From the NCBI RefSeq assembly GCF_003260195.1, contig NZ_QEIH01000009.1, positions 1-64,000 of the forward strand: 64,000 bases of DNA, read 5' to 3'. Positions within the stretch are counted from its first letter, which is position 1. Each line of letters begins with the position of its first letter. The translations under genes were made by a program, and so were the position numbers. Shown here one piece after another: positions 1-64,000 of this stretch. Source of the DNA: Lutibacter citreus (GTDB lineage Bacteria; Bacteroidota; Bacteroidia; Flavobacteriales; Flavobacteriaceae). The notes under the pieces were generated by a model. That model was not told where the DNA came from, made no database searches, and saw only the letters and a list, made by a program, of their open reading frames with translations.

Positions 1-214
1 AGAAGATGTCATTACCTGGGGAGGTCTCTGTAATCACGAGTTGATAAAGCAGAGAAGTCAGCAGAAGTCATAGTAGTCAGAAACCTGATAAACTGATGAA
101 GGACAGAACGATAATGGTCTTTAATAGACAAAGGAGCGGTTTTATACCACGGATAGTTTTCCATTAAAATAGTAGCCTTTGATTAAGCGAGACAACAAGT
201 CAATTATAGTATTA
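1..214 (+). ncRNA. Group II intron RNA, internal fragment
   Basis: This stretch precedes a group II intron reverse transcriptase and resembles the part of bacterial intron RNA that leads into the intron-encoded protein, with purine-rich runs such as gcagagaagtcagcagaagt. The 5' end of the intron lies outside the window. No domain V was recognised downstream of the reverse transcriptase, in line with a 3' deletion. The call rests on resemblance and context; folding was not computed. Confidence 0.55.
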
Positions 215-844
215 ATGATTAAACAATTAACAAGTAAAAAGAATCTAAACGAAGCCTATTTGCAGGTGTATCGTAACAAAGGAGCAACAGGAGTAGATTG
301 TATTGGGGTAACCGAGTAGAAATCTACTTTAAAAGCTCACGCAAGTTACTATACCTATCAAATAGAAAGGGAGCGCTATCAGGTGTCTCCAATACTAGGA
401 GTTGAAATACCAAAGAGCAACGGGAAAACGAGGTTACTCGGTATTCCTACGGTTGTAGATAGGGTATTTCAACAAGCATTACATCAAGTATTGCAACCTG
501 TATTTGAGCCAGACTTTCAAAGGCATAGTTACGGATTCAGACCAAACCGTAATGCTCATGGAGCTATTACACAAAGCCTAGAAAATATTAATTCAGGATA
601 TCAAGATATTGTAGATATCGACCTTAAATCATTTTTTGATGAAGTCGAGCACTATGTTTTACTAGAATTGATATACAAAAAGGTAAAGTGTAAAGCTACT
701 TTGAAGTTATTGCGTTGTTTTCTACGAGCACCAATATTAATAGGAGGTAAATTACAAAAGCGAAGAAAAGGCGTTCCGGAAGGTTCACCGTTAAGCCCAT
801 TACTTTCTAATATTCTACTCAATGAGTTGGATAAAGGGTTAGAT
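215..844 (+). pseudogene. ltrA: Group II intron reverse transcriptase/maturase, truncated and interrupted
   Basis: An ATG at 215 opens a frame reading MIKQLTSKKNLNEAYLQVYR, a typical group II intron protein N-terminus. An in-frame TAG at 317-319 interrupts it, and the same frame continues to 976. After the stop it shows classic reverse transcriptase blocks: IPTVVDRVFQQAL, a YGFRPNRNAHGA motif, VDIDLKSFFDEVEH with the first catalytic Asp, and GVPEGSPLSPLLSNILLNELD. The YADD block, the maturase X domain and any endonuclease domain are absent, because the sequence changes to unrelated protein near 842. The element therefore cannot make an active enzyme. A free-standing start at 383 would still lack the active site. 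Confidence 0.85.
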
Positions 845-976
845 GTCCGATATTTAAGTTCTGAAACAAATGGAGGTTTTACGGGTGTATATTTAGGCCT
901 ATATGCAACTTCTAAAAACAAGACAACCAAAACATACGCCGATTTTGACTCATTTAATTACGTTCCAAAAATATAA
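845..976 (+). pseudogene. C-terminal stub of a GH43-like glycosidase
   Basis: The last ~43 codons of the frame do not belong to a reverse transcriptase. They read RYLSSETNGGFTGVYLG followed by ADFDSFNY, which resembles the end of the C-terminal beta-sandwich of GH43 xylosidases/arabinofuranosidases (pattern SSETxGGFTGVYIGLYA...ADFDWFDY). The intron probably inserted in or next to a GH43 gene, and a deletion then removed the intron 3' end and most of the GH43 gene, leaving an in-frame fusion. A hairpin terminator follows directly. The family call is from pattern memory only. Confidence 0.6.
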
Positions 977-996
977 TTAAAACATTTTTAAGAATT

Positions 997-1033
997 AAAA
1001 AACCGTAATTAGCTTAAACTAGTTACGGTTTTT
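997..1033. terminator. Rho-independent terminator, probably bidirectional
   Basis: The arms AAAAACCGTAA (998-1008) and TTACGGTTTTT (1023-1033) are complementary around a 14-base loop, with A and T tracts on both sides, so it could work in either direction. It lies 21 bases after the GH43 stub stop and faces the end of the minus-strand thioredoxin gene. Confidence 0.75.
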
Positions 1034-1232
1034 AAATGAAATTGTGGAACAGTTATTTCTGCATCTTTATCTTCTTTCAATAATTAAGAATTAGTATTCT
1101 ATTAGATTCAACATGAAGCGCTGTCTCTATTTTTGTCACATGGCATGATTTAATAATTGGATTTATTACACCATACAATAGCGTTCATTTATCCGCCATT
1201 TATTAATAATTATTGAATTTTAAAATATGCGG
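1034..1232. other. Intergenic, no gene seen
   Basis: AT-rich spacer between the terminator and the 3' end of the minus-strand thioredoxin-fold gene. No coding frame, RNA gene or repeat was recognised. Confidence 0.5.
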
Positions 1233-2609
1233 TTATATACTTAATTGATCAAATAATTCTACTAATTCTTTTTCAGAAGGTCTAGGCGCATTTGCTTTAA
1301 CAATTTTACCTTCAGGGTCTAAAAGAATAAATTGAGGAATACCCATGATTTTATACTCGCTAATAAAATCAGTGTTAAAATCGTTATCGGTTATTAACTG
1401 AATACCTCCTAATTTTTCATCGGCAATCATTTTTTTCCATTTATCTTTATCCTTCTGTTTATCTGTTGAAATACTAACAAACTGAATATTTTTTCCATGG
1501 TATGTTTCTTCTATTTTCTTAAGAAAAGGTATCTCAGCTTTACAAGGACCACACCAAGTTGCCCAAACATCTATATATACATACTTCCCTTTTAAATCAT
1601 CTAAAGAAGTGGTACCTCCTGCATAATTCTCATAATTCTCAAATTTAGGAGAAGGCTGACCAGCATCTAATACTTTTAAAGACTCAAACAATTCTTTTGC
1701 TCTAGCAATATGAGTTTCATTAGTTGATGTTTTTAAAAATTCATTTAAGTCTTTCTCTTTGTCTTTAGACATTGACAATTTCATTGGCATGTTTTTATAT
1801 AACTCTCCATTTCTTATAATTTCACTTTTCAATTCAGAAAGCGCTTTAGATTGAGCTTCATAGTAAGGCAGAGAATCCTTTTGATAAAACTCATAAATTT
1901 TACGTTGAATATCTTTTCCAACCATACCTTGGTAATCTGAAGAATACAAATAGTCTTCTCCATTATCAAAAGACAATTCAGTTAATTCCTTATTAAAATT
2001 CTCTGAAGTTTTAAATTCTCTATTACCACTTAAGTAACCATACATTTGTTTATAGTTGACTTTTTTTGCTAAACGCCCATAATTAATTGCACGAACTTCC
2101 TTTTCTATAATATCTTCTGGAATATTTTTTAATGCTTTTAAATTACTTTCTAAATCATTTTGAAAGTCCACTATTTTAGCTTCAAAGGCTGTTTCTTCAA
2201 CATTATAATTTGCCTCTCTGTTCATCATAAAATCAAATTCTTTATTTGCTTTATAAGCGTAATAATTATTTAATTCTATATTATCTCCTGAAAACTTTAA
2301 TGTTTCATTAAACTTTTTAGCATCTACATTAAAATGTATTTCGTTTCCTTTAGCCAAATAAGGTGCAATTCCACCTCGTTCAAAACGAATTTTATACAAT
2401 CCATTCTCAGGAATATAAAGTGTATCGTTAAATATCCCGGTATCCATTACGTTAATGGTTTTTGCAAAACCATTTAAAGAACTAATTTTTAATTCTCCTC
2501 CGTTGGTATTACTAATATTCCCCGAAATAATAACATAATTAGCAGGTTCTTCTTGTTTGCATGCCCAAAGCACCAAAAGCGTTAAGCCAAATATTAAATG
2601 TTTTTTCAT
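1233..2609 (-). CDS. TlpA/ResA-like thiol-disulfide oxidoreductase lipoprotein
   Basis: A 458-residue lipoprotein; the signal ends LLVLWAC with the lipid-modified Cys at 17. The middle (~20-330) looks like the DUF4369-type N-terminal region common in Bacteroidota TlpA proteins. The C-terminal thioredoxin fold (~325-458) has the active site WATWCGPC (Cys353, Cys356) and the cis-Pro stretch GIPQFILLD. The expected role is reduction or exchange of disulfides in periplasmic or surface proteins. It is the last of three thioredoxin-fold genes downstream of a SusC/SusD pair on this strand, but a 442-base gap separates it from the next gene, so it may have its own promoter. The partner is unknown. 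Confidence 0.85.
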   Translation of the reverse strand: MKKHLIFGLTLLVLWACKQEEPANYVIISGNISNTNGGELKISSLNGFAKTINVMDTGIFNDTLYIPENGLYKIRFERGGIAPYLAKGNEIHFNVDAKKFNETLKFSGDNIELNNYYAYKANKEFDFMMNREANYNVEETAFEAKIVDFQNDLESNLKALKNIPEDIIEKEVRAINYGRLAKKVNYKQMYGYLSGNREFKTSENFNKELTELSFDNGEDYLYSSDYQGMVGKDIQRKIYEFYQKDSLPYYEAQSKALSELKSEIIRNGELYKNMPMKLSMSKDKEKDLNEFLKTSTNETHIARAKELFESLKVLDAGQPSPKFENYENYAGGTTSLDDLKGKYVYIDVWATWCGPCKAEIPFLKKIEETYHGKNIQFVSISTDKQKDKDKWKKMIADEKLGGIQLITDNDFNTDFISEYKIMGIPQFILLDPEGKIVKANAPRPSEKELVELFDQLSI

Positions 2610-3051
2610 ATTTATTATAAATTAAAGTTATAAGTGTTGATTAATAAGATTTTATAAATCCTTCGAGGAAGGTATTTGTGGAACTACATCTACTCTGATA
2701 AAAATTTTGTTTACCTAATAGCCTTTTTATAACTCCACGATTAACAATAAGTCCAAATCAATTATTCATTCATTTTTTAACTAAAAAAAATACTTGATAA
2801 TACAATACAGTTAAAAATTAAAAATGTTACTATTGTTTATTAAAGTTTATTGTAATGGCCAATATTTATATAGTTGCTTAAAAACTAAAATACCCTTGCT
2901 TTGAAAATGTTAATTTATCGCCAAAATTAAGTCACAACCATCCGGTATCATTTGATTTTTAAACACTTACACGCAAGTACTAAATTAACATTAAATTTAT
3001 TCCGATTATTAGATCTAATAAAAATTAACTGGAATAAAATAAATGTAATTT
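2610..3051. other. Intergenic between two thioredoxin-fold genes
   Basis: No open frame of note. A small perfect hairpin CCTTC-GAG-GAAGG lies at 2660-2672. A minus-strand TAATTTTG box (CAAAATTA on the plus strand, 2932-2939) matches the phylum -7 consensus, but no partner -33 TTG was seen at the right distance. Nothing else was recognised. Confidence 0.4.
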
Positions 3052-4275
3052 CTATAAACTTTCAATTGCATTAATAACTCTTGATATTGAGGGATGTGCA
3101 TTAGTTCCTCCAGCTTCTTCATTTGTTTTAAAAAAAATGTTAAAATGATTTAAAGCCTTTTCTTTATCACCTTTTTTCAAGTAAAGTTTTGCCAATAAAA
3201 AATTACCCATAATTAAACCATCATTATTATCGTTTACAAGACTATGTCCAATTTCAAGAGCCTTTTCCAAAGATTCTTTAGAGCCTTCAAATTTAGGGTT
3301 TTTAACTACCTGATCACCAATATCATGAATGACGTATACATATTGAGGGGTTTCTTTTAATTTATCAGCTTCTTCCAACTTTACATCAAACCATTTATTA
3401 AATTCTTTCTTAGATAAATAGTAAGAATAAACAAGATTTTTTTCTAAATTATCTTGATAATTGGAAACATAATCTTGCTTACATTTTTCTATTGCAGCAT
3501 TTAGTTCTTCTAAATTATTACAACTTTCAGCCACTTTGTTTAAATAATGTCGAATAGCACCTCCTAAAACACTAAAATATTGCATTGAATCTACTTCTTT
3601 AGTTAAAAGTTCTTCTTGATTCTTTAAAACATAGTTGTATTCCTTTGAATTATACGCTACATTAGAATTGGCTAATACTTTAAACATTTCTTTATTCCCA
3701 AATTTTTCAATAGGTAAACTAGAAACTAATGCTTTTGATACTTTTTCACTCTTAACTTTTTCATATGCAACATCTAATAAATCAATATAATTTAAAACAA
3801 AGTTTAGTTCTCTTTCTCCTTCATCATATTTTTTAGAAGCTACACTTATTCGTTTATTTGGATCAAGTGCATTTTGTGCTCCACTTACTAAATCTTCAGC
3901 AGATTTCCCTCCAACTATTTTATGAAGAATTTCACCATTAATATCAACAAATAATAAAGTTGGATATGCTTGCACACCATATTTTTTGGCAATATAAATA
4001 CCTTCTCCTTTTTCACAATCCAATTTAAGACTTACAAAATTTTCATTAAAAAAATCCCCCACTTCTTTTTGTGGAAAAATTTCTTTTGTCATCCATTTAC
4101 AAGGACCACACCAAGTAGTATAGCAATCTATAAATACAATTTTATTTTCTGTTTTTGCTTTTTCAATAGCTTCATTTAAAGAACCATGCTCAAACTTAAC
4201 CCCTTGCGCAACTATTGTTGTAGACATAAGATTAACTATAAATAGAAATCCTATTAATTGTTTTACTTGTTTCAT
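3052..4275 (-). CDS. Exported thioredoxin-fold protein with C-terminal helical region
   Basis: 407 residues with a cleavable signal peptide ending near TTIVAQG. The thioredoxin fold is N-terminal (~28-135), with the active site TTWCGPCK (Cys56, Cys59) and a cis-Pro stretch YPTLLFVD, like the Thioredoxin_7/DUF255-type exported proteins of Bacteroidota. The rest (~150-407) is alpha-helical, with a TPR-like stretch near the C-terminus (NFLLAKLYLKKGDKEKALNHF). The domain order is the reverse of its two neighbours, where the thioredoxin part is at the end. It starts 14 bases after the upstream thioredoxin gene, so the two are probably co-transcribed. Likely periplasmic; the substrate is unknown. 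Confidence 0.8.
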   Translation of the reverse strand: MKQVKQLIGFLFIVNLMSTTIVAQGVKFEHGSLNEAIEKAKTENKIVFIDCYTTWCGPCKWMTKEIFPQKEVGDFFNENFVSLKLDCEKGEGIYIAKKYGVQAYPTLLFVDINGEILHKIVGGKSAEDLVSGAQNALDPNKRISVASKKYDEGERELNFVLNYIDLLDVAYEKVKSEKVSKALVSSLPIEKFGNKEMFKVLANSNVAYNSKEYNYVLKNQEELLTKEVDSMQYFSVLGGAIRHYLNKVAESCNNLEELNAAIEKCKQDYVSNYQDNLEKNLVYSYYLSKKEFNKWFDVKLEEADKLKETPQYVYVIHDIGDQVVKNPKFEGSKESLEKALEIGHSLVNDNNDGLIMGNFLLAKLYLKKGDKEKALNHFNIFFKTNEEAGGTNAHPSISRVINAIESL

Positions 4276-4289
4276 TTTTTATATTTTAT

Positions 4290-5351
4290 TTAATCAAGTA
4301 TTTTCTTTAACTCCTCTGTTAAAACATTATGATAATCATGTTTGTAAATGATTTCACCAGCTGGAGAAATTAATACTAAATGAGGAATAGCAGTAACTGC
4401 ATATTTTTCAGACACATTAGCGCTGCTATTATCTAATAATTGAGTCCAAGGAAGTTGATGCTTTTTAACAGCTTCAACCCATTTATCTTTATCTGTACTA
4501 ATACTTACAATAGATAATTGATCTTCTGTATAATATTTTCTTATTTCTTTTAATTCTGGAAAACCTTTTATACAAGGGCCACACCAATATGCCCAAAAAT
4601 CGATAAGTACATATTTACCTTTATAGTCTTTTAAAGAAACATTATTTCCTTCAAAAGATTTTAAATTAAATATTGGCGCTTGTTGACCTAAAGCAACTTT
4701 TTCCAAATTATTTTTTCTGTTAACTAACATTTTTAAGTTGTAATTATTATAAACAGATTTATCAAAATCAGAAAGAATGGTTTTTATTGTTTCTAAATCC
4801 GCTCCCCAGAAATATTTTTGAATCATAACAGCCAATTGATGACTTTTAGGGTTTTCTTTTATAGCTTTTAATAAGTTAGAACTATAATTTTCTTTAAATA
4901 TAGAGTCTGCTGCAGATAAAGACCTACTGTATTGAATTTTTTGAAATTTAGAATATCCCAATAAACTATCCAATCTTTCAAACTCATTTTGTAAAACATT
5001 ATTTTTTACAATAATTTTGTTATCTACAATAGAAAGATCATATACGCCAGGACCAGTAAATAACTCAGTACTATACTTTTTTTTATCAATCAAAACATCT
5101 ATAGCACGTAACACTTTTATAGTATCTAGTGTTATGCTTGTTAAATTTGATTTTATTGGCGTTTTAATTGATAAACGCTCAAATTCTTCTAAAGTAGATG
5201 CGTTTTGATATGGTTTAATAACAATTTCACCCGTTTGTACTGCATCTAAATTAAGATTAATAACACATGTGTCATTTATAACTTTATTTTCATTATTACA
5301 AGATGTAATAATAGCGCCTACTATTATTAATATTAATAATTTTATTTTCAT
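4290..5351 (-). CDS. TlpA-like thiol-disulfide oxidoreductase lipoprotein
   Basis: A 353-residue lipoprotein; the signal ends VGAIITSC. After a ~220-residue N-terminal region of the DUF4369-like kind comes a thioredoxin domain with WAYWCGPC (Cys257, Cys260) and AIPHLVLIS carrying the cis-Pro. It follows the SusD-like gene across an intercistronic hairpin (5377-5407), so its expression may be lower than that of SusC/SusD. With the genes at 3052 and 1233 it makes a trio of thiol-active exported proteins attached to one SusC/SusD unit. Family call is firm; the link to the transporter is inference. Confidence 0.85.
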   Translation of the reverse strand: MKIKLLILIIVGAIITSCNNENKVINDTCVINLNLDAVQTGEIVIKPYQNASTLEEFERLSIKTPIKSNLTSITLDTIKVLRAIDVLIDKKKYSTELFTGPGVYDLSIVDNKIIVKNNVLQNEFERLDSLLGYSKFQKIQYSRSLSAADSIFKENYSSNLLKAIKENPKSHQLAVMIQKYFWGADLETIKTILSDFDKSVYNNYNLKMLVNRKNNLEKVALGQQAPIFNLKSFEGNNVSLKDYKGKYVLIDFWAYWCGPCIKGFPELKEIRKYYTEDQLSIVSISTDKDKWVEAVKKHQLPWTQLLDNSSANVSEKYAVTAIPHLVLISPAGEIIYKHDYHNVLTEELKKILD

Positions 5352-5376
5352 TTTATTAAGATTATGAATTGATAAT

Positions 5377-5407
5377 ACACCACCATACTTTTTTAGTATA
5401 GTGGTGT
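5377..5407 (-). terminator. Intercistronic hairpin after SusD
   Basis: The arms ACACCACCATAC (5377-5388) and GTATAGTGGTGT (5396-5407) pair with one mismatch around a T-rich loop. It lies between the SusD-like stop and the next gene. Such hairpins often mark partial termination or mRNA end protection after susCD; the effect here is inferred. Confidence 0.6.
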
Positions 5408-5437
5408 GAAGTTTAATATAAGTTTTGTGGTAAATAA

Positions 5438-6850
5438 TTAATCTCTGATATTTTCTCCTATATCAGGCGACGCAAAAATATACTTTTTAGCAATTGGAAC
5501 TGCCCAATTATTACTTCCTGCGTTTAAAGTGTAAGTTTGTCCTTTAAGATTACGAGTTAAAGATATATTAGCGTTATCAAACTCATTATATCTCTTAAGG
5601 TCGAAAAAGCGCAATCCGTTACCTGCCAATTCTATTCTTCTTTCTTTTTTTACAAGATTTAACACCTCTGTTTTATCTGTACTAATTATAGGAGTATAAG
5701 TTCCTTCTTTAAATCTATTAATCCGTAAAGTATTAAGGTCGTTTACTGCATCTGCTACAAAATTTAATCTTGCATTACATTCTGCTCTTATTAATAAAAT
5801 TTCTGGTACCGTAAAGCCTACTGGTCTATAATTATTAAAAAATGAATAACCTAAACAATTACCCGGTTCAGGAATACCGAAGAAAAACGAAATAGGAGCA
5901 TATAAAGTTTGTCTAATATCATTTGCCTCATAAAGATTATATAATTCATCTGAAGCAATTAATAAATTATATGTACCTGTTGATCCTTTTAACCACAATA
6001 CTTGTGCATCATCTTGTGGTTGATCTAAATAAAGTACATTATAAAAAAAACTATAATCATTATAATTATTAATGGCACTATGAATACTTAATGAGCTTGA
6101 TGCAGCCTCTAATGCGTCTTCATAATTTCCCATATATAAATTCAAACGAGCTAAAAAAGCATAAGCACTAGCTTTTGTTGGCCTATGTTTGTAATCATTA
6201 GATTCTGGCTTATTTGGTAAATTTTCAATAGAAGTTCCTATATCATCTAGCATTAAGTCATAAATTTCTTGAACTGAAGCTCTAGATAAATCAGCTCCTT
6301 CTATTTGAGAGTCTAAACGTAAAGGCACAGCCAAATTAGTTGCTGCTGAACTTGGTCCATAATGTAAACCATATATATTTACTAAAGAAAAATAACTAAA
6401 AGCACGTTGTATTTTTGCTTCAGCTAAAAGTTGTAGTTTTGTTTCATTGGTTCCGTTTTCAGCATCCATTATTTCTTCAATTACAATATTAGCAGCATAA
6501 ATTTGTCCATATAATTGCGCCCAATCGTTATCTTCCTCATTTTCTTGAAAAACATCATTGCTCCAAGTAAATTGATTAATTGAAGTTTGATTAAAACTAC
6601 TAAGTGTATTATCTGCTATAACAAAATCATCAGACATGTAATCTGTATTTGCATAACATTCACCAAAACCTGGAGATATTTTTGGAAAACCATTTCCATT
6701 TCTATTCACTTGATCTAATAATAAACGATAATCTTGAACATTTGTTGGTATAATTAAGCCTTTTGGTTTTATATCTAACCATTCTTCTTTATCACACGAA
6801 GAGAAGACTAATAAGACTCCTAATAATATTAAGTTATATATATATTTCAT
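5438..6850 (-). CDS. SusD/RagB-like surface nutrient-binding lipoprotein
   Basis: 470 residues with lipoprotein signal LLVFSSC at the N-terminus. The start reads DKEEWLDIKPKG, the standard opening of SusD-like proteins, and the C-terminal half has the RagB/SusD signature (PEILLIRAECNARL, then ERRIELAGNGLRFFDLKRY). SusD-like proteins cap the SusC barrel and bind the ligand at the cell surface. It lies 11 bases after the SusC gene. The neighbours are FecR, thioredoxins and no glycosidase, so the ligand could be a peptide or a glycan. Length is slightly below average for the family. Confidence 0.9.
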   Translation of the reverse strand: MKYIYNLILLGVLLVFSSCDKEEWLDIKPKGLIIPTNVQDYRLLLDQVNRNGNGFPKISPGFGECYANTDYMSDDFVIADNTLSSFNQTSINQFTWSNDVFQENEEDNDWAQLYGQIYAANIVIEEIMDAENGTNETKLQLLAEAKIQRAFSYFSLVNIYGLHYGPSSAATNLAVPLRLDSQIEGADLSRASVQEIYDLMLDDIGTSIENLPNKPESNDYKHRPTKASAYAFLARLNLYMGNYEDALEAASSSLSIHSAINNYNDYSFFYNVLYLDQPQDDAQVLWLKGSTGTYNLLIASDELYNLYEANDIRQTLYAPISFFFGIPEPGNCLGYSFFNNYRPVGFTVPEILLIRAECNARLNFVADAVNDLNTLRINRFKEGTYTPIISTDKTEVLNLVKKERRIELAGNGLRFFDLKRYNEFDNANISLTRNLKGQTYTLNAGSNNWAVPIAKKYIFASPDIGENIRD

Positions 6851-6861
6851 GATTTTATTTT

Positions 6862-9800
6862 TTAAAAGTTAGCTGAAAAGTTTAACGTATAGGTAGGGTT
6901 GGTAGGTAATACTAAGCTTTCAGGGTCTTTATCCCATTTATTAAAATTAATTAACCCTAAATTTCTAGCTTGGGCACTAATACTAAGATTGTTAAGTCCT
7001 ATTTGTTTTAAAAGTTTTGAATCAAAATTATAACCTAAAACAACTTCTTTAAATCGAATATGAGAAGCTGAATCTATAAATTGATTTCCGTTAGCATATG
7101 TAGAATAACCTATTGTTGCATCTCCACTAGTTGTAGGTATTCTTGGTATAATAGTAGTATTCTCATCTCCAGGATTCTGCCATCTATTCTCAAAATCTTT
7201 ATGGATATTAGCATCTATATACTGATTTCGGTTGTATACAAGGATATCTGTATTTCTAAAAACATGTCCTAACTTATAAGTTATTAAAGATCTTAAATAG
7301 AAATTTTTATAAGATATATTATTTATCCAAGCACCATAATATTTTGGAGTAGTAGTACCTCCATAAACTAATGCTTCTGGATTTACTATTCTAGCATCTT
7401 CTTTTATTCCATTTACTTCAGTTTGGCCATTTACATCAATTAGTTGTCCATTTTCATCAATAGTTAATGGGTCTCCATTAGCATCTAAACCAGCAAACTG
7501 ATAGCTGTATATATACCTTAAAGGCTTATTGTTTAAAGGTTGTGAATTTAAGTATGTATCAATAGTTTGTTCTGGAACATCCACTTCGGTAACCTCGTTT
7601 TTATTATAACTAAAGTTTAAAGTTGTATTATACTTAAATGCACTTTTATCAAGCACTTTAACATTTGCATTAAAATCGAAACCTTTATTTTCCATTTTAC
7701 CTGCATTTATTATAGCCGAATTAAACCCATAAACAGATGGAAAAGAAACTGGAGCTAAAAGATCTTCACTTTTTCTAATATAATATTCTATTCCACCATT
7801 TACTATCCCGTTAAAAAGACCAAAATCTACACCTAAATTTGTTACATATACTTTCTCTAATCTTAAACCAGGATTTTTAACATCTGAAATAAAAGCAAAT
7901 AGTATATCTGCAGGATAACCTCTAGATACTGTAGCTTGTAAAAAAGGACTTGTACTATTATCTGAATTTCCATTAACACCGTAAGATACCCTTAATGAAA
8001 GTCGGTCTACATTACTGGCATTGTTCATAAAATTCTCTTTGTGTAAATCCCATTTTCCACCAAAAGAATAAAGAGGCACTTTTCTATAATTGTTACTAGC
8101 ACCAAATAAATTAGTATCATCTAATCTAATACTACTTGTAAAAGTATACTTGTTGTTATAAGTATAACCAACATTTGCATAGGAAGATATATATCTATCT
8201 TCATCTTCAGAAACCGTATTAGGGTTATTAATACTTCTTGTCCCTGTAGCAGGTGTTACAAGTACTCGTTCTCCAAAAGCTACATTAACAGATGATAATG
8301 ATTGAGGATCGTAACCATAAAGACTTAAACTACTACCATTGTATAACTCTTGTCTTACTTCATAACCTAATAAAGCATTAACTTTATGCATACCATCGTT
8401 AAAAGATTTATCGAAATTCAATTGCAATCTACCTTGATGTGCCTTATCTATCCTATTTTGAGTTGAAAATAAGCTTCCCTTACCAACATGACTAACCAAT
8501 CCGTTAGTGGTTGTATCAAAAGAAGTGTATGTATTTACCAAATTTCTAGCTGAATATGTGTTTTCGTTTGATAATTGAGTAGAATTAATATTAGACCACT
8601 CATATTGATAAGAACCTTTAAGAGATAAAAAGTCAAATATATCATATTCAATAGATGTTTGAATCCTCATTAAAGTGGTGCGACTTTCGTTATTCTTATT
8701 ATCAAATTCTTGTTGAAGATTATAATCCCAATTATAAGGATATCCTTCTGCCACTTTTAAATCTTTAAAATCTTGGCTAATACCTCTTGGTTGTGGAATA
8801 TAATTTCCTTGATCATCTAAAATACTTTGATATTGAAAAAGTGTTGAATAATCTGATGAAGTCATTCCATTTGAAGTTCCTTTACTTGTTGTAAAATTAA
8901 TATCTGTATTAACCGTAAATTTCGAACCTAAATCAAAACTATTTCTCATACTAGCAGTTAACTGATCTGATTCGTTACCAGCAAAGAATCCTGAATTCTG
9001 ATTCTTATTGTATGATATAGACCCTCTATAAGTGCTATTGTTTCCTCCTCCACTTACTCCAACATTATATTGAGACCAATATTCATCATCCATAAATAAT
9101 TTTGAAAATTCTTTTCTACTATCAATTCCTCTCAAACCATCAATAATAGCATCTGCCTGACTTTGGGTTATTTGACCGTCATTAAGTAATAAATACGTTT
9201 CCAACCCTTTACTAAATGCAGGTTGACTACTACCCGTTGGTAAAATAGCCCATTCATAATCAGCTTTATGTTTTTCATATTCTAAAAAACTATTTGTTGA
9301 AGCATACGGCAAATCTTGTAAATTATCTTTAGGTGTTACAGAAAAATTTGTAGATACATCAATTTGAGGTTTGCCATTTTTATTTCCTTTTTTAGTGGTA
9401 ATAACAATTACCCCATTTGCAGCTCTAATACCCCAAATAGATGCTGCAGCAGCATCTTTTAAAACCGTAACATCTTTTATATCATTTGCGTTTATAGAAT
9501 TAAAATCCTGCGTAATTGGAAAGCCATCTACCACAATTAAAGGATCATTAATTGCATTAATTGTACTAACACCTCTAATTGTAGGTCCATCTTGATCGTC
9601 AAATAAAACTCCCGAAACCTCTCCTTCTAATTTAGATAAAATATCTTGTGAAATTTTTGTATCTAAAACTTCCAATCCAACTTGCTGAAAAGATCCAGTA
9701 GTTCGTTCTTTAGATATTTTTTGGTAACCTGTACTAATTACAACCTCTTCTAAACCACTTACATTTTCTTTTAAAACTATGTTAAATTCAGTTTGATTCT

Positions 9801-10407
9801 CAATAATAAACTCTTGAGTAATATAACCAATATATGAAAATCGGATATAACCTCCTTTTGACGCTCGTACACTAAATTTCCCATCAAAATCTGTTGCAAC
9901 TCCTTTAGCTAATTTATCTCCAACATTTCCCGTAATTACGTTTACTCCAGGCAATGAATTACCTTCCATGTCTGAAACAGTACCAGTTATAGTAAGTTGT
10001 TGGATTTCAATTTCTTCTTCAGAATTATTTTTAATAGGTATTTTCTTATTTAAAACAATGGTATTATCATCTGTTAAATAGTAAGTATATCCACTATTCT
10101 CCAAACTAAGATTTAATAATTTTTCCGTTTTAATTATCCCCTTTTTTAGTTTAATTAAAGGTGAATTTGTAAACAAATCTGTACTATAAATGAATGTATA
10201 ATCAGTTTGACTATCTATCAACTCAAATACCTGATCAATGGTTAATTCCATATTACGGTTAATATTAATCTTTGAATTTTGTGAAAAACCATTATTTGGT
10301 GTAATTGCGAAGGTAAGTGTGCAAAACAAGAATATAAATGCTCTCATAATTGATTTAAATATTTTCTTTCTTATAAAAAGAAAAAAGCTAGTAAAATTAA
10401 TTTCCAT
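6862..10407 (-). CDS. SusC/RagA-like TonB-dependent outer-membrane receptor with STN domain
   Basis: 1181 residues. The better start may be Met21 (10347), which gives a clean signal peptide MRAFIFLFCTLTFAITP. Domains in order: secretin/TonB N-terminal STN domain (~50-115, the part that talks to a FecR anti-sigma factor), carboxypeptidase-like beta-sandwich (~135-215), plug with TIRGVSTINAINDPLIVVDG (~260-300), then the 22-strand barrel ending in the aromatic NFSANF. The STN domain together with the FecR gene directly upstream and the ECF sigma gene beyond indicates cell-surface signalling: ligand binding should switch on the cluster. It partners with the SusD-like protein. Confidence 0.93.
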   Translation of the reverse strand: MEINFTSFFLFIRKKIFKSIMRAFIFLFCTLTFAITPNNGFSQNSKININRNMELTIDQVFELIDSQTDYTFIYSTDLFTNSPLIKLKKGIIKTEKLLNLSLENSGYTYYLTDDNTIVLNKKIPIKNNSEEEIEIQQLTITGTVSDMEGNSLPGVNVITGNVGDKLAKGVATDFDGKFSVRASKGGYIRFSYIGYITQEFIIENQTEFNIVLKENVSGLEEVVISTGYQKISKERTTGSFQQVGLEVLDTKISQDILSKLEGEVSGVLFDDQDGPTIRGVSTINAINDPLIVVDGFPITQDFNSINANDIKDVTVLKDAAAASIWGIRAANGVIVITTKKGNKNGKPQIDVSTNFSVTPKDNLQDLPYASTNSFLEYEKHKADYEWAILPTGSSQPAFSKGLETYLLLNDGQITQSQADAIIDGLRGIDSRKEFSKLFMDDEYWSQYNVGVSGGGNNSTYRGSISYNKNQNSGFFAGNESDQLTASMRNSFDLGSKFTVNTDINFTTSKGTSNGMTSSDYSTLFQYQSILDDQGNYIPQPRGISQDFKDLKVAEGYPYNWDYNLQQEFDNKNNESRTTLMRIQTSIEYDIFDFLSLKGSYQYEWSNINSTQLSNENTYSARNLVNTYTSFDTTTNGLVSHVGKGSLFSTQNRIDKAHQGRLQLNFDKSFNDGMHKVNALLGYEVRQELYNGSSLSLYGYDPQSLSSVNVAFGERVLVTPATGTRSINNPNTVSEDEDRYISSYANVGYTYNNKYTFTSSIRLDDTNLFGASNNYRKVPLYSFGGKWDLHKENFMNNASNVDRLSLRVSYGVNGNSDNSTSPFLQATVSRGYPADILFAFISDVKNPGLRLEKVYVTNLGVDFGLFNGIVNGGIEYYIRKSEDLLAPVSFPSVYGFNSAIINAGKMENKGFDFNANVKVLDKSAFKYNTTLNFSYNKNEVTEVDVPEQTIDTYLNSQPLNNKPLRYIYSYQFAGLDANGDPLTIDENGQLIDVNGQTEVNGIKEDARIVNPEALVYGGTTTPKYYGAWINNISYKNFYLRSLITYKLGHVFRNTDILVYNRNQYIDANIHKDFENRWQNPGDENTTIIPRIPTTSGDATIGYSTYANGNQFIDSASHIRFKEVVLGYNFDSKLLKQIGLNNLSISAQARNLGLINFNKWDKDPESLVLPTNPTYTLNFSANF

Positions 10408-10450
10408 AAATTTGTTTGTTAGTTATTGATTAATAATTAATACTTATTTA

Positions 10451-10490
10451 GGAATGAAGTTAAAGTTGTAGGAGACCACGACTTCATTCC
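10451..10490 (-). terminator. Intercistronic hairpin between FecR and SusC genes
   Basis: The perfect arms GGAATGAAGT (10451-10460) and ACTTCATTCC (10481-10490) enclose a 20-base loop. It lies between the FecR stop and the SusC start, so it may uncouple the regulator from the transport genes or protect mRNA ends. The T-run follows on the plus strand only, so it is not a classic terminator for the minus-strand operon. Confidence 0.6.
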
Positions 10491-10496
10491 TTCTTT

Positions 10497-11645
10497 TTAT
10501 TTTAAATAAATTTTATTTTCTTTAATTTCATATTTTATGTTATTTGTGTTTTTAAATGATTGTAAAATATTTTCAATGTTTTGATTTTTACTTAACACCC
10601 CATTGAATTTTATTTTAAATAAATTTTTATTTTCAATAATAAATTCAACATTATACCATCTAGATAAAAGATTAATTGTTTCATTAAAAGACAATTCAGA
10701 AAAACTAAAATAGCCACTTTTCCAGGATACAACATTTTTAACATCCACAGTTTTAATTAAAAAAGCATCTGTTTCTTTCGTGAAGACAAGTTGTTGATTT
10801 GGAACAAGCAAACTCATTTCGTTATTAGTTTTTACAGCAACTTTACCCTCAACTAGTGTTGTGGTCGCAATTTTTTCTTCCTTATAGGCTTTTACATTAA
10901 ACTCTGTACCTAAAACTTCAATTTCTTGCTCTAATAAGTTAACTATAAAACTATCTCCATTATGATCTGTACTTGGTGAAACATCAAAATAAGCTTCTCC
11001 ATATAATAATTCTATTTTTCGAGGTTCTCCTTCTTTAAAAGCAATTGGATATTTCAATTTTGAATCGGCATTCAACCAAACCTTTGTTCCATCAGATAAT
11101 TCTATAAAAAATTCACCTCCCCTAGGAATTGTTAAATAATTATAAGCAAGCTTTTCTGCTTGTTTATCAATTTCAGATTGATAAACTATTTTTTTACCGT
11201 CTGAACTCACTTTATTATTTTTGTAAACCTTACCCTTTTCTAAAGCAACAGTTGAACCGTCCTCTAATGTTAGCGTAGCTTTATCTGTTCCAATTGGAAT
11301 TTTGTTATCAATTACTACTTTAGAAGTAGTTTTAACCTGATTTTTAGTTAAAAAATATCCTGTAGAAATTAAAAGAATAATAGCAGCTGCATATTTTAAA
11401 TACTTATACATTATTAAACTTTTAGGTTTCGATTCGATTTTACCCATAACTTCGTCCAAAGTGTTATTATAGTCAAACTTAACTTTTGAATTTATTAAAT
11501 AATTCAATTCAACATATTCGTCAAAATAAGCTCTATTTTTTTCTATTTCAAGAAATTGTTTTAGTTTAACTTGCTCATCTAAAGTTGCTGTATTTTCAAC
11601 AAACTTAATTATCAATTTATCAATGTTTTTATCCAACATCTTCAT
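10497..11645 (-). CDS. FecR-family anti-sigma factor
   Basis: 382 residues; the start may also be Met3. The cytoplasmic N-terminal part (~1-83) would bind the sigma factor, and one membrane segment follows at ~85-103 (YAAAIILLISTGYFL). The periplasmic FecR domain (~165-290) has the typical LSDGTKVWLNADSKLKYP and GEAYFDVSP stretches. The C-terminal DUF4974-like domain (~310-382) is of the kind that meets the STN domain of SusC. It is divergent from the ECF sigma gene and directly upstream of SusC, as in surface-signalling systems. It should hold the sigma factor inactive until the receptor is loaded. Confidence 0.92.
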   Translation of the reverse strand: MKMLDKNIDKLIIKFVENTATLDEQVKLKQFLEIEKNRAYFDEYVELNYLINSKVKFDYNNTLDEVMGKIESKPKSLIMYKYLKYAAAIILLISTGYFLTKNQVKTTSKVVIDNKIPIGTDKATLTLEDGSTVALEKGKVYKNNKVSSDGKKIVYQSEIDKQAEKLAYNYLTIPRGGEFFIELSDGTKVWLNADSKLKYPIAFKEGEPRKIELLYGEAYFDVSPSTDHNGDSFIVNLLEQEIEVLGTEFNVKAYKEEKIATTTLVEGKVAVKTNNEMSLLVPNQQLVFTKETDAFLIKTVDVKNVVSWKSGYFSFSELSFNETINLLSRWYNVEFIIENKNLFKIKFNGVLSKNQNIENILQSFKNTNNIKYEIKENKIYLK

Positions 11646-11746
11646 ATTATTTAGTTATATGTAGTAATAATTATAAAAAACCCTCTATTTAATAGTTTTT
11701 TTTTCCATTTTTGTAGTTAAATAATAATTAAATAAATCATAAAATA

Positions 11747-12292
11747 ATTTTAAATCAAGACTTAAATAGTGTCCATAAAAATTTAAAAGAAGGTAACGTT
11801 CTTTATTTTAAAGAGTTATATACCACTTACTACGAAAAATTATGTATTTATTCTTTAAACTACACCAGTGATAAAGAACTTGCCCAAGATATTGTTCAGG
11901 ATACATTTATGTACATTTGGGACAATAGAAAGAAAATTATTATAACAACTTCTATCAATAGTTTTTTATATAAAATTGTTTATAACAAAATTATGGATTC
12001 TCACAGGGGAAAGAATAAAATGGATAAAACTCTTTTATCATATTACAATGAAGCTATTGATAAAGTGGTAGAATCTAATAGTGATTACAAAGATTTAAGA
12101 TTAAAAAAATTAGAAGAGTGCCTTCAATTACTCCCAAAAAGATGTCAATTGGTTTTTTTAGAAAAGAAAGTTTCCGGATTAAAGAATAAGGAAATTGCCA
12201 GTAATTTAAACATCTCCTTAAAAACAGTAGAAGGTCATGTTTCTAGAGGTTATAAGTTTTTAAAAAGTTGTATGAGTGAGTCTTTAAATTAG
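11747..12292 (+). CDS. ECF RNA polymerase sigma factor, start codon unclear
   Basis: The frame is open from 11732 to 12292. It encodes sigma region 2 (NVLYFKELYTTYYEKLCIYS, then ELAQDIVQDTFMYIWD) and region 4 (LPKRCQLVFLEKKVSGLKNKEIA with NISLKTVEGHVSRGYKFL). The first ATG is at 11909, inside region 2, and would give a useless fragment. Upstream there is no ATG, GTG or TTG, only ATT at 11747 or ATA at 11732 and 11744. Homologues usually begin just before the NQDLNSVHKN stretch, so 11747 is given as the most likely start. Either a rare ATT start is used or the start codon was lost by mutation. The predicted partner is the divergent FecR. Confidence 0.7.
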   Translation: MLNQDLNSVHKNLKEGNVLYFKELYTTYYEKLCIYSLNYTSDKELAQDIVQDTFMYIWDNRKKIIITTSINSFLYKIVYNKIMDSHRGKNKMDKTLLSYYNEAIDKVVESNSDYKDLRLKKLEECLQLLPKRCQLVFLEKKVSGLKNKEIASNLNISLKTVEGHVSRGYKFLKSCMSESLN

Positions 12293-12347
12293 TTTATACA
12301 TCTCCTAAGCGTGTGTTTCTAACTATTGAGTTTACTGAGGTTCTAGT

Positions 12348-13085
12348 GTGATGGAATTCGAAGTTGATTTTCAGTCTGATAATTTCCGTTATAATACAGG
12401 TTTAAAAAATGCAATACTTGGTGTTCATTATTATAATTTGGCCTTAGAAGAGAATTGTTTTAAGAAAAAGTTACCCTTATTAAATTGTATTGTACAACAG
12501 AATTTTAATGTTTTTAACCATAAGTATAGCGTACTTATAAGAGGTAGTGTTGCCTATAAAACAACAAAAAACAGGTTAGATGTTACTTTATTACAAAACT
12601 TTGCAAATGCATTTTGGTTGGGTCATACTCATTAGTTTTATCAAGATATGTTTTATGCTAATAATGAAAACGCAAGGTTAATGGCTGTAGCAAGATCTGT
12701 ATCTGGAAGTCCTGTTTATTTGTCTTATGAAACTAAAAATATTGATACAACATATTTGACGCCACTTACTTATAAAGATGGTCATCTTTTGAGATTAAGT
12801 ATTTCGTATAATTGCTCTACTTACCAGTGAGACAGCTATTATAATGGCTTGTCCATAATTGGTCGTCCTAATAAATATTTACCAGCTTCCGGATATAAGT
12901 TACTTAGAATTGATGAAGAAAAAATAACGGTAAAAATGATTGAAGATGGTCCATTAATGTTATGGTCCAAAACAAAAGTTCCATCATCCGATAATTTTAA
13001 ATTCACAAAAATGTCAAATGGTTTATGGCTTGGTGAACTATTGAAATCTACTAGTAATATGGAATATACAATTGTTAATTTATAG
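12348..13085 (+). pseudogene. GH36-like (raffinose synthase/Sip1 type) alpha-galactosidase remnant
   Basis: Three open stretches (12348-12635, 12648-12830, 12849-13085) all lie in one frame and are parted only by TAG at 12633 and TGA at 12828. Read through, they give VDFQSDNFRYNTGLKNA, then DMFYANNENARLMAVARSVS followed by GSPVYLS, then LLRIDEEKITVKM. This matches the C-terminal half of plant-type raffinose synthase/Sip1 GH36 proteins, where a VDFQ-like motif carries the nucleophile and DMFxS...AVSGGPVYVSD follows. The first several hundred residues are missing. It lies just before the sulfatase locus and was probably an alpha-galactosidase of it. Not functional as it stands. Confidence 0.7.
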
Positions 13086-13191
13086 AGGTCTTTTTTTTGA
13101 TTTTAACATAGTTTTCAGTGTTTAAGATGTAAATTCTATGGGATAATTATGTTGAATTATATTGTTTTAATACTATTTAGCATATGTGCAA

Positions 13192-13243
13192 CATTTGTGG
13201 GTGTCAAATGAGAATTACAGAACAAAGGAAGTTAATACCTTTG
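13192..13243 (+). promoter_or_regulatory. Predicted promoter and operator of the sulfatase/glycosidase locus
   Basis: TACCTTTG at 13236-13243 matches the Bacteroidota -7 box TAnnTTTG exactly, 85 bases before the first sulfatase start. A perfect dyad CATTTG-N7-CAAATG lies at 13192-13210, centred about 35 bases upstream of the box, a usual activator position. The promoter call is pattern-based; the dyad role is inference. Confidence 0.5.
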
Positions 13244-13327
13244 AGAAAAACTATGAAATAGGTTTGTAAATACAAATCAAAATTTAACGGAATTAAAATT
13301 TAACTACACAACTTTATATAATTTAAA

Positions 13328-14815
13328 ATGATTAAAACTACCACATCCATTTTAATATTATTGTTTTCAATAGTATTAATGTCATTTAATTTTTCTAACA
13401 ATAAGAAAAAAGATTCAGTCACTTCATCTATTGAAGGAACTATAAGTAAACCAAATATTATTTACATTCTTGCTGACGATCTTGGTTATGGAGATTTAAG
13501 TTGTTACGGACAACAAAAATTTTCAACACCAAATATAGATAAACTAGCTTCTCAGGGAATGTTGTTTACACAGCATTATTCAGGAAGTACGGTTTGTGCA
13601 CCATCTCGTTCAGCTCTTTTAACGGGTATGCATACGGGGCACACCGTTGTTAGAGGAAATAAGGAAATACAACCAGAAGGACAGTACCCAATACCAGATA
13701 ATACATATACTTTAGCTGAAGTAATGAAAAAAGCAGGTTATACAACTGGTGCTTTTGGAAAATGGGGTTTAGGTTTTCCTGGTTCAGAAGGAGATCCTGT
13801 AAATCAGGGGTTTGATACTTTTTATGGATATAATTGTCAACGATTAGGGCATAAATATTTTCCAGATCATTTATGGTCTAATAGAGATTCTATTGTTTTA
13901 AAAGGAAATGAAAATTTAGGAAACAAAATATATGCACCGAGTGTAATTCACGAAAAAACCATTCAATTTATTGAGCAAAATAAGGATAAACCATTTTTTG
14001 CTTACGTGGCTTCTATTATTCCTCATGCAGAATTGGCTGCTCCAGAGGTTCTTATGGAAAAATATAGAAATAAGTTTTTACCAGAAAAGGTTTATAAGGA
14101 TACCAGTTCTGTTGCGGAGTTAAAGAACGGTGCGTACCAGTCTCAAAAAGAATCTCACGCCGCTTTTGCAGCTATGATAGATTTGTTAGATCAGCAAGTA
14201 GGTGAAATAATGAATAAAGTTGAAGAATTAGGTATTGCAGATAATACAATTATTATTATCACATCAGATAATGGACCTCATAAAGAAGGTGGTGCTGATC
14301 CAAAATATTTTAATAGTAACGGTGTTTTTAAAGGAACAAAAAGAGATTTATATGAAGGAGGAATTAGAGTTCCTATGATTGTGAAATGGCCAGGAAAAGT
14401 AAAAGAAAATAGTAAATCAAATCATGTTTCTGCTTTTTGGGATGTTTTTCCAACATTTGCTGATATTACTGGTGTTGAAAAACCTAAAAATATAGATGGT
14501 ATTTCATTTTTGCCAGAATTATTAGGGAATACTAAAGAGCAAAAAGAACATGAATATTTATATTGGGAGTTTCATGAGAAAGGAGGCCGTCAGGCTGTAA
14601 GAATGGGAGATTGGAAGGCTGTAAAATATCAGGTGCTTAAAAACCCAAATGCTCCAATTAAGTTGTATGATTTATCTAAAGATCCAGGTGAAAAAAATAA
14701 TATTGCTACTCAAAATCCTGAAATAGTTTTAAAAATGGAGACTATAATTAAGGAAGCAAGAACTCCATCAGATGTATTTACATTTAGTCAGAAAACTTTT
14801 TTAAACGTTGATTAA
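13328..14815 (+). CDS. Type I (S1) sulfatase, arylsulfatase A-like
   Basis: 495 residues with an N-terminal hydrophobic export segment. The metal site opens with ILADDLGYGD (Asp50, Asp51), and the formylglycine motif is CAPSR with Cys90, followed by LLTG. GAFGKWGLG carries the conserved Lys, and IIITSDNGPH supplies the second metal pair. It should hydrolyse sulfate esters on an algal or similar glycan after Cys-to-formylglycine conversion by a maturase that is not in this window. It is the first gene after the predicted promoter and lies 10 bases before the GH-A gene. The C-terminus is of the usual family length. Subfamily was not assigned. Confidence 0.93.
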   Translation: MIKTTTSILILLFSIVLMSFNFSNNKKKDSVTSSIEGTISKPNIIYILADDLGYGDLSCYGQQKFSTPNIDKLASQGMLFTQHYSGSTVCAPSRSALLTGMHTGHTVVRGNKEIQPEGQYPIPDNTYTLAEVMKKAGYTTGAFGKWGLGFPGSEGDPVNQGFDTFYGYNCQRLGHKYFPDHLWSNRDSIVLKGNENLGNKIYAPSVIHEKTIQFIEQNKDKPFFAYVASIIPHAELAAPEVLMEKYRNKFLPEKVYKDTSSVAELKNGAYQSQKESHAAFAAMIDLLDQQVGEIMNKVEELGIADNTIIIITSDNGPHKEGGADPKYFNSNGVFKGTKRDLYEGGIRVPMIVKWPGKVKENSKSNHVSAFWDVFPTFADITGVEKPKNIDGISFLPELLGNTKEQKEHEYLYWEFHEKGGRQAVRMGDWKAVKYQVLKNPNAPIKLYDLSKDPGEKNNIATQNPEIVLKMETIIKEARTPSDVFTFSQKTFLNVD

Positions 14816-14825
14816 GCAAAATATT

Positions 14826-17429
14826 ATGAACACAATAAAACGAGTTATATTATTTTTTATTTGTTTGGTTTTTCAATTATCTCATTCGCAAGTAAAGCAA
14901 GGTGTAATAAATATTGATACAAAAAACGGACACTCTATAAAAATCGGTTCTAGCGGATTTAATGTTAGAATAGCAGATAAAAGCTGGAGCTATTTACATC
15001 CAGATTTCAGAAAAGCAGTTCACGAGTTAAATCCAGGATGGTTAAGATATTTTTCGGGAACTATGGGAGATGCATTTAGTAGTGCAACTGGTCAATATGA
15101 TATTGATTATGCAATGATGTTTGATCATTCTAAACAATATCTTAAAGGGTATAGGTTTACGGAAGTTAAAGGGCCACATCGTATTATTGACTTATACCAA
15201 TTATTAGGAGAAATTAATGGTAAATTAATTATTACAATTAACGGTTTTACCGATACTCCTGAAATGACACGAGAGCTAGCGAGATTTTGTAAAAATAATA
15301 ATATTGAAGTAGCTACATGGCAATTTTGTAACGAACCTTATTTTTATGTTCCTCATAGAGAGCGATATTGGTGGAATAATGGTTATGATTATGCTGCAAA
15401 GATGAAACCACATGCGGATGTTATTAAAGAGGTTTTTCCTGATGCATTTCTTACTTTAAATAATACTTGGGACGGTATTTGGGGGTTCATGAAAGAAATT
15501 AATAATTATCAAAAAGAGCAAGGCGCTTATTGGAATGTGTTTTCTAAACATTCTTACGCTCCACATACTGGTAAAAAAGAAACAATAGAGAAAGCTTACA
15601 AAAGAGCAAATACAAAGCTTTTAGAGGCGACTTCTATGGAAGCAATGCAAGAAATTGAAGATTATACGTGGGATAATGTACCTATGGTTATTACTGAATT
15701 TGGAGTGTGGAATGCTCCATTAAATGGTATTTATTCTAGTATTTATAATATAGAATATGTTATGCGTCAGTTGCAACATCCAAATACTTGGTATGTAGGA
15801 GCTCATGAGGTAAGTAGTAAGTACTCGCCTAAAATAAATATTAATAAGCAAATTGAAGAGGCTTATGAAAATGGGTCTAAACTTCAAACCGATAGTATTT
15901 TAACGGGGATAAATAGAACGTTAGAAGGTAAAGCTTATGAAATTTATCATGATGTAACCAATCATTCAGATTTTATTTTTAATTCTAATGTTACAAATGG
16001 TTTTGAAGCTCCAGGATTAAAAAACACTATTGAAACTGGTTTTTTTACCCAATCATATCGTGGGATTAATGGTTTCGATTATTTAGTTTTTACTAACAGA
16101 ACAGCACAATCAAAAGATTTTGATATAATTATTGATGGTGTTTCCTTAAATAAGGAGATAGAAGTGAATTATATTTCTGCAGATTCATTAAAGGTTCTAA
16201 ATACAGAAATACAAAGTACAGTTTATAGTAAAGGAAAAATTAATATCCCACCGTTTAGTGTATCTATTGCCAAATGGAGTTCTAAATTGGTAACTAAGCC
16301 GGCAAAACCTACTATTTATAAAGGTGAAATATTAGCCTCAGGTGTTAAATTAACTTGGGGAAAAATAGAAAATGTACAACGTTATACTATTTTTTATGGT
16401 GAAGGTGCTAACAATTTAATTCAAAAAATTAAGGTTGAAGATCCTTCTGTAAATTCAATAGAAATTGACAAGTTGAAAAAGGGAACTATATATTATTTTA
16501 AAATAAACGCCGAAAATAAACAAGGTTTAAGCGAATTTTCAAATGAAGTTGTTATAAAAAACAGTATTCCAACAACACCAGAAATATTTAAAACTTCTAG
16601 GAGGAATACAACGGCTACTATTTTTTGGAAAAGTGTACCTAATGCTACTGGATATAAACTTAAATATATAAACGAAACCAATAATAAAGAGACCTTAGTG
16701 GAGACTAACAATGTTTTTGGTTTTAGAGTAGAAGGGTTGGATTATAATGTTAGTTATAAATTTTCCGTTGCGGCATACAATGGTCTAGGTCTTGGTGAGT
16801 TTTCAAAAACGGAAACACTTGTGTTATCAGAAAAAGTGCCGTTAAGTCCACGGAATGTATCTGCAATTAGAGATTTAGAAGGACATGTGTCTGTAAAATG
16901 GATAGAACAAGACTCAATTCTTCCAGAAACTACCTATAATGTTTATAGAGGAGAGGAACTTCATAAGTATCAAAAAATAGCAAATGGAATTAAAGGAGCA
17001 ACATTTAAAGATATTTCTGCAGAGAAAAATAAAATTTATTTTTATACGGTAAAAGCTGAAACATCTGCAGGTGAAAGTAATTTTTATCCAAACACAGCTA
17101 CGTTATTTGGTGCAGATGAAGAGTATTTAATTGATATAATGAATGTTGAAAAGCAAGAAAATGGCTATTTGTTTAAAGTAGCATTTAAAAATATTTTATT
17201 AGACGGAGAATATTCTTATGGTCTTAAAATTGAGAATATTTCATATTTAACAGTTGAAGAGCAAATAGTAAAAGGTAAAAACTTGTCAAATAATTCAAAA
17301 ACTTTTGAGGTATTTGTCCCTAATTCTGAATTAGTGAAAAAATCTAAATACTCAATTAAGGCATTTATTAACACCAACGGTAAAAACCTTTTTAGCAATT
17401 TACCAGATAAAAATATTCAAACAGATTAA
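14826..17429 (+). CDS. Clan GH-A glycoside hydrolase with FnIII domains, probably endo-acting
   Basis: 867 residues from the ATG at 14826 (an upstream TTG at 14808 overlaps the sulfatase stop and is less likely). A signal peptide ends near HSQVK. The N-terminal ~400 residues read like a (beta/alpha)8 barrel: FCNEPYFY offers acid/base Glu170 after strand 4, and MVITEFGV offers nucleophile Glu291 after strand 7, the clan GH-A arrangement. A beta-sandwich follows (~400-495), then about three fibronectin III repeats (~495-770) and a short C-terminal region. The exact family was not recognised; it has the feel of the agarase/porphyranase/carrageenase-type GH-A families. It lies between two sulfatases and is the only obvious chain-cutting candidate in the locus. 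Confidence 0.7.
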   Translation: MNTIKRVILFFICLVFQLSHSQVKQGVINIDTKNGHSIKIGSSGFNVRIADKSWSYLHPDFRKAVHELNPGWLRYFSGTMGDAFSSATGQYDIDYAMMFDHSKQYLKGYRFTEVKGPHRIIDLYQLLGEINGKLIITINGFTDTPEMTRELARFCKNNNIEVATWQFCNEPYFYVPHRERYWWNNGYDYAAKMKPHADVIKEVFPDAFLTLNNTWDGIWGFMKEINNYQKEQGAYWNVFSKHSYAPHTGKKETIEKAYKRANTKLLEATSMEAMQEIEDYTWDNVPMVITEFGVWNAPLNGIYSSIYNIEYVMRQLQHPNTWYVGAHEVSSKYSPKININKQIEEAYENGSKLQTDSILTGINRTLEGKAYEIYHDVTNHSDFIFNSNVTNGFEAPGLKNTIETGFFTQSYRGINGFDYLVFTNRTAQSKDFDIIIDGVSLNKEIEVNYISADSLKVLNTEIQSTVYSKGKINIPPFSVSIAKWSSKLVTKPAKPTIYKGEILASGVKLTWGKIENVQRYTIFYGEGANNLIQKIKVEDPSVNSIEIDKLKKGTIYYFKINAENKQGLSEFSNEVVIKNSIPTTPEIFKTSRRNTTATIFWKSVPNATGYKLKYINETNNKETLVETNNVFGFRVEGLDYNVSYKFSVAAYNGLGLGEFSKTETLVLSEKVPLSPRNVSAIRDLEGHVSVKWIEQDSILPETTYNVYRGEELHKYQKIANGIKGATFKDISAEKNKIYFYTVKAETSAGESNFYPNTATLFGADEEYLIDIMNVEKQENGYLFKVAFKNILLDGEYSYGLKIENISYLTVEEQIVKGKNLSNNSKTFEVFVPNSELVKKSKYSIKAFINTNGKNLFSNLPDKNIQTD

Positions 17430-17476
17430 ATTTTATTTTACCGACATAAATGTTCTAAATTAAAAAACACCAAAGA

Positions 17477-18985
17477 ATGAAAACAATAAAATTTCTTTTA
17501 ATATTGGTTTTAATTACCTCTTGTCAGGCCAATAAAAATAATAAAAAAGAAACTGTATCAACTAAAAGTGCAACTCCTAATATAGTTTACATTTTGGCTG
17601 ATGATATGGGTTATGGAGATATTTCTTCTTTAAATTCAGAATCTGGTATTCAAACACCTAATATGGATCAATTAGTTAAAGAAGGAGTTCATTTTACAGA
17701 TGTACATACTAACTCTTCAGTATGTACACCAACTAGATACGGAATTCTTACAGGGCGTTATGCCTGGAGAAGTAGATTAAAAAAAGGAGTTTTAAATGGT
17801 TATGATGAACCTTTAATTGAAGAAAGTAGACCTACAATTGCTTCCTACCTTAAAACCAATGGTTATAAAACAGCTTGTATTGGAAAGTGGCACTTAGGTT
17901 TAGGTTTTCAACCAAAAAATGGTGAGGTGTCTATAACTGAAAAAAAGGGAGTTAGTAATGTGGATTTTAATAAAAAAATAAAAAGCCCAAGTGATTTAGG
18001 GTTTGATTATTCTTACGTTATTCCTGGATCTTTAGATATGCCTCCGTATGTTTATGTTGAAAATGGAAGGGCTGTAGAATTACCAACTGAATATACTGAG
18101 GGGAAAAATCAAAATAAAGAAGGTCGTGGTATTTTTTGGAGATCAGGAGAAAAGTCTCCAAGTTTTGTGTTTGAAAATGTACTAGATAATTTCACAAAGA
18201 AATCAGTTTCTTTTATTAGTGATCAAAAAGAAGTTGATACACCTTTTTTTCTTTACTTCCCTTTAACCGCTCCTCATACTCCTTGGTTACCAACAGGTAA
18301 TGCTGTTGGTAAATCTAAAGCGGGACGTTATGGAGATTTTGTTACAATGGTAGATGATGCTGTTGGTGCAGTTGTTAACGCTTTGGAAAAAGCAGGTAAA
18401 ATGGATAACACATTAATAATTGTTACATCAGACAATGGATCTCATTGGAAACCAGAAGATAAGAAAAAATACGCACACCGTGCTAATTATATTTATAGAG
18501 GTCAAAAGGCAGATATTTATGAAGGAGGGCACAGAGTGCCATACATAGCTAAATGGAAAGGTGTTATTCCAGCTGGTCTTGAATCTAATCAAACAATGTG
18601 TACAACAGATTTATTTGCCACACTTGCAGGAGTAATAAATAAACCAATGGTTAAAAAAGGAGCAGAAGATAGTTTTAATTTATGGTCTGCTTATACTTCA
18701 ACTGAAAACCTAGCTAAAAGAGGTGCAATTGTTCATCACTCATTTAATGGAATGTTTTCTATTAGAAAAGGAGAGTGGAAATACACACCAGATTTAGGTT
18801 CTGGAGGTTTTACTAAGCCTAAATCTATAATGCCAAAAGAAGGTGAAGCACCAGGTACCTTATATAATATTGTAAAGGATCCAACTGAGAAAAATAATAT
18901 GTATAGCGAACATCCAGAAGTGGTAAAAGAATTAAATCAAATTTTGGAGCAATATAAAAAACAAGGATATAGTAGAGAACTTTAA
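17477..18985 (+). CDS. Type I (S1) sulfatase lipoprotein, S1_15-like
   Basis: A 502-residue lipoprotein with signal LVLITSC. Metal site ILADDMGYGD; formylglycine motif CTPTR (Cys83) within SSVCTPTRYGILTGRYAW, a form I associate with subfamily S1_15; GKWHLG and IIVTSDNGSH are present. The Thr in place of Ser in the motif is an accepted variant. Membrane anchoring suggests that it works at the surface or in the periplasm on imported oligosaccharides. It lies between the GH-A enzyme and GH97, in one operon (gaps of 47 and 45 bases). Sulfatase identity is firm; the subfamily is a memory-based guess. Confidence 0.92.
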   Translation: MKTIKFLLILVLITSCQANKNNKKETVSTKSATPNIVYILADDMGYGDISSLNSESGIQTPNMDQLVKEGVHFTDVHTNSSVCTPTRYGILTGRYAWRSRLKKGVLNGYDEPLIEESRPTIASYLKTNGYKTACIGKWHLGLGFQPKNGEVSITEKKGVSNVDFNKKIKSPSDLGFDYSYVIPGSLDMPPYVYVENGRAVELPTEYTEGKNQNKEGRGIFWRSGEKSPSFVFENVLDNFTKKSVSFISDQKEVDTPFFLYFPLTAPHTPWLPTGNAVGKSKAGRYGDFVTMVDDAVGAVVNALEKAGKMDNTLIIVTSDNGSHWKPEDKKKYAHRANYIYRGQKADIYEGGHRVPYIAKWKGVIPAGLESNQTMCTTDLFATLAGVINKPMVKKGAEDSFNLWSAYTSTENLAKRGAIVHHSFNGMFSIRKGEWKYTPDLGSGGFTKPKSIMPKEGEAPGTLYNIVKDPTEKNNMYSEHPEVVKELNQILEQYKKQGYSREL

Positions 18986-19030
18986 TTTTTTTCAAACTAA
19001 AGATTATTAAACAGCATAATATTTTAATAA

Positions 19031-20965
19031 ATGATGTTAAGCAGAATTTTTAAGTTATTGCAAAAAGCGACATATAAACTATTTCTACTCAGTCTAGTTT
19101 TTGTAATAAATGCATGTGAAGGCAAGTCTTCAAATTTTTCAATTAAATCTCCAAACGAAAAATCGTCAGTTAATATAAGTAGTGAAAATGGTGAAATTAC
19201 GTATACTCTTTTTAGCAATGGTGAAACGCTGGTAAATTCATCACAAATTTCTTTATTAGATAGTGTTTATTCTGAAATTAAAGGTTCTTCTTTAAATTCT
19301 AAAAATGAAACTTGGCAACCAATTTGGGGTCAGTTTAGTGAGGTTAGAAATGAATATAATGAGCTTATTCTTGATATGAAATTGGGTGAAGCTGATGCTA
19401 AACTTTATGTACGTGTTTTTAATCATGGAGTTGGTTTTAGATATGAAATAGAAGGATATAAAGAAGGAACTGAAGCAACCCTTTATTGTGAATACAATTT
19501 AAATAGTAAAGATGTATTGTATTCTCCAAATGGTGAAAATCCTCCTTTAGGGCCAATTTCTATTGATAAATTAAATAATATTAAAAAGCAACCAAGATTA
19601 ATGACACCTTTGGTTGTTGAGAATTCTGATAAATCATATTTATCCATATTAGAATCAGATTTATATGTTGCACCAGAATTTGGAACAATAAAATTTAAAT
19701 TTAATAATGATAAAAAAATACTTACCTCTGTAAATAAAACAAAACTTATAGGAGGAAAAGTAACTACACCATGGCGTGTTGTTTTAATTAATGATAAAAT
19801 TGGTGATTTAGTAACAAATACGGTTCCAATTAATTTAGCAACCTCTTGCCAAATAGAAGATACTTCCTGGATTAAACCTGGTAAGTCTCTTTGGGATTGG
19901 AGAGTTCATGATTATAAAACTAAAGATGGTTTTATTTATGGTGTAGATACAGAAAGTTACTTAAGATTTATTGACTTTGCTTCGAAAAAAGGGATTGAGT
20001 ATTTTTTAATTGATGCACATTGGTTTACAAAGGTTTCCAAAGGGAATTTTGAAATTTCAGATAAATTAGATATTGAAAAAGTTTCTAAGTATGCAAAGGG
20101 AAAGGGGGTTAAACTCATACTTTATTACGATAGACATAAAGGGGATTTTGGAGATGAAGAATTGTTTTCTTACTTCGAGTCATTAGGCATGAGTGGTATC
20201 AAATATGGTTTTATGGGGAATAACGTTTCATTTACAAGTAACGCAATTCAACAAAGTGCAAAAAATCATTTATTAGTAGATTTTCATGATTCACCTGTAC
20301 CCTTTACAGGTATGGAAAGAACATTTCCTAATGCAATAACTAGAGAATATTGTCATGCGCAACAAGATTCCCGAAAAGCCTTTACACCAGAAACTTTCAT
20401 AAAAATGGCGTTGATTAATGCAATTCAAGGGCCTTTAGATATGAATAATGGAAATTTTGATTTAGAGGGTATTAACAATGGAGATAGACTAAAAGGGCCC
20501 AAAAAGAAAAATACGTATTTCTCTACAGTGGTTTCAGAAGCTGCAAGAACTTTAATAATTTATAGTGGATTAGTTTGTCTACCTGATGCTCCTGAATCAT
20601 ATGAAAAAAAATCAGACCTTTTCGAGTTTATTGAAAAAATGCCTGTTGGGAAATGGGATGAAAGTAAAGTTTTAAATAGTAAAATGGGTGAGTATATTTC
20701 AACCGCTAGAAGATTTGGGGAAGAATGGTTTATTGGTTCTGTTTCAAACAAACAAGGTAGAGTACTTGAGATTGATTTGAACTTTCTTAAAGAAGGACAA
20801 AATTATGAGGTAACCTATTATGAAGATACAAAGGAGACTCATGGTATGAAAAACCCTGAAGCTTATCAGGTAAGAAAAGGAATTGTTAATAAAGGAGATA
20901 TTATAAAAGCAACAATGGCTCCAGGTGGAGGACATTGTATGTGGATTAGATCAGAATTAAATTAA
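19031..20965 (+). CDS. GH97 family glycosidase, lipoprotein
   Basis: 644 residues; the signal reads FVINAC, giving a lipoprotein. The N-terminal beta-sandwich (~35-285) opens with IKSPNEKSSVNIS, typical of GH97. The barrel (~290-560) has LWDWRVHDYKT, EYFLIDAHW, KLILYYDRHKGDF and GIKYGFMG, followed by VDFHDSPVPFTGMERTFPNA. GH97 contains inverting alpha-glucosidases (SusB) and retaining alpha-galactosidases. Gly393 stands where retaining members have the Asp nucleophile, and the SusB His-Glu is His-Asp here (Asp420), so specificity and mechanism are uncertain. It is 4 bases from the next sulfatase. Alpha-linked galactose or a related sugar is the likely substrate, by context. Confidence 0.85.
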   Translation: MMLSRIFKLLQKATYKLFLLSLVFVINACEGKSSNFSIKSPNEKSSVNISSENGEITYTLFSNGETLVNSSQISLLDSVYSEIKGSSLNSKNETWQPIWGQFSEVRNEYNELILDMKLGEADAKLYVRVFNHGVGFRYEIEGYKEGTEATLYCEYNLNSKDVLYSPNGENPPLGPISIDKLNNIKKQPRLMTPLVVENSDKSYLSILESDLYVAPEFGTIKFKFNNDKKILTSVNKTKLIGGKVTTPWRVVLINDKIGDLVTNTVPINLATSCQIEDTSWIKPGKSLWDWRVHDYKTKDGFIYGVDTESYLRFIDFASKKGIEYFLIDAHWFTKVSKGNFEISDKLDIEKVSKYAKGKGVKLILYYDRHKGDFGDEELFSYFESLGMSGIKYGFMGNNVSFTSNAIQQSAKNHLLVDFHDSPVPFTGMERTFPNAITREYCHAQQDSRKAFTPETFIKMALINAIQGPLDMNNGNFDLEGINNGDRLKGPKKKNTYFSTVVSEAARTLIIYSGLVCLPDAPESYEKKSDLFEFIEKMPVGKWDESKVLNSKMGEYISTARRFGEEWFIGSVSNKQGRVLEIDLNFLKEGQNYEVTYYEDTKETHGMKNPEAYQVRKGIVNKGDIIKATMAPGGGHCMWIRSELN

Positions 20966-20969
20966 AGAC

Positions 20970-22571
20970 ATGAAAAATATAGTTTTAATACTTACAGTAT
21001 TATTGTTGTTCTCATCTTACAATAAGGATGATAAAAAAGTTCCAACTACAAAAAAACCTAACATCTTATTTATTTTGGTTGATGATTTAGGGTATGCAGA
21101 TTTAAGTGTTATGGGAAGTAAGTATTATGAAACCCCAAACATTGATAAAATTGCGAAAACTGGAACAATTTTTACAAATGGATACGCCGCTTGTACGGTT
21201 TGCAGCCCATCAAGAGCCAGTTTAATGACAGGACAATTCCCAGTAAGACATGGAATTACTCAATTTGAAGGACAAAGAAATAGTGGACAATCGTGGAAAG
21301 AACGTAAACGTTATACTAAATTATTACCACCAGAATATAAACATCATTTAGATTCTAGCGCTACTACATTGCCAGAAGCTTTTAAAGAACAAGGTTATGC
21401 TACTTTTTTTGCAGGAAAATGGCACTTAGGTAGTAAAGAACAAAGATCACTACCAACAGATCATGGTTTTGATATTAATATAGGAGGAAATCATGCCGGA
21501 GGTCCAAGTGGAGGATACTTTTCACCTTTTAAAAACCCAAACTTACCAAATTTACCAGAAGAAAAGGGAAAGAATTTATCTATGATATTAGCTAAAAAAA
21601 CGAGTGAGTTTATAACATTAAATAAGGATGGTCAGTTTTTTGCATACCTTTCTTTTTATGCTGTTCATAGTGGAATACAAACAACTAAAGAAAAATGGAC
21701 AAAGTATAGAAACAAAGCAGAAAAGATGGGAATTCATGAAAAAGGATTTGAAATGGAACGTGTTCTACCTGCTAGAAAATATCAAGACAATCCGGTATAT
21801 GCAGGTTTGATAGAACAGGTAGATGATGCTATTGGAATTGTAATGAAAACATTAAAAGATTTAAATTTAGATAAAAATACTATCGTTGTTTTTACTTCGG
21901 ATAATGGAGGTGTTACTTCTGGAGATAACTTTTCTACCAATCAGCTTACTTTAAGAGGCGGTAAAGGATATCAATGGGAAGGTGGTGTAAGAATCCCTTA
22001 TTTTATTGATGTTCCTTGGATAGAACAGAATGGTGTGGCTATAGATGTACCAGTTTCTGGAGTAGATTTATACCCAACATTGTTAGATTTATCAGGCTTT
22101 CAGTTAAAACCAAAAGCACATATGGATGGTGTTAGTTTAAAACCTCTTTTAGAAGGAGGAAATATTGATGAAAGACCATTGTATTGGCATTATCCTCATT
22201 ATGGAAATCAAGGAGGAGAACCAAGTTCAATTATCAGAAAAGGAAAATGGAAATTGATTTATTATTGGGAAGATCTTCATGCCGAATTATACAATTTAGA
22301 TACCGATTTAGGTGAGCGTAATAATGTTGCAGAAAGTAATTCTAAAATTACAAAACAAATGAAAACTCAGCTCTTAGATTGGTTAAAATCAATGGATACG
22401 CATTATGCAGACGTAGATCCTGAATGGGATAAAGCAGCTCGTAAAAAATGGTTAGAAAAACAGAAAACTGTGACATTACCAAATCAAGAAAAACAACGTG
22501 AAAAGATGCTTTCTCCAGATTGGAAACCGAATAAAGATTGGTGGGGCAGCGAGTTAAATAAAAACAAGTAA
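20970..22571 (+). CDS. Type I (S1) sulfatase with altered lipobox
   Basis: 533 residues. Metal site ILVDDLGYAD; formylglycine motif CSPSR (Cys78); AGKWHLG and VVFTSDNGG are present. The C-terminal tail (~480-533) is rich in Lys and Trp and extends beyond the core fold. The signal reads LLLFSSY-NKDD, exactly a lipoprotein signal except that the Cys is replaced by Tyr18 (codon TAC, one base from TGC). The protein may therefore be membrane-tethered by an uncleaved signal or released rather than lipidated. It is 4 bases after GH97 and translationally close-coupled. Confidence 0.92.
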   Translation: MKNIVLILTVLLLFSSYNKDDKKVPTTKKPNILFILVDDLGYADLSVMGSKYYETPNIDKIAKTGTIFTNGYAACTVCSPSRASLMTGQFPVRHGITQFEGQRNSGQSWKERKRYTKLLPPEYKHHLDSSATTLPEAFKEQGYATFFAGKWHLGSKEQRSLPTDHGFDINIGGNHAGGPSGGYFSPFKNPNLPNLPEEKGKNLSMILAKKTSEFITLNKDGQFFAYLSFYAVHSGIQTTKEKWTKYRNKAEKMGIHEKGFEMERVLPARKYQDNPVYAGLIEQVDDAIGIVMKTLKDLNLDKNTIVVFTSDNGGVTSGDNFSTNQLTLRGGKGYQWEGGVRIPYFIDVPWIEQNGVAIDVPVSGVDLYPTLLDLSGFQLKPKAHMDGVSLKPLLEGGNIDERPLYWHYPHYGNQGGEPSSIIRKGKWKLIYYWEDLHAELYNLDTDLGERNNVAESNSKITKQMKTQLLDWLKSMDTHYADVDPEWDKAARKKWLEKQKTVTLPNQEKQREKMLSPDWKPNKDWWGSELNKNK

Positions 22572-22622
22572 TAGAAATAATTAAGCTTTATAGTTTTAAT
22601 AAATAATTTAATATTGAATAAA

Positions 22623-24053
22623 ATGAAAAGTAATATTAAAATTAGTAGTTTGTTAATGTTAACCTTTTTAGTAACACTTTCATGTAAAAAAACTATTGAA
22701 GTAAATACATTAAAAAACTTAGAAAAACCAAACGTAATTGTTATTCTTATTGATGATGCAGGTTACGCAGATTTTGGTTTTATGGGAAGTGTAGATTTGG
22801 AAACACCTAATATTGATAAACTTGCTAAAAATGGTGTTGTTTTAACAGATGCTCATGTGAGTGCTACTGTTTGCGCACCTTCAAGAGCTGGTTTAATTAC
22901 AGGTAAATATCAGCAACGTTTTGGTTTTGAGGCAAATAATACGGGTTATGGTGATTCTGGTGATATTGGGCTTTCTGATGATGTAGTTACAATGGCAGAT
23001 GTGTTTAAAACTAATGGCTATAAAACAATAGCTTTAGGGAAATGGCATTTAGGAAAGGACAAAACAGACCACCCAAACCAAAGAGGATTTGATGAGTTTT
23101 TTGGTTTTGAAACTGGAAGTAGATCTTATTTTCCTCTGGAGAGCCCTTCAAAATATAATATGTTACAGCATAATGGTGAACGAGTAGAGTTTGAAGGTTA
23201 TATGACAGATGTTTTAGGGGATCAATCTGTAAAGTATATTGAAGAAAATAAAGATAAACCGTTTTTTATGTACTTAGCATATAACGCAGTACATACTCCA
23301 ATGGATGCCAAAGCAGAGCATTTAGAAAAATATAAAAATCATCAGAGAAAGAAGCTGGCTGCTATGACTTGGTCTTTAGATGAAAACATTGGGAAACTTC
23401 AACAAAAATTGCAAGACTTAGGTTTGGAAGAAAACACATTAATTTATTTTTTAAGTGATAATGGAGGAGCAGCTAATAATACTTCAAGTGGAGGTGTGTT
23501 AAAAGGGTGGAAAGGAAATAAGTTTGAAGGTGGTCATCGTGTACCATTTATTGTCAGTTGGCCTAAAGAAATTAAAGTAGGGCAAAAGTTTAACGGTTTA
23601 TCTTCATCACTAGATATTTTCACAACTTCTTTAGCAGCAGCAAAAATTACAAAAACAGATGATTTAGTTTTAGATGGAGTTAATTTATTACCTTATTTAA
23701 AGGGTGAAAAAAAAGGAAATCCTCATAGTAAATTGTTTTGGAGAAAACTAGAAGAAGCAGGGGCTAGAGTAGGAGATTATAAAATGGTTAGGTTACAAAA
23801 TTATGGGGCAACACTATATAATTTAAAAAACGATATAGGAGAAACTACAAATATTGAGACTTCACATTCTAAAGAATATAAGTTATTACAAAATGAATTA
23901 ATAAACTGGGAATCTAAAATGATGAATCCATTATGGGGTGAAGAACGTGATTGGATGGATGTAACTTCTCATATTCATAAACGATTAATGCAAAATAAGA
24001 ATGTGCTTTATTCGAACCCTCAGAAAATGAAGGAAGTATTAATGAACGATTAG
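22623..24053 (+). CDS. Type I (S1) sulfatase lipoprotein, S1_19-like
   Basis: 476 residues from the ATG at 22623 (the in-frame TTG at 22614 would add only MNK). The lipoprotein signal ends FLVTLSC. Metal site ILIDDAGYAD; formylglycine motif CAPSR (Cys84) followed by AGLITGKYQQRFGFEAN, a stretch I associate with S1_19, a subfamily known for carrageenan and fucan sulfatases. ALGKWHLGK and YFLSDNGG are conserved. The last codons (MKEVLMND) recur as a short DNA repeat 4.3 kb downstream, at 28335. Confidence 0.92.
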   Translation: MKSNIKISSLLMLTFLVTLSCKKTIEVNTLKNLEKPNVIVILIDDAGYADFGFMGSVDLETPNIDKLAKNGVVLTDAHVSATVCAPSRAGLITGKYQQRFGFEANNTGYGDSGDIGLSDDVVTMADVFKTNGYKTIALGKWHLGKDKTDHPNQRGFDEFFGFETGSRSYFPLESPSKYNMLQHNGERVEFEGYMTDVLGDQSVKYIEENKDKPFFMYLAYNAVHTPMDAKAEHLEKYKNHQRKKLAAMTWSLDENIGKLQQKLQDLGLEENTLIYFLSDNGGAANNTSSGGVLKGWKGNKFEGGHRVPFIVSWPKEIKVGQKFNGLSSSLDIFTTSLAAAKITKTDDLVLDGVNLLPYLKGEKKGNPHSKLFWRKLEEAGARVGDYKMVRLQNYGATLYNLKNDIGETTNIETSHSKEYKLLQNELINWESKMMNPLWGEERDWMDVTSHIHKRLMQNKNVLYSNPQKMKEVLMND

Positions 24054-24055
24054 AA
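24025..24055 (+). repeat. Direct repeat Y, copy 1
   Basis: The stretch spanning the end of the sulfatase gene (core aatgaaggaagtattaatga) recurs at 28335-28365 with only four mismatches in 31 bases. In copy 2 it lies outside any gene. The pair brackets the two sulfatase genes at 24302 and 26634 and points to duplication or insertion. Confidence 0.7.
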
Positions 24056-24301
24056 TTGAGGTAGACAAGATGTACTTTTAAATATTAATTAATCATCAGA
24101 AGACAAGAGTCTAGATTCAGATCTTAAGCTGAAGATATGTGTAAAAATTTTAATCAGTACTTATTATCAAAGGAAAAGGCGGATTTTTTTCTGGTAAGAT
24201 GAAACAATAGTTTTCACAGTCAAGGAGAAATAAAAATAATAAATAGCATTCAGATGAAGCAGTCATTTTTGCAATTAATAAAAAATAATATTTAAGAAAT
24301 T

Positions 24302-26272
24302 ATGAATAACTATAAAATTAAATTGAAGTTTGTTCTATTATTAATGTTGTTTTCTTGCATTTGGAGCAAGGCTCAAAATGTAGATAGGCCTAATATCTTG
24401 TTTCTTGTTGTAGAGGATACTTCCCCTTATCTTTTTCCTGCCTATGGCAATAAAACAATCAAAACGCCAAATCTAGATTATTTGGCAAAAAATGGGGTGG
24501 TTTTTAACAATGCATTTGCCAATGGACCGTATTGTTCTCCGGCACGTTCATCTTTAATAAGTGGATCGTATGCTACCACCTACGGAAACGATTGGCATCG
24601 AAATAGTCACATTGTACCACAACAATACTTTTTTCCTCAGTACCTGCGTGAGGAAGGATATTTTTGTGTAAATGCTGGTAAAACCGATTACAATGTTACA
24701 AAGGAAGTTCAAAAGAAATACTATCCATTGGTTTGGGATAAAATGAGTGGATACCTGTCTGATGATAAACCCAATGTTAGTTATAATGATGCAGATAGAA
24801 AGGGTAAGCCATTTTTTGCACAATTCAATAACATGACTACACACATGAGTCGCATTACTTCAGTGTCTGTAGATAATCGAGAACCATCAAGAATTAAACC
24901 AAAAGATGTGGCTCTTCCACCTCATGTGCCCGATATTCCAGAAATGCGTGCAGATTATGCATTACACCTAGATGGTGTGCAAGATGCTGATAAATGGGTT
25001 GGTTTTTTTATCGATGATTTAAAGAAGCGCAAATTACTAGAGAACACTATTATTTTTTTCTTCTCCGACCATGGTGGTTGTTTGCCTAGGGGAAAAGCTT
25101 TTCCTTACGAAACTGGTTTTCGTTCTGCATTAATCATTGCTGCACCAGAAAAGTGGAAACATTTATTACCTACTAAACAAGGTCAAAAAAGCGATCAGAT
25201 TGTTGAATTTGTAGATTTTGGCCCTACTTTATTGAATGTTTCCGGAGCCAAAATACCAGAACACATGCAAGGGAAACCTTTTATGGGACCTAACGCTCAA
25301 AAACGTGCATACGCCCATTGCTTTAGAACTAATACAGAAGTTCATTTTGATCCATCTCGTGCAATTAATGATGGTGAGTTTCATTACATAAAATTTTATA
25401 CACCTTATAAAGTACATGGCTTAAAACAATCATTTCAATGGGGAATGCCATCTCAAAATGCCTGGGATGATTTATATCACAAAGGAAATTGTGAGCCAGA
25501 ATACAAATCTTATTATGAACCAAAAGCTAACGAGGCTTTATTTGATTCGAAAAAAGACCCTTGGAATATGAATAATTTGGCTGATGATTTGGCTTATACC
25601 GAAACTTTAAGCAATTTACGAAAGGAAGCTTCAAAGCACATTAGAAAAACCCGAGATTTAGGTTTTTTTCCAAAGGCTGTGAGAGATGAATTTGTGCGTA
25701 GTGGTATTTCACTCTATGAATGGGTAAGAACGGAAAATTACCCTTTTAATGAGCTTTATGATTTGGTAGAGAAAGCATCTTTGGGTAAGGCTTCTGATCA
25801 ATCTGTCTTTCTAAATTATTTAAAACATAAACGACCTGAATTCCGTTTTTGGGCAGCTTCTGGATTCACTACTATGGCGTATCATGGAAATTTAAAAACC
25901 ATTCCAAATCAATTAGTGTTGGCATGTGATGACAAGTGGGATTCAGTAGCAGCAACAGCTGCAGAAGGGATTGCTTTAGCGGGGCAAACAGAAAAAGGTA
26001 TTTCGATTCTGATTCAGCAAGCAAATGGAGGAAACAAACTTTCCCTTTCGTCACTGGAGGAATTAGGAGATCGAGTTGCTCCATTCATTGATGATATTAA
26101 ACACATTGCAGAGCATGGTAAAAATAAAGATATTAAGTTTTTAGCTAGAGGAATCCTTATAAATCTTGGAGAACTGCCAATGAGTCAGTTGTTTGATTCT
26201 AAAACAATAGATAATTTCATGAAAGTTCAAAGGAAAAGAATTGATGATTGGGCACCTACCTTGCCCAACTAA
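24302..26272 (+). CDS. Type I (S1) sulfatase with HEAT-like C-terminal region, S1_8-like
   Basis: 656 residues with a signal peptide ending near SKAQN. The formylglycine motif is CSPAR (Cys78) in NGPYCSPARSSLISGSYATT, a form seen in sulfamidase-like S1_8 proteins. The first metal pair is Glu-Asp (VVEDTSP) instead of Asp-Asp, also seen in that group. FFFSDHGGCLPRGK supplies the second metal pair. After the sulfatase core (~30-470) come ~180 residues of helical HEAT-like repeats (PEFRFWAASGFTTMAY, SVAATAAEGIALAG). The gene looks richer in GC than its neighbours, has long non-coding flanks (248 and 361 bases), and lies inside the repeat pair, so it was probably acquired separately. Confidence 0.88.
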   Translation: MNNYKIKLKFVLLLMLFSCIWSKAQNVDRPNILFLVVEDTSPYLFPAYGNKTIKTPNLDYLAKNGVVFNNAFANGPYCSPARSSLISGSYATTYGNDWHRNSHIVPQQYFFPQYLREEGYFCVNAGKTDYNVTKEVQKKYYPLVWDKMSGYLSDDKPNVSYNDADRKGKPFFAQFNNMTTHMSRITSVSVDNREPSRIKPKDVALPPHVPDIPEMRADYALHLDGVQDADKWVGFFIDDLKKRKLLENTIIFFFSDHGGCLPRGKAFPYETGFRSALIIAAPEKWKHLLPTKQGQKSDQIVEFVDFGPTLLNVSGAKIPEHMQGKPFMGPNAQKRAYAHCFRTNTEVHFDPSRAINDGEFHYIKFYTPYKVHGLKQSFQWGMPSQNAWDDLYHKGNCEPEYKSYYEPKANEALFDSKKDPWNMNNLADDLAYTETLSNLRKEASKHIRKTRDLGFFPKAVRDEFVRSGISLYEWVRTENYPFNELYDLVEKASLGKASDQSVFLNYLKHKRPEFRFWAASGFTTMAYHGNLKTIPNQLVLACDDKWDSVAATAAEGIALAGQTEKGISILIQQANGGNKLSLSSLEELGDRVAPFIDDIKHIAEHGKNKDIKFLARGILINLGELPMSQLFDSKTIDNFMKVQRKRIDDWAPTLPN

Positions 26273-26381
26273 AGGATATACTTTAATAGGGTTGCTTATT
26301 TAGTTATGGAAACACTAACAAACAGAGGTATATTTATAACCTGAGATTTTTAGCGTAAAAGAAGGAGCAAAAACCAAATAA

Positions 26382-26561
26382 TGGTCGGGTGCAAACCTTA
26401 AAGAAGGAGATGTCTTTATCCGTATTGGAAATCATAAAGTGAAAAACATCTCAAACTTTTTGGATGTTTTAGAGAAAAACTCGCATAAAGAAAGTACAAA
26501 GTTGATGATTATTAGAAACCAGAAAGAAATTGAAATACAATTAAGAAATACTTTTTTATAA
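26382..26561 (+). pseudogene. PDZ-domain remnant
   Basis: The frame has no start codon and begins after a TAA. It reads SGANLKEGDVFIRIGNHKV, then ISNFLDVLEKN, and ends KEIEIQLRNTFL with a stop. This is the second half of a PDZ domain as in DegP/DegQ-type proteases and C-terminal processing proteases. Further degraded matches (RGIFI and SVKEGAKTK) lie upstream in shifted frames from ~26323. The rest of the parent gene is gone. Its 3' end matches a repeat found again at 28275. Confidence 0.6.
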
Positions 26562-26583
26562 GCAATTAATTAAAAATAAAATT
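26541..26583 (+). repeat. Direct repeat X, copy 1
   Basis: 43 bases overlapping the end of the PDZ remnant (core ttataagcaatta) recur at 28275-28317 with six mismatches. The pair brackets the S1_4-like sulfatase gene. Confidence 0.6.
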
Positions 26584-26633
26584 GAATGCTTTCGAGCAAA
26601 AATCAATAACATGAAGAGTAAACAACAAAAATT

Positions 26634-28268
26634 ATGAACCGTCTAATTATTCTAATCATTCTATTAACTATTTCTTGTAACTCTATTAAACAAGAAAATG
26701 AAATTACAGACGAAAAACCGAACATCATTCTAATTATGGCTGATGACATGGGATTCTCTGATCTGGGTTTTATGGGGTCGGGTATTGAAACACCAAGTAT
26801 TGATCAATTAGCTACTAATGGCATGGTTTTTAGTCAGTTTTATAATGCAGGAAGGTGCTGTCCTACAAGAGCATCTTTATTAACGGGTTTGTATGCTCAT
26901 AATGCTGATTTAGGTTGGATGACAGCTTCAGATTTTGGACGTTCAGGATACCGAGGAGCTATTAGTGAAAATAGTGTAACACTTGCTCAAGTTCTTAAAA
27001 CTGCAGGCTATGAAAATTATGTGACGGGAAAATGGCATGTAGCCTATGATAAAAACATGGAACCTGATATTGACAATTCAAATTGGCCTATTCAAAGAGG
27101 TTTTGATAAATATTATGGAGTCCTTTCAGGCGGTGGAGGTTATTATCTGCCAACAACCTTAACCAAAAATAATGAAAGGTTAATCCCATCAAATGATTTT
27201 TATTTAACCGAAGCTATAAATAATTCTACAATTGAAATATTAGAAGAACATTTTAAAAATGAAAAAGAAACACCTTTCTTTTTTTATGTTGCTCATTTTG
27301 CACCACATAGACCCTTACACGCTTTAGAAGCTGATATTAAAAAGTATAAAGGAAAATTCAGTAAAGGATGGGATTATTTTAGAGAACAACGTTTTAATAA
27401 AATGACAGAAATCGGATTGTCTAATTCTTGGGTGTTGAGCCAACGACCAAAAGATATTCCAGCTTGGAATAGTTTGTCAGACAAGGAAAAAGCCATGTGG
27501 GAAATACGTATGGAGGTATATGCCGCTCAAATAGACCGAATGGATCAGGGTATTGGTAGAATAATAAAGTTGTTAGAAGATAAGAAGCAATTAGATAATA
27601 CAATTATACTATTCTTATCAGATAATGGAGGGAACAAAGAGTCTCAAGGGAAAAACTTTGATACAGATAGCATTGTCAACCCTGGTGACAATAAGTTTAA
27701 TCAAAGTTATAGAAGAAATTGGGCAAATATGAGTAATACACCGTTCCGTTTGTATAAAAGTTCTAACCATGAAGGCGGAATTAGTACCCCTTTAGTAGTT
27801 CATTGGCCTAAGAAAATTAAAAAAGCATCTATTTCAATTCAACAAGGACACGTGATAGATTTTATGCCAACTTTTATGGAGCTTTCTGGGGCTAATTATC
27901 CGGAATCTCTTGATGGAAATGAGATAAAACCGTACCAAGGGAAAAGTTTGGTTTCTGCTTTTAAAGGTTCAGTTTCAGAAAGAGGCCCCTTATTTTTTGA
28001 GCATGAAGCAGACAGAGCTGTTATTGATGGACACTGGAAACTTGTTGCTACCAAAGATTTAAAACCACCTTACACAGGAAAATGGGAATTATACGATTTA
28101 TCGGTAGACCGAGCCGAAGAAAATAACTTAATTGAAAAATATCCTGAAATTGTTACTGAACTTGAAGAAAAATGGAATGTATGGGCAAAAAAGAATAATG
28201 TTTTTCCATTAGACGCTAGAGGTTGGAATAAAAAAGTGCAAAACGATATTAATAGGGAGGAAAAGTAA
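26634..28268 (+). CDS. Type I (S1) sulfatase lipoprotein, S1_4-like
   Basis: 544 residues; the lipoprotein signal ends LLTISC. Metal site IMADDMGFSD; formylglycine motif CCPTR (Cys75) in NAGRCCPTRASLLTGLYAHN, characteristic of the S1_4 group. TGKWHVAY and ILFLSDNGG are present. The protein is longer than the sulfatase at 22623 because of an insertion around residues 230-290. It is bracketed by 43-base repeats and lies in the block that also holds the S1_8-like gene. Likely exo-acting on desulfated-to-be oligosaccharides in the periplasm. Confidence 0.92.
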   Translation: MNRLIILIILLTISCNSIKQENEITDEKPNIILIMADDMGFSDLGFMGSGIETPSIDQLATNGMVFSQFYNAGRCCPTRASLLTGLYAHNADLGWMTASDFGRSGYRGAISENSVTLAQVLKTAGYENYVTGKWHVAYDKNMEPDIDNSNWPIQRGFDKYYGVLSGGGGYYLPTTLTKNNERLIPSNDFYLTEAINNSTIEILEEHFKNEKETPFFFYVAHFAPHRPLHALEADIKKYKGKFSKGWDYFREQRFNKMTEIGLSNSWVLSQRPKDIPAWNSLSDKEKAMWEIRMEVYAAQIDRMDQGIGRIIKLLEDKKQLDNTIILFLSDNGGNKESQGKNFDTDSIVNPGDNKFNQSYRRNWANMSNTPFRLYKSSNHEGGISTPLVVHWPKKIKKASISIQQGHVIDFMPTFMELSGANYPESLDGNEIKPYQGKSLVSAFKGSVSERGPLFFEHEADRAVIDGHWKLVATKDLKPPYTGKWELYDLSVDRAEENNLIEKYPEIVTELEEKWNVWAKKNNVFPLDARGWNKKVQNDINREEK

Positions 28269-28274
28269 AAGAAT

Positions 28275-28317
28275 TTAAGAAATATATTTTTATAAGCAAT
28301 TAGTTTAAAAGGAAATT
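28275..28317 (+). repeat. Direct repeat X, copy 2
   Basis: Second copy of the 43-base repeat from 26541, 37 of 43 bases identical, directly after the S1_4-like sulfatase gene. Confidence 0.6.
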
Positions 28318-28334
28318 AGATTTGAGTGTTATAG

Positions 28335-28365
28335 AAATGAAGGAAGTATTAATGAAAGACTAAAA
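28335..28365 (+). repeat. Direct repeat Y, copy 2
   Basis: Second copy of the repeat at 24025. It keeps a vestige of the sulfatase C-terminus (MKEVLMKD then stop) although no sulfatase precedes it in that frame. Confidence 0.7.
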
Positions 28366-28379
28366 TTAAATTAATTCTA

Positions 28380-29348
28380 ATGAAAAAAATTGTTGTAATA
28401 ATAAGTATGCTGTTTTTAGGATTAGGTAGTTCTTTTTCTCAATCAAATCTAAAGTCAGTAACGGCATTATATTCTCATATTGAGGCCCTTGGCCCCGAAG
28501 AAGGTATTAAACGAGGGGATCCAAGCGATGTTATAAAAGTTGGGGCATTGTATTATGTTTGGTATTGGAAAGTAGGAATTAATGTTAGATGGGCAACATG
28601 GTATGCAACTTCACCAGACGGATTTATTTGGACGGAAAAAGGAGAAGCGCTACCGCCAGGAAAAGATGGTAGTTGGGATGATGAAGGTTGTTTTACTCCG
28701 GGTATATTAATTGCCAATGGTAAGTATTATTTATTTTATTCAGGGGTAAACAATCCATATAGAACTAAAGATCTTGAAAAATCGAAAACTAGAATAGGGA
28801 TAGCTATTTCTAATTCACCAGACGGTCCTTGGACAAAGTTTTCAGCCAATCCAATAATGGTTCCAAGTAATGATATTACCGAATTTGATAGTCACCGAAT
28901 TGATGATGCAAGCATAATTGTCCGTGATGGAAAGTATTGGCTATATTATAAAGGTCGCCAATGGGGAAAATCACCACGAGAAACTAAAATGGGTATTGCT
29001 ATTGCCAATAAGCCTGAAGGTCCGTATGTGAAATATAAAAATAACCCAGTTGTAAGAGGTGGCCATGAAGTGCTTGTTTGGCCTCAAGGAAAAGGAGTTG
29101 CAACAATGATTGGTAAAGAAGGAAAGGAAGATGTTCACAAGTCCATTATGTATGCTGAAGATGGTTTAAATTTTAAAAAGACACACAATTTTACAAATAA
29201 GAATGTGCCACATGCTCCTGGTGCTTACCGGCCTGAAGCATATACTGATAACGGTAATGGTAAGATAATAGAATGGGGAGTTCATAGGGTAATTAAAAAT
29301 GGAGTTGAATTTCTCGAAAGGTTTGATTTAAAGGAAGTGAAAAAATAA
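28380..29348 (+). CDS. GH117-like five-bladed propeller glycosidase
   Basis: 322 residues with a signal peptide ending SSFSQ. Propeller motifs in order: KRGDPSDVIKVGALYYVWYW (Asp of the RDPS position as candidate base), WYATSPDGFIWTEKGEAL, FTPGILIANGKYYLFYSG, RIDDASIIVRDGKYWLYYKG, then GHEVLVWPQGKGVA. These correspond to GH117, the alpha-1,3-(3,6-anhydro)-L-galactosidase family, and the His in GHEV is the conserved acid candidate. No agar-specific gene is nearby, so the true sugar may be another L-sugar such as L-galactose or L-fucose. Opens a tight four-gene run up to 35569. A paralogue is at 40228. Confidence 0.75.
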   Translation: MKKIVVIISMLFLGLGSSFSQSNLKSVTALYSHIEALGPEEGIKRGDPSDVIKVGALYYVWYWKVGINVRWATWYATSPDGFIWTEKGEALPPGKDGSWDDEGCFTPGILIANGKYYLFYSGVNNPYRTKDLEKSKTRIGIAISNSPDGPWTKFSANPIMVPSNDITEFDSHRIDDASIIVRDGKYWLYYKGRQWGKSPRETKMGIAIANKPEGPYVKYKNNPVVRGGHEVLVWPQGKGVATMIGKEGKEDVHKSIMYAEDGLNFKKTHNFTNKNVPHAPGAYRPEAYTDNGNGKIIEWGVHRVIKNGVEFLERFDLKEVKK

Positions 29349-29373
29349 AATATTTATTCAATAACTAATTTAA

Positions 29374-31932
29374 ATGGGAAATAGATTACTAAAAATAGTA
29401 TTAGTATCACTAATTATATTTTGTTGGAGTTGTAAGCCTTCTGAAGAGAAAAATGAAAATTTACAAACCACTGTTAAGATTGATAATGGAGAAATAGTTT
29501 CAATTTCTGGAACAAGAAAAATAAGTGGTGTTTATCCGCATTTAACAAGTTATTCGCACGCAAGAGCAAACGGAACCTATAGTTTTGGGAATGAATGTGG
29601 AATTGGAGCCTTGGCAGTTTGGAATGAGAAACTGTATATGATTAACTATGCAGCACATGAGCCAGAAGGTAGTGAGCACAAACTGTATATTATCGATAGA
29701 GATAAGAATATACAAGTGTTTAAAGGGAGTATTGGAGGTACACCAGCGGCTAGAATGATTCATAAAGAATCTAACCAACTACTAATTGGGCCTTATGTTA
29801 TTAGTAGTTCTGGAGAAGTACGAGTGATTCCTATTAAAGATATGAAAGGTCGTTTAACAGCCATTGCAAGACATTTAAAAGATCCTAAGAATTTGGTGTA
29901 TTATTATGATATGGAAGGTATGTTGTATGAGGTAAATGTACATACACTAGAAGTAAAAAAACTATATCACAATCCCTTACCTGGTTGGCATGGTAAAGGT
30001 GCTTACACAAGTCAGAACATATTAGTGTTGGCAAATAATGGAGAGCATAAAAATGAAAGTAGCAAAAATTGGAAAATAACTTTAGAAAATAAAAATAACA
30101 AAGAAGATAATGGAATTTTAGCTGAATTTGATGGTGAAAATTTTAAAGTTATTGAAAGAAGACAATTTACAGATGTTACCACAAAAAACGGTATTAACGC
30201 AGTGCCAAACGATCAATACCCTCTATGGGCAATGGGATGGGATAAAAGATCGGTAAGGTTAAAGGTTTTAGAAAATGGTGAATGGAAAACGTTTTTATTA
30301 CCAAAAGCAACCTATAATAATGATCCTTCTCACGGTTGGTTTACAGAATGGCCAAGAATTAGAGAAATTGGTAATGGAAAAATGATGATGGATATGCATG
30401 GTATGTTTTATGATTTTCCTTCAACATTTTCTCATAAGAATACTGCAGGGATTAAACCAATGGGTTCACATTTAAGGTATGTGCCAGATTTTTTAAGTTG
30501 GAATGATAAAGTTGTTTTAGCTACTGATGAAACAAGTATACAGGGTAACCCTTTTGCAGGTCAGCCTCAATCTAATCTATGGATTGGTAAACGTGAAGAG
30601 CTTGCCAATTGGGGGCCAAAATCGGCTTATGGAGCAATTTGGTTAAATGATGAGGTTGTTGCGAATCAACCATCACTTCCTTTTTTAATAGCTGGTTTTG
30701 ATAACAGAATATTACATTTAAATAATTTAGATAAAATACCAGTTACAGTTACTATTCAGGTTGATGAAGATGGAACAGGAAACTGGAAAGAGTTAAAAAA
30801 GATAACTTTAGAAAAAGAAGGTTATCAATATCATATGTTTAAAGAAGATTTAAAAGCAGAATGGGTACGTTTGGTTGCTGATAAAACCAGTAAATTAACA
30901 GCTACTTTTCATTTTACAGATCGTAAGCTAAAAAATAGTTCTGATGGAAAAGAATTGTTTACAAGTCTTGCTGGTATAGATGAAAACAGTAAAGTATCTC
31001 ACGCTAAATTGTATAGTAATAAAATCAACTATAACTTAAGTGTTTATGCAGGTGAAATAGAGAATAACAATTTTAAAAACACGAACTCTTATGAGTTTTT
31101 AAAATATGATTTTAAATTTATAGAAGGTATAAAAGATAGCACATCAATAAGAGCTTTAAAGAATAAAAAAGTTGGAGAAGAAGTTGATTTCTTTAATAAA
31201 GATTCAGCTGATATTTCTGAAATAAAAGAAAATGAAAAAGAAATCTGGTCAGAAGATGAGGCATCTGTTATTTTACATGCTGAAAAGTATCAGTTAAGAT
31301 TACCAAAAGGTAATGCAAATTACTCAAGTCAATTTTCGGCAAAAACAGCTCGAGTAACTAGAGAGCTTGAATCTGAAAGAGAATTGGCAAATATTTCGGG
31401 TACTTTTTATGAATTACCGCTTTATAAAGTGGGGAAAGAACCTTTGTATAAAATGATGCGCCCGGTTGCAACACACAATAAACAAATTACAGAGTTTAAT
31501 ACTTGGAATGGTTTATTGGTTTTAAGTGGCGTTAAATTAGATGCTAAAGAATCAGAACATATTTACAAATCTGAGGATGGTAATGTGGCACTTTGGTTTG
31601 GAGGTATCGATGATTTATGGAGTTTTGGAAAGCCTGTAGGAGAAGGTGGCCCATGGAAAAATACCCAAATAAAAGCAAACCAATTATCAGATATGTATTT
31701 GATGACGGGTTATGACGAAAAAACAGTCGTTTTAGAATCGGATGTTGATACACAGTTTGAGTTATACATCCATATAAATCATTATTCAGACCATCCTGTT
31801 TTGTTTAAAACATTTGAGTTGAAAGCAGAACAAAAAATAACGTATAAATTTCCAAAAGGATTTAGTGCACATTGGGCACAATTAAAATCAAGTAAAGATT
31901 GTAAAGCAACAGCTTGGTTTGTGTATAAATAA
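29374..31932 (+). CDS. Large exported lipoprotein of unknown family, propeller-like with internal repeat
   Basis: 852 residues; the lipoprotein signal ends IIFCWSC. I do not recognise a family. Residues ~40-400 look like a beta-propeller, with blade-like strands such as GALAVWNEKLYMINYA and NLVYYYDMEGMLYEVN. A ~120-residue unit at ~402-525 (LWIGKREELANWG ... WVRLVADKTSKLTATFHFTD) recurs at ~737-852 (LWFGGIDDLWSFG ... WAQLKSSKDCKATAWFVYK), so the protein has duplicated beta-sandwich modules. It lies 25 bases after GH117 and 8 bases before GH2, clearly in the same operon. It may be a glycosidase or binding protein for the same polymer. No catalytic residues can be named. Confidence 0.7.
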   Translation: MGNRLLKIVLVSLIIFCWSCKPSEEKNENLQTTVKIDNGEIVSISGTRKISGVYPHLTSYSHARANGTYSFGNECGIGALAVWNEKLYMINYAAHEPEGSEHKLYIIDRDKNIQVFKGSIGGTPAARMIHKESNQLLIGPYVISSSGEVRVIPIKDMKGRLTAIARHLKDPKNLVYYYDMEGMLYEVNVHTLEVKKLYHNPLPGWHGKGAYTSQNILVLANNGEHKNESSKNWKITLENKNNKEDNGILAEFDGENFKVIERRQFTDVTTKNGINAVPNDQYPLWAMGWDKRSVRLKVLENGEWKTFLLPKATYNNDPSHGWFTEWPRIREIGNGKMMMDMHGMFYDFPSTFSHKNTAGIKPMGSHLRYVPDFLSWNDKVVLATDETSIQGNPFAGQPQSNLWIGKREELANWGPKSAYGAIWLNDEVVANQPSLPFLIAGFDNRILHLNNLDKIPVTVTIQVDEDGTGNWKELKKITLEKEGYQYHMFKEDLKAEWVRLVADKTSKLTATFHFTDRKLKNSSDGKELFTSLAGIDENSKVSHAKLYSNKINYNLSVYAGEIENNNFKNTNSYEFLKYDFKFIEGIKDSTSIRALKNKKVGEEVDFFNKDSADISEIKENEKEIWSEDEASVILHAEKYQLRLPKGNANYSSQFSAKTARVTRELESERELANISGTFYELPLYKVGKEPLYKMMRPVATHNKQITEFNTWNGLLVLSGVKLDAKESEHIYKSEDGNVALWFGGIDDLWSFGKPVGEGGPWKNTQIKANQLSDMYLMTGYDEKTVVLESDVDTQFELYIHINHYSDHPVLFKTFELKAEQKITYKFPKGFSAHWAQLKSSKDCKATAWFVYK

Positions 31933-31940
31933 CAAAATAT

Positions 31941-34514
31941 ATGATGAAAATTTCAGTAATTTTTAGAAAATTAATTCTTAAAACTCCTATTATAATAGGA
32001 CTTTTATGTTTTATTGTAGCCAATTTTAGCTATGCACAAGGCAATCAGAAAATAGCATTAAATGGCAAATGGTCTTTTAAAACAGATCCTTATGCAGAAG
32101 GAGAGTCTTCTGGATGGACAGCAAAAGATGTAGATACCGCTTCTTGGGATACTATGGCGGTTCCTGGAAACTGGGATTTGGTAAATGAATATGCTGAATA
32201 TGTAGGCGATGCTTGGTACACAAGAACTTTTACTGTTGATGAAATACAAAGTACAGAACAACTACGTTTGGTTTTTCAATCCGTTTATAACGATGCTAAA
32301 ATTTGGGTAAATGGGCATTTAGTTGGTGAAAATAATTTAGGATTTTTACCTTTCCATTTCAATATTACCCAGTATCTAAATCTAGGAAAAGAAAACAGGT
32401 TAACCGTATTGGTTAATAACGTTTTTAAAAGTGGTGCCATGTGGAATTGGGGAGGGATTAGAAGACCTGTTTGGTTAGAATTAACACCTAAAACGCGTAT
32501 TGAATTTCAGCATATAGATGCAGTGCCCGACTTAAAAAAGGGAACGGCTCAATTAGGTGTAAAAATTGTGAGTAGCAATTCTAGTAATACTCCTAAAAAG
32601 GTACTATTTAATATCGATATTAAAAGTAATGGAAAGATAGTGGCAAAAGGGAAAGTAAAAGCCACAATTACAGCAAATACTAATAGATGCATTGTAAACT
32701 GGTCTTATAAATTACCTAAGTCTAAAGTGAATTTATGGCATTTTGATTTTCCTAATTTATACGAATCTACCGTTACCTTATCAGAAAACAAAGAGATTTT
32801 ACATACAAATTCTGATAGATTTGGTATTCGAAAATTAGAAATTGACGGTTTAAAATTACTATTAAATGGAGAAAGTATTAGACCTGTTGGGTTTAATGTA
32901 GTACCAGAAGATAGGTTTACAGGTAACACATTGCCTATAGAACGTATTAAGGAAGATATCGATTTAATGAAAAGTTTGGGTGCAAATATGGCACGATTAA
33001 GCCATGTGAATTTACCAAAAGAATACATCGATTATTTGGATGAAAAAGGGATTCTAATTTTTGAAGAAGTAGGCCTTTGGGGAAAAGATGTTTTAGTAGA
33101 TCCAGAGCATCCGAAACCAAAAGAATGGTTGCAACGAATCATCGAAAATAATTATAATCATCCAGCAATTGTGGGGTGGAGTGTAGGTAATGAATTGGGG
33201 ATGGCGTCTAAAAACCCAAAAGTAAATGACTATGTAAAAGGAGCTATAGAAATGGCGGAGAAATTAGATCCAAATAGAATAGCAGTTTGTGTGTCTAATT
33301 CGGCGAATAATTCACCTAAAGAAGCTACTAGGTATGCCGATTTAGCAATGTTAAATGGGTATCAAAATTGGGGTAAAAAGGCAGATGGTACTTGGAGAAA
33401 TCATAAGAAACCAATTTTTATGTCTGAGTTTGGTAAAGAACTAAATTCCGAAGACCCAAGCTTAGGAGATATTCCAGCCGAAAAAATGATGAATCAATTA
33501 CGAAATAAAGAATATGTTTTAGGAGGTTCTTTATGGGCATTTAACGATTACAGAAGTACCTATCACGGTAAAGATGGGTGGAAAACACCTCCGTCACAAA
33601 ATAGAGCTTGGGGAGTTGTAACTTCTTTTAGAGATAAGAAAAAAGGTTTTTATAGTATTCAAAAAGAATTTAGTCAGATAAGAAATCTTACTGTATCGAA
33701 TTTTAATACAGTAGAAGGAAAGGCAAAAGTTACTATTCAGCCAAGAACAAAATTAGATATTCCTGCGAATATATTGAGAGAGTATAAAGTACAGTATACG
33801 CTGTTTGATTCTGATTTTAAAGTTGTTGAGACAAATACACAACTTGTTAAAACTATTTTTCCTGGAGATAAAGCATTTGATGTTTTCTTAAAATGGAATG
33901 CTAAAGACAACTTAAGTATGATAGAAGTTAGTTTCCTAGACCCACAAGGTTATAAAGTTCATACAGATCTAGTTAAGTTTCAGGTTCCAAAACAGCCTGT
34001 TATAACATTTGCAAATACAGCTAACAGTGGTATTCGTGTTTTTTTCGAAAAAAGTAAAGATGCAGAGGGGTATTATGTTCGATATGAAAAAGAAGATTTG
34101 ACTTTCAATACTAAAGAAACAACAAATAATTTTATTGATATTGAGGATAAAAAAGTAAAACAAGGTCTTGTTTGGAAATATCAATTGATCGCGGTGAACA
34201 ATAAAGGAGAAAGTATTCCTTCTAAAACAAAAGAACTCACAAAAGATGAAGATGAATTGCCGCCAATTATTTGGAATACAAAACATACTGATAATGGTGT
34301 TTTTATTGCTTATAGTGTAAGTCCATATGATTATTTGTATGAAGTAATTTATGGTACTAGCTCTAACATTTATGATAAAAAATTAACAACCAAAGTAAAA
34401 GGAGTACTTAACATTCCTAATATTAAAAAAGGAACTCCAATTTATTATAAGATGAGGGTTATAAAACAATGGGGATTTGCTAGTGAGTGGACACAAGAGT
34501 TAAAGAGTGAGTAA
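31941..34514 (+). CDS. GH2 family glycosidase (beta-galactosidase-like) with C-terminal FnIII region
   Basis: 857 residues with a signal peptide ending FSYAQG. The N-terminal sugar-binding domain (~35-185) has WYTRTF and IWVNGHLVGENNLGFLPF, an immunoglobulin-like domain follows (~190-297), and the TIM barrel starts at SDRFGIRKLEIDG. GWSVGNELG gives acid/base Glu418 and PIFMSEFGKE gives nucleophile Glu496. The C-terminal ~250 residues are beta-rich with FnIII-like repeats, longer than a minimal GH2. Expected to remove non-reducing beta-linked galactose or a related residue. GH2 also holds glucuronidases and mannosidases, so the sugar is not proven. Confidence 0.9.
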   Translation: MMKISVIFRKLILKTPIIIGLLCFIVANFSYAQGNQKIALNGKWSFKTDPYAEGESSGWTAKDVDTASWDTMAVPGNWDLVNEYAEYVGDAWYTRTFTVDEIQSTEQLRLVFQSVYNDAKIWVNGHLVGENNLGFLPFHFNITQYLNLGKENRLTVLVNNVFKSGAMWNWGGIRRPVWLELTPKTRIEFQHIDAVPDLKKGTAQLGVKIVSSNSSNTPKKVLFNIDIKSNGKIVAKGKVKATITANTNRCIVNWSYKLPKSKVNLWHFDFPNLYESTVTLSENKEILHTNSDRFGIRKLEIDGLKLLLNGESIRPVGFNVVPEDRFTGNTLPIERIKEDIDLMKSLGANMARLSHVNLPKEYIDYLDEKGILIFEEVGLWGKDVLVDPEHPKPKEWLQRIIENNYNHPAIVGWSVGNELGMASKNPKVNDYVKGAIEMAEKLDPNRIAVCVSNSANNSPKEATRYADLAMLNGYQNWGKKADGTWRNHKKPIFMSEFGKELNSEDPSLGDIPAEKMMNQLRNKEYVLGGSLWAFNDYRSTYHGKDGWKTPPSQNRAWGVVTSFRDKKKGFYSIQKEFSQIRNLTVSNFNTVEGKAKVTIQPRTKLDIPANILREYKVQYTLFDSDFKVVETNTQLVKTIFPGDKAFDVFLKWNAKDNLSMIEVSFLDPQGYKVHTDLVKFQVPKQPVITFANTANSGIRVFFEKSKDAEGYYVRYEKEDLTFNTKETTNNFIDIEDKKVKQGLVWKYQLIAVNNKGESIPSKTKELTKDEDELPPIIWNTKHTDNGVFIAYSVSPYDYLYEVIYGTSSNIYDKKLTTKVKGVLNIPNIKKGTPIYYKMRVIKQWGFASEWTQELKSE

Positions 34515-34528
34515 AAACTTGAAGTAGC

Positions 34529-35569
34529 ATGAATTTAATAAAGTCAATTTTAGGTAGTTTGTTGTTGATGTTGTTTGGTGGTCAATTTTTAATCGCACAG
34601 CAAAATCAAACAGAAATAAAACCTGCGCAACAATGGTTAGATACCAATGGTAAAGGCATCAATGCTCACGGTGGTGGTGTTCTTTTTTATGAAGGTGTTT
34701 ACTATTGGTACGGCGAACATAAACTAGATGGCAAATCAGAAGCTCAATTTGCAGATGGTGGTATACATTGTTATTCTTCTAAAGATTTAACAAATTGGAA
34801 AAATGAGGGTCTTGTTTTAAGTGTAGATTATAAAGATGAAAAAAGTGATTTAGCTTACGGATGTATTTTAGAAAGACCTAAAGTAGTTTACAATTCTAAA
34901 AACAAGCAGTTTGTAGCCTATTTTAAGCTATACTTAAAGGGAGTTGGGTATGATAGTAATTATGTTGGAGTAGCCGTGGCTGATAAACCAAATGGTCCAT
35001 TTACCTATCATCACAAGTTTCGTGGCGGAGGAACCAACAAAGGTTCTGGAGATTTTTCTATGTTTAAAGATGATAATGGTAGTCTTTACCATTTAGCAGT
35101 TCGTAAGCCCGATAAGGCATTTGTTATTGGCAAAATGGATACTGATTATTATTTTCCTGAAGGAGATTATCAAGTTTGTAAAGGAGTTAAAGTACATTCT
35201 GAAGCACCAGCAATTATCAAAAGAAAAGGAGTGTACCACATGTTAGGTTCTGGATCAAAAGGTTGGAATCCAAACCCGGCACGTTATCATACAACAACTA
35301 ATCTTTTAGGAACGTGGACTTATCACGGGAATCCTTGTAATGGCTATAATAATATAGATAAACTTGGTGTAGAAAAAACGTTTGGAGGACAAGCATCTTA
35401 TATCATCCCTGTTCATGGAAAGGAAGATGCTTACATCGCTATGTTTGATATTTGGAAACCCAAGAAACCAATAACAGGAAGGTATATTTGGCTCCCAATT
35501 GAATTTTCTGATGATAAAATGTCAATATCATGGCGAGATAGTTGGAAACTATCAACTTTAAATGATTAA
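34529..35569 (+). CDS. GH43 subfamily 24-like exo-beta-1,3-galactanase-type protein
   Basis: 346 residues with a signal peptide ending FLIAQQ. It reads DTNGKGINAHGGGVLFYEGV, then YYWYGEHK, ERPKVVYNSKNKQFVAYF, SGDFSMFKDDNGSLYHLA and SEAPAIIKRKGVYHMLGSG, the pattern of the GH43_24 five-bladed propellers. As in characterised members of that group, the usual N-terminal catalytic Asp is absent (NAHGGG in its place). Expected to release galactose from beta-1,3-galactan-like chains. It is the last gene of the first part of the locus, before a 375-base gap with a new promoter. Confidence 0.82.
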   Translation: MNLIKSILGSLLLMLFGGQFLIAQQNQTEIKPAQQWLDTNGKGINAHGGGVLFYEGVYYWYGEHKLDGKSEAQFADGGIHCYSSKDLTNWKNEGLVLSVDYKDEKSDLAYGCILERPKVVYNSKNKQFVAYFKLYLKGVGYDSNYVGVAVADKPNGPFTYHHKFRGGGTNKGSGDFSMFKDDNGSLYHLAVRKPDKAFVIGKMDTDYYFPEGDYQVCKGVKVHSEAPAIIKRKGVYHMLGSGSKGWNPNPARYHTTTNLLGTWTYHGNPCNGYNNIDKLGVEKTFGGQASYIIPVHGKEDAYIAMFDIWKPKKPITGRYIWLPIEFSDDKMSISWRDSWKLSTLND

Positions 35570-35703
35570 TAATAAGCTAATGTTGTTTCAATAATTAACT
35601 AACGAGTATGTATTATCAATTTTAATTTAGAAGATAAAATTTATTCTTATATATGAGAAAGCTTATGGATATAGAGTTGTTTTGTTGAATAGTTATCAAT
35701 ATT

Positions 35704-35767
35704 ACCCCTATTTATAGTCAAAAACACCCCATTTTTTGAGGTAAGAATAAGTAGTTTTATACTTTAG
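35704..35767 (+). promoter_or_regulatory. Predicted PUL-type promoter inside the locus
   Basis: In the 375-base gene-free gap (35570-35944) the motif ACCCC(T/A)ATTT occurs at 35704 and again at 35726, a 22-base spacing (two helical turns). It is followed by TACTTTAG at 35760-35767, a 7/8 match to the TAnnTTTG box. The layout resembles activator-driven promoters in flavobacterial PULs. It would give the 35945 gene a ~170-base leader. No other feature was seen in the gap. Confidence 0.45.
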
Positions 35768-35944
35768 TTTTTTTTTGAAATTTTATTGATTAAAGAATGG
35801 AGTTTTTCAAGATTAGAGAAATATAAATACTAAGGTTGGTGATTGAAAAAATCTTATGCGTTGATAATTTGAAATTAAACATAAGGATTGGAAATAAGAG
35901 TTAATTAACTTAGTGAACTAAATATAATAATAGAGATAATAAAG

Positions 35945-37042
35945 ATGAAATTACAAAAATTTACATTATTCGTACTAGTACTTTTATGTCTAGCTTGTAA
36001 TGATAAGACTAAAAAAAATAAAGTTGAAAAAGCTAATACAGAATCAAAGATTCATACGGGAAATATGAAGATAGAATATGTAGGTAGAGCAGCTGATAAT
36101 GAAGGGATGCATGTATGGGGTTCTTCTCCAATACAAGATAAGGAAGGGAAAACCCATCTTTTTGCAGCGCAATGGTCTACAAAAACGCAACCTGGAAATT
36201 TTAGTGGATGGTTTAAAGATTGTGAAATAGGGCATTACGTGAGTGATAGCCCAGAAGGTCCATTCAAGTATTTAGGAGTAACAGTTGAAGATAAAGATGG
36301 TTTATTTAATTCACCACATAACCCAACCATTAGTAATATAGATGGTAAATATCAACTTTGTTTTATTGTAAATGAAAACAATGATTTAAAAACCCAACGT
36401 ATTATTATGTATGTTGCTGATGATTTAAATGATACTTGGAGACCTGCAAAAGGTGCAGAAGCCGATGGTACAATTTTACGTCAAACAAAAGATTCTACAG
36501 TTTGGAATTATACAGCTAGGTTAGGAGTTTCTAATCCGTCATTAATAAAATACAAAGGTAAATATCTGTTATATCATAAATCGGTTGTTAGAAAAGAACC
36601 GAAAGGATATGTTTACTCTTATGGTGTTGTAGTTGCCGATAATGTAGAAGGACCGTATATACATAACCCTACAAGAGTAACTGAAGAAAAAATGCCGCTT
36701 GAAGATGCTTATGCATTTACAATGAAAGATTCAGTATACCTTATGAGTCGTGATTTTAGAGGAACTCTTGGAAATAATGGTGGTGGATTGTTATGGAAGT
36801 CTGGAGATGGTTTTTCTTTTCCGGCTGAAAAAACAGTAAGAGCTTATGAAGATTTACAACATTATGTTGGCGAAGAACATTTAAAAGATGCTGTTTCTTA
36901 TAGAGGAAAAAAGGATGGTCATCTGGAGCGGGCACAAATACTTTTTATAGATGAGAAACCGGCTTATTTGTATCTGGCTACAGGAGTTCAAGCTAAACCA
37001 GGTTATGGTAGTAGTTCGCACGTTTTTAAAATTACTTTCTAG
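35945..37042 (+). CDS. Five-bladed propeller glycosidase-like lipoprotein, family unassigned (paralogue 1)
   Basis: 365 residues; the lipoprotein signal ends LVLLCLAC. Propeller strands: MHVWGSSPIQDKEGKTHLFA, CEIGHYVSDSPEGPF, NPTISNIDGKYQLCF, VSNPSLIKYKGKYLLYHKS, EDAYAFTMKDSVYLMSRD and ERAQILFIDEKPAYLYLATG. It shares this pattern with the proteins at 42992 and 46518. The fold class is that of GH43/GH117/GH32, but no named family was recognised. Conserved acidic candidates are the Asp of SPIQD, Glu/Asp of EDAYAF and Glu of ERAQ. It is the first gene after the internal promoter. Confidence 0.7.
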   Translation: MKLQKFTLFVLVLLCLACNDKTKKNKVEKANTESKIHTGNMKIEYVGRAADNEGMHVWGSSPIQDKEGKTHLFAAQWSTKTQPGNFSGWFKDCEIGHYVSDSPEGPFKYLGVTVEDKDGLFNSPHNPTISNIDGKYQLCFIVNENNDLKTQRIIMYVADDLNDTWRPAKGAEADGTILRQTKDSTVWNYTARLGVSNPSLIKYKGKYLLYHKSVVRKEPKGYVYSYGVVVADNVEGPYIHNPTRVTEEKMPLEDAYAFTMKDSVYLMSRDFRGTLGNNGGGLLWKSGDGFSFPAEKTVRAYEDLQHYVGEEHLKDAVSYRGKKDGHLERAQILFIDEKPAYLYLATGVQAKPGYGSSSHVFKITF

Positions 37043-37092
37043 TAAAATAAAATTGGTAAAAAGAATTGAAATTGGAGATTTAAATTAAAAAA

Positions 37093-38673
37093 ATGGGAAA
37101 AGAGTTTAGGTTTAAGAATTTTATTTTTTACGGTTTTACAATACTATTCATGTTACTTATTGGTAACTCAAGTTTTGCGCAAACAAATATTTCAAAAAAA
37201 ATAACTTCCAAAACTATATTTCAGCTAGGGTCTCTTTTTAAAGACCATATGGTGTTGCAACGAGATATGCCTATTTCTATATGGGGAAAAGCAAAAGTAG
37301 GATCTACAGTTAATATCCAATTTGGTTATTCTGAAAAAAGTACCGTTGCAGATTCAAATGGTAAATGGAGTATAAAATTAGATGCTTTAAAAGCAAGTTT
37401 AGAACCCAAAACTATGATTGTGTCTTCTTCACTTGAAGAGAAGACAATCAAAATTTCAGATATTTTAGTAGGCGAAGTTTGGATTTGTTCAGGTCAATCT
37501 AATATGCAGTTTTCTGTAAACGGGGCACCAGAAGTAAAAAAGTTAGTTTCTTCAACAAAAAATATTAGAAGTTTTAAAGTTAAAAATACGGTTGCATTTG
37601 AACCTCAAGATACTTGTGAAGGTGTATGGGAGGTAAAACATCCAAATAGTGCTGTTGCATTTTCATTTGCTTATTTTTTAGAGAAATCTGCAAATGTCCC
37701 TATCGGTATTATTTTAACATCTTGGGGAAGTTCATCTATTGAAGCTTGGATGCCTCGTGATATGACAGAAACGGTACCGCATTATAAAATTATGATGGAT
37801 GAGTTTGATGCTGATACAATAACTAAAAATAAAATAAAAGCTATTTTAAAAGGTCCAAAACCTTGGCGAAATACGGATGATATTTTTTTACGGAGACAAT
37901 CAAATATTCTGTATAATGCTATGATGTATCCATTAATTCCTTATGCTTGTAGAGGTTTGGTTTGGTATCAAGGAGAACGTAACACACAATCCATGTATGG
38001 TATGGTTAAAGAACCATGGTATGCTAGAAATTCAGGGATATTAAAGTATGGTGATGTACTTAAAGAATGGATTCAACGCTACCGAAAAGGTTGGGATAAT
38101 GAAAAATTACATTTTCTAGTGGTAATGCTTCCTGGTTATGGAAAAGTTTTGGATTCAGAAAAAGATATGAATCCAAAAAATCCAGATGCTCATTCTTGGG
38201 CTTGGATGCGAGAATCTCAATTAAAAGCTCTTGAGCTATCAAATACATCAGTAATAAATACTATTGATTTGGGTGATGTAAAAAATATACATCCAAAAGA
38301 TAAATTACCAGTTGGTAAACGTTTGTCTTTAATGGCGCTTCATAATGTTTTATATAAAAAAGTGAAAGCATTTGGACCAACAATGAAAAGAGTGAAAATA
38401 AAAGGAAACTCTATAGTTGTGAATTTTGATAATGTTAAAAGCTTAAAGACAATAGATGGTAAAGCGCCAACTGGATTTTGGTTGTCAGATTCATCAGGGA
38501 ATTGGATTCCTGCCGAAGCAAAAATTAAAAGGAAATCAGTTAAATTGAATGCTCCAGGTTTAGGAAAACCCCTTTATATACGTTATGCTTTTATAGGTAA
38601 ACCAAATGTGAACTTGGTGAATGAAGCTAATTTACCTGCTTACCCGTTTAGAACTGATACATTTAAACCTTAG
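37093..38673 (+). CDS. SGNH-type carbohydrate acetylesterase (sialate O-acetylesterase-like)
   Basis: 526 residues with a signal peptide ending SSFAQ. N-terminal beta domain HMVLQRDMPISIWGKAKVG, then the catalytic block GEVWICSGQSNMQFS with nucleophile Ser136, RGLVWYQGERNT, and the Asp/His pair in DLGDVKNIHP. This is the SASA/DUF303 esterase family, which removes O-acetyl groups from sugars. Despite the family name there is no sialic acid pathway here, so an acetylated algal-type glycan is the likely substrate. A second member is at 44170. Confidence 0.9.
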   Translation: MGKEFRFKNFIFYGFTILFMLLIGNSSFAQTNISKKITSKTIFQLGSLFKDHMVLQRDMPISIWGKAKVGSTVNIQFGYSEKSTVADSNGKWSIKLDALKASLEPKTMIVSSSLEEKTIKISDILVGEVWICSGQSNMQFSVNGAPEVKKLVSSTKNIRSFKVKNTVAFEPQDTCEGVWEVKHPNSAVAFSFAYFLEKSANVPIGIILTSWGSSSIEAWMPRDMTETVPHYKIMMDEFDADTITKNKIKAILKGPKPWRNTDDIFLRRQSNILYNAMMYPLIPYACRGLVWYQGERNTQSMYGMVKEPWYARNSGILKYGDVLKEWIQRYRKGWDNEKLHFLVVMLPGYGKVLDSEKDMNPKNPDAHSWAWMRESQLKALELSNTSVINTIDLGDVKNIHPKDKLPVGKRLSLMALHNVLYKKVKAFGPTMKRVKIKGNSIVVNFDNVKSLKTIDGKAPTGFWLSDSSGNWIPAEAKIKRKSVKLNAPGLGKPLYIRYAFIGKPNVNLVNEANLPAYPFRTDTFKP

Positions 38674-38736
38674 ATTTTATAGTTCTATTGCTTAAATAAT
38701 TAGTGTATTTAATTAGAAAAAAATTATAATAATAAA

Positions 38737-40203
38737 ATGAATTCAAAAAAAATAATAGGTGTTTTTTTAATTTTAGTTTGTACAATATTTAGTATTGAAG
38801 CACAGGATATTACTCCTGATACTAAAATTTTATATAAAGAAATAAATCAAGATAGTTTATACCTTCATGTTTTTAAACCTCAATTATCTAAAAAGCCAAC
38901 TGCTGCAATTGTATTCTTTTTTGGTGGAGGTTGGACAGGGGGTAATCCAGAACAATTCTATCAGCAAAGTGAATATTTTGCGTCTAGGGGTATGTTGGCA
39001 ATTGCTGCAGAATATAGGGTGAAGAATACACATGGAACTTCTCCTTTTGAGTGTGTTGAAGATGCTAAATCTGCTATTCGTTGGGTACGAGAACATGCAA
39101 AAGAATTAAATATAGATCCTAATAAAATTGTTGCAAGTGGAGGTTCTGCAGGAGGCCATATTGCAATAACTACCGCTTTAATAAATGGATTTGAAAATCC
39201 TAATGAGAATTTAGCTGTAAGCTCAGTTCCTAATGCTGTAGTTGCATATAATCCTGTTTTAGATACAACTAAAAAAGGTTATGGTTATAAAAAAGTTGAG
39301 GGTCGTGAAACAGAAATATCTCCATGTCATCAAGTGAAGAGAGATATGCCTCCAATGCTATTATTTCACGGGACAAAAGATAAAACGGTACCTTTTGAAA
39401 ATGCAAAACGTTTTACCAAATTAATGAATAAAGCTGGAAATAAGTGCGAATTAGTTGCAGTTGAAAATGTTGGGCATGGATTTTTTAATGGAGATTTTTT
39501 TAGAAAAGGATCTGGAAATAAATACTTCAACTTAACCGTATATAAAACAGATGTGTTTTTAAGAAAACTGGGTTATCTTAAGAAGAAACCAACACTTTCT
39601 GAAAATTTAAAGTATGTTTCTTGCATTGGAGATAGTAATACTGAAGCTACATACCCTAAATTTTTACAAGAAAAATTAGGTGAAAAATATCAAGTAAAGA
39701 ATTTTGGCAAGGGAGGAGCAACATTAATTGGAGGTACAAATCATCCATATTTTAAAAAAGATGAATACAAAAATTCATTAAAATATACTCCTGAAATTGT
39801 TTTAATAATGTTTGGGACAAACGATGCAAATGTTAAGTGGTGTTTAGATAAAACAAGAAAAACTGATTTTGTAGGCACACCTCAAGAAGAGTTTAAAAGT
39901 GAATATATAAAATTGATAACCTCTTATAAAAGTAAGAATGAAAAAGCGGAGATATTTATTTTGACACCGCTACCTATTTACGAACATAAAAAAAGTAGAG
40001 ACCCCAAAATAAAACAACGTATAGAGCATTTAAACCAATGGGTAATTCCAATAGTTAGAGAGATTTCACAAGAAGAAAATATAAAACTTATAGATGTAAA
40101 CACCTTAATGAAAAAGGCTTATAAATACACTGTTGATGGGGTACACCTGAATAATAAAGGATATAAAATATTAGCAAAAAAAATAGCTAAAGAATTAAAA
40201 TAA
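38737..40203 (+). CDS. Two-domain esterase: alpha/beta-hydrolase fused to SGNH hydrolase
   Basis: 488 residues with a signal peptide ending SIEAQD. Domain 1 (~30-280) is an alpha/beta-hydrolase of the acetyl-xylan-esterase/BD-FAE kind: oxyanion motif FFFGGGW, nucleophile elbow GGSAGGH (Ser137), Asp215 in HGTKDKTVP, and His247. Domain 2 (~292-488) is an SGNH/GDSL esterase: IGDSNTEATYP (Ser300), GTNDANVKW, and DGVHLNN with Asp467 and His470. Both catalytic sets are complete, so the protein probably removes two kinds or positions of ester from one glycan. It lies within the esterase/glycosidase run. Confidence 0.88.
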   Translation: MNSKKIIGVFLILVCTIFSIEAQDITPDTKILYKEINQDSLYLHVFKPQLSKKPTAAIVFFFGGGWTGGNPEQFYQQSEYFASRGMLAIAAEYRVKNTHGTSPFECVEDAKSAIRWVREHAKELNIDPNKIVASGGSAGGHIAITTALINGFENPNENLAVSSVPNAVVAYNPVLDTTKKGYGYKKVEGRETEISPCHQVKRDMPPMLLFHGTKDKTVPFENAKRFTKLMNKAGNKCELVAVENVGHGFFNGDFFRKGSGNKYFNLTVYKTDVFLRKLGYLKKKPTLSENLKYVSCIGDSNTEATYPKFLQEKLGEKYQVKNFGKGGATLIGGTNHPYFKKDEYKNSLKYTPEIVLIMFGTNDANVKWCLDKTRKTDFVGTPQEEFKSEYIKLITSYKSKNEKAEIFILTPLPIYEHKKSRDPKIKQRIEHLNQWVIPIVREISQEENIKLIDVNTLMKKAYKYTVDGVHLNNKGYKILAKKIAKELK

Positions 40204-40227
40204 AATCAAATTCAAAACAGGTGTTAA

Positions 40228-41214
40228 ATGAAATTAAAATTAGGTGTTGTAATTATATTAGCTAGTTTAATCACTTCCTGTAATACTACAATAAAAGACA
40301 AAACGGAAAAGAATGTTGTAAAATTTTCATATCAAAAATTAACAGGAGTTGGAGAAGATTCAGTATATAATAGAAGAGATAATAGCGATATTATTAAAGT
40401 AGATCATACTTATTATATGTGGTATACACGTATGGATAGTCCAGTAACATCTGGTTATTGGGGTACTATTTGGTATGCAACATCAAACGATGAAGGAAAT
40501 ACATGGAAAGAAGAAGGTATGGCGCTGGGCTTAGGTAATGAAGGAGAGTTTGATAGTCATTCTGTTTTTACGCCAAATATTTTAGCTTATAAAGGAAAAT
40601 ATTATTTGTATTACACAGGCGTAAAACCAACTCTAGGTAATAAAAATAAGGAGTTTGAAGGTAATTCAATAACTGATATAACTGCAATAGGTCTTGCTGT
40701 TTCGGATAGTCCAGATGGACCATTTATAAGAGTGGAAAATAATCCTATTTTAGAAATTAGCGATATAGCTTCAGACTTTGATAGCTTTAGAATTGATGAT
40801 GCTAGTTTATTAGTTAGAGATGATAGAATATGGTTATTCTACAAAGGAAGATCTATTATTGATGGTAAAGATGGACCTAAAAGAACAAAAATGAGTGTTG
40901 CTTATGCGTATAAAGTAGAAGGTCCATATAAAAAACATGATGGACCTTTATTAGATAAAAGCCATGAAGTATTAATTTGGCAGAAAGATGGAGGAATTGC
41001 TTCTTTAGCATCTATTAATTCAACAATAAATTATGCAAAAGACGGAGAGTGTTTTTCGGTTCTTCAAGATAGTTTAAAGGAATTTCCAAAAGCGCCAGGT
41101 TTGTATCGTCCACATTTAGAAAATGGAAACCCAAATACTGAAATTCCTGGTTGGGGAATTTCAATGATTCAAAAGAAAGGATTAGCATATTTGGTTCGTT
41201 TTGAAATGAAATAA
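40228..41214 (+). CDS. GH117-like five-bladed propeller glycosidase, lipoprotein
   Basis: 328 residues; the lipoprotein signal ends ASLITSC. Motifs match its paralogue at 28380: RRDNSDIIKVDHTYYMWYTR, IWYATSNDEGNTWKEEGMAL, VFTPNILAYKGKYYLYYTG, RIDDASLLVRDDRIWLFYKG and SHEVLIWQKDGGIASL. The RDPS of GH117 is RDNS here. The two copies are clearly diverged, which suggests different linkages or leaving groups. It lies 7 bases before the GH29 fucosidase. Alpha-1,3-linked L-galactose-type residues are the family norm; the real substrate is open. Confidence 0.75.
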   Translation: MKLKLGVVIILASLITSCNTTIKDKTEKNVVKFSYQKLTGVGEDSVYNRRDNSDIIKVDHTYYMWYTRMDSPVTSGYWGTIWYATSNDEGNTWKEEGMALGLGNEGEFDSHSVFTPNILAYKGKYYLYYTGVKPTLGNKNKEFEGNSITDITAIGLAVSDSPDGPFIRVENNPILEISDIASDFDSFRIDDASLLVRDDRIWLFYKGRSIIDGKDGPKRTKMSVAYAYKVEGPYKKHDGPLLDKSHEVLIWQKDGGIASLASINSTINYAKDGECFSVLQDSLKEFPKAPGLYRPHLENGNPNTEIPGWGISMIQKKGLAYLVRFEMK

Positions 41215-41221
41215 TAATAAT

Positions 41222-42815
41222 ATGAAAATAAATAATAGTTTAAACTTACTTGTATTAATTCCTTTACTGTTGTTCTTGTCTTGTAAAAATAAGCCTGAAA
41301 CTGATAAGGGGATTTCGGAAACAAACACTCACTATGATGGCAGTTGGGAGGCATTACAAAAAATGCCAGTTCCTACTTGGTTTGATGATGGGAAGATTGG
41401 TTTGTTTATTCACTGGGGGCCTTATAGCGCTATTGGTTATAAAAAAGAAGGGCGTGGTTATGCAGAGCACGTACCAAAACAAATATATGAGCAAAAGGAG
41501 CATTATTATCCTTATTTGAAAGAACGTTGGGGAGCCGCTCCACCTGATTTTGGGTAAGGATATCATACCAGAATTTAAGGCCGAAAAATGGGATCCAGAT
41601 GAATGGGCATCCCTTTTTGCTGAGGTTGGTATTAAATACGTGGTATTAACTGCTGAACATCATGATGGTTTTTCTAATTGGGATTCAAAAATAAACCCTT
41701 GGAATTCAGTGAATATGGGGCCTAAAAGAGATCTTGTTGGAGATTTGGGAAAAGCAGTTAGAAACTATGGACTTAAATACGCACCTTCATATCATCGTGA
41801 AAGACACACAGGTTTCTTTGCTAAAGAAAAATACGTAGTTCATAGTGAACCGAGAGATGATATTGTAGAAGAAATAAAAAGAGCTCCAGAAGCAGCAGTA
41901 CTTTATGGACCATTTGAGTATAGTAAAGAGTTTGTAGATGATTACGTGGCTCGTTGGAAAGAAATTCAAGATAAATACCATCCAGATTTTTTGTGGATTG
42001 ATGATGTTCCTATTTTTACACGTGATGGTAATAATCCCAAAACTGGTTTCAGACCAGAAATTCAATATTTTTATGACCAGTATAGAAATATGATTACTAA
42101 TTTTATGAATAATGGATTAGATAGGAAACAAGATGTATATGTAAATAACAAAGGAGCCAACCGAAATTGGCCAGATGGAGTAGGTTGTTTAGAAAAGGAT
42201 AATTTAAAACTTAAAGTTATTGGACCTAAATGGCAGAGTTGTACAACTTTTGGAACTTCTTTTGGCTATTTAGAAAACGATACATATAAAAGCGTTCAAC
42301 ACATTATTAAAGAAATGGTGGAGGTAGTTTCTAGAAATGGTAATTTTTTAATCAATATTGGTCCAAGAGCAGACGGTACCATTCCCGATGAACAAGTTAA
42401 GAGATTGCGTGAAATGGGAAATTGGTTGAAGATAAATGGTGATGCTATTTATGGGACTCGATATTGGAAAGAAAATCATCAAAAAGAAGGAAATTTGGCT
42501 TTTACCACAAAAGGAAAAGTACTATTTGCTATTGCTTTGGAAAAACCTGAAAAACCATTTGTAATAAAAGGTACTAAAGGTTGGAATAGAGAAAATATCA
42601 AATCTGTTCAACTTATAGGTTCTAAAGAAAAGATATCTTGGAAAATGTTAGAAGAAGGTTTAAGAATATTACCCCCTGAAAATTTGGGGAAAAGTGAATA
42701 TGCTTGGTCGTTTAAGATTCTTACAAGTAGTAATCAATTCCATCCTAATGCTATCGAAGTTGATGCGGATAAGGTTTTAAAAGGAACAAAAAAAGTAAAT
42801 TTAGAAGGGTTTTAA
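41222..42815 (+). pseudogene. GH29 alpha-L-fucosidase, frameshifted
   Basis: The N-terminal piece (41222-41557) has a lipoprotein signal (LLLFLSC) and the GH29 opening PTWFDDGKIGLFIHWGPYSA, then ends at PPDFG-stop. The rest continues in another frame from ~41550 (KDIIPEFKAEKWDPDEWASL) to 42815 with KYVVLTAEHHDGFSNWDS, PDFLWIDD (candidate nucleophile Asp, codon 42000-42002) and FLINIGPRADGTIPDEQ. The expected text is PDFGYKDII, so one event (loss of two bases or gain of one) near 41555 explains it. Everything else is intact, so the lesion is recent, programmed, or a sequencing error. It would release L-fucose, which the genes at 48742-52089 could consume. Confidence 0.85.
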
Positions 42816-42991
42816 GTACTTGTTTTTTTATTTGGTTTGTTTTGAAATGAAATAATAAAAAGTTAAACAATAAATTTAGATAAGATAGGGAAATACTATA
42901 AATGAACTTGTAGATAATATTAGAACTCATAAAAAACAAAAAAGACCATTACATATAAGGACCAAAATGCTAATAAAATGAAGTATTTATA

Positions 42992-44101
42992 ATGAAAAAC
43001 ATCAGAAAAGTATTTTTAGTAATTACGGTTTTCTTTATTCTTTTTATTTCATGTAATGGGACAAAAAGTAATAAAGAAGAAATTACAAATCAAACACGCA
43101 CAAAAGAGCATATACCTAATGACATGGCTGATCAATGGAAATTTATTGGTGAAGCGATAAATGAATCTGGTTATGACATTTGGGGAAGTTCTCCAATAAG
43201 AGATGACCGAGGTAATGTTCATCTTTTTTGTGCAAGATGGTCTTCAGAAACCCCTTTTAGAACAGCTTGGCGTTATAATAGTGAAATTGCGCATTATGTT
43301 TCTAAAAACCCAGAAAACCCATTTCAGTTTGTGGAAGTTATAGGTAAAGGAAAAAATAATGGTAAATGGAATTCTGCCGGTTTTCACAATCCTAATATTA
43401 AGAAAATTGATGATAAATATGTTTTGGTATATATAGCTAATGATGGAGCAAAAAAACACGGGCCAAGTCAAAGAATAGGAATGCTTTTAAGTAATACTAT
43501 TAATGGTCCTTGGGTTGAAGTTCCAAATGAAAATGAGCCATTACTAAGTCCGCCTAATAATAGTGCTATTTGGTGTTTTAATAGTGATCTTGGTGTAAAT
43601 AACCCTAGTTTAATAAAACATCCAAATGGGAAATATTATTTATATTTTAAAGCAAAGGCAGGCGCTAAAGGAAATGTGAGTATGGGACTTGCTATTTCAA
43701 ATAAATTGGAAGGTCCGTATATTATACAACCAAATCCAATTACTACCAATAAAGCTCGAATAGAAGATGGATATGCATTTCTATGGAAAAATAAAGTATG
43801 TTTATTAACTACAGATAATCATGGCATATTGGAAAAAGGCGGAGGTTTACTTTGGGTATCTGATGATGGACTTAAATTTGAATCTCAACCATTATCTGGA
43901 TTCCATAACTGTCAAGATTTTTACCTTAAAGGCAATATTCCAGAAGGAGCTAATGCACGCTATGGTAAGAAAGTGAAATTTGAGAGACCTCAATTATTAA
44001 TGGATTCAAATAATGAACCTGAATACCTTTATTGCCCTAGTGGAATAGCATTAGATGGTAGTGATGGAACGAATAGTTACGTGCTGAAATATGAGAAATA
44101 A
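42992..44101 (+). CDS. Five-bladed propeller glycosidase-like lipoprotein, family unassigned (paralogue 2)
   Basis: 369 residues; the lipoprotein signal ends ILFISC. Blades: YDIWGSSPIRDDRGNVHLFC, SEIAHYVSKNPENPF, FHNPNIKKIDDKYVLVYIAN, VNNPSLIKHPNGKYYLYFK, IEDGYAFLWKNKVCLLTTD and ERPQLLMDSNNEPEYLYC. It resembles the 35945 protein along its whole length (WGSSPI, EI-HYVS, GLLW, ER-Q). Preceded by a 176-base gap after the fucosidase, so a separate promoter is possible although none was recognised. Confidence 0.7.
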   Translation: MKNIRKVFLVITVFFILFISCNGTKSNKEEITNQTRTKEHIPNDMADQWKFIGEAINESGYDIWGSSPIRDDRGNVHLFCARWSSETPFRTAWRYNSEIAHYVSKNPENPFQFVEVIGKGKNNGKWNSAGFHNPNIKKIDDKYVLVYIANDGAKKHGPSQRIGMLLSNTINGPWVEVPNENEPLLSPPNNSAIWCFNSDLGVNNPSLIKHPNGKYYLYFKAKAGAKGNVSMGLAISNKLEGPYIIQPNPITTNKARIEDGYAFLWKNKVCLLTTDNHGILEKGGGLLWVSDDGLKFESQPLSGFHNCQDFYLKGNIPEGANARYGKKVKFERPQLLMDSNNEPEYLYCPSGIALDGSDGTNSYVLKYEK

Positions 44102-44169
44102 AAAGGATTTAAATAATTCAAAGTTTTAAGAAAGGACTAAAGTATATTAATATTTGAAAGTTAGAAAAA

Positions 44170-45624
44170 ATGAAAAAAAATATTTTAATTTTGTTAGTAA
44201 CAGTATTTAATCTGTTAATTCTACAACCAGTTAAGGCGGAGGTTAAGCTTCCTGCTATTGTATCGTCAAATATGGTTTTGCAGCGCAATACTACAATTGT
44301 ACTTTGGGGATGGGCAGATGCTAAGGAGAAAATTACCGTTAACACCTCATGGTTAGATAAATCCATTAACATTCAAGCAAACAAAGAAGGTAGTTGGAGG
44401 GTTGAAGTAAAAACAACCAATAGTAAAGAGCCTCAATCTATTACAATAAAGAGTAAAGCTTCAGATATTTTATTAGAAAATATTTTATTTGGTGAAGTTT
44501 GGCTATGCTCTGGTCAATCTAATATGGAACAACCTATAAGTGGGTATAATGGTCAACCAATATTTGGGTCTAATATGGCAACAACAAAATCTAATAATAA
44601 AAATTTACGTTTTTTTAGTGTTCATAAAATTGCTTCAAAAACGCCTTTAGAAAAGATTGAAAAATTTTCTGGTTGGGAGCAATCATCTCCACAAAGCGTT
44701 TCAAAATTTAGTGCAATTGCTTATTTCTTTGGAAAGCAACTTCAAGAAGTTTTAGATTGCCCTGTAGGAATGATTCATACGTCTTGGGGAGGTAGTACGG
44801 TACAAGCTTGGATGAGTAAAGAAGTGTTTAATTCATATAAAGAAGTTAATTTAGATAATGTAAATCTTAAAAAAAGACCTCAATACATACCAACAGTATT
44901 GTATAATTCAATGATAAATCCTTTAATTCCTTATACAATAAAAGGAGCATTGTGGTATCAGGGAGAAAGCAATCGCAAGGAAGTCAATGATTATAAAAAG
45001 TTTTTTCCTGCAATGGTAAAAGATTGGAGAACACGTTGGGGAATTGGAGAATTTCCATTTTACTATGTGCAAATTGCTCCATTTTTATATGGAAATAATA
45101 ATGCATTTCAAACAGAAGACAATTCTGCTTTTATTAGAGAAGCACAGTTAGAATGTTTAGATTTAATTCCAAATTCGGGAATTGCTATTACGATGGATAT
45201 TGGTGATGAAAATAGTATTCATCCACCAAAAAAGAAAGAAGTGGCAGACAGATTATTATTTAATGCGCTAAACCAAACATACGGTTATAAGGCAATAGAT
45301 TATGCGGCGCCAATTTATAATTCACTTCAAATAGAAGATGGTGGAATCACATTGAATTTTAAAAATGCTGAGAACGGATTATATGCATATGATGGATTAT
45401 CAGGTTTTGAAATTGCAGGAACTGATAAAGTATTTTACCCTGCCACAGCCAAAATTGTGAATAAAAAGAACGTATTTGTGAAAAGTGATAAAGTACTGAA
45501 TCCTGTGGCTGTTAGATATGCGTGGCGTAATTGGATAGTAGGAACTCTTTATGATACAAATCTTTTATCGGCGTCATCTTTTAGAACAGATAATTGGAAT
45601 AATGCAACTCAATTTAAGAAATAA
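44170..45624 (+). CDS. SGNH-type carbohydrate acetylesterase (sialate O-acetylesterase-like)
   Basis: 484 residues with a signal peptide ending QPVKAE. SNMVLQRNTTIVLWGWAD opens the N-terminal beta domain; GEVWLCSGQSNMEQP holds nucleophile Ser117; GALWYQGESNRKE and DIGDENSIHPPKK complete the site. It is shorter than its paralogue at 37093 because it lacks one internal loop region. Expected to remove O-acetyl groups from the polymer that the sulfatases and glycosidases attack. Confidence 0.9.
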   Translation: MKKNILILLVTVFNLLILQPVKAEVKLPAIVSSNMVLQRNTTIVLWGWADAKEKITVNTSWLDKSINIQANKEGSWRVEVKTTNSKEPQSITIKSKASDILLENILFGEVWLCSGQSNMEQPISGYNGQPIFGSNMATTKSNNKNLRFFSVHKIASKTPLEKIEKFSGWEQSSPQSVSKFSAIAYFFGKQLQEVLDCPVGMIHTSWGGSTVQAWMSKEVFNSYKEVNLDNVNLKKRPQYIPTVLYNSMINPLIPYTIKGALWYQGESNRKEVNDYKKFFPAMVKDWRTRWGIGEFPFYYVQIAPFLYGNNNAFQTEDNSAFIREAQLECLDLIPNSGIAITMDIGDENSIHPPKKKEVADRLLFNALNQTYGYKAIDYAAPIYNSLQIEDGGITLNFKNAENGLYAYDGLSGFEIAGTDKVFYPATAKIVNKKNVFVKSDKVLNPVAVRYAWRNWIVGTLYDTNLLSASSFRTDNWNNATQFKK

Positions 45625-45645
45625 GGGTATTTAAATTATTTAGAA

Positions 45646-46476
45646 ATGAAAATAGTTGGAGTATTATTTTTGTGTGTAATTACACAGTTTGCATTTGCTC
45701 AAACTTCATATTCAGATACTATATCTTCTGAAAACAATGATAATGTTAAGCAGCACGAAAGGATTTTCTACGAAGAAAATTCAAAGGCCTATGTATATAC
45801 CAATGAAAACGGTGAGGAAATGTCATATAGGTTATTTTTTCCACCAGAATATAATACCAAAAGGAAGTATCCTTTGCTTCTTTCTTTTCACGGAGCAGGA
45901 TCAAGAGGAAATGACAATTTAAAACAATTACGCCCTTGGGTTGCTGGATGGATGGATAAAAAGTTTCAAAAAGAACATCCATGTATTATCCTTATGCCGC
46001 AATGTCCTATCAAACATAAATGGGTAGATGTTCCTTGGAAAAAAGGTTCTTATTTATTGGAAGATATTCCGCTTAGTAAACCAATGAAACTTGCAAAAGA
46101 AATATTTGACAAAGTAGTTCAGGAAAATTCGGTAGATAAGAAACGTATTTATGTGATGGGAGCTTCAATGGGTGGTTATGGTACATGGAATTTTGTAATG
46201 CGTTATCATAAACTTATTGCAGCAGCAGTTCCAATATGTGGTGCGGGTGATCCATCAATGACAAAGAAAATTAGAAAAATACCAATTTGGGCTTTTCATG
46301 GAGATAAAGATCCTACAGTTCCACTTTCTGGTTCAATAGAAATGATTGAATCGTTGTATAAGCAAAAAAACAATAAAGCTCGTTTAACAGTTTATAAAGG
46401 AGTAGGGCATAATTCATACGAATTTGCCTGGAAAGAACCTAAATTAATAGATTGGATTTTTAGTCAGAAAAAATAA
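45646..46476 (+). CDS. Exported alpha/beta-hydrolase esterase
   Basis: 276 residues with a signal peptide ending FAFAQ. Alpha/beta-hydrolase fold: YPLLLSFHGAGSRG (oxyanion region), nucleophile elbow GASMGGYG with Ser174, Asp222 in HGDKDPTVP, and His255 in GVGHNSYEFAW. It belongs with the phospholipase/carboxylesterase and feruloyl-esterase-like (CE1-type) exported enzymes. It lies 21 bases after the SGNH esterase, in the same operon. The ester may be acetyl or an aromatic acid; nothing in the sequence decides this. Confidence 0.85.
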   Translation: MKIVGVLFLCVITQFAFAQTSYSDTISSENNDNVKQHERIFYEENSKAYVYTNENGEEMSYRLFFPPEYNTKRKYPLLLSFHGAGSRGNDNLKQLRPWVAGWMDKKFQKEHPCIILMPQCPIKHKWVDVPWKKGSYLLEDIPLSKPMKLAKEIFDKVVQENSVDKKRIYVMGASMGGYGTWNFVMRYHKLIAAAVPICGAGDPSMTKKIRKIPIWAFHGDKDPTVPLSGSIEMIESLYKQKNNKARLTVYKGVGHNSYEFAWKEPKLIDWIFSQKK

Positions 46477-46517
46477 GATAGTTCTGTTGTATACATAAAC
46501 ACTTTAAATAGCATTAA

Positions 46518-47594
46518 ATGAAGAAAAATAATATTAAAATACTTTCAGAAGTTTTATTCATATTATTAATATGTTATTCAGTTTGTGCTGTATCACAAGA
46601 AAAAAAAGACAACCTAAATATTAATAAAATGATTAAACCTTTGAAAAAAGAGGGGGTTTTTCGTGATGCTGTTTATTACAATTGGGGAGGCTCTATAATT
46701 AAAGGTGAAGATGGAAAATATCATTTATTTTATTCACGATGGAAGAGAGAATATACTTTTAATGGATGGTTAACTTTTTCTGAAATTGCTCACGCCATAT
46801 CAAATACTCCTGCAGGACCTTGGGAGTTTAAGGAGACAGTTTTAAAAGGTAGAGGCAATGGATATTGGGATGCAATTACAGCTCACAATCCTAAAATTAA
46901 ATATTTTGAAGGTAAATACTATTTATATTACATAGCAACAAATTTAGGGAGTAAACCACATACCCATCAAGATTTAATTTATTTAAGTACAAAATCTTTA
47001 AAAAACAAAGACAGAGGTACACTTCGTGAAAATCAAAGGACTGGGGTAGCAGTTTCAAACTCAATTAATGGACCTTGGAAAAGAATGGAGAGAGCATTGT
47101 TAGAACCTTCAGGGCCAATTGCAACAATAACTGTTAACCCAGCGATTGACAAAGGAAAAGATGGTAATTATTATTTAATAGTTAAAGGGGATAAACCCAA
47201 TGAAACAAGATTTATTAGAAACCAAGCAATTGCTATTTCTAAATCTCCAGTTGGGCCTTTTGAAATACAGCCAAATCCTGTTATAGGAAATTTAGATACA
47301 GAAGATGTATCAATGTGGTATAATCAAAAAGGAGCTATGTTTTATGCTGTTTTCCACGCTCATACTTTTATAGGGTTAATGACATCAATTGATGGCTTAA
47401 ATTGGGCTAAAGCACAGAACTATAATATAACTAACAAAAAAATAGTACTTGAAAATGGGTCCTTTTTAATTCCTAATCGTATGGAGCGACCGTTTATTTA
47501 TTTGGAAAATAATAATCCTAATGTTTTATGCCTTGCAATAAAAAAAGGAGACGATTCTTATACTATTTTTATACCACTAGTAAACATAGATTAG
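46518..47594 (+). CDS. Five-bladed propeller glycosidase-like protein, family unassigned (paralogue 3)
   Basis: 358 residues with a signal peptide ending CAVSQE. Blades: YYNWGGSIIKGEDGKYHLFY, SEIAHAISNTPAGPW, AHNPKIKYFEGKYYLYYIAT, TVNPAIDKGKDGNYYLIVKG, TEDVSMWYNQKGAMFYAVF and ERPFIYLENNNPNVLCLA. It shares the blade plan of the 35945 and 42992 proteins (W-G-S-I, SEIAH, HNP-I, ERP) but is more distant and not a lipoprotein. Last gene of the plus-strand locus before the regulator. Confidence 0.7.
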   Translation: MKKNNIKILSEVLFILLICYSVCAVSQEKKDNLNINKMIKPLKKEGVFRDAVYYNWGGSIIKGEDGKYHLFYSRWKREYTFNGWLTFSEIAHAISNTPAGPWEFKETVLKGRGNGYWDAITAHNPKIKYFEGKYYLYYIATNLGSKPHTHQDLIYLSTKSLKNKDRGTLRENQRTGVAVSNSINGPWKRMERALLEPSGPIATITVNPAIDKGKDGNYYLIVKGDKPNETRFIRNQAIAISKSPVGPFEIQPNPVIGNLDTEDVSMWYNQKGAMFYAVFHAHTFIGLMTSIDGLNWAKAQNYNITNKKIVLENGSFLIPNRMERPFIYLENNNPNVLCLAIKKGDDSYTIFIPLVNID

Positions 47595-47627
47595 TTTTAT
47601 ACTTAAAGATACTTTTATTGCTGTTCA

Positions 47628-47658
47628 GTAGTAATTATAATTATATATGCTATTTTTG
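47628..47658 (+). promoter_or_regulatory. Predicted promoter of the AraC regulator gene
   Basis: TTG at 47628-47630 and TATTTTTG at 47651-47658 (exact TAnnTTTG) are 20 bases apart, the Bacteroidota spacing, and lie 28 bases before the AraC start. Confidence 0.55.
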
Positions 47659-47686
47659 TATTATATTTATATTCAATTTTTAGCTT

Positions 47687-48565
47687 ATGAAGCTCCACCT
47701 TTTAGATAGAAGTAGCATTAGTAATAGTTCATTTACAACTAAGGTAAATGAGTATCCCTATTTTTTGAAAATATGGCATTATCATCCTGAACTAGAGCTT
47801 GTTGTGATTCTTAAAAGTGAAGGTACTTGTTTTATTGGAGATAGTATAGAAAAATTTGAAGTTAATGATGTTGTTTTAATTGGTAAGAATTTACCACATA
47901 TGTGGTTAAATGACGAAAATTATTTTGATCAAAATTCTAATCAATCAGCAAAAGCCATTGCTATCCATTTTAAACAAGATTATTTAGGTAAAGATTTTTT
48001 CGAAACTCCTGAAATGATTCATTTATTGGAACTTTTTGAAAGGGCCCGTTTTGGACTTAAATTTTTAAATATTAGCAAAAAACTTATTGGTGATGTTCAA
48101 AATATGCTAGAATTAAAAGGGTTTGATAAGACTGTTTCTTTTTTACATATTCTTAATAAATTAGCAAAACACACACAAACTAAGAGATTGGCAAGTCAAG
48201 GTTTTGTTAATTCTTTCAAATCTACAGAAAGTGATACTCAAAATAAAGTACAAGCCTATATTTTTAAAAATTTCAATAAAGACATAAACTTAGAAGAGGC
48301 AGCTAATATAGCACATATGAACACATCTGCTTTTAGTCGGTATTTTAAGCGTGTTAATAGAAAAACATTTTCTCGTTATGTAACCGAAATACGAATTGGT
48401 TATGCCTGTAAATTACTCATAGAGAATAAGTTTAATATAGCTGCTATTTGTTACGAATCTGGTTTCAAAAATATTTCAAACTTTAATCGTCAATTCAAGA
48501 TAATAATGAATTGTACACCTTCCGAATATTTGAAAAGTTATAAAATAAAAGCTTCAATAATCTAA
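47687..48565 (+). CDS. AraC-family transcriptional regulator with cupin sensor
   Basis: 292 residues. The N-terminal cupin-like part (~1-130) begins with KIWHYHPELELVVIL, the usual sugar-sensing fold. The C-terminal double helix-turn-helix (~190-287) has NLEEAANIAHMNTSAFSRYF, then IAAICYESGFKNISNFNRQF and TPSEYLKSY. No signal peptide; cytoplasmic. Placed between the degradation locus and the fuconate pathway, on the same strand and with its own promoter, it is the best candidate to control one or both in response to a released sugar such as fucose or an early intermediate. Confidence 0.9.
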   Translation: MKLHLLDRSSISNSSFTTKVNEYPYFLKIWHYHPELELVVILKSEGTCFIGDSIEKFEVNDVVLIGKNLPHMWLNDENYFDQNSNQSAKAIAIHFKQDYLGKDFFETPEMIHLLELFERARFGLKFLNISKKLIGDVQNMLELKGFDKTVSFLHILNKLAKHTQTKRLASQGFVNSFKSTESDTQNKVQAYIFKNFNKDINLEEAANIAHMNTSAFSRYFKRVNRKTFSRYVTEIRIGYACKLLIENKFNIAAICYESGFKNISNFNRQFKIIMNCTPSEYLKSYKIKASII

Positions 48566-48741
48566 TTACATTTTAGAATTTTTTTTATCAATTTTTATTT
48601 AAATCATAGATCTATTTTGCAATTTTAACACTTGTAAATTACATAGGGCAATAATAGTATTGTAATAGGTCAAATATTTGTAAGATATATAATTATTTTG
48701 CGTGTACTATTGTACTACTAAAGCTTATGATTTAATTGTAC

Positions 48742-50403
48742 ATGGATAATCAAAAAAAAATTTTAAAAATACATACTAAAGATAACCTTTTAGTAGCATT
48801 AACTGATTTGAAAAAAGGAACAGAAGTTTCCTTGAATTCAGAAAAATATGTTATTCAAGATGATATTGGTGCTAAGCATAAATTTGCGTCAGAAAGCCTT
48901 AAAAAAGGTGATGCCGTTTATATGTATGGTGTTCTAGTGGGAAGAGCCAAAAAAGAAATTAAGAAAGGAGGGCTTATAAGTACCACAAATATTGTTCATG
49001 ATACAGAGAAGTATAGTGCAGGTGATTCTTCAAATAGAATAGAGTGGACAACTCCAAACATTTCAAGATTTGTAGATAGAACTTTTAACGGTTATCATAG
49101 AGCTGATGGAAAAGTTGGGACTGAAAATAATTGGCTAATTATTCCTCTGGTATTTTGTCAAAATAGAAATGTAGAGGTATTAAAGCAGGCATTGGTTGAA
49201 AAATTAGGTTTTGGAAAACAACAACACTTAAATTTAGATGTAGATACCTTAATTGAAGATTATAAAAATGGAGCTTCTACAGAAGATATTTTAAACAGGG
49301 ATATTTTAAGAGCTGATAATCAGCAATATAAAAACCCTTTATTTCCTAATGTTGATGGTATCCACTTCTTAACACACGAAGGTGGTTGCGGTGGAGCTAC
49401 TTCAGATTCTATTGCGCTTTGTAATTTGTTAGCAGGTTATATAAACAATCCAAATGTTGCTGGTGCAACAATTTTAAGTTTAGGCTGCCAACATGCACAA
49501 GCGAGTATTTTAGAAAATGCATTATCTAAAATGTCTCCAATTTATAAAAAACCAGTTTTTGTTTTTGAGCAACAACAAAGTGAATCTGAACAAGAGTTAC
49601 TCGCCGAAGCAGTAAAAAAGACTTTTACGGGTTTAATGAACGCTAATAAAATTGAACGTAAGCCGGCTCCATTAAACAAGCTAGTTATAGGATTAGAATG
49701 TGGTGGTTCTGATGGGTTTTCTGGCATATCAGCAAATCCAACCTTAGGTTATATTTCCGATTTAATTGTTGGACTAGGTGGAGCAACTGTTCTTTCAGAA
49801 TTTCCAGAATTAAATGGAGTGGAGCAAGAATTAATCAACAGGTGTGTAAGTTCAGAAAAAGCAAAAAAATTCTCTAAAATAATGTCCGTTTATAGCGCAA
49901 AGGCAGATGCTTTAGGTGCAGGGTTTTATGCAAATCCATCGCCTGGCAATATAAAAGATGGCTTAATTACGGATGCTATTAAATCTGCTGGAGCAGCAAA
50001 AAAAGGTGGAAGTTCTCCCATACAAGATGTTCTAGATTATACAGAACAAGTTGAAACTTCAGGATTAAATTTATTATGCACTCCTGGGAATGATGTAGAG
50101 TCTACAACTGGTTTAGCAGGCTCGGGGTGTAATGTTATTTTGTTTACAACGGGCTTAGGAACACCAACAGGTAACCCAATTACTCCGGTTGTAAAAGTGT
50201 CATCAAACACAAAACTATTTAACAAAATGCCAGATATTATAGACTTTAATACAGGTGCTATTATTGAAGGAACAGCTTCTATAGAAGAAACTGGCGAAGA
50301 TTTATTAGATTTTGTTATTAAAGTGGCCAGTGGAAAATTAACGAAAGCAAAACAATTAAGACAAGATGATTTTATTCCGTGGAAACGAGGAATGTCATTA
50401 TAA
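48742..50403 (+). CDS. UxaA-family sugar-acid dehydratase, probable L-fuconate dehydratase
   Basis: 553 residues from the ATG at 48742 (the TTG at 48736 adds two residues). An N-terminal SAF domain (~10-90) is joined to the altronate/galactarate dehydratase core with YHRADGKVGTENNW, LTHEGGCGG, LGCQHAQ, LECGGSDGFSG and NPSPGN. This family removes water from aldonic acids to give 2-keto-3-deoxy acids using an iron site. Followed by an SDR and a FAH-family hydrolase, it fits the route L-fuconate to 2-keto-3-deoxy-L-fuconate. Family firm; substrate from context. Altronate is unlikely because no uronate isomerase or KDG kinase is nearby. Confidence 0.85.
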   Translation: MDNQKKILKIHTKDNLLVALTDLKKGTEVSLNSEKYVIQDDIGAKHKFASESLKKGDAVYMYGVLVGRAKKEIKKGGLISTTNIVHDTEKYSAGDSSNRIEWTTPNISRFVDRTFNGYHRADGKVGTENNWLIIPLVFCQNRNVEVLKQALVEKLGFGKQQHLNLDVDTLIEDYKNGASTEDILNRDILRADNQQYKNPLFPNVDGIHFLTHEGGCGGATSDSIALCNLLAGYINNPNVAGATILSLGCQHAQASILENALSKMSPIYKKPVFVFEQQQSESEQELLAEAVKKTFTGLMNANKIERKPAPLNKLVIGLECGGSDGFSGISANPTLGYISDLIVGLGGATVLSEFPELNGVEQELINRCVSSEKAKKFSKIMSVYSAKADALGAGFYANPSPGNIKDGLITDAIKSAGAAKKGGSSPIQDVLDYTEQVETSGLNLLCTPGNDVESTTGLAGSGCNVILFTTGLGTPTGNPITPVVKVSSNTKLFNKMPDIIDFNTGAIIEGTASIEETGEDLLDFVIKVASGKLTKAKQLRQDDFIPWKRGMSL

Positions 50404-50424
50404 TAATTAGATAAAGAAAATCAA

Positions 50425-51204
50425 ATGACAAAATTTAGTTTAAAAAATAAAGTAGCCATTGTAACAGGTGGTGGAAGTGGCATAGGGAAAGCTATTGCTT
50501 TAACCTTTGCAGAGCAAGGAGCTAAAGTTCATATTTTAGATTTTAATTTAGATGCGGCCAAAGAAACCGTTGCTGAAATTAATAAAATTAACGAAAAAGG
50601 TGAAGCTCATAAATGCGATGTTTCCAATCAAAAAAACGTTAACGAAATAATTGGAAATATCACTAAAACCGAAAAAATCAACATATTAATCAATAATGCT
50701 GGTATTGCACATGTTGGTAATGTTGAAGTTGTTGAAGAAGAAGATTTAGACCGTCTTTATAATGTAAACATTAAAGGTGTTTATAACTGTATAAAAGCAT
50801 CGATACCATCTTTAAAAAATGGAGGAGGAGTTATTTTAAACTTAGCCTCAATAGGTTCTTCTGTTGGATTAAATGACCGTTTTGCTTATTCTATGAGTAA
50901 AGGCGCTGTATTAACCATGACGTATTCTGTTGCTAAAGATTATGTAAACGATGGTATTCGTTGTAACTGTATTGCTCCAGGTAGAGTACATACACCTTTT
51001 GTAGACGGGTTTATAAATAAAAACTATCCTGGAAAAGAAGAAGAAATGTTTGATAAATTATCAAAAACGCAACCTATTGGTAGAATGGGAAGTACACAAG
51101 AAATAGCAGATTTAGTACTTTTCTTGTGCTCTGATGAAGCAGGTTTTATAACAGGCTCTAACTATCCTATTGATGGGGGGTTTGTTACATTAAACGGAAA
51201 ATAA
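50425..51204 (+). CDS. Short-chain dehydrogenase, probable 2-keto-3-deoxy-L-fuconate dehydrogenase
   Basis: 259 residues with a classical SDR plan: TGGGSGIG cofactor loop (14-21), Asp39 after the second strand favouring NAD+, NNAG (90-93), catalytic Tyr155 and Lys159 in YSMSK, and a C-terminal GSNYPIDGGF. It lies 21 bases after the dehydratase and 27 before the FAH hydrolase, so it likely oxidises the C4 hydroxyl of 2-keto-3-deoxy-L-fuconate to the 2,4-diketo acid. An alternative is fucose 1-dehydrogenase, but the neighbours favour the first. Confidence 0.87.
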   Translation: MTKFSLKNKVAIVTGGGSGIGKAIALTFAEQGAKVHILDFNLDAAKETVAEINKINEKGEAHKCDVSNQKNVNEIIGNITKTEKINILINNAGIAHVGNVEVVEEEDLDRLYNVNIKGVYNCIKASIPSLKNGGGVILNLASIGSSVGLNDRFAYSMSKGAVLTMTYSVAKDYVNDGIRCNCIAPGRVHTPFVDGFINKNYPGKEEEMFDKLSKTQPIGRMGSTQEIADLVLFLCSDEAGFITGSNYPIDGGFVTLNGK

Positions 51205-51231
51205 CAATTAATAATACTTAAAAGCAATTAT

Positions 51232-52089
51232 ATGAAATTAATAAGATTTGGAGCTGCAGGAAAAGAAAAACCTGGTGTTCAATTAGCAAACGGAACAAAA
51301 ATAGATGTATCTTCTTTTGGAACAGATTACAATGAAGAATTCTTTGGGAATGATGGTATTGCAAAACTAAAAACTTGGTTAGAAACAAACCAATCAAGTT
51401 GTCCAGAGATTGATGATAGCGTTCGTTTAGGTGCACCGCTAACAAGACCTTCTAAAATTGTTTGTATAGGACTTAATTATGCACAACATGCTGCAGAAGC
51501 TGGTATGGATGTGCCAAAAGAACCTGTTCTTTTCTTTAAAGCAACTTCTGCAATTGTAGGTCCTTTTGATGATATTATGATACCAAAAGGCAGTAAGAAA
51601 ACAGATTGGGAGGTAGAATTATCTGTTGTTATTGGTAAAAAAGCATCTCATGTAGAAAAGGAAGATGTAATAGATCATATTGCTGGTTATGTTTTACATA
51701 ACGATGTTAGCGAAAGAGCATTTCAATTAGAACGTTCTGGGCAATGGGTAAAAGGAAAAAGTTGTGATACTTTTGCTCCAATTGGTCCTTTTATTGCCAC
51801 TACGGACGAAATTGAAGACCCAAATAATTTAAACTTATGGTTAAAACTTAACGGGAAAGTAATGCAAAATAGTTCAACTTCTGATTTTATTTTTAATATA
51901 CAAGAAGCTATAAGTCATATTACTCAATTTATGACTTTATTACCGGGAGATATAATTTCTACAGGAACACCATTTGGTGTAGGAATGGGCTTAAAACCAG
52001 AATTATATTTAAAACCGGGTGATGTTGTAGAGTTAGGAATTGAAGGCTTAGGAACATCAAAACAAAATGTTATTGCTTATAAAAAATAG
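51232..52089 (+). CDS. FAH-family hydrolase, probable 2,4-diketo-3-deoxy-L-fuconate hydrolase
   Basis: 285 residues. The fold of fumarylacetoacetate hydrolase: GLNYAQHAAEAG, metal ligands Glu127 and Glu129 in DWEVELSVVIG and Asp158 in HNDVSERAFQ, then GKSCDTFAPIGPFI and STGTPFGVGMG. In the non-phosphorylating fucose pathway this enzyme splits the diketo acid to pyruvate and lactate. The LutABC lactate oxidation genes directly downstream support this. Ureidoglycolate lyase-like activity is the other annotation such proteins often receive. Confidence 0.87.
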   Translation: MKLIRFGAAGKEKPGVQLANGTKIDVSSFGTDYNEEFFGNDGIAKLKTWLETNQSSCPEIDDSVRLGAPLTRPSKIVCIGLNYAQHAAEAGMDVPKEPVLFFKATSAIVGPFDDIMIPKGSKKTDWEVELSVVIGKKASHVEKEDVIDHIAGYVLHNDVSERAFQLERSGQWVKGKSCDTFAPIGPFIATTDEIEDPNNLNLWLKLNGKVMQNSSTSDFIFNIQEAISHITQFMTLLPGDIISTGTPFGVGMGLKPELYLKPGDVVELGIEGLGTSKQNVIAYKK

Positions 52090-52103
52090 TTTGTTATTTT
52101 ATT

Positions 52104-52151
52104 AAAACGAGAGATGTTTAAAATGTTTAAGTTTTAATCATATCTCGTTTT
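52104..52151 (+). terminator. Hairpin terminator after the fuconate operon
   Basis: The arms AAAACGAGAGATG (52104-52116) and CATATCTCGTTTT (52139-52151) pair with one mismatch, 15 bases after the FAH gene stop. It separates the operon from lutA; the remaining gap to 52280 holds no recognised gene. Confidence 0.6.
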
Positions 52152-52280
52152 GTAATTCTTACTACTCTTTTATTTTCCTTTTTATTTAAATGATTTGAAT
52201 TTTTATACAAGTCAATTATTGAATAGTTATATTGTTTCAACTGCTAGATTACAAGTATAACATACATTACTAATATATAC

Positions 52281-53018
52281 ATGAAAGTAGGTTTATTTAT
52301 CCCCTGTTATATCAATCAATTATATCCACAAGTGGCTATTGCAACTTTGGAATTACTTGAAAAATTAAATGTTGATGTTTATTATCCATCAACCCAAACT
52401 TGTTGTGGGCAGCCGTTAGGGAATTCGGGTTATGAAGATGATTCTAAAGGAGCTTGTCAATTATTTGTAGAAAATTTTAAAGAATATGATTATATAGTTG
52501 GCCCTTCAGGAAGTTGTATTTATCATGTAAAAAAGCATTTCGATATTTTAGAACAAACAGAAGATGTAATTAAGGTTCGTAACAATGCTTATGAGTTATG
52601 TGAGTTTATTGTTAAGATCTTAGGCAAAACGGATTTAGGAGCTAAATTTCCATATAAAGTAGGCTTACATAAAAGTTGTCACGGATTGAGAGGTTTAAAC
52701 TTAGGATCTTGTTCAGAAAAAATGGATGAACATTTTTCTACAGAAGAAGAATTATTAAATGCTGTTGAAGGATTAGAATTAATGTCTTTAAACAGAAAAG
52801 ATGAATGTTGCGGTTTTGGAGGAACATTTTCTGTATTTGAAGAAGCAATTTCTGTAAAAATGGGAAAGGATAGGATTCAAGATCATTTAGATAGTGGTGT
52901 TGAAGTTATCACAGGAGCAGATCATTCTTGTTTAATGCATATGGAAGGTTTAATTAATAGAGACAATAAACCTTTAAAAGTAATGCATATTGCTGAAATT
53001 TTAAATAGTAGTATTTAG
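52281..53018 (+). CDS. lutA: L-lactate utilisation Fe-S protein LutA (YkgE)
   Basis: 245 residues. Two Cys-rich CCG-type motifs: TCCGQPLGNSGY near residue 45 and DECCGFGGTF near residue 180, as in the LutA/YkgE and heterodisulfide-reductase-like oxidoreductases. LutABC oxidises L-lactate to pyruvate. It starts the lutABC set; lutB begins 2 bases after its stop. Context: lactate made by the preceding fuconate enzymes. Confidence 0.9.
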   Translation: MKVGLFIPCYINQLYPQVAIATLELLEKLNVDVYYPSTQTCCGQPLGNSGYEDDSKGACQLFVENFKEYDYIVGPSGSCIYHVKKHFDILEQTEDVIKVRNNAYELCEFIVKILGKTDLGAKFPYKVGLHKSCHGLRGLNLGSCSEKMDEHFSTEEELLNAVEGLELMSLNRKDECCGFGGTFSVFEEAISVKMGKDRIQDHLDSGVEVITGADHSCLMHMEGLINRDNKPLKVMHIAEILNSSI

Positions 53019-53020
53019 TT

Positions 53021-54391
53021 ATGAGCCATTCAGAAAAAGCAGAAATATTCAACAAAAATGAGGCTAAAGTAAATTGGCATGATAAAGCTTTGTGGTTTGT
53101 TCGTGAAAAAAGAGATACGGCAGCTCATAAAGTAAAAGGTTGGGAAGAACTTCGAAATTTAGCTTCTGGAATAAAAGCAAATGTACTGTCTAATTTAGAT
53201 GAATATTTAATAGAATTTGAGGAGAATGCTCAAAAAAATGGGATAAAAGTACATTGGGCATCAGATGCTGAAGAGCATAATACTATTATTCATAAAATAT
53301 TAGAAGATAATAAAGTTGAAAAAGTGGTAAAAAGTAAGTCAATGTTGACGGAAGAATGCCATTTAAATCCATTTTTAGAAGATAGAGGTATTGAAGTAAT
53401 TGATACCGATTTAGGAGAGCGTATTGTTCAATTAGCAAAAGAAACTCCAAGTCATATTGTATTGCCTGCAATTCATAAAACCAAAGAAGAAGTAGATACA
53501 TTATTTCAAGAACATTTAGGAACAAAACCAAGCAATGGAAATCCTGAATATTTAACAAATGAAGCAAGAAAGCATTTACGAGATAAATTTTTAAAAGCGG
53601 ATGCAGCTATTACCGGTGTTAATTTTGCCATAGCAGAAACAGGAGGAATTGTTGTTTGTACCAATGAAGGGAATGCTGATATGGGTGCTCATTTGGTAAA
53701 AACTCATATTGCTTGTATGGGAATTGAAAAAATAATTCCGAATGAAGAGCATTTAGGAGTCTTTCTACGTTTACTAGCACGCAGTGCAACCGGACAACCA
53801 ATTACAACATATTCATCCCATTTTAACAAGCCTGCTGAAGGCAAAGAAATGCACATTGTAATTGTAGATAATGGTAGAACAGAGCAGTTGAGTCGTAAAG
53901 AATTTAGGTCTTCTTTACATTGTATTCGTTGTGGTGCTTGTATGAATACTTGCCCAATATACAGAAGAAGTGGAGGTCATAGTTATGATGCTACAATTCC
54001 AGGTCCAATAGGATCCATTTTATCACCAGGAAAAGATTTAACAAAACATAGTTCACTACCTTTTGCTTCAACCTTATGTGGTTCATGTTCAAATGTTTGC
54101 CCAGTGAAAATTAATATTCATGAGCAGTTATATGCTTGGCGACAAATTGTTACAAAAGAAGTTAAGCAACCTGTAGTTAAGAAAACTATATTAAAAATTA
54201 CTGGAGTAGCTCTTTCAAATAGATTATTATTCAATATAGCAGGTAAATCGGCGCGGTTTATGTTAAAATATGCACCTCGATTTATGGTGTATTCTAAATT
54301 AAATGTTTGGGGAAAAGCACGTGAACTTCCAGAAATAAAGAATCAAAATTTTGATGATTGGTATAAAGTAAAAAGAAAGAATAATGGGTAG
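53021..54391 (+). CDS. lutB: L-lactate utilisation Fe-S protein LutB (YkgF)
   Basis: 456 residues. The LUD domain (~60-300) includes ITGVNFAIAETGGIVVCTNE and is followed by two [4Fe-4S] motifs, CIRCGACMNTCP and CGSCSNVCP (~305-365), and a C-terminal DUF3390-like tail. It is the electron-transfer subunit of the Lut complex. Its end overlaps lutC by 8 bases, so translation is coupled. Confidence 0.93.
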   Translation: MSHSEKAEIFNKNEAKVNWHDKALWFVREKRDTAAHKVKGWEELRNLASGIKANVLSNLDEYLIEFEENAQKNGIKVHWASDAEEHNTIIHKILEDNKVEKVVKSKSMLTEECHLNPFLEDRGIEVIDTDLGERIVQLAKETPSHIVLPAIHKTKEEVDTLFQEHLGTKPSNGNPEYLTNEARKHLRDKFLKADAAITGVNFAIAETGGIVVCTNEGNADMGAHLVKTHIACMGIEKIIPNEEHLGVFLRLLARSATGQPITTYSSHFNKPAEGKEMHIVIVDNGRTEQLSRKEFRSSLHCIRCGACMNTCPIYRRSGGHSYDATIPGPIGSILSPGKDLTKHSSLPFASTLCGSCSNVCPVKINIHEQLYAWRQIVTKEVKQPVVKKTILKITGVALSNRLLFNIAGKSARFMLKYAPRFMVYSKLNVWGKARELPEIKNQNFDDWYKVKRKNNG

Positions 54392-54965
54392 AGAATCAAT
54401 TTTAAAATCAATAAAAAGTAATAAGCCAGAGTTAGTAGAGCTGCCTGAAATTGACCTAAATTTATTTGCAGAAGAAATTGATATTTTAGAAGCATTTAAA
54501 AGTAATGTTAAATTGGTAGGAGGTAAATTAAAAGAGTTAGGAGATAATGAAGATATAGACTCTGTTATTAGAGAATTATACCCAAAAGCAGAAAGAATAG
54601 TTTCTCAACTACCTGGTTCAAATCTAAGGACAGTTTTAATAACAAAAGAAACAGAACCACATTCTCTTGAAAAAATTGATTTAGCAATAATAAAAGGCGA
54701 ATTTGGTGTCGCAGAAAATGGATCTGTTTGGGTTTCTGAAAATCAGTTTTCAGTACGAGTTTTACCTTTCATAACAAATGATTTAGTAATTGTTTTATCA
54801 AAGAAAGACCTATGTTTACATATGCATGAAGCCTATAAGAAAATTGCTAATAGAGATCGTAATTTTGGCCTTTTTATTTCAGGGCCATCAAAAACAGCAG
54901 ATATTGAGCAGTGTTTGGTGATTGGGGCACAAGGAGCAATGAGTTTAACAATTGTATTAATTTAA
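54384..54965 (+). CDS. lutC: L-lactate utilisation protein LutC (YkgG)
   Basis: 193 residues, a single LUD (DUF162) domain with EFGVAENGSVWVSE and FISGPSKTADIEQCLVIGAQ, the signature end of LutC. Third subunit of the lactate oxidation complex. Starts inside the end of lutB. No lactate permease is adjacent, consistent with lactate arising inside the cell. Confidence 0.92.
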   Translation: MGRESILKSIKSNKPELVELPEIDLNLFAEEIDILEAFKSNVKLVGGKLKELGDNEDIDSVIRELYPKAERIVSQLPGSNLRTVLITKETEPHSLEKIDLAIIKGEFGVAENGSVWVSENQFSVRVLPFITNDLVIVLSKKDLCLHMHEAYKKIANRDRNFGLFISGPSKTADIEQCLVIGAQGAMSLTIVLI

Positions 54966-55075
54966 AAATTAGAAAAAATCGTTCATTTTCAAAAATTCAG
55001 GTCTTAATTTAATAATGCCTTAAAATCGAAGTAATGCGCAGTAGACAAAAATAAAAAGATCTTTAAATTTTTTTA

Positions 55076-55083
55076 TAAGTTTG
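55076..55083 (+). promoter_or_regulatory. Predicted -7 box of the second AraC gene
   Basis: TAAGTTTG is an exact TAnnTTTG match, 58 bases before the TTG start of the AraC gene. No clear -33 element was seen. Confidence 0.4.
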
Positions 55084-55141
55084 CAGTTCAAACCGCTTAT
55101 CTTTTTGTAATTTTAAAAGATTAGAATTAAATAAAAAGAAT

Positions 55142-56074
55142 TTGCAGGCAAAAGAAGACATTCCATTTCATCAATTTTCCGACACATATAAAGATGTAAA
55201 TATAAAGGATGGACATCCTGCGCTTGCAATTGATCCAAGTTTTCCATTTATAATAACTCAATTTGGTATTATGAGCCGAAAGGCACAAGCTACAATTCCT
55301 CATAGACATGATTATTATGAAATTTTATTTATTGAAGAGGGAGCTGGACAGCATATTATTGATTATGAGTCCTATAAAATAAAAACACCTGCTTTTTATT
55401 TCCTATCTAAAGGACAAATACATTTTTGGAAATTAGAAAAAGGGTTGGAAGGAAAGGTGCTGCTTTTTCCAAGAGAATTTTTGATACCTCCTGCAACAGC
55501 ATTTAATCATGAAGGCGATTTGGCAATTTTTAATACTTTAAGTAAAGCTCCATTTGTTAATATTAATAATGCTAATTGCACTAAAATACAGGAATTATTT
55601 AAAGGTATTAATGAAGAGTTTTTGAGAAAATCAGACAGTAGCCTTTCTATGCTTCGTGCTTATGTACATATTTTATTGGTGAGTCTATTTCGTATTTATG
55701 CAAAGGAGCAAAATCAAGATATTTTAGATACAACCAATGCAATGGTTCGTAAATTTAGACAACTAGTTTCCGAAAATTATTTAACTATTCGTTCTGTTCA
55801 GGAATATGCAGATCTTATAGGGATAAGTTCAACTCACCTAAGAGATACAGTTAAAAAAATAACAGGATATTCGCCAGGACAACTTATTAGACAAGAAATT
55901 ATTTTTGAAGCTAAACGAAGATTAGCTAATACAGAATTAACAACAGCTGAAATTGGTTATACGTTGAATTTTGAAGATACTTCTTACTTTAGTAGGTTTT
56001 TTAAACGAGAAACAGGTAAAAGACCTTCAGAATATCGAGAAGAAATTAGAAAAAAATACCAAATTACAGTTTAA
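55142..56074 (+). CDS. AraC-family transcriptional regulator with cupin sensor, TTG start
   Basis: 310 residues. There is no in-frame ATG or GTG in the upstream leader, so the TTG at 55142 is taken as the start. The N-terminal cupin (~45-130) reads IPHRHDYYEILFIEEGAGQH; the C-terminal HTH region (~205-305) has RSVQEYADLIGISSTHLRD and SYFSRFFKRETGKRPSEY. It lies between lutC and the OsmC-fold genes on the same strand and could control either. The shared upstream element of the downstream genes (see the repeats at 56218, 57693 and 62654) is a possible target. That link is inference. Confidence 0.88.
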   Translation: MQAKEDIPFHQFSDTYKDVNIKDGHPALAIDPSFPFIITQFGIMSRKAQATIPHRHDYYEILFIEEGAGQHIIDYESYKIKTPAFYFLSKGQIHFWKLEKGLEGKVLLFPREFLIPPATAFNHEGDLAIFNTLSKAPFVNINNANCTKIQELFKGINEEFLRKSDSSLSMLRAYVHILLVSLFRIYAKEQNQDILDTTNAMVRKFRQLVSENYLTIRSVQEYADLIGISSTHLRDTVKKITGYSPGQLIRQEIIFEAKRRLANTELTTAEIGYTLNFEDTSYFSRFFKRETGKRPSEYREEIRKKYQITV

Positions 56075-56217
56075 TAAATCCCCCCACTTGTGTTCAATTA
56101 ATTCAATTACAATCTAACTAGTTGTAATTCTGAATGTAATTAATCAAAAAATTTCTTTTTATTAAGTCTTAATTTTTATCAGTTTTTACTGGAATTTAAA
56201 CATTTAGATATTTAATC
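56075..56217. other. Upstream spacer of OsmC gene 1
   Basis: AT-rich non-coding sequence between the AraC stop and the shared regulatory element. No terminator or RNA gene was recognised. Confidence 0.4.
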
Positions 56218-56280
56218 ATTGAAAAGTACCATGCTTTCAGTATTTAGTACTCTAATTATCAGGTGTAAAACCCATAATTT
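56218..56280 (+). promoter_or_regulatory. Shared regulatory element, copy 1, with promoter
   Basis: The core TTGAAAAGTACCATGCTTTC (from 56219) recurs upstream of two other transcription units (57693, 62654). It contains an imperfect dyad TGAAAAG-N6-GCTTTCA. A TAATTTCG box (one mismatch to TAnnTTTG) lies ~57 bases after the element start, as in the other copies. The OsmC gene starts 54 bases further on. Confidence 0.65.
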
Positions 56281-56334
56281 CGTTTCATAATAAATCATTC
56301 ACTTTATTTAAGTGAAATTTAAAAGATTATAAAG

Positions 56335-57645
56335 ATGGAAATGAAAAAAAATGAGAGCATATTAATTATGTTAATTACTCTTTTAATTAGTAGTGTGCCA
56401 GTTTATACCCAGAACATTGTAAATAGTGCAAAAAAAAATCAAGGAATTTCAACCAATTATAATGTAATATCTAGAAGTAATATTGGACCAAGGCCAGCGG
56501 CATTTCAGCCAACAAAACCAACGCCTATAAATGGTACTTATACTGAAAGCGTTGCTACGGCGTCAACAAGAGTGTTAAATGAAGAAACGGTTATGCTAAA
56601 AAAAGTGAATGTACAACCTATAGGCGAAAAAGACTTTAGCGCATGGGAGTTTTTATGTGATGAAGGTGGTCATACCTACAAGCAATCGGCACCAAACCCA
56701 TTAAGTTATATGGTTGGCGGTATATCTTCTAGTTTATTAACACGCGTGGAGCAAGCTATAAAAATTATGGATTTAGATGTTGCTAGCGCAAAAGTAGAAA
56801 CTAAAGTATTTTTTAGATTCAACGATCCTTTTTCACCTAGTTGGACAGGCTATACCGATAAAGTTATTGCCAATGTTCTTATTGAAAGTGATGAACCTGC
56901 ATGGAAAATTTCTGAAGTAAAAAAAATGGCGGTTCAGGCTTGGGCTATAGGGGAATGCATTGCAAATCCAACACCTGTAGATGCACAATTTACATTTAAC
57001 ACCAAAATATGGGAAACTGAATCTGCCCGTTCTGGAAAAGTTATAGATTCTAATTCATTTGATAATGGTTTGAGAATTACTTCAAAAGGAATCCAACCAG
57101 AGCCTGAGAGTTTTAAGATTTCAGCTGATGTTAGTATGGAGAAGTTTACAAACCCATTTAAGTTTGAAGTAGTAGGTATTTCGGAGTCGGCCAATAATGA
57201 TCAACGACCTTACCTGCATAAAATTAAAATTAGAGCTATTCAAGAAAACTACCTAGCATGGGATATTTATGCCGATGATAGTCGTGGATTTAAAGGTATT
57301 GATAAGGCTCCAACTTCAAGTGATTATTTTACAGGAGGAACTTCATTGTGTCTTATGAGTCAACTAACCGGATGGTCAGAGTTTTACAAACAGCAAGGTA
57401 TTAAATTTGATGATTATCGTGTGGAGCACCAATTCAATTATCAAGTAGATAACTATATGACTCCTTCAGCAATAGGGCATGTAGATAGTGTAATTACAAG
57501 AATCTTAATAAAAAGCGATAACAGCGAAAAAGTAATGAGTGATTATGCCAAGCATGCACTTAGTACCTGTTTTGCAGGTGAGGCTGTTACAGGAGCAACT
57601 AAAACAGAAATAGGTGTTTATTTAAACGGAAAATTAGTTAAATAA
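56335..57645 (+). CDS. Exported protein with two OsmC-fold domains (copy 1)
   Basis: 436 residues with a signal peptide ending VPVYTQ. Two OsmC-like units: domain 1 (~85-225) reads APNPLSYMVGGISSSLLTRV and ends with WAIGECIANP; domain 2 (~275-436) reads APTSSDYFTGGTSLCLMSQL and STCFAGEAVTG. In OsmC/Ohr hydroperoxide reductases two Cys residues, in just these positions, form the active pair. Domain 2 keeps both (Cys339, Cys412), whereas domain 1 has Ser in the first place and only Cys208 in the second. OsmC proteins are normally single-domain and cytoplasmic, so a secreted tandem form is unusual. A paralogue follows directly. Confidence 0.75.
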   Translation: MEMKKNESILIMLITLLISSVPVYTQNIVNSAKKNQGISTNYNVISRSNIGPRPAAFQPTKPTPINGTYTESVATASTRVLNEETVMLKKVNVQPIGEKDFSAWEFLCDEGGHTYKQSAPNPLSYMVGGISSSLLTRVEQAIKIMDLDVASAKVETKVFFRFNDPFSPSWTGYTDKVIANVLIESDEPAWKISEVKKMAVQAWAIGECIANPTPVDAQFTFNTKIWETESARSGKVIDSNSFDNGLRITSKGIQPEPESFKISADVSMEKFTNPFKFEVVGISESANNDQRPYLHKIKIRAIQENYLAWDIYADDSRGFKGIDKAPTSSDYFTGGTSLCLMSQLTGWSEFYKQQGIKFDDYRVEHQFNYQVDNYMTPSAIGHVDSVITRILIKSDNSEKVMSDYAKHALSTCFAGEAVTGATKTEIGVYLNGKLVK

Positions 57646-57692
57646 AAAAACTAAACACAAAGTTAAGTCGCTTTATAGTACAATATTAAACT

Positions 57693-57757
57693 TTTGAAAA
57701 GCAGCATGCTTTCAGTAATTAGTGCCTTATCAGGCATTTATAAAATAAATAATTTTG
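57693..57757 (+). promoter_or_regulatory. Shared regulatory element, copy 2, with promoter
   Basis: TTGAAAAGCAGCATGCTTTC (from 57694) followed by AGTAATTAGTGCC matches copy 1 closely, and an exact TAATTTTG box lies at 57750-57757. An inverted repeat TGCC-TTATCA-GGCA lies between (57723-57736). The second OsmC gene starts 20 bases after the box. Confidence 0.65.
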
Positions 57758-57777
57758 TGAATTAAATTAATTAAAAA

Positions 57778-59115
57778 ATGAAAACAAAAATAAGTAAGAT
57801 TATTGCAGCCGTTATTGTTATTATAGCCCTTGTTATTGGTGTATTTTGGTTTTCTATGCCTAGCGAGCAACGAAATATGGTATATTTTATGATGAAAAAA
57901 GGAAAAAGTTATGAAAATTATAAAGATTACCAGGTTATTGATCGTAATAATGAAGCCCTAGCTCCAACATCTTTTAAACCTAGTGTTGCCGATACAATTG
58001 GGGGACATAATAATAGAAATATTGTGGCAATTACAGAAATGGTGAAAAATGAAAATTCAAAGATGCTAAAAAAAGGAATGGTCCAAGCTACAGGTATAGA
58101 TAACTATACTGGATGGCATCTAATTGCAGATGAAGGAGCTGATGAGGGAGCAAATCCTTTTGGACCTTCACCACTTAGTTATTATACTTCTGGTTTAGCA
58201 GCAAATTTACATACGGAGATTCTTAGGGCGGCTGAACTTAAAGGAGTTAAGCTAGAAAATGTAAAAGTAGAAGTGTTAAATAAATTTCGTTGGAATGAGA
58301 TGATGTCTCCTGAAGGGGCTGGATTTTTAGATTTAACAACTACAAATATAATTATAGAAAGCAATGTGTCTAAAGAGGTTATTCAAGAAATAAAAGAGTT
58401 GGCTCTTAATTCATGGACTGCAGGAGAAGCGTTGAGAAATGAAACAGTAATTGAACCGTCTCTAGTAGTAAATGGAGAAAATTGGGAGAATTACCGAGCT
58501 ACACCGGGGAGAACCCTTTCTGAAGAATCTATTATTGATAACTTTAAATTAAGCTCTATAACTGATGTGCCAAAAAAACCAGCGTATCTAAAACCAGTTG
58601 TTAAAGAGGAAGTTACTCCAAGTTTTGAATCCATGGCAAATTTGGAGTTTGAAATATTTGCTATTTCTGAGTCTGTTGAAAATAGTGATAGACCCTATTT
58701 GAATAAAATTACGCTTTCAACTCCTACACCAGAAACTTGGGAAATATATGCAGATGAATTTATGGGAGATAATGATCGTCCTATAGCACCTACTTCTTTG
58801 GAATATTTTACCGCTGGAACAGCTTTATGCTTAACTTCACAAACAACATTAGTTAGCGCTATGATGGATTTAGAATTTACTGATTACCGTATTGAGAACC
58901 AGATTGATTATAGACAAGAAGCTGTAAATTCTTCTGAAATGCATAGCTATGCAGATATTGTTCATTCATACATTTTAATTGAATCAAATGAAACTCAAGA
59001 AAGATTAGAAGCCTTCTATAATAAATCTTTATCATTGTGTTTTGCAGGTGAAGGACTTAAAAATGCAACGGAAATGAAAACCCAATGCTATTTAAATGGA
59101 AAGATTATAAAATAA
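57778..59115 (+). CDS. Membrane-anchored protein with two OsmC-fold domains (copy 2)
   Basis: 445 residues. An N-terminal membrane segment (IIAAVIVIIALVIGVFWF, ~8-25) probably stays as an anchor. Domain 1 (~85-235): GPSPLSYYTSGLAANLHTEI, with no Cys in either active position. Domain 2 (~290-445): IAPTSLEYFTAGTALCLTSQ (Cys351) and SLCFAGEGLKN (Cys421), the complete OsmC pair. It has the same two-domain plan as copy 1, so the pair arose by gene duplication after domain duplication. Expected to face the periplasm; activity on peroxides or other thiol-reactive compounds is possible but unproven. A terminator follows. Confidence 0.75.
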   Translation: MKTKISKIIAAVIVIIALVIGVFWFSMPSEQRNMVYFMMKKGKSYENYKDYQVIDRNNEALAPTSFKPSVADTIGGHNNRNIVAITEMVKNENSKMLKKGMVQATGIDNYTGWHLIADEGADEGANPFGPSPLSYYTSGLAANLHTEILRAAELKGVKLENVKVEVLNKFRWNEMMSPEGAGFLDLTTTNIIIESNVSKEVIQEIKELALNSWTAGEALRNETVIEPSLVVNGENWENYRATPGRTLSEESIIDNFKLSSITDVPKKPAYLKPVVKEEVTPSFESMANLEFEIFAISESVENSDRPYLNKITLSTPTPETWEIYADEFMGDNDRPIAPTSLEYFTAGTALCLTSQTTLVSAMMDLEFTDYRIENQIDYRQEAVNSSEMHSYADIVHSYILIESNETQERLEAFYNKSLSLCFAGEGLKNATEMKTQCYLNGKIIK

Positions 59116-59234
59116 TATTTTTAAAAATTAATAAACAATAAATTGATAGTTAAAAGAGTTAAGTCCACTAAAAGAAGGGTACGAAAGTAAAATAGCTATT
59201 TGTAATGAGTTAATTACTTATTGTTTAGTATTTA

Positions 59235-59272
59235 AGAGTTGATGTTTTAATTTCATCAACTCTATTTTTTTC
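59235..59272 (+). terminator. Rho-independent terminator after OsmC gene 2
   Basis: The perfect arms AGAGTTGATG (59235-59244) and CATCAACTCT (59254-59263) surround a 9-base loop and are followed by ATTTTTTTC. It ends the OsmC transcript before the TonB receptor gene. Confidence 0.85.
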
Positions 59273-59364
59273 AAAGGAGATTCTAAAAAAAAACTTAAAA
59301 AATCAATTAATAGAAAGGATAACACTACTCTTAATTCAATTTCAATAAAAAAACGATAAAAAAA

Positions 59365-61758
59365 ATGATAAGGAAGTACTTAAAAGTATTTAAAGTTAAA
59401 ATGTTACTATTACTAGTTTTTAGTTCATTCACAATGTTTGGACAACAAAAGCAAACTGTTAGTGGTGTTGTGAAAGACGCTTTAAATGGTGAAACTTTAA
59501 TTGGAGCAACAGTTTATTTTAAAAACACCAATATTGCTAGTGTTACAAATGAATATGGGTTTTATTCTCTAACTGCAAAAGAAGGAAATTATACGTTAGT
59601 TGTAGCGTATCTAGGATTTGTAAATATTGAAAAACAGATTGATTTAAAAGAAAATAAAAAAATAAATTTTGAATTAGAAGAAAGCGCTTCACAACTAGAA
59701 GAGGTTGAAATTTCCGCAAGTGAATCTAAAAAGGTGAATTTAAGAACACCTCAAATGAGTGTTTCTAAATTGTCATCTAAAATAATAAAACAAATTCCAG
59801 CAGTTATGGGAGAAGTAGATATTATTAAATCAATTCAATTATTACCAGGTGTTACTAATTCAGGCGAAGGTGCTTCAGGGTTTAATGTTCGTGGAGGTGC
59901 TGAAGATCAAAATTTAATTTTATTAGATGAGGCCGTTATTTATAATTCATCCCATTTATTTGGTTTTTTCTCAGTATTTAATAATGATGCTGTAAAAGAT
60001 ATAAAATTATATAAGGGAGGAATTCCTTCTCAATTTGGAGGTAGAGTATCGTCAGTATTAGATATTAGACAAAAAGATGGAAACAGTAAAAATTTAAGTT
60101 TTACTGGAGGAATTGGCGCTATTTCAAGTAGGTTAACTGTTGAAGGTCCAACCTTTAAAGATAAAGGGTCTTTTATTGTTGCTGGTCGTTCTTCTTATGT
60201 GAATTTATTTTTAAAATTAGCAGATAATAACAATAGTGCTGGTTTTTATGATTTAAATTTTAAAACTAATTATAAAATAAATGATAATAATAAGTTGTAT
60301 TTATCTGGTTATTACGGACAAGATAATTTTAATATAGAGGAGGCTTTTTCAAACTCTTATGGGAATTTAATTACAAATTTAAGATGGAGTCATATTTTTA
60401 ATGATAAACTGTTTTCAAACCTTTCTCTTATCTATAGCCGATATAATTATAATATGGAATTGGATTTTAGAGGTTTAGAATGGGAGTCTGATATTAATAA
60501 TTACAATTTAAAATACGATTTCAGTTATTATAAAAGTGAAAACTTAAAATTTAAGTTTGGAACAAGCTTAATATATTATCAATTTAATCCTGGTTTATTA
60601 AGTCCTTTAAATGAAGATTCAGGAATAAACAGGCTAAATTTAGATGATAAGTTTGCTTATGAAAGTGGTATTTACGCTAGTTTAGAACATAAAATAAGTG
60701 ACAAATTAACTACAATGTATGGAGTGCGTTATAGTAACTTTAATAGAGTAGGTAATCAAGTAATTAGCAATTACCTAAATAATGCACCTGTTGTTTATAA
60801 CTCTAAATTAGGAATATATGAAAGTGCAGAAGCTGTAAGTGAAACTGAATATTCAAGTGGTGAAAGCATTGCCTCATACGGTAATTTTGAACCTAGAGCA
60901 GCAATTTCATATAAATTAACGGATGATTCTTCGGTAAAAGCAAGTTACAATCGAATGGCTCAATATTTACATTTAATTTCTAATACAACATCAGCTACAC
61001 CTCTTGATATTTGGACACCTAGTGGTGAATATATAAAACCTCAATTAGCAGATCAATACGCTGTTGGATACTTTAGAAATTTTAATAATGATAAATATTC
61101 TCTTGAAGCTGAAGCCTATTACAAAACTGTTGATAATAGAGTAGATTATATTGATGGAGCAGATTTAATTGCTCAGAATAATATAGAAACTGAAATTTTA
61201 ATAGGAGAATCTAGATCTTATGGATTAGAGTTATTGCTAAGAAAAAATACAGGAAAGTTTACCGGTTGGTTAGCATATACACTTTCTAAGGCCGAACAAA
61301 AAACAGATGGAGGTTCAATTGGTGGTTTAGGTATTAATAATGGAAAATGGTATAATTCAGCATATGATAGAACACACGATATTTCGTTTACAGGAAATTA
61401 TAAACTAAATAATAAATGGAGTTTTGGTACAAATTTTGTTTTTCAAACTGGTAGACCAGTAACATATCCAAACGGTCAATTTCAATATAATGGATTATCA
61501 ATTCCAACATATTCTGAAAGAAATGCTGATAGATTGCCAGCTTATCATCGTTTAGATGTATCTGCAACCTTAATTCCTAAAAAAAATAAAAACAGAAAGT
61601 GGCAAGGAGAATGGGTATTTAGTATCTATAATGTTTATAACAGAAGTAATGCAGCATCCATTACATTTGGGCAAAATACAGATACAGGAGCTAATGAGGC
61701 AACACGTACTTCAATCTTTGGAATTATTCCAGCAGTTACTTACAATTTTAAATTTTAG
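59365..61758 (+). CDS. TonB-dependent outer-membrane receptor with carboxypeptidase-like N-domain
   Basis: 797 residues with a signal peptide ending TMFGQQ. The N-terminal CarboxypepD_reg-like sandwich (~25-110) reads VSGVVKDALNGETLIGATVY; the plug (~125-235) has GASGFNVRGGAEDQNLILLD; then the barrel, ending YNFKF. It is shorter than SusC proteins and lacks STN, and its partner is a DUF4249 lipoprotein rather than SusD, a recurring pair in Bacteroidota. The transported ligand is unknown. It has its own transcription start after the terminator at 59272. Confidence 0.9.
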   Translation: MIRKYLKVFKVKMLLLLVFSSFTMFGQQKQTVSGVVKDALNGETLIGATVYFKNTNIASVTNEYGFYSLTAKEGNYTLVVAYLGFVNIEKQIDLKENKKINFELEESASQLEEVEISASESKKVNLRTPQMSVSKLSSKIIKQIPAVMGEVDIIKSIQLLPGVTNSGEGASGFNVRGGAEDQNLILLDEAVIYNSSHLFGFFSVFNNDAVKDIKLYKGGIPSQFGGRVSSVLDIRQKDGNSKNLSFTGGIGAISSRLTVEGPTFKDKGSFIVAGRSSYVNLFLKLADNNNSAGFYDLNFKTNYKINDNNKLYLSGYYGQDNFNIEEAFSNSYGNLITNLRWSHIFNDKLFSNLSLIYSRYNYNMELDFRGLEWESDINNYNLKYDFSYYKSENLKFKFGTSLIYYQFNPGLLSPLNEDSGINRLNLDDKFAYESGIYASLEHKISDKLTTMYGVRYSNFNRVGNQVISNYLNNAPVVYNSKLGIYESAEAVSETEYSSGESIASYGNFEPRAAISYKLTDDSSVKASYNRMAQYLHLISNTTSATPLDIWTPSGEYIKPQLADQYAVGYFRNFNNDKYSLEAEAYYKTVDNRVDYIDGADLIAQNNIETEILIGESRSYGLELLLRKNTGKFTGWLAYTLSKAEQKTDGGSIGGLGINNGKWYNSAYDRTHDISFTGNYKLNNKWSFGTNFVFQTGRPVTYPNGQFQYNGLSIPTYSERNADRLPAYHRLDVSATLIPKKNKNRKWQGEWVFSIYNVYNRSNAASITFGQNTDTGANEATRTSIFGIIPAVTYNFKF

Positions 61759-61763
61759 AAATT

Positions 61764-62585
61764 ATGAAAAACATATATATAAAGCTTGTTATTAGTTGTT
61801 TAACATTGTTAATTGTTTCGTGTACCGAAACTGTAGATGTTGATGTGCCAAATGGAGGTGAACGTTTAGTTGTTGAAGCTTCAATTTTATGGGAAAAAGG
61901 TACAACCGGACAAAACCAAGAGATTAAATTATCAAAATCTACTGAATATTTTGCAGATGAATTAGATATTCCTGTTGAAGGTGCGTTAGTGAGTATAACT
62001 AATAATGATTCTAATGAAATTTTTGAATTTCAATATGAAGGAAATGGAACGTATAGCACAACTAATTTTAATCCAATAATTGGGGATTCATATACTTTAG
62101 AAATTAATTATGAAGGAGAGCGCTATTTAGCAACTGACACATTTGCTTCAGGTATAGAAATTTCATCAATAACACAAAGTATAGAAAGTAGGTTTGGTAG
62201 TGATGAAATAAATATAAAAGTGAATTATTTAGACCCTCAGTCAACTGAAAATTATTATTTGGCAGAATTTATTCCATCTCATAAACCATTAATTTCTTTA
62301 GATTCATCAGATGATGAATTTTATAATGGAAATATTTTCTTTTTAGAATACGAAGATGAAGATTTAGAGCCAGGCGTTAATGTACAAGTTAAACTACACG
62401 GAATTTCAGAGGATTATTACAATTATATTGAAATTTTAATAAGTCAGTTAGGTGAAAAAGGTCCTTTTCAAACAACTCCTGTTTCTTTAAAAGGAAACTG
62501 TGTAAATGTAAATAATACTGAAGAAGAAGTTTTAGGTTATTTCAGGTTAAATGAGGTTGATGTAAAAGATGTTACCGTTGAATAA
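61764..62585 (+). CDS. DUF4249-family surface lipoprotein
   Basis: 273 residues; the lipoprotein signal ends LLIVSC. A DUF4249 start (TETVDVDVPNGGERLVVEAS, then GALVSITNNDSNEIFEF) followed by a beta-rich domain. It lies 5 bases after the TonB receptor and is probably its cell-surface partner, analogous to SusD. Function beyond this is unknown. Confidence 0.82.
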   Translation: MKNIYIKLVISCLTLLIVSCTETVDVDVPNGGERLVVEASILWEKGTTGQNQEIKLSKSTEYFADELDIPVEGALVSITNNDSNEIFEFQYEGNGTYSTTNFNPIIGDSYTLEINYEGERYLATDTFASGIEISSITQSIESRFGSDEINIKVNYLDPQSTENYYLAEFIPSHKPLISLDSSDDEFYNGNIFFLEYEDEDLEPGVNVQVKLHGISEDYYNYIEILISQLGEKGPFQTTPVSLKGNCVNVNNTEEEVLGYFRLNEVDVKDVTVE

Positions 62586-62653
62586 AGGGAATACAATTTT
62601 TTTATTAATCATTATTTTGGATGTTATTCGTTGAAATATTTACGAGTTGAATC

Positions 62654-62718
62654 ATTGAAAAGTACCATGTTTCCGTTTACTTGTCTCTTACATGCTATAA
62701 TTAAAACATATAATTTTG
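62654..62718 (+). promoter_or_regulatory. Shared regulatory element, copy 3, with promoter
   Basis: TTGAAAAGTACCATGTTTCC (from 62655) is nearly the same as copies 1 and 2, and TAATTTTG lies at 62711-62718, at the same distance (~57 bases). The DUF4405-like gene starts 51 bases later. Confidence 0.65.
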
Positions 62719-62769
62719 ATTTATTAATAGTTAAAACTATAAAGTATACGCTGTAATTCAAAAATAATT

Positions 62770-63117
62770 ATGTTTAGAAAAATAGTATCAATATCGCTTC
62801 TTGTATCGTTAATGGCATTGGCTTCATCAGGAATAATGATGATAGTCTTAAACAGTCTCGAATTTCAATTGCAAATGCATCCAGTGCATAAAATCTTTGG
62901 AATTTTAATGACTATTTCGGGATGTTTTCACGTGTATTTCAACTTTAAACCCATTAAAAAATATTTAAGTCTTCGAAAAGTATTAGTATTTGGAATAGGT
63001 ATGGTATTAATAATGTCATTTTTATATGTTGTTGGAATAAACAAACCTTTAGATAAGCAAAAAATTCAAGAAATTGAGGTGTTAATGTCTCAACTTGAAG
63101 GAGGAAATCAAAAATAA
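62770..63117 (+). CDS. DUF4405-like small membrane protein
   Basis: 115 residues with three likely membrane segments (~5-27, ~40-57, ~69-89). The middle one, HPVHKIFGILMTISGCFHVY, carries His residues at positions used for haem in DUF4405/cytochrome b561-type proteins. The C-terminal tail is charged and cytoplasmic or periplasmic. It is 5 bases upstream of the metallo-beta-lactamase gene and shares a promoter element with the OsmC genes. Haem binding is a suggestion only. Confidence 0.7.
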   Translation: MFRKIVSISLLVSLMALASSGIMMIVLNSLEFQLQMHPVHKIFGILMTISGCFHVYFNFKPIKKYLSLRKVLVFGIGMVLIMSFLYVVGINKPLDKQKIQEIEVLMSQLEGGNQK

Positions 63118-63122
63118 AAATT

Positions 63123-64000
63123 ATGAATACTTTTAATCATCTTATTAAACAAATAAATTTCAGAATAATAGTTGTTTTAATTGTAACAATTTTGGTAACA
63201 GCTTGTAATAATAAGCTTAAAAACAAGGTTGAACAAGAACATCCCAACATTACTCAATTAAAAAAGAATTCAGCAGAATTTACTCCTGAGATTATTAAAA
63301 TGAATGCAAACGTGTATGTTGCTGTTGGATATGATGGCTCAAATGCAGCAATGTTAATTGGAAAAGATGGAGTAATAATTATAGATGCTCTTAGAGCTCT
63401 GGGAGCTGCAGAAAAAGTAGCTTCAGAATTTAAAAAAATCTCAAATAAACCTGTAAAAGCACTTATATACACACACGGTCATTTAGATCATACCGGAGGA
63501 ACTTCAGCATTTGTTGGAACTGAAAAGAATGTAAAAATAATTGCCAGGGAAGGTTTTAAAAAAGAATTACAAGAACATTCTCCAGTCCAAAATATTTTAG
63601 AAAAACGTAATGGACGCCAATTTGGAAGAAATTTACCCAAAGAAGATATTATTAACAGAGGTGTTGCTGCTGGTTCAACATCAAAAGACAGAGTGAATAA
63701 AGGTTATATAAAGCCCAATACCTTTTTTAAAGATTCATTGTTTGTAAATATTGCTGGTGTTTCTTTAGAAATTTACAAGGCTAATGGAGAAACAAACGAT
63801 GCACTATTTGTGTGGTGTCCTAAAGAAAAAGTATTGTTTTCAGGTGATAATTATTACAAGGCATTTCCAAATTTATATGCCATAAGAGGTTCTAAATACA
63901 GAGATGTGAAATCTTGGGGAGAAGTAATTAAAAAAATGAGTACGTTTCCTGTGGAATATTTAGTGCCAGGACATACACGTCCAATTTCAGGAAGAGCTTT
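63123..64000 (+). CDS. Alkyl-sulfatase-like metallo-beta-lactamase lipoprotein, partial
   Basis: Open from ATG 63123 to the window edge (292 codons seen, C-terminus missing). The lipoprotein signal ends ILVTAC. The zinc motif THGHLDHTGG (HxHxDH) is complete and a later PGHTRPISG gives another ligand. GETNDALFVW and FSGDNYYKAFPNLYAIRGS, followed by KYRDVKSWGE, resemble the SdsA1/BDS1 group that cleaves alkyl sulfate esters. It is co-transcribed with the DUF4405-like gene. It could cleave a sulfate or other ester in the periplasm; lactonase or other metallo-beta-lactamase activity is not excluded. Confidence 0.8.
   Translation, partial: MNTFNHLIKQINFRIIVVLIVTILVTACNNKLKNKVEQEHPNITQLKKNSAEFTPEIIKMNANVYVAVGYDGSNAAMLIGKDGVIIIDALRALGAAEKVASEFKKISNKPVKALIYTHGHLDHTGGTSAFVGTEKNVKIIAREGFKKELQEHSPVQNILEKRNGRQFGRNLPKEDIINRGVAAGSTSKDRVNKGYIKPNTFFKDSLFVNIAGVSLEIYKANGETNDALFVWCPKEKVLFSGDNYYKAFPNLYAIRGSKYRDVKSWGEVIKKMSTFPVEYLVPGHTRPISGRA

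Follow-up and report, generated by a model that had tools for sequence, protein, structure and literature searches.

Elements and Genome-wide Copies

The 64,000-nt stretch of Lutibacter citreus DNA analyzed here (contig NZ_QEIH01000009.1, positions 1 to 64,000; hereafter, the window) carries near-identical elements upstream of two OsmC genes and of an operon encoding a DUF4405 protein and a metallo-β-lactamase (MBL)-fold protein. This raises the question of what the elements are, which protein acts on them, and what the genes behind them have in common. We consider it likely, with a probability of about 0.83, that they serve as operator-promoters for an AraC-type activator, the product of the gene at 55142, which would be triggered by a ligand and drive a dehalogenation module centered on the reductive dehalogenase RdhA.

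The 20-mer TTGAAAAGYASCATGYTTYC matched the window exactly at 56219, 57694, and 62655, all on the + strand; the three same-strand elements that a preliminary description had placed upstream of both OsmC genes and the DUF4405/MBL operon are thus real. In dinucleotide shuffles of the window, matches with up to 3 mismatches averaged 0.14, and three or more such matches occurred in none of 100 shuffles. A genome-wide search, proposed in that description as a check, found the 20-mer with 0–2 mismatches at these three positions only in the whole 5.11 Mb genome. The 9 additional, scattered matches at 3 mismatches look like chance because the reversed control pattern gave 7. The distance from the start of the element to the start of TAATTT(T/C)G was 56 bases at all three copies; the spacing is fixed as described, and the earlier figure of about 57 bases is corrected to 56, counted from start to start. 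The conserved block reaches approximately column 38 and includes another half that is less strongly conserved.

Past the window edge, at a distance of 0.67 kb and before the RdhA gene, lies a fourth copy (C35:64669-64732), diverged but equally spaced. In a scan of the genome (5.11 Mb) by a 64-column sequence model, of which they are themselves part, these four sites scored at least 49 bits, and the next genome match among those listed scored 16.9 bits. The 20-mer alone was dropped as a genome marker because it is unspecific, with some match at up to 2 mismatches in 71 of 248 genomes (own genome included). It was replaced by a 38-column motif and then by the 64-column sequence-only model (R1); unlike the 20-mer alone, the 64-bp architecture is specific. 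A search of the window and L042 at the Rfam gathering thresholds revealed no RNA element near the sites and no cobalamin riboswitch. The matches in this search were a tRNA and part of a group II intron.

Architecture of the Sites

Each site consists of a distal half block, found by the motif search, a proximal half, and a promoter box, all on the + strand. Site 1 comprises TTGAAAAGTACCATGCTTTC (56219..56238), the proximal half in columns 28–36 (56246..56254), which lies 21 bp downstream of the distal-half core, and the −7 box TAATTTCG (56275..56282). The corresponding parts are at 57694..57713, 57721..57729, and 57750..57757 in site 2 and at 62655..62674, 62682..62690, and 62711..62718 in site 3, and the box reads TAATTTTG in both.

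Nine genomes or loci of Bacteroidota yielded 18 sites in all. The box TAnnTT(T/C)G was found at +56 in all 18 and at no other offset from 38 to 89; it reads TAnnTTTG in 17 sites and TAnnTTCG in one, in agreement with the Bacteroidota sigma-A −7 box. The 38-column motif, which was built on 8 Lutibacter sites with the box excluded, gave 11 further matches of at least 15 bits in nine other loci. The box was present at all 10 Bacteroidota matches of this box-free motif (chance 0.0009 per position); the eleventh match, from Desulfosediminicola in another phylum, is weak and lacks the Bacteroidota box. Pairwise identities among the 18 sites were 0.82 for the distal half block, 0.63 for the proximal half block, and 0.84 for the box, whereas those for the spacer and the 30 nt upstream were 0.35 and 0.34, respectively. 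Because the halves and the box are conserved and the spacer and upstream flank are not, the sites resemble a footprint rather than a copied repeat.

The half-site cores, AGTRCCAT (columns 7–14) and AGTnnCTTA (columns 28–36), appear to form a direct repeat 21 bp apart, of which the proximal half is the weaker. Among 27 offsets, the direct-repeat score peaked at 21 bp, and 30 of 2000 permutations of the columns attained this score. Inverted repeats scored −1.78 at best versus −0.82 for the 21-bp direct repeat, a narrow margin, and the support for direct-repeat half-sites is moderate. If the box spans −12 to −5, as in the available text of PMC9723704, the proximal half would lie at about −41 to −33.

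AraC-Type Regulator and Its Co-occurrence with the Sites

The gene at 55142..56074 (+ strand) encodes an AraC/XylS-family regulator of 310 aa with a TTG start; the start and the N-terminus are shared with G009 and G011. The C-terminal double helix-turn-helix scored above the cut-off (PF12833, 4.3e-20; PF00165, 3.5e-12), and the profile matches the structure of the AraC DNA-binding domain (2k9s). The N-terminal domain matched a cupin-like ligand-binding domain (PF02311, 1.6e-08; 34.8 bits, cut-off 21.1). No site was found upstream of the AraC gene itself.

The 18 sites accompany AraC orthologues in Lutibacter, Maribacter, Labilibaculum, and Ancylomarina, and the Marinifilum AraC is probably also an orthologue accompanied by sites. 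Among 55 genomes of the Labilibaculum MAG family outside the model, all 3 with an AraC orthologue carried sites (five in all, 36.8–44.7 bits), and none of the 52 without it did, with no listed match above 18.2 bits. By hand calculation, such a co-occurrence has a chance of 1 in 26,235 under random labels if the genomes are taken as independent. In a set of 60 relatives, the 3 AraC-positive genomes, all three of which are in the model, carried sites, and the other 57 gave no listed match above 19.1 bits. In the sets searched, the sites are restricted to genomes with this AraC. In Maribacter aquimaris, AraC is reduced to a remnant, whereas OsmC and a second AraC are retained; neither an RdhA match nor a site scoring above 13.8 bits was found in its genome.

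The AraC of Desulfosediminicola is 48% identical, and its gene is divergent to an RdhA gene. The best site match in this 6.8 Mb genome is weak (16.6 bits; the next, 15.8) and lies directly after the AraC gene, and no site was found upstream of the RdhA gene at 11 bits. Besides the own genome, four distant AraC matches (207–219 bits) came up among 395 genomes of the class. In metagenome contigs there were 276 AraC homologues, 120 of them listed; three RdhA matches each share the length of their longest contig (323519, 52633, and 9889) with an AraC match, so that the two genes may be linked there. The Aquimarina protein (L063, 24%) was dropped as not orthologous. The AraC protein at 55142, named in the preliminary description as a possible regulator, is the best candidate, as its orthologues accompany the sites across genomes.

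Genes behind the Sites

RdhA is the most common gene behind the 18 sites (7), followed by OsmC (5), DUF4405 or MBL/DUF4405 (4), a TonB receptor (1), and an AhpD-like CMD protein (1). Each of the seven close RdhA genes found in Bacteroidota is preceded by a site. An RdhB-like gene follows all seven, and an RdhC-like gene follows in six; the seventh locus ends before that position. RdhA of L. citreus (C35:64760-66226) scored 264.6 bits against TIGR02486 (cut-off 160.35) and 108.7 bits against PF13486 (cut-off 24.3) and carries two Fe-S motifs and, by eye, a twin-arginine signal. In an alignment to PceA, the catalytic Tyr and Arg, which we take to be Y246 and R305, were both matched. The RdhB-like protein, encoded right after RdhA (C35:66245-66556), is a hydrophobic ORF of 103 aa with counterparts in relatives; it had no match in Pfam, and a search for an RdhB motif found nothing. 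The RdhC-like protein (C35:66600-67784) has an FMN_bind domain and two CX3CP motifs that are invariant in 5/5 sequences. RdhC is defined in the available text of PMC5928378 by the FMN motif [S/T]G[A/S]TX[S/T] and two CX3CP motifs; the FMN motif here is SSATYS in 4 Bacteroidota and SGATYT in Desulfosediminicola. A MetA-type outer-membrane protein is encoded farther on (C35:67942-68853).

Within the window, OsmC1 (56335..57645, + strand; signal peptide by eye) and OsmC2 (57778..59115, + strand; N-terminal hydrophobic stretch by eye) each have two OsmC-like domains and scored above the PF02566 cut-off. C339 and C412, in the C-terminal domain, are invariant in 8/8 sequences, and the N-terminal domain has no invariant Cys. 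The DUF4405 protein (62770..63117, + strand), a small membrane protein, scored 27.9 bits (cut-off 26.7), and three His are conserved in 6/6 aligned homologues, which makes its earlier description as haem-like plausible. The MBL-fold, lipoprotein-like protein (63123..64000, on to C35:64511, + strand) had been called alkyl-sulfatase-like, and the alkyl-sulfatase dimerization domain PF14863 was indeed found (E = 2.4e-37). The site-associated MBL proteins are of two kinds, and only that of the window has this domain. We know of no tie of OsmC or sulfatase-like proteins to dehalogenation.

The TonB-dependent receptor (59365..61758, + strand) and its DUF4249 lipoprotein-like partner (61764..62585, + strand) had been described as lacking the element. 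This holds for the window, where the best upstream score was −17.5 (the 18 sites scored 36.8–53.3); in L. oricola, however, the orthologue of the receptor (89%) has a site (L051:8912). Sites are also missing in front of several OsmC, CMD, and other genes of the clusters. The uncultured Lutibacter genome G011 retains AraC and one site before MBL/DUF4405/DUF3861, with no RdhA and no OsmC match; the regulon is therefore not strictly tied to dehalogenation in this genome. In G031, which has no orthologue of the AraC at 55142, the RdhA is distant (31%) and contains an in-frame stop. As the preliminary description proposed, the three window elements look like parts of one local regulon, but its center, RdhA with the fourth site, lay beyond the window.

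Proposed Regulon and Alternative Explanations

We propose that two AraC monomers bind the direct-repeat half-sites, 21 bp apart, at each promoter. The proximal half would cover the −33 region with the sigma-A −7 box TAnnTTTG at a fixed distance, so that the two activator monomers could touch RNA polymerase directly. In the presence of the ligand, probably a halogenated phenolic compound, the activator would switch on the module. This module would comprise RdhA with its RdhB- and RdhC-like partners, extracytoplasmic thiol proteins of the OsmC type, the small membrane protein that is haem-like, the MBL-fold protein, here alkyl-sulfatase-like, and, in some species, a TonB receptor. Because the fourth site precedes RdhA and RdhA is the most common target across species, a response to an organohalide is more likely than one to peroxide, sulfite, or detergent.

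The elements might instead be remnants of a local duplication in which tandem OsmC paralogues carried their promoter along. OsmC1 and OsmC2 are paralogous (33% identity), and the 76-nt blocks are 62–71% alike to the first copy; however, the same block stands before the unrelated DUF4405, RdhA, TonB receptor, and CMD genes, and its geometry is kept across several genera while spacer and flank have diverged. On this contrast we rejected the duplication, which we hold to be highly improbable. It is also improbable, if slightly less so, that another regulator binds the sites, for example, a second AraC protein (AraC2) that often stands beside the first. AraC2 adjoins AraC in L. oricola, Labilibaculum MAG11, L. 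filiforme, Marinifilum, and Ancylomarina, and the AraC2 proteins are 78–92% identical to that of MAG11 (Ancylomarina left out of the comparison). However, sites occur without an AraC2 match (at 1e-50) in M. polysiphoniae and L. antarcticum, an intact AraC2 occurs without sites in M. aquimaris, and the best AraC2 match in the window genome is 44% identical and lies on another contig.

A stress or detoxification response that handles thiols and peroxide or sulfate esters, with RdhA as a passenger, would account for the recurrence of OsmC and AhpD-like CMD partners and for the retention of AraC, site, and MBL/DUF4405 without RdhA in G011. Against it stand the site before RdhA in every Bacteroidota genome with a close RdhA, the rank of RdhA as the most frequent target, the RdhB- and RdhC-like genes behind it, and the extension of the AraC–RdhA neighborhood to another phylum; we regard this response as unlikely. 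With the dehalogenation regulon as the preferred reading, a broader proposal, to which we give slightly less than even odds, is that of a dedicated AraC regulon for sensing organohalides, which moves together with a single RdhA lineage across marine Bacteroidota and, in a diverged version, Desulfobacterota. The two-domain OsmC and the alkyl-sulfatase-like lipoprotein would then be working parts, perhaps releasing and handling sulfate esters of algal halophenols, under a class of regulator for which the available papers hold only neighborhood hints.

According to the available text of PMC12090745, reductive dehalogenases are a new finding in Bacteroidota, reported from metagenome bins in 2025. 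If our reading is true, it identifies the regulator, its exact promoters, and the genes with which marine Bacteroidota use organohalides, and the 64-bp signature can tie genes of unknown role (OsmC, DUF4405, and MBL) to dehalogenation by regulation. Lutibacter oricola DSM 24956 and Maribacter polysiphoniae DSM 23514 are isolates in which the inducer can be sought.

Comparison with Known Systems

AraC/XylS activators (AraC at araI1-I2 and the XylS Pm type) bind direct-repeat half-sites 21 bp apart, adjacent to or overlapping the −35/−33 region. The present system shares the C-terminal double helix-turn-helix, the N-terminal cupin-like sensor, and apparently the half-site arrangement and differs in the Bacteroidota sigma-A −7 box and the dehalogenase module as the predicted target. 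Among curated models, that of the 4-hydroxyphenylacetate regulator HpaA comes closest (TIGR02297, 119.9 bits, below the cut-off of 274.65).

Regulators reported for rdh clusters, in the portions available of PMC7755780, PMC6299228, and PMC7031245, are CprK/RdhK (CRP/FNR), Rdh2R (MarR), two-component systems, and sigma-54 activators. As with these, the regulator gene here lies within the rdh cluster and is expected to respond to organohalides; unlike these, it belongs to another protein family and would serve several promoters per cluster rather than one rdh operon. The Aarhus Bay Bacteroidota bins likewise carry RDase genes, some of them transcribed, and the available text lists regulators of the CRP/FNR, TCS, ECF, HrcA, DtxR, SarZ, AcrR, and LysR types; neither AraC nor OsmC is mentioned in its main text (PMC12090745).

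AraC control of a reductive dehalogenase with a site or regulon was not found in the open-licence PMC literature, and the available texts give only hints of AraC-type control. A Btr-like regulator gene lies upstream of an RDase gene in a marine bin (PMC12908670); because Btr models also match the AraC at 55142, if weakly (56.8 bits), this is an AraC-type neighbor. An AraC-family gene is among 63 families exclusive to organohalide-respiring Sulfurospirillum (PMC8865925), and PsrR is an AraC-family regulator of polysulfide reductase (PMC6682613). As far as their available texts go, these three reports give no binding site, regulon, or proof of dehalogenase control, and none concerns Bacteroidota. 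In the available text of PMC11921367, araC is part of an expression strain.

The cluster resembles respiratory rdhABC (pceABC) clusters in the succession of RdhA, a small hydrophobic RdhB-like protein, and an RdhC-like protein that carries FMN_bind and a pair of CX3CP motifs. It differs from them in the RdhB-like protein without a Pfam match, in the Ser that replaces Gly in the RdhC FMN motif, and in its Bacteroidota host, where OsmC, DUF4405, MBL, and TonB genes stand alongside.

Elements and promoter boxes in the window

Three near-identical blocks had been described upstream of the two OsmC genes and the operon for a DUF4405 protein and a metallo-beta-lactamase-fold protein (MBL). The observation is real, with exact pattern matches at 56219, 57694, and 62655 on the + strand; the scanned window showed no site at the TonB/DUF4249 pair. 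Shuffled windows gave 0.14 matches on average at ≤3 mismatches versus the three exact matches in the real window. Across the genome (5.11 Mb, 35 contigs), only the three window elements matched at ≤2 mismatches, and at 3 mismatches there were 9 other matches versus 7 for the reversed control pattern. The distance from the start of the element to the start of TAATTT(T/C)G was 56 in all three cases. TAnnTTTG is described as the −7 box of the flavobacterial primary sigma factor, spanning −12 to −5 (PMC9723704). TAATTT(T/C)G fits TAnnTTTG and the distance is fixed, so that every element stands at a set distance upstream of a promoter box.

LutABC-type lactate utilization genes (window 52281–54965) lie directly upstream of the AraC/XylS-family regulator gene at 55142 (AraC), and the whole-window scan gave no site near them. 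The very start of the contig matches the group II intron domain RF01998 in Rfam (47 bits, window 30–104, + strand).

Gene cluster beyond the window edge

The window takes up the first 64 kb of contig C35, and the cluster was read past it in C35:62001–82000 (L042). The window MBL protein (462 aa, lipoprotein-like by eye) carries an alkyl-sulfatase dimerization domain (PF14863, 2.4e-37), and its gene is followed by those for a reductive dehalogenase (RdhA), an RdhB-like protein, an RdhC/NosR-like protein, and a MetA-type outer-membrane protein, in this order. RdhA has a twin-arginine signal, scored 264.6 bits against TIGR02486 (cut-off 160.35), and matched PF13486; it aligned with PceA at the catalytic tyrosine and arginine. 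The RdhB-like ORF is small and hydrophobic, and the RdhC/NosR-like protein contains FMN_bind and Fer4_5 domains. A fourth element of the same architecture, with 4 mismatches to the 20-mer of the preliminary description, is located at C35:64669, and RdhA starts 91 bases further on. A tRNA gene (C35:69101–69174, L042:7101–7174) directly follows the MetA-type gene that ends the cluster and could mark the border of an island.

AraC orthologues and their neighborhoods

Among 248 genomes including our own, close AraC orthologues were found in two others (81% and 88%), together with one more distant match (31%). A scan with two peptide patterns of a collection that represents each of 84,980 species by one genome yielded 8 loci: two Lutibacter, Maribacter polysiphoniae, Labilibaculum MAG11, Ancylomarina, Desulfosediminicola flagellatus (48%), a remnant in Maribacter aquimaris, and an unrelated Aquimarina protein. 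Three further Labilibaculum-family genomes, probably L. filiforme, L. antarcticum, and an uncultured Marinifilum, have an AraC orthologue and a similar neighborhood. In the seven related loci of the peptide-pattern scan, at least one of OsmC, RdhA, and DUF4405 accompanies the AraC gene or its remnant. RdhA lies within the locus in M. polysiphoniae, Labilibaculum MAG11, and Desulfosediminicola and 2 kb past the end of the locus in L. oricola (L051). It does not appear in the Ancylomarina locus, the part of that genome covered, and genome searches found no RdhA in Lutibacter 4-1427 (G011) and M. aquimaris.

In D. flagellatus (L061), AraC is divergent to an RdhA gene (68–69%); after AraC come a TPR gene, a second RdhA-like gene (551 aa), and another RdhC-like gene. 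L. oricola (L051:6988–8892), Ancylomarina (L060:12784–14736), and M. aquimaris encode an AhpD-like CMD domain together with an OsmC1-type protein in one ORF; M. polysiphoniae and L. filiforme have a gene for each. The OsmC1 reading frame of M. polysiphoniae (L058:12011–13297) contains an in-frame TGA.

Conservation of the sites and their target genes

A 38-column motif without the box was built from 8 Lutibacter sites and run over the loci in scans with thresholds of 11, 15, and 5 bits. The nine non-Lutibacter loci gave 11 matches of at least 15 bits. Ten of these, in Maribacter, Labilibaculum, Ancylomarina, and Marinifilum, scored 28 to 52 bits, and all ten had TAnnTTTG at exactly +56; the remaining weak match (15 bits), in Desulfosediminicola, had no TAnnTTTG there. 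Two more matches (7.6 and 8.7 bits), seen only at threshold 5, also lacked the box. Reversed sequences of 13 sources gave no match to this motif at 11 bits. The Desulfosediminicola match lies 74–77 bases after the AraC gene and scored 16.6 bits with a 64-column model including the box, which is the best of that genome (6.8 Mb) by a small margin (next, 15.8); it was left out of the site count.

The box lay at +56 in all 18 Bacteroidota sites and did not occur at any other offset between 38 and 89. Pairwise identity among these sites was 0.82 in the distal half (columns 1–20), 0.63 in columns 21–38, and 0.84 in the box, with 0.35 in the spacer (columns 39–56) and 0.34 in the 30 bases upstream. 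Such a pattern is expected of two protein contacts and not of a copied repeat.

The genes behind the 18 sites encode RdhA (7), OsmC (5), DUF4405 alone or in an MBL/DUF4405 operon (4), a TonB receptor (1, L. oricola), and an AhpD-like CMD protein (1). All seven close Bacteroidota RdhA genes found (our own and six of 86–91%) are preceded by a site at a distance of 90 to 215 bases. Seven RdhA paralogues (29–38%) elsewhere in these genomes had no nearby match to the 64-column model among the matches listed, and at 11 bits no site precedes the Desulfosediminicola RdhA. In L. oricola and G011 the MBL protein differs in kind from that of the window and lacks the alkyl-sulfatase domain (domain search for the L. 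oricola protein, to which that of G011 is 93%). G011 (contig C3) retains the AraC orthologue and one site before MBL/DUF4405/DUF3861, with neither RdhA nor an OsmC match in the genome, which indicates that the regulon can exist without the dehalogenase.

Association of the sites with AraC

We searched 60 relatives with the 64-column model (R1), a sequence-only covariance model of 13 sites, using the stricter filters set for searches of over 40 genomes. Eight matches of at least 49 bits were obtained, all of them model members and all in the three genomes with an AraC orthologue (4, 3, and 1 sites). Among the matches listed, the next best scored 20.8 bits (G011), and the best in an AraC-less genome 19.1 bits. 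The test outside the model used the 56 genomes of the Labilibaculum MAG family; the MAG itself is in the model, together with one Ancylomarina site. Five sites (36.8 to 44.7 bits) were found in the other 3 genomes with AraC, each no more than 13 kb from the AraC gene; in the 52 genomes that lack AraC, the matches listed (E up to 0.05) reached at most 18.2 bits. The probability under random labels is 1 in 26,235, calculated by hand with related genomes taken as independent.

AraC2, a second AraC protein often beside AraC elsewhere, was considered as the partner of the sites. M. aquimaris, with a broken remnant of AraC, retains AraC2 and OsmC genes; no site in it scores above 13.8 bits, and RdhA has no match there. 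Sites in the absence of AraC2 occur in M. polysiphoniae and L. antarcticum. These distributions argue that the sites track the AraC at 55142, which had been suggested as a possible regulator, and not AraC2. The finding made from the three blocks is real, and it extends further and is more specific than could be seen from the window. Sequence comparison gives good support both to a regulon with a reductive dehalogenase at its core and to AraC as its regulator.

Proposed mechanism

With the box placed at −12 to −5, the core of the distal half would lie at about −62 to −55 and that of the proximal half at about −41 to −33. The site profile matched itself best at an offset of 21, a score reached by 30 of 2000 column permutations, and 21 is the known spacing of AraC/XylS direct repeats. 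This position and repeat suggest that the proximal half would take the place of the −33 contact, as in promoters dependent on an AraC-type activator. The sensor domain of AraC is cupin-like (PF02311). Among curated models AraC comes closest to HpaA, the 4-hydroxyphenylacetate regulator, with a score below the cut-off of that model. Because the dehalogenase is the chief target, a halogenated phenolic ligand would be the likeliest inducer. The sulfatase-like lipoprotein might, as a guess, release halophenols from sulfate esters. The OsmC proteins have two domains, with two invariant cysteines (C339 and C412, 8/8) in the C-terminal domain only. Three histidines of DUF4405 are kept in 6/6, in line with a putative haem-b-like role.

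Comparison with known regulators

Searches of open-licence papers, which do not prove absence, turned up no account of a reductive dehalogenase as part of an AraC regulon. Regulators reported for rdh clusters include CRP/FNR (CprK), MarR, two-component, and sigma-54 types (PMC7755780, PMC6299228, PMC7031245). A 2025 study of RDase genes in Bacteroidota bins lists regulators, and its main text does not contain the word AraC (PMC12090745). In a Desulforhopalus-dominated community, a Btr-like regulator gene is reported upstream of an RDase (PMC12908670), and an AraC-family gene is among 63 families unique to organohalide-respiring Sulfurospirillum (PMC8865925). In the passages concerned, these two hints come with neither a site nor a regulon.
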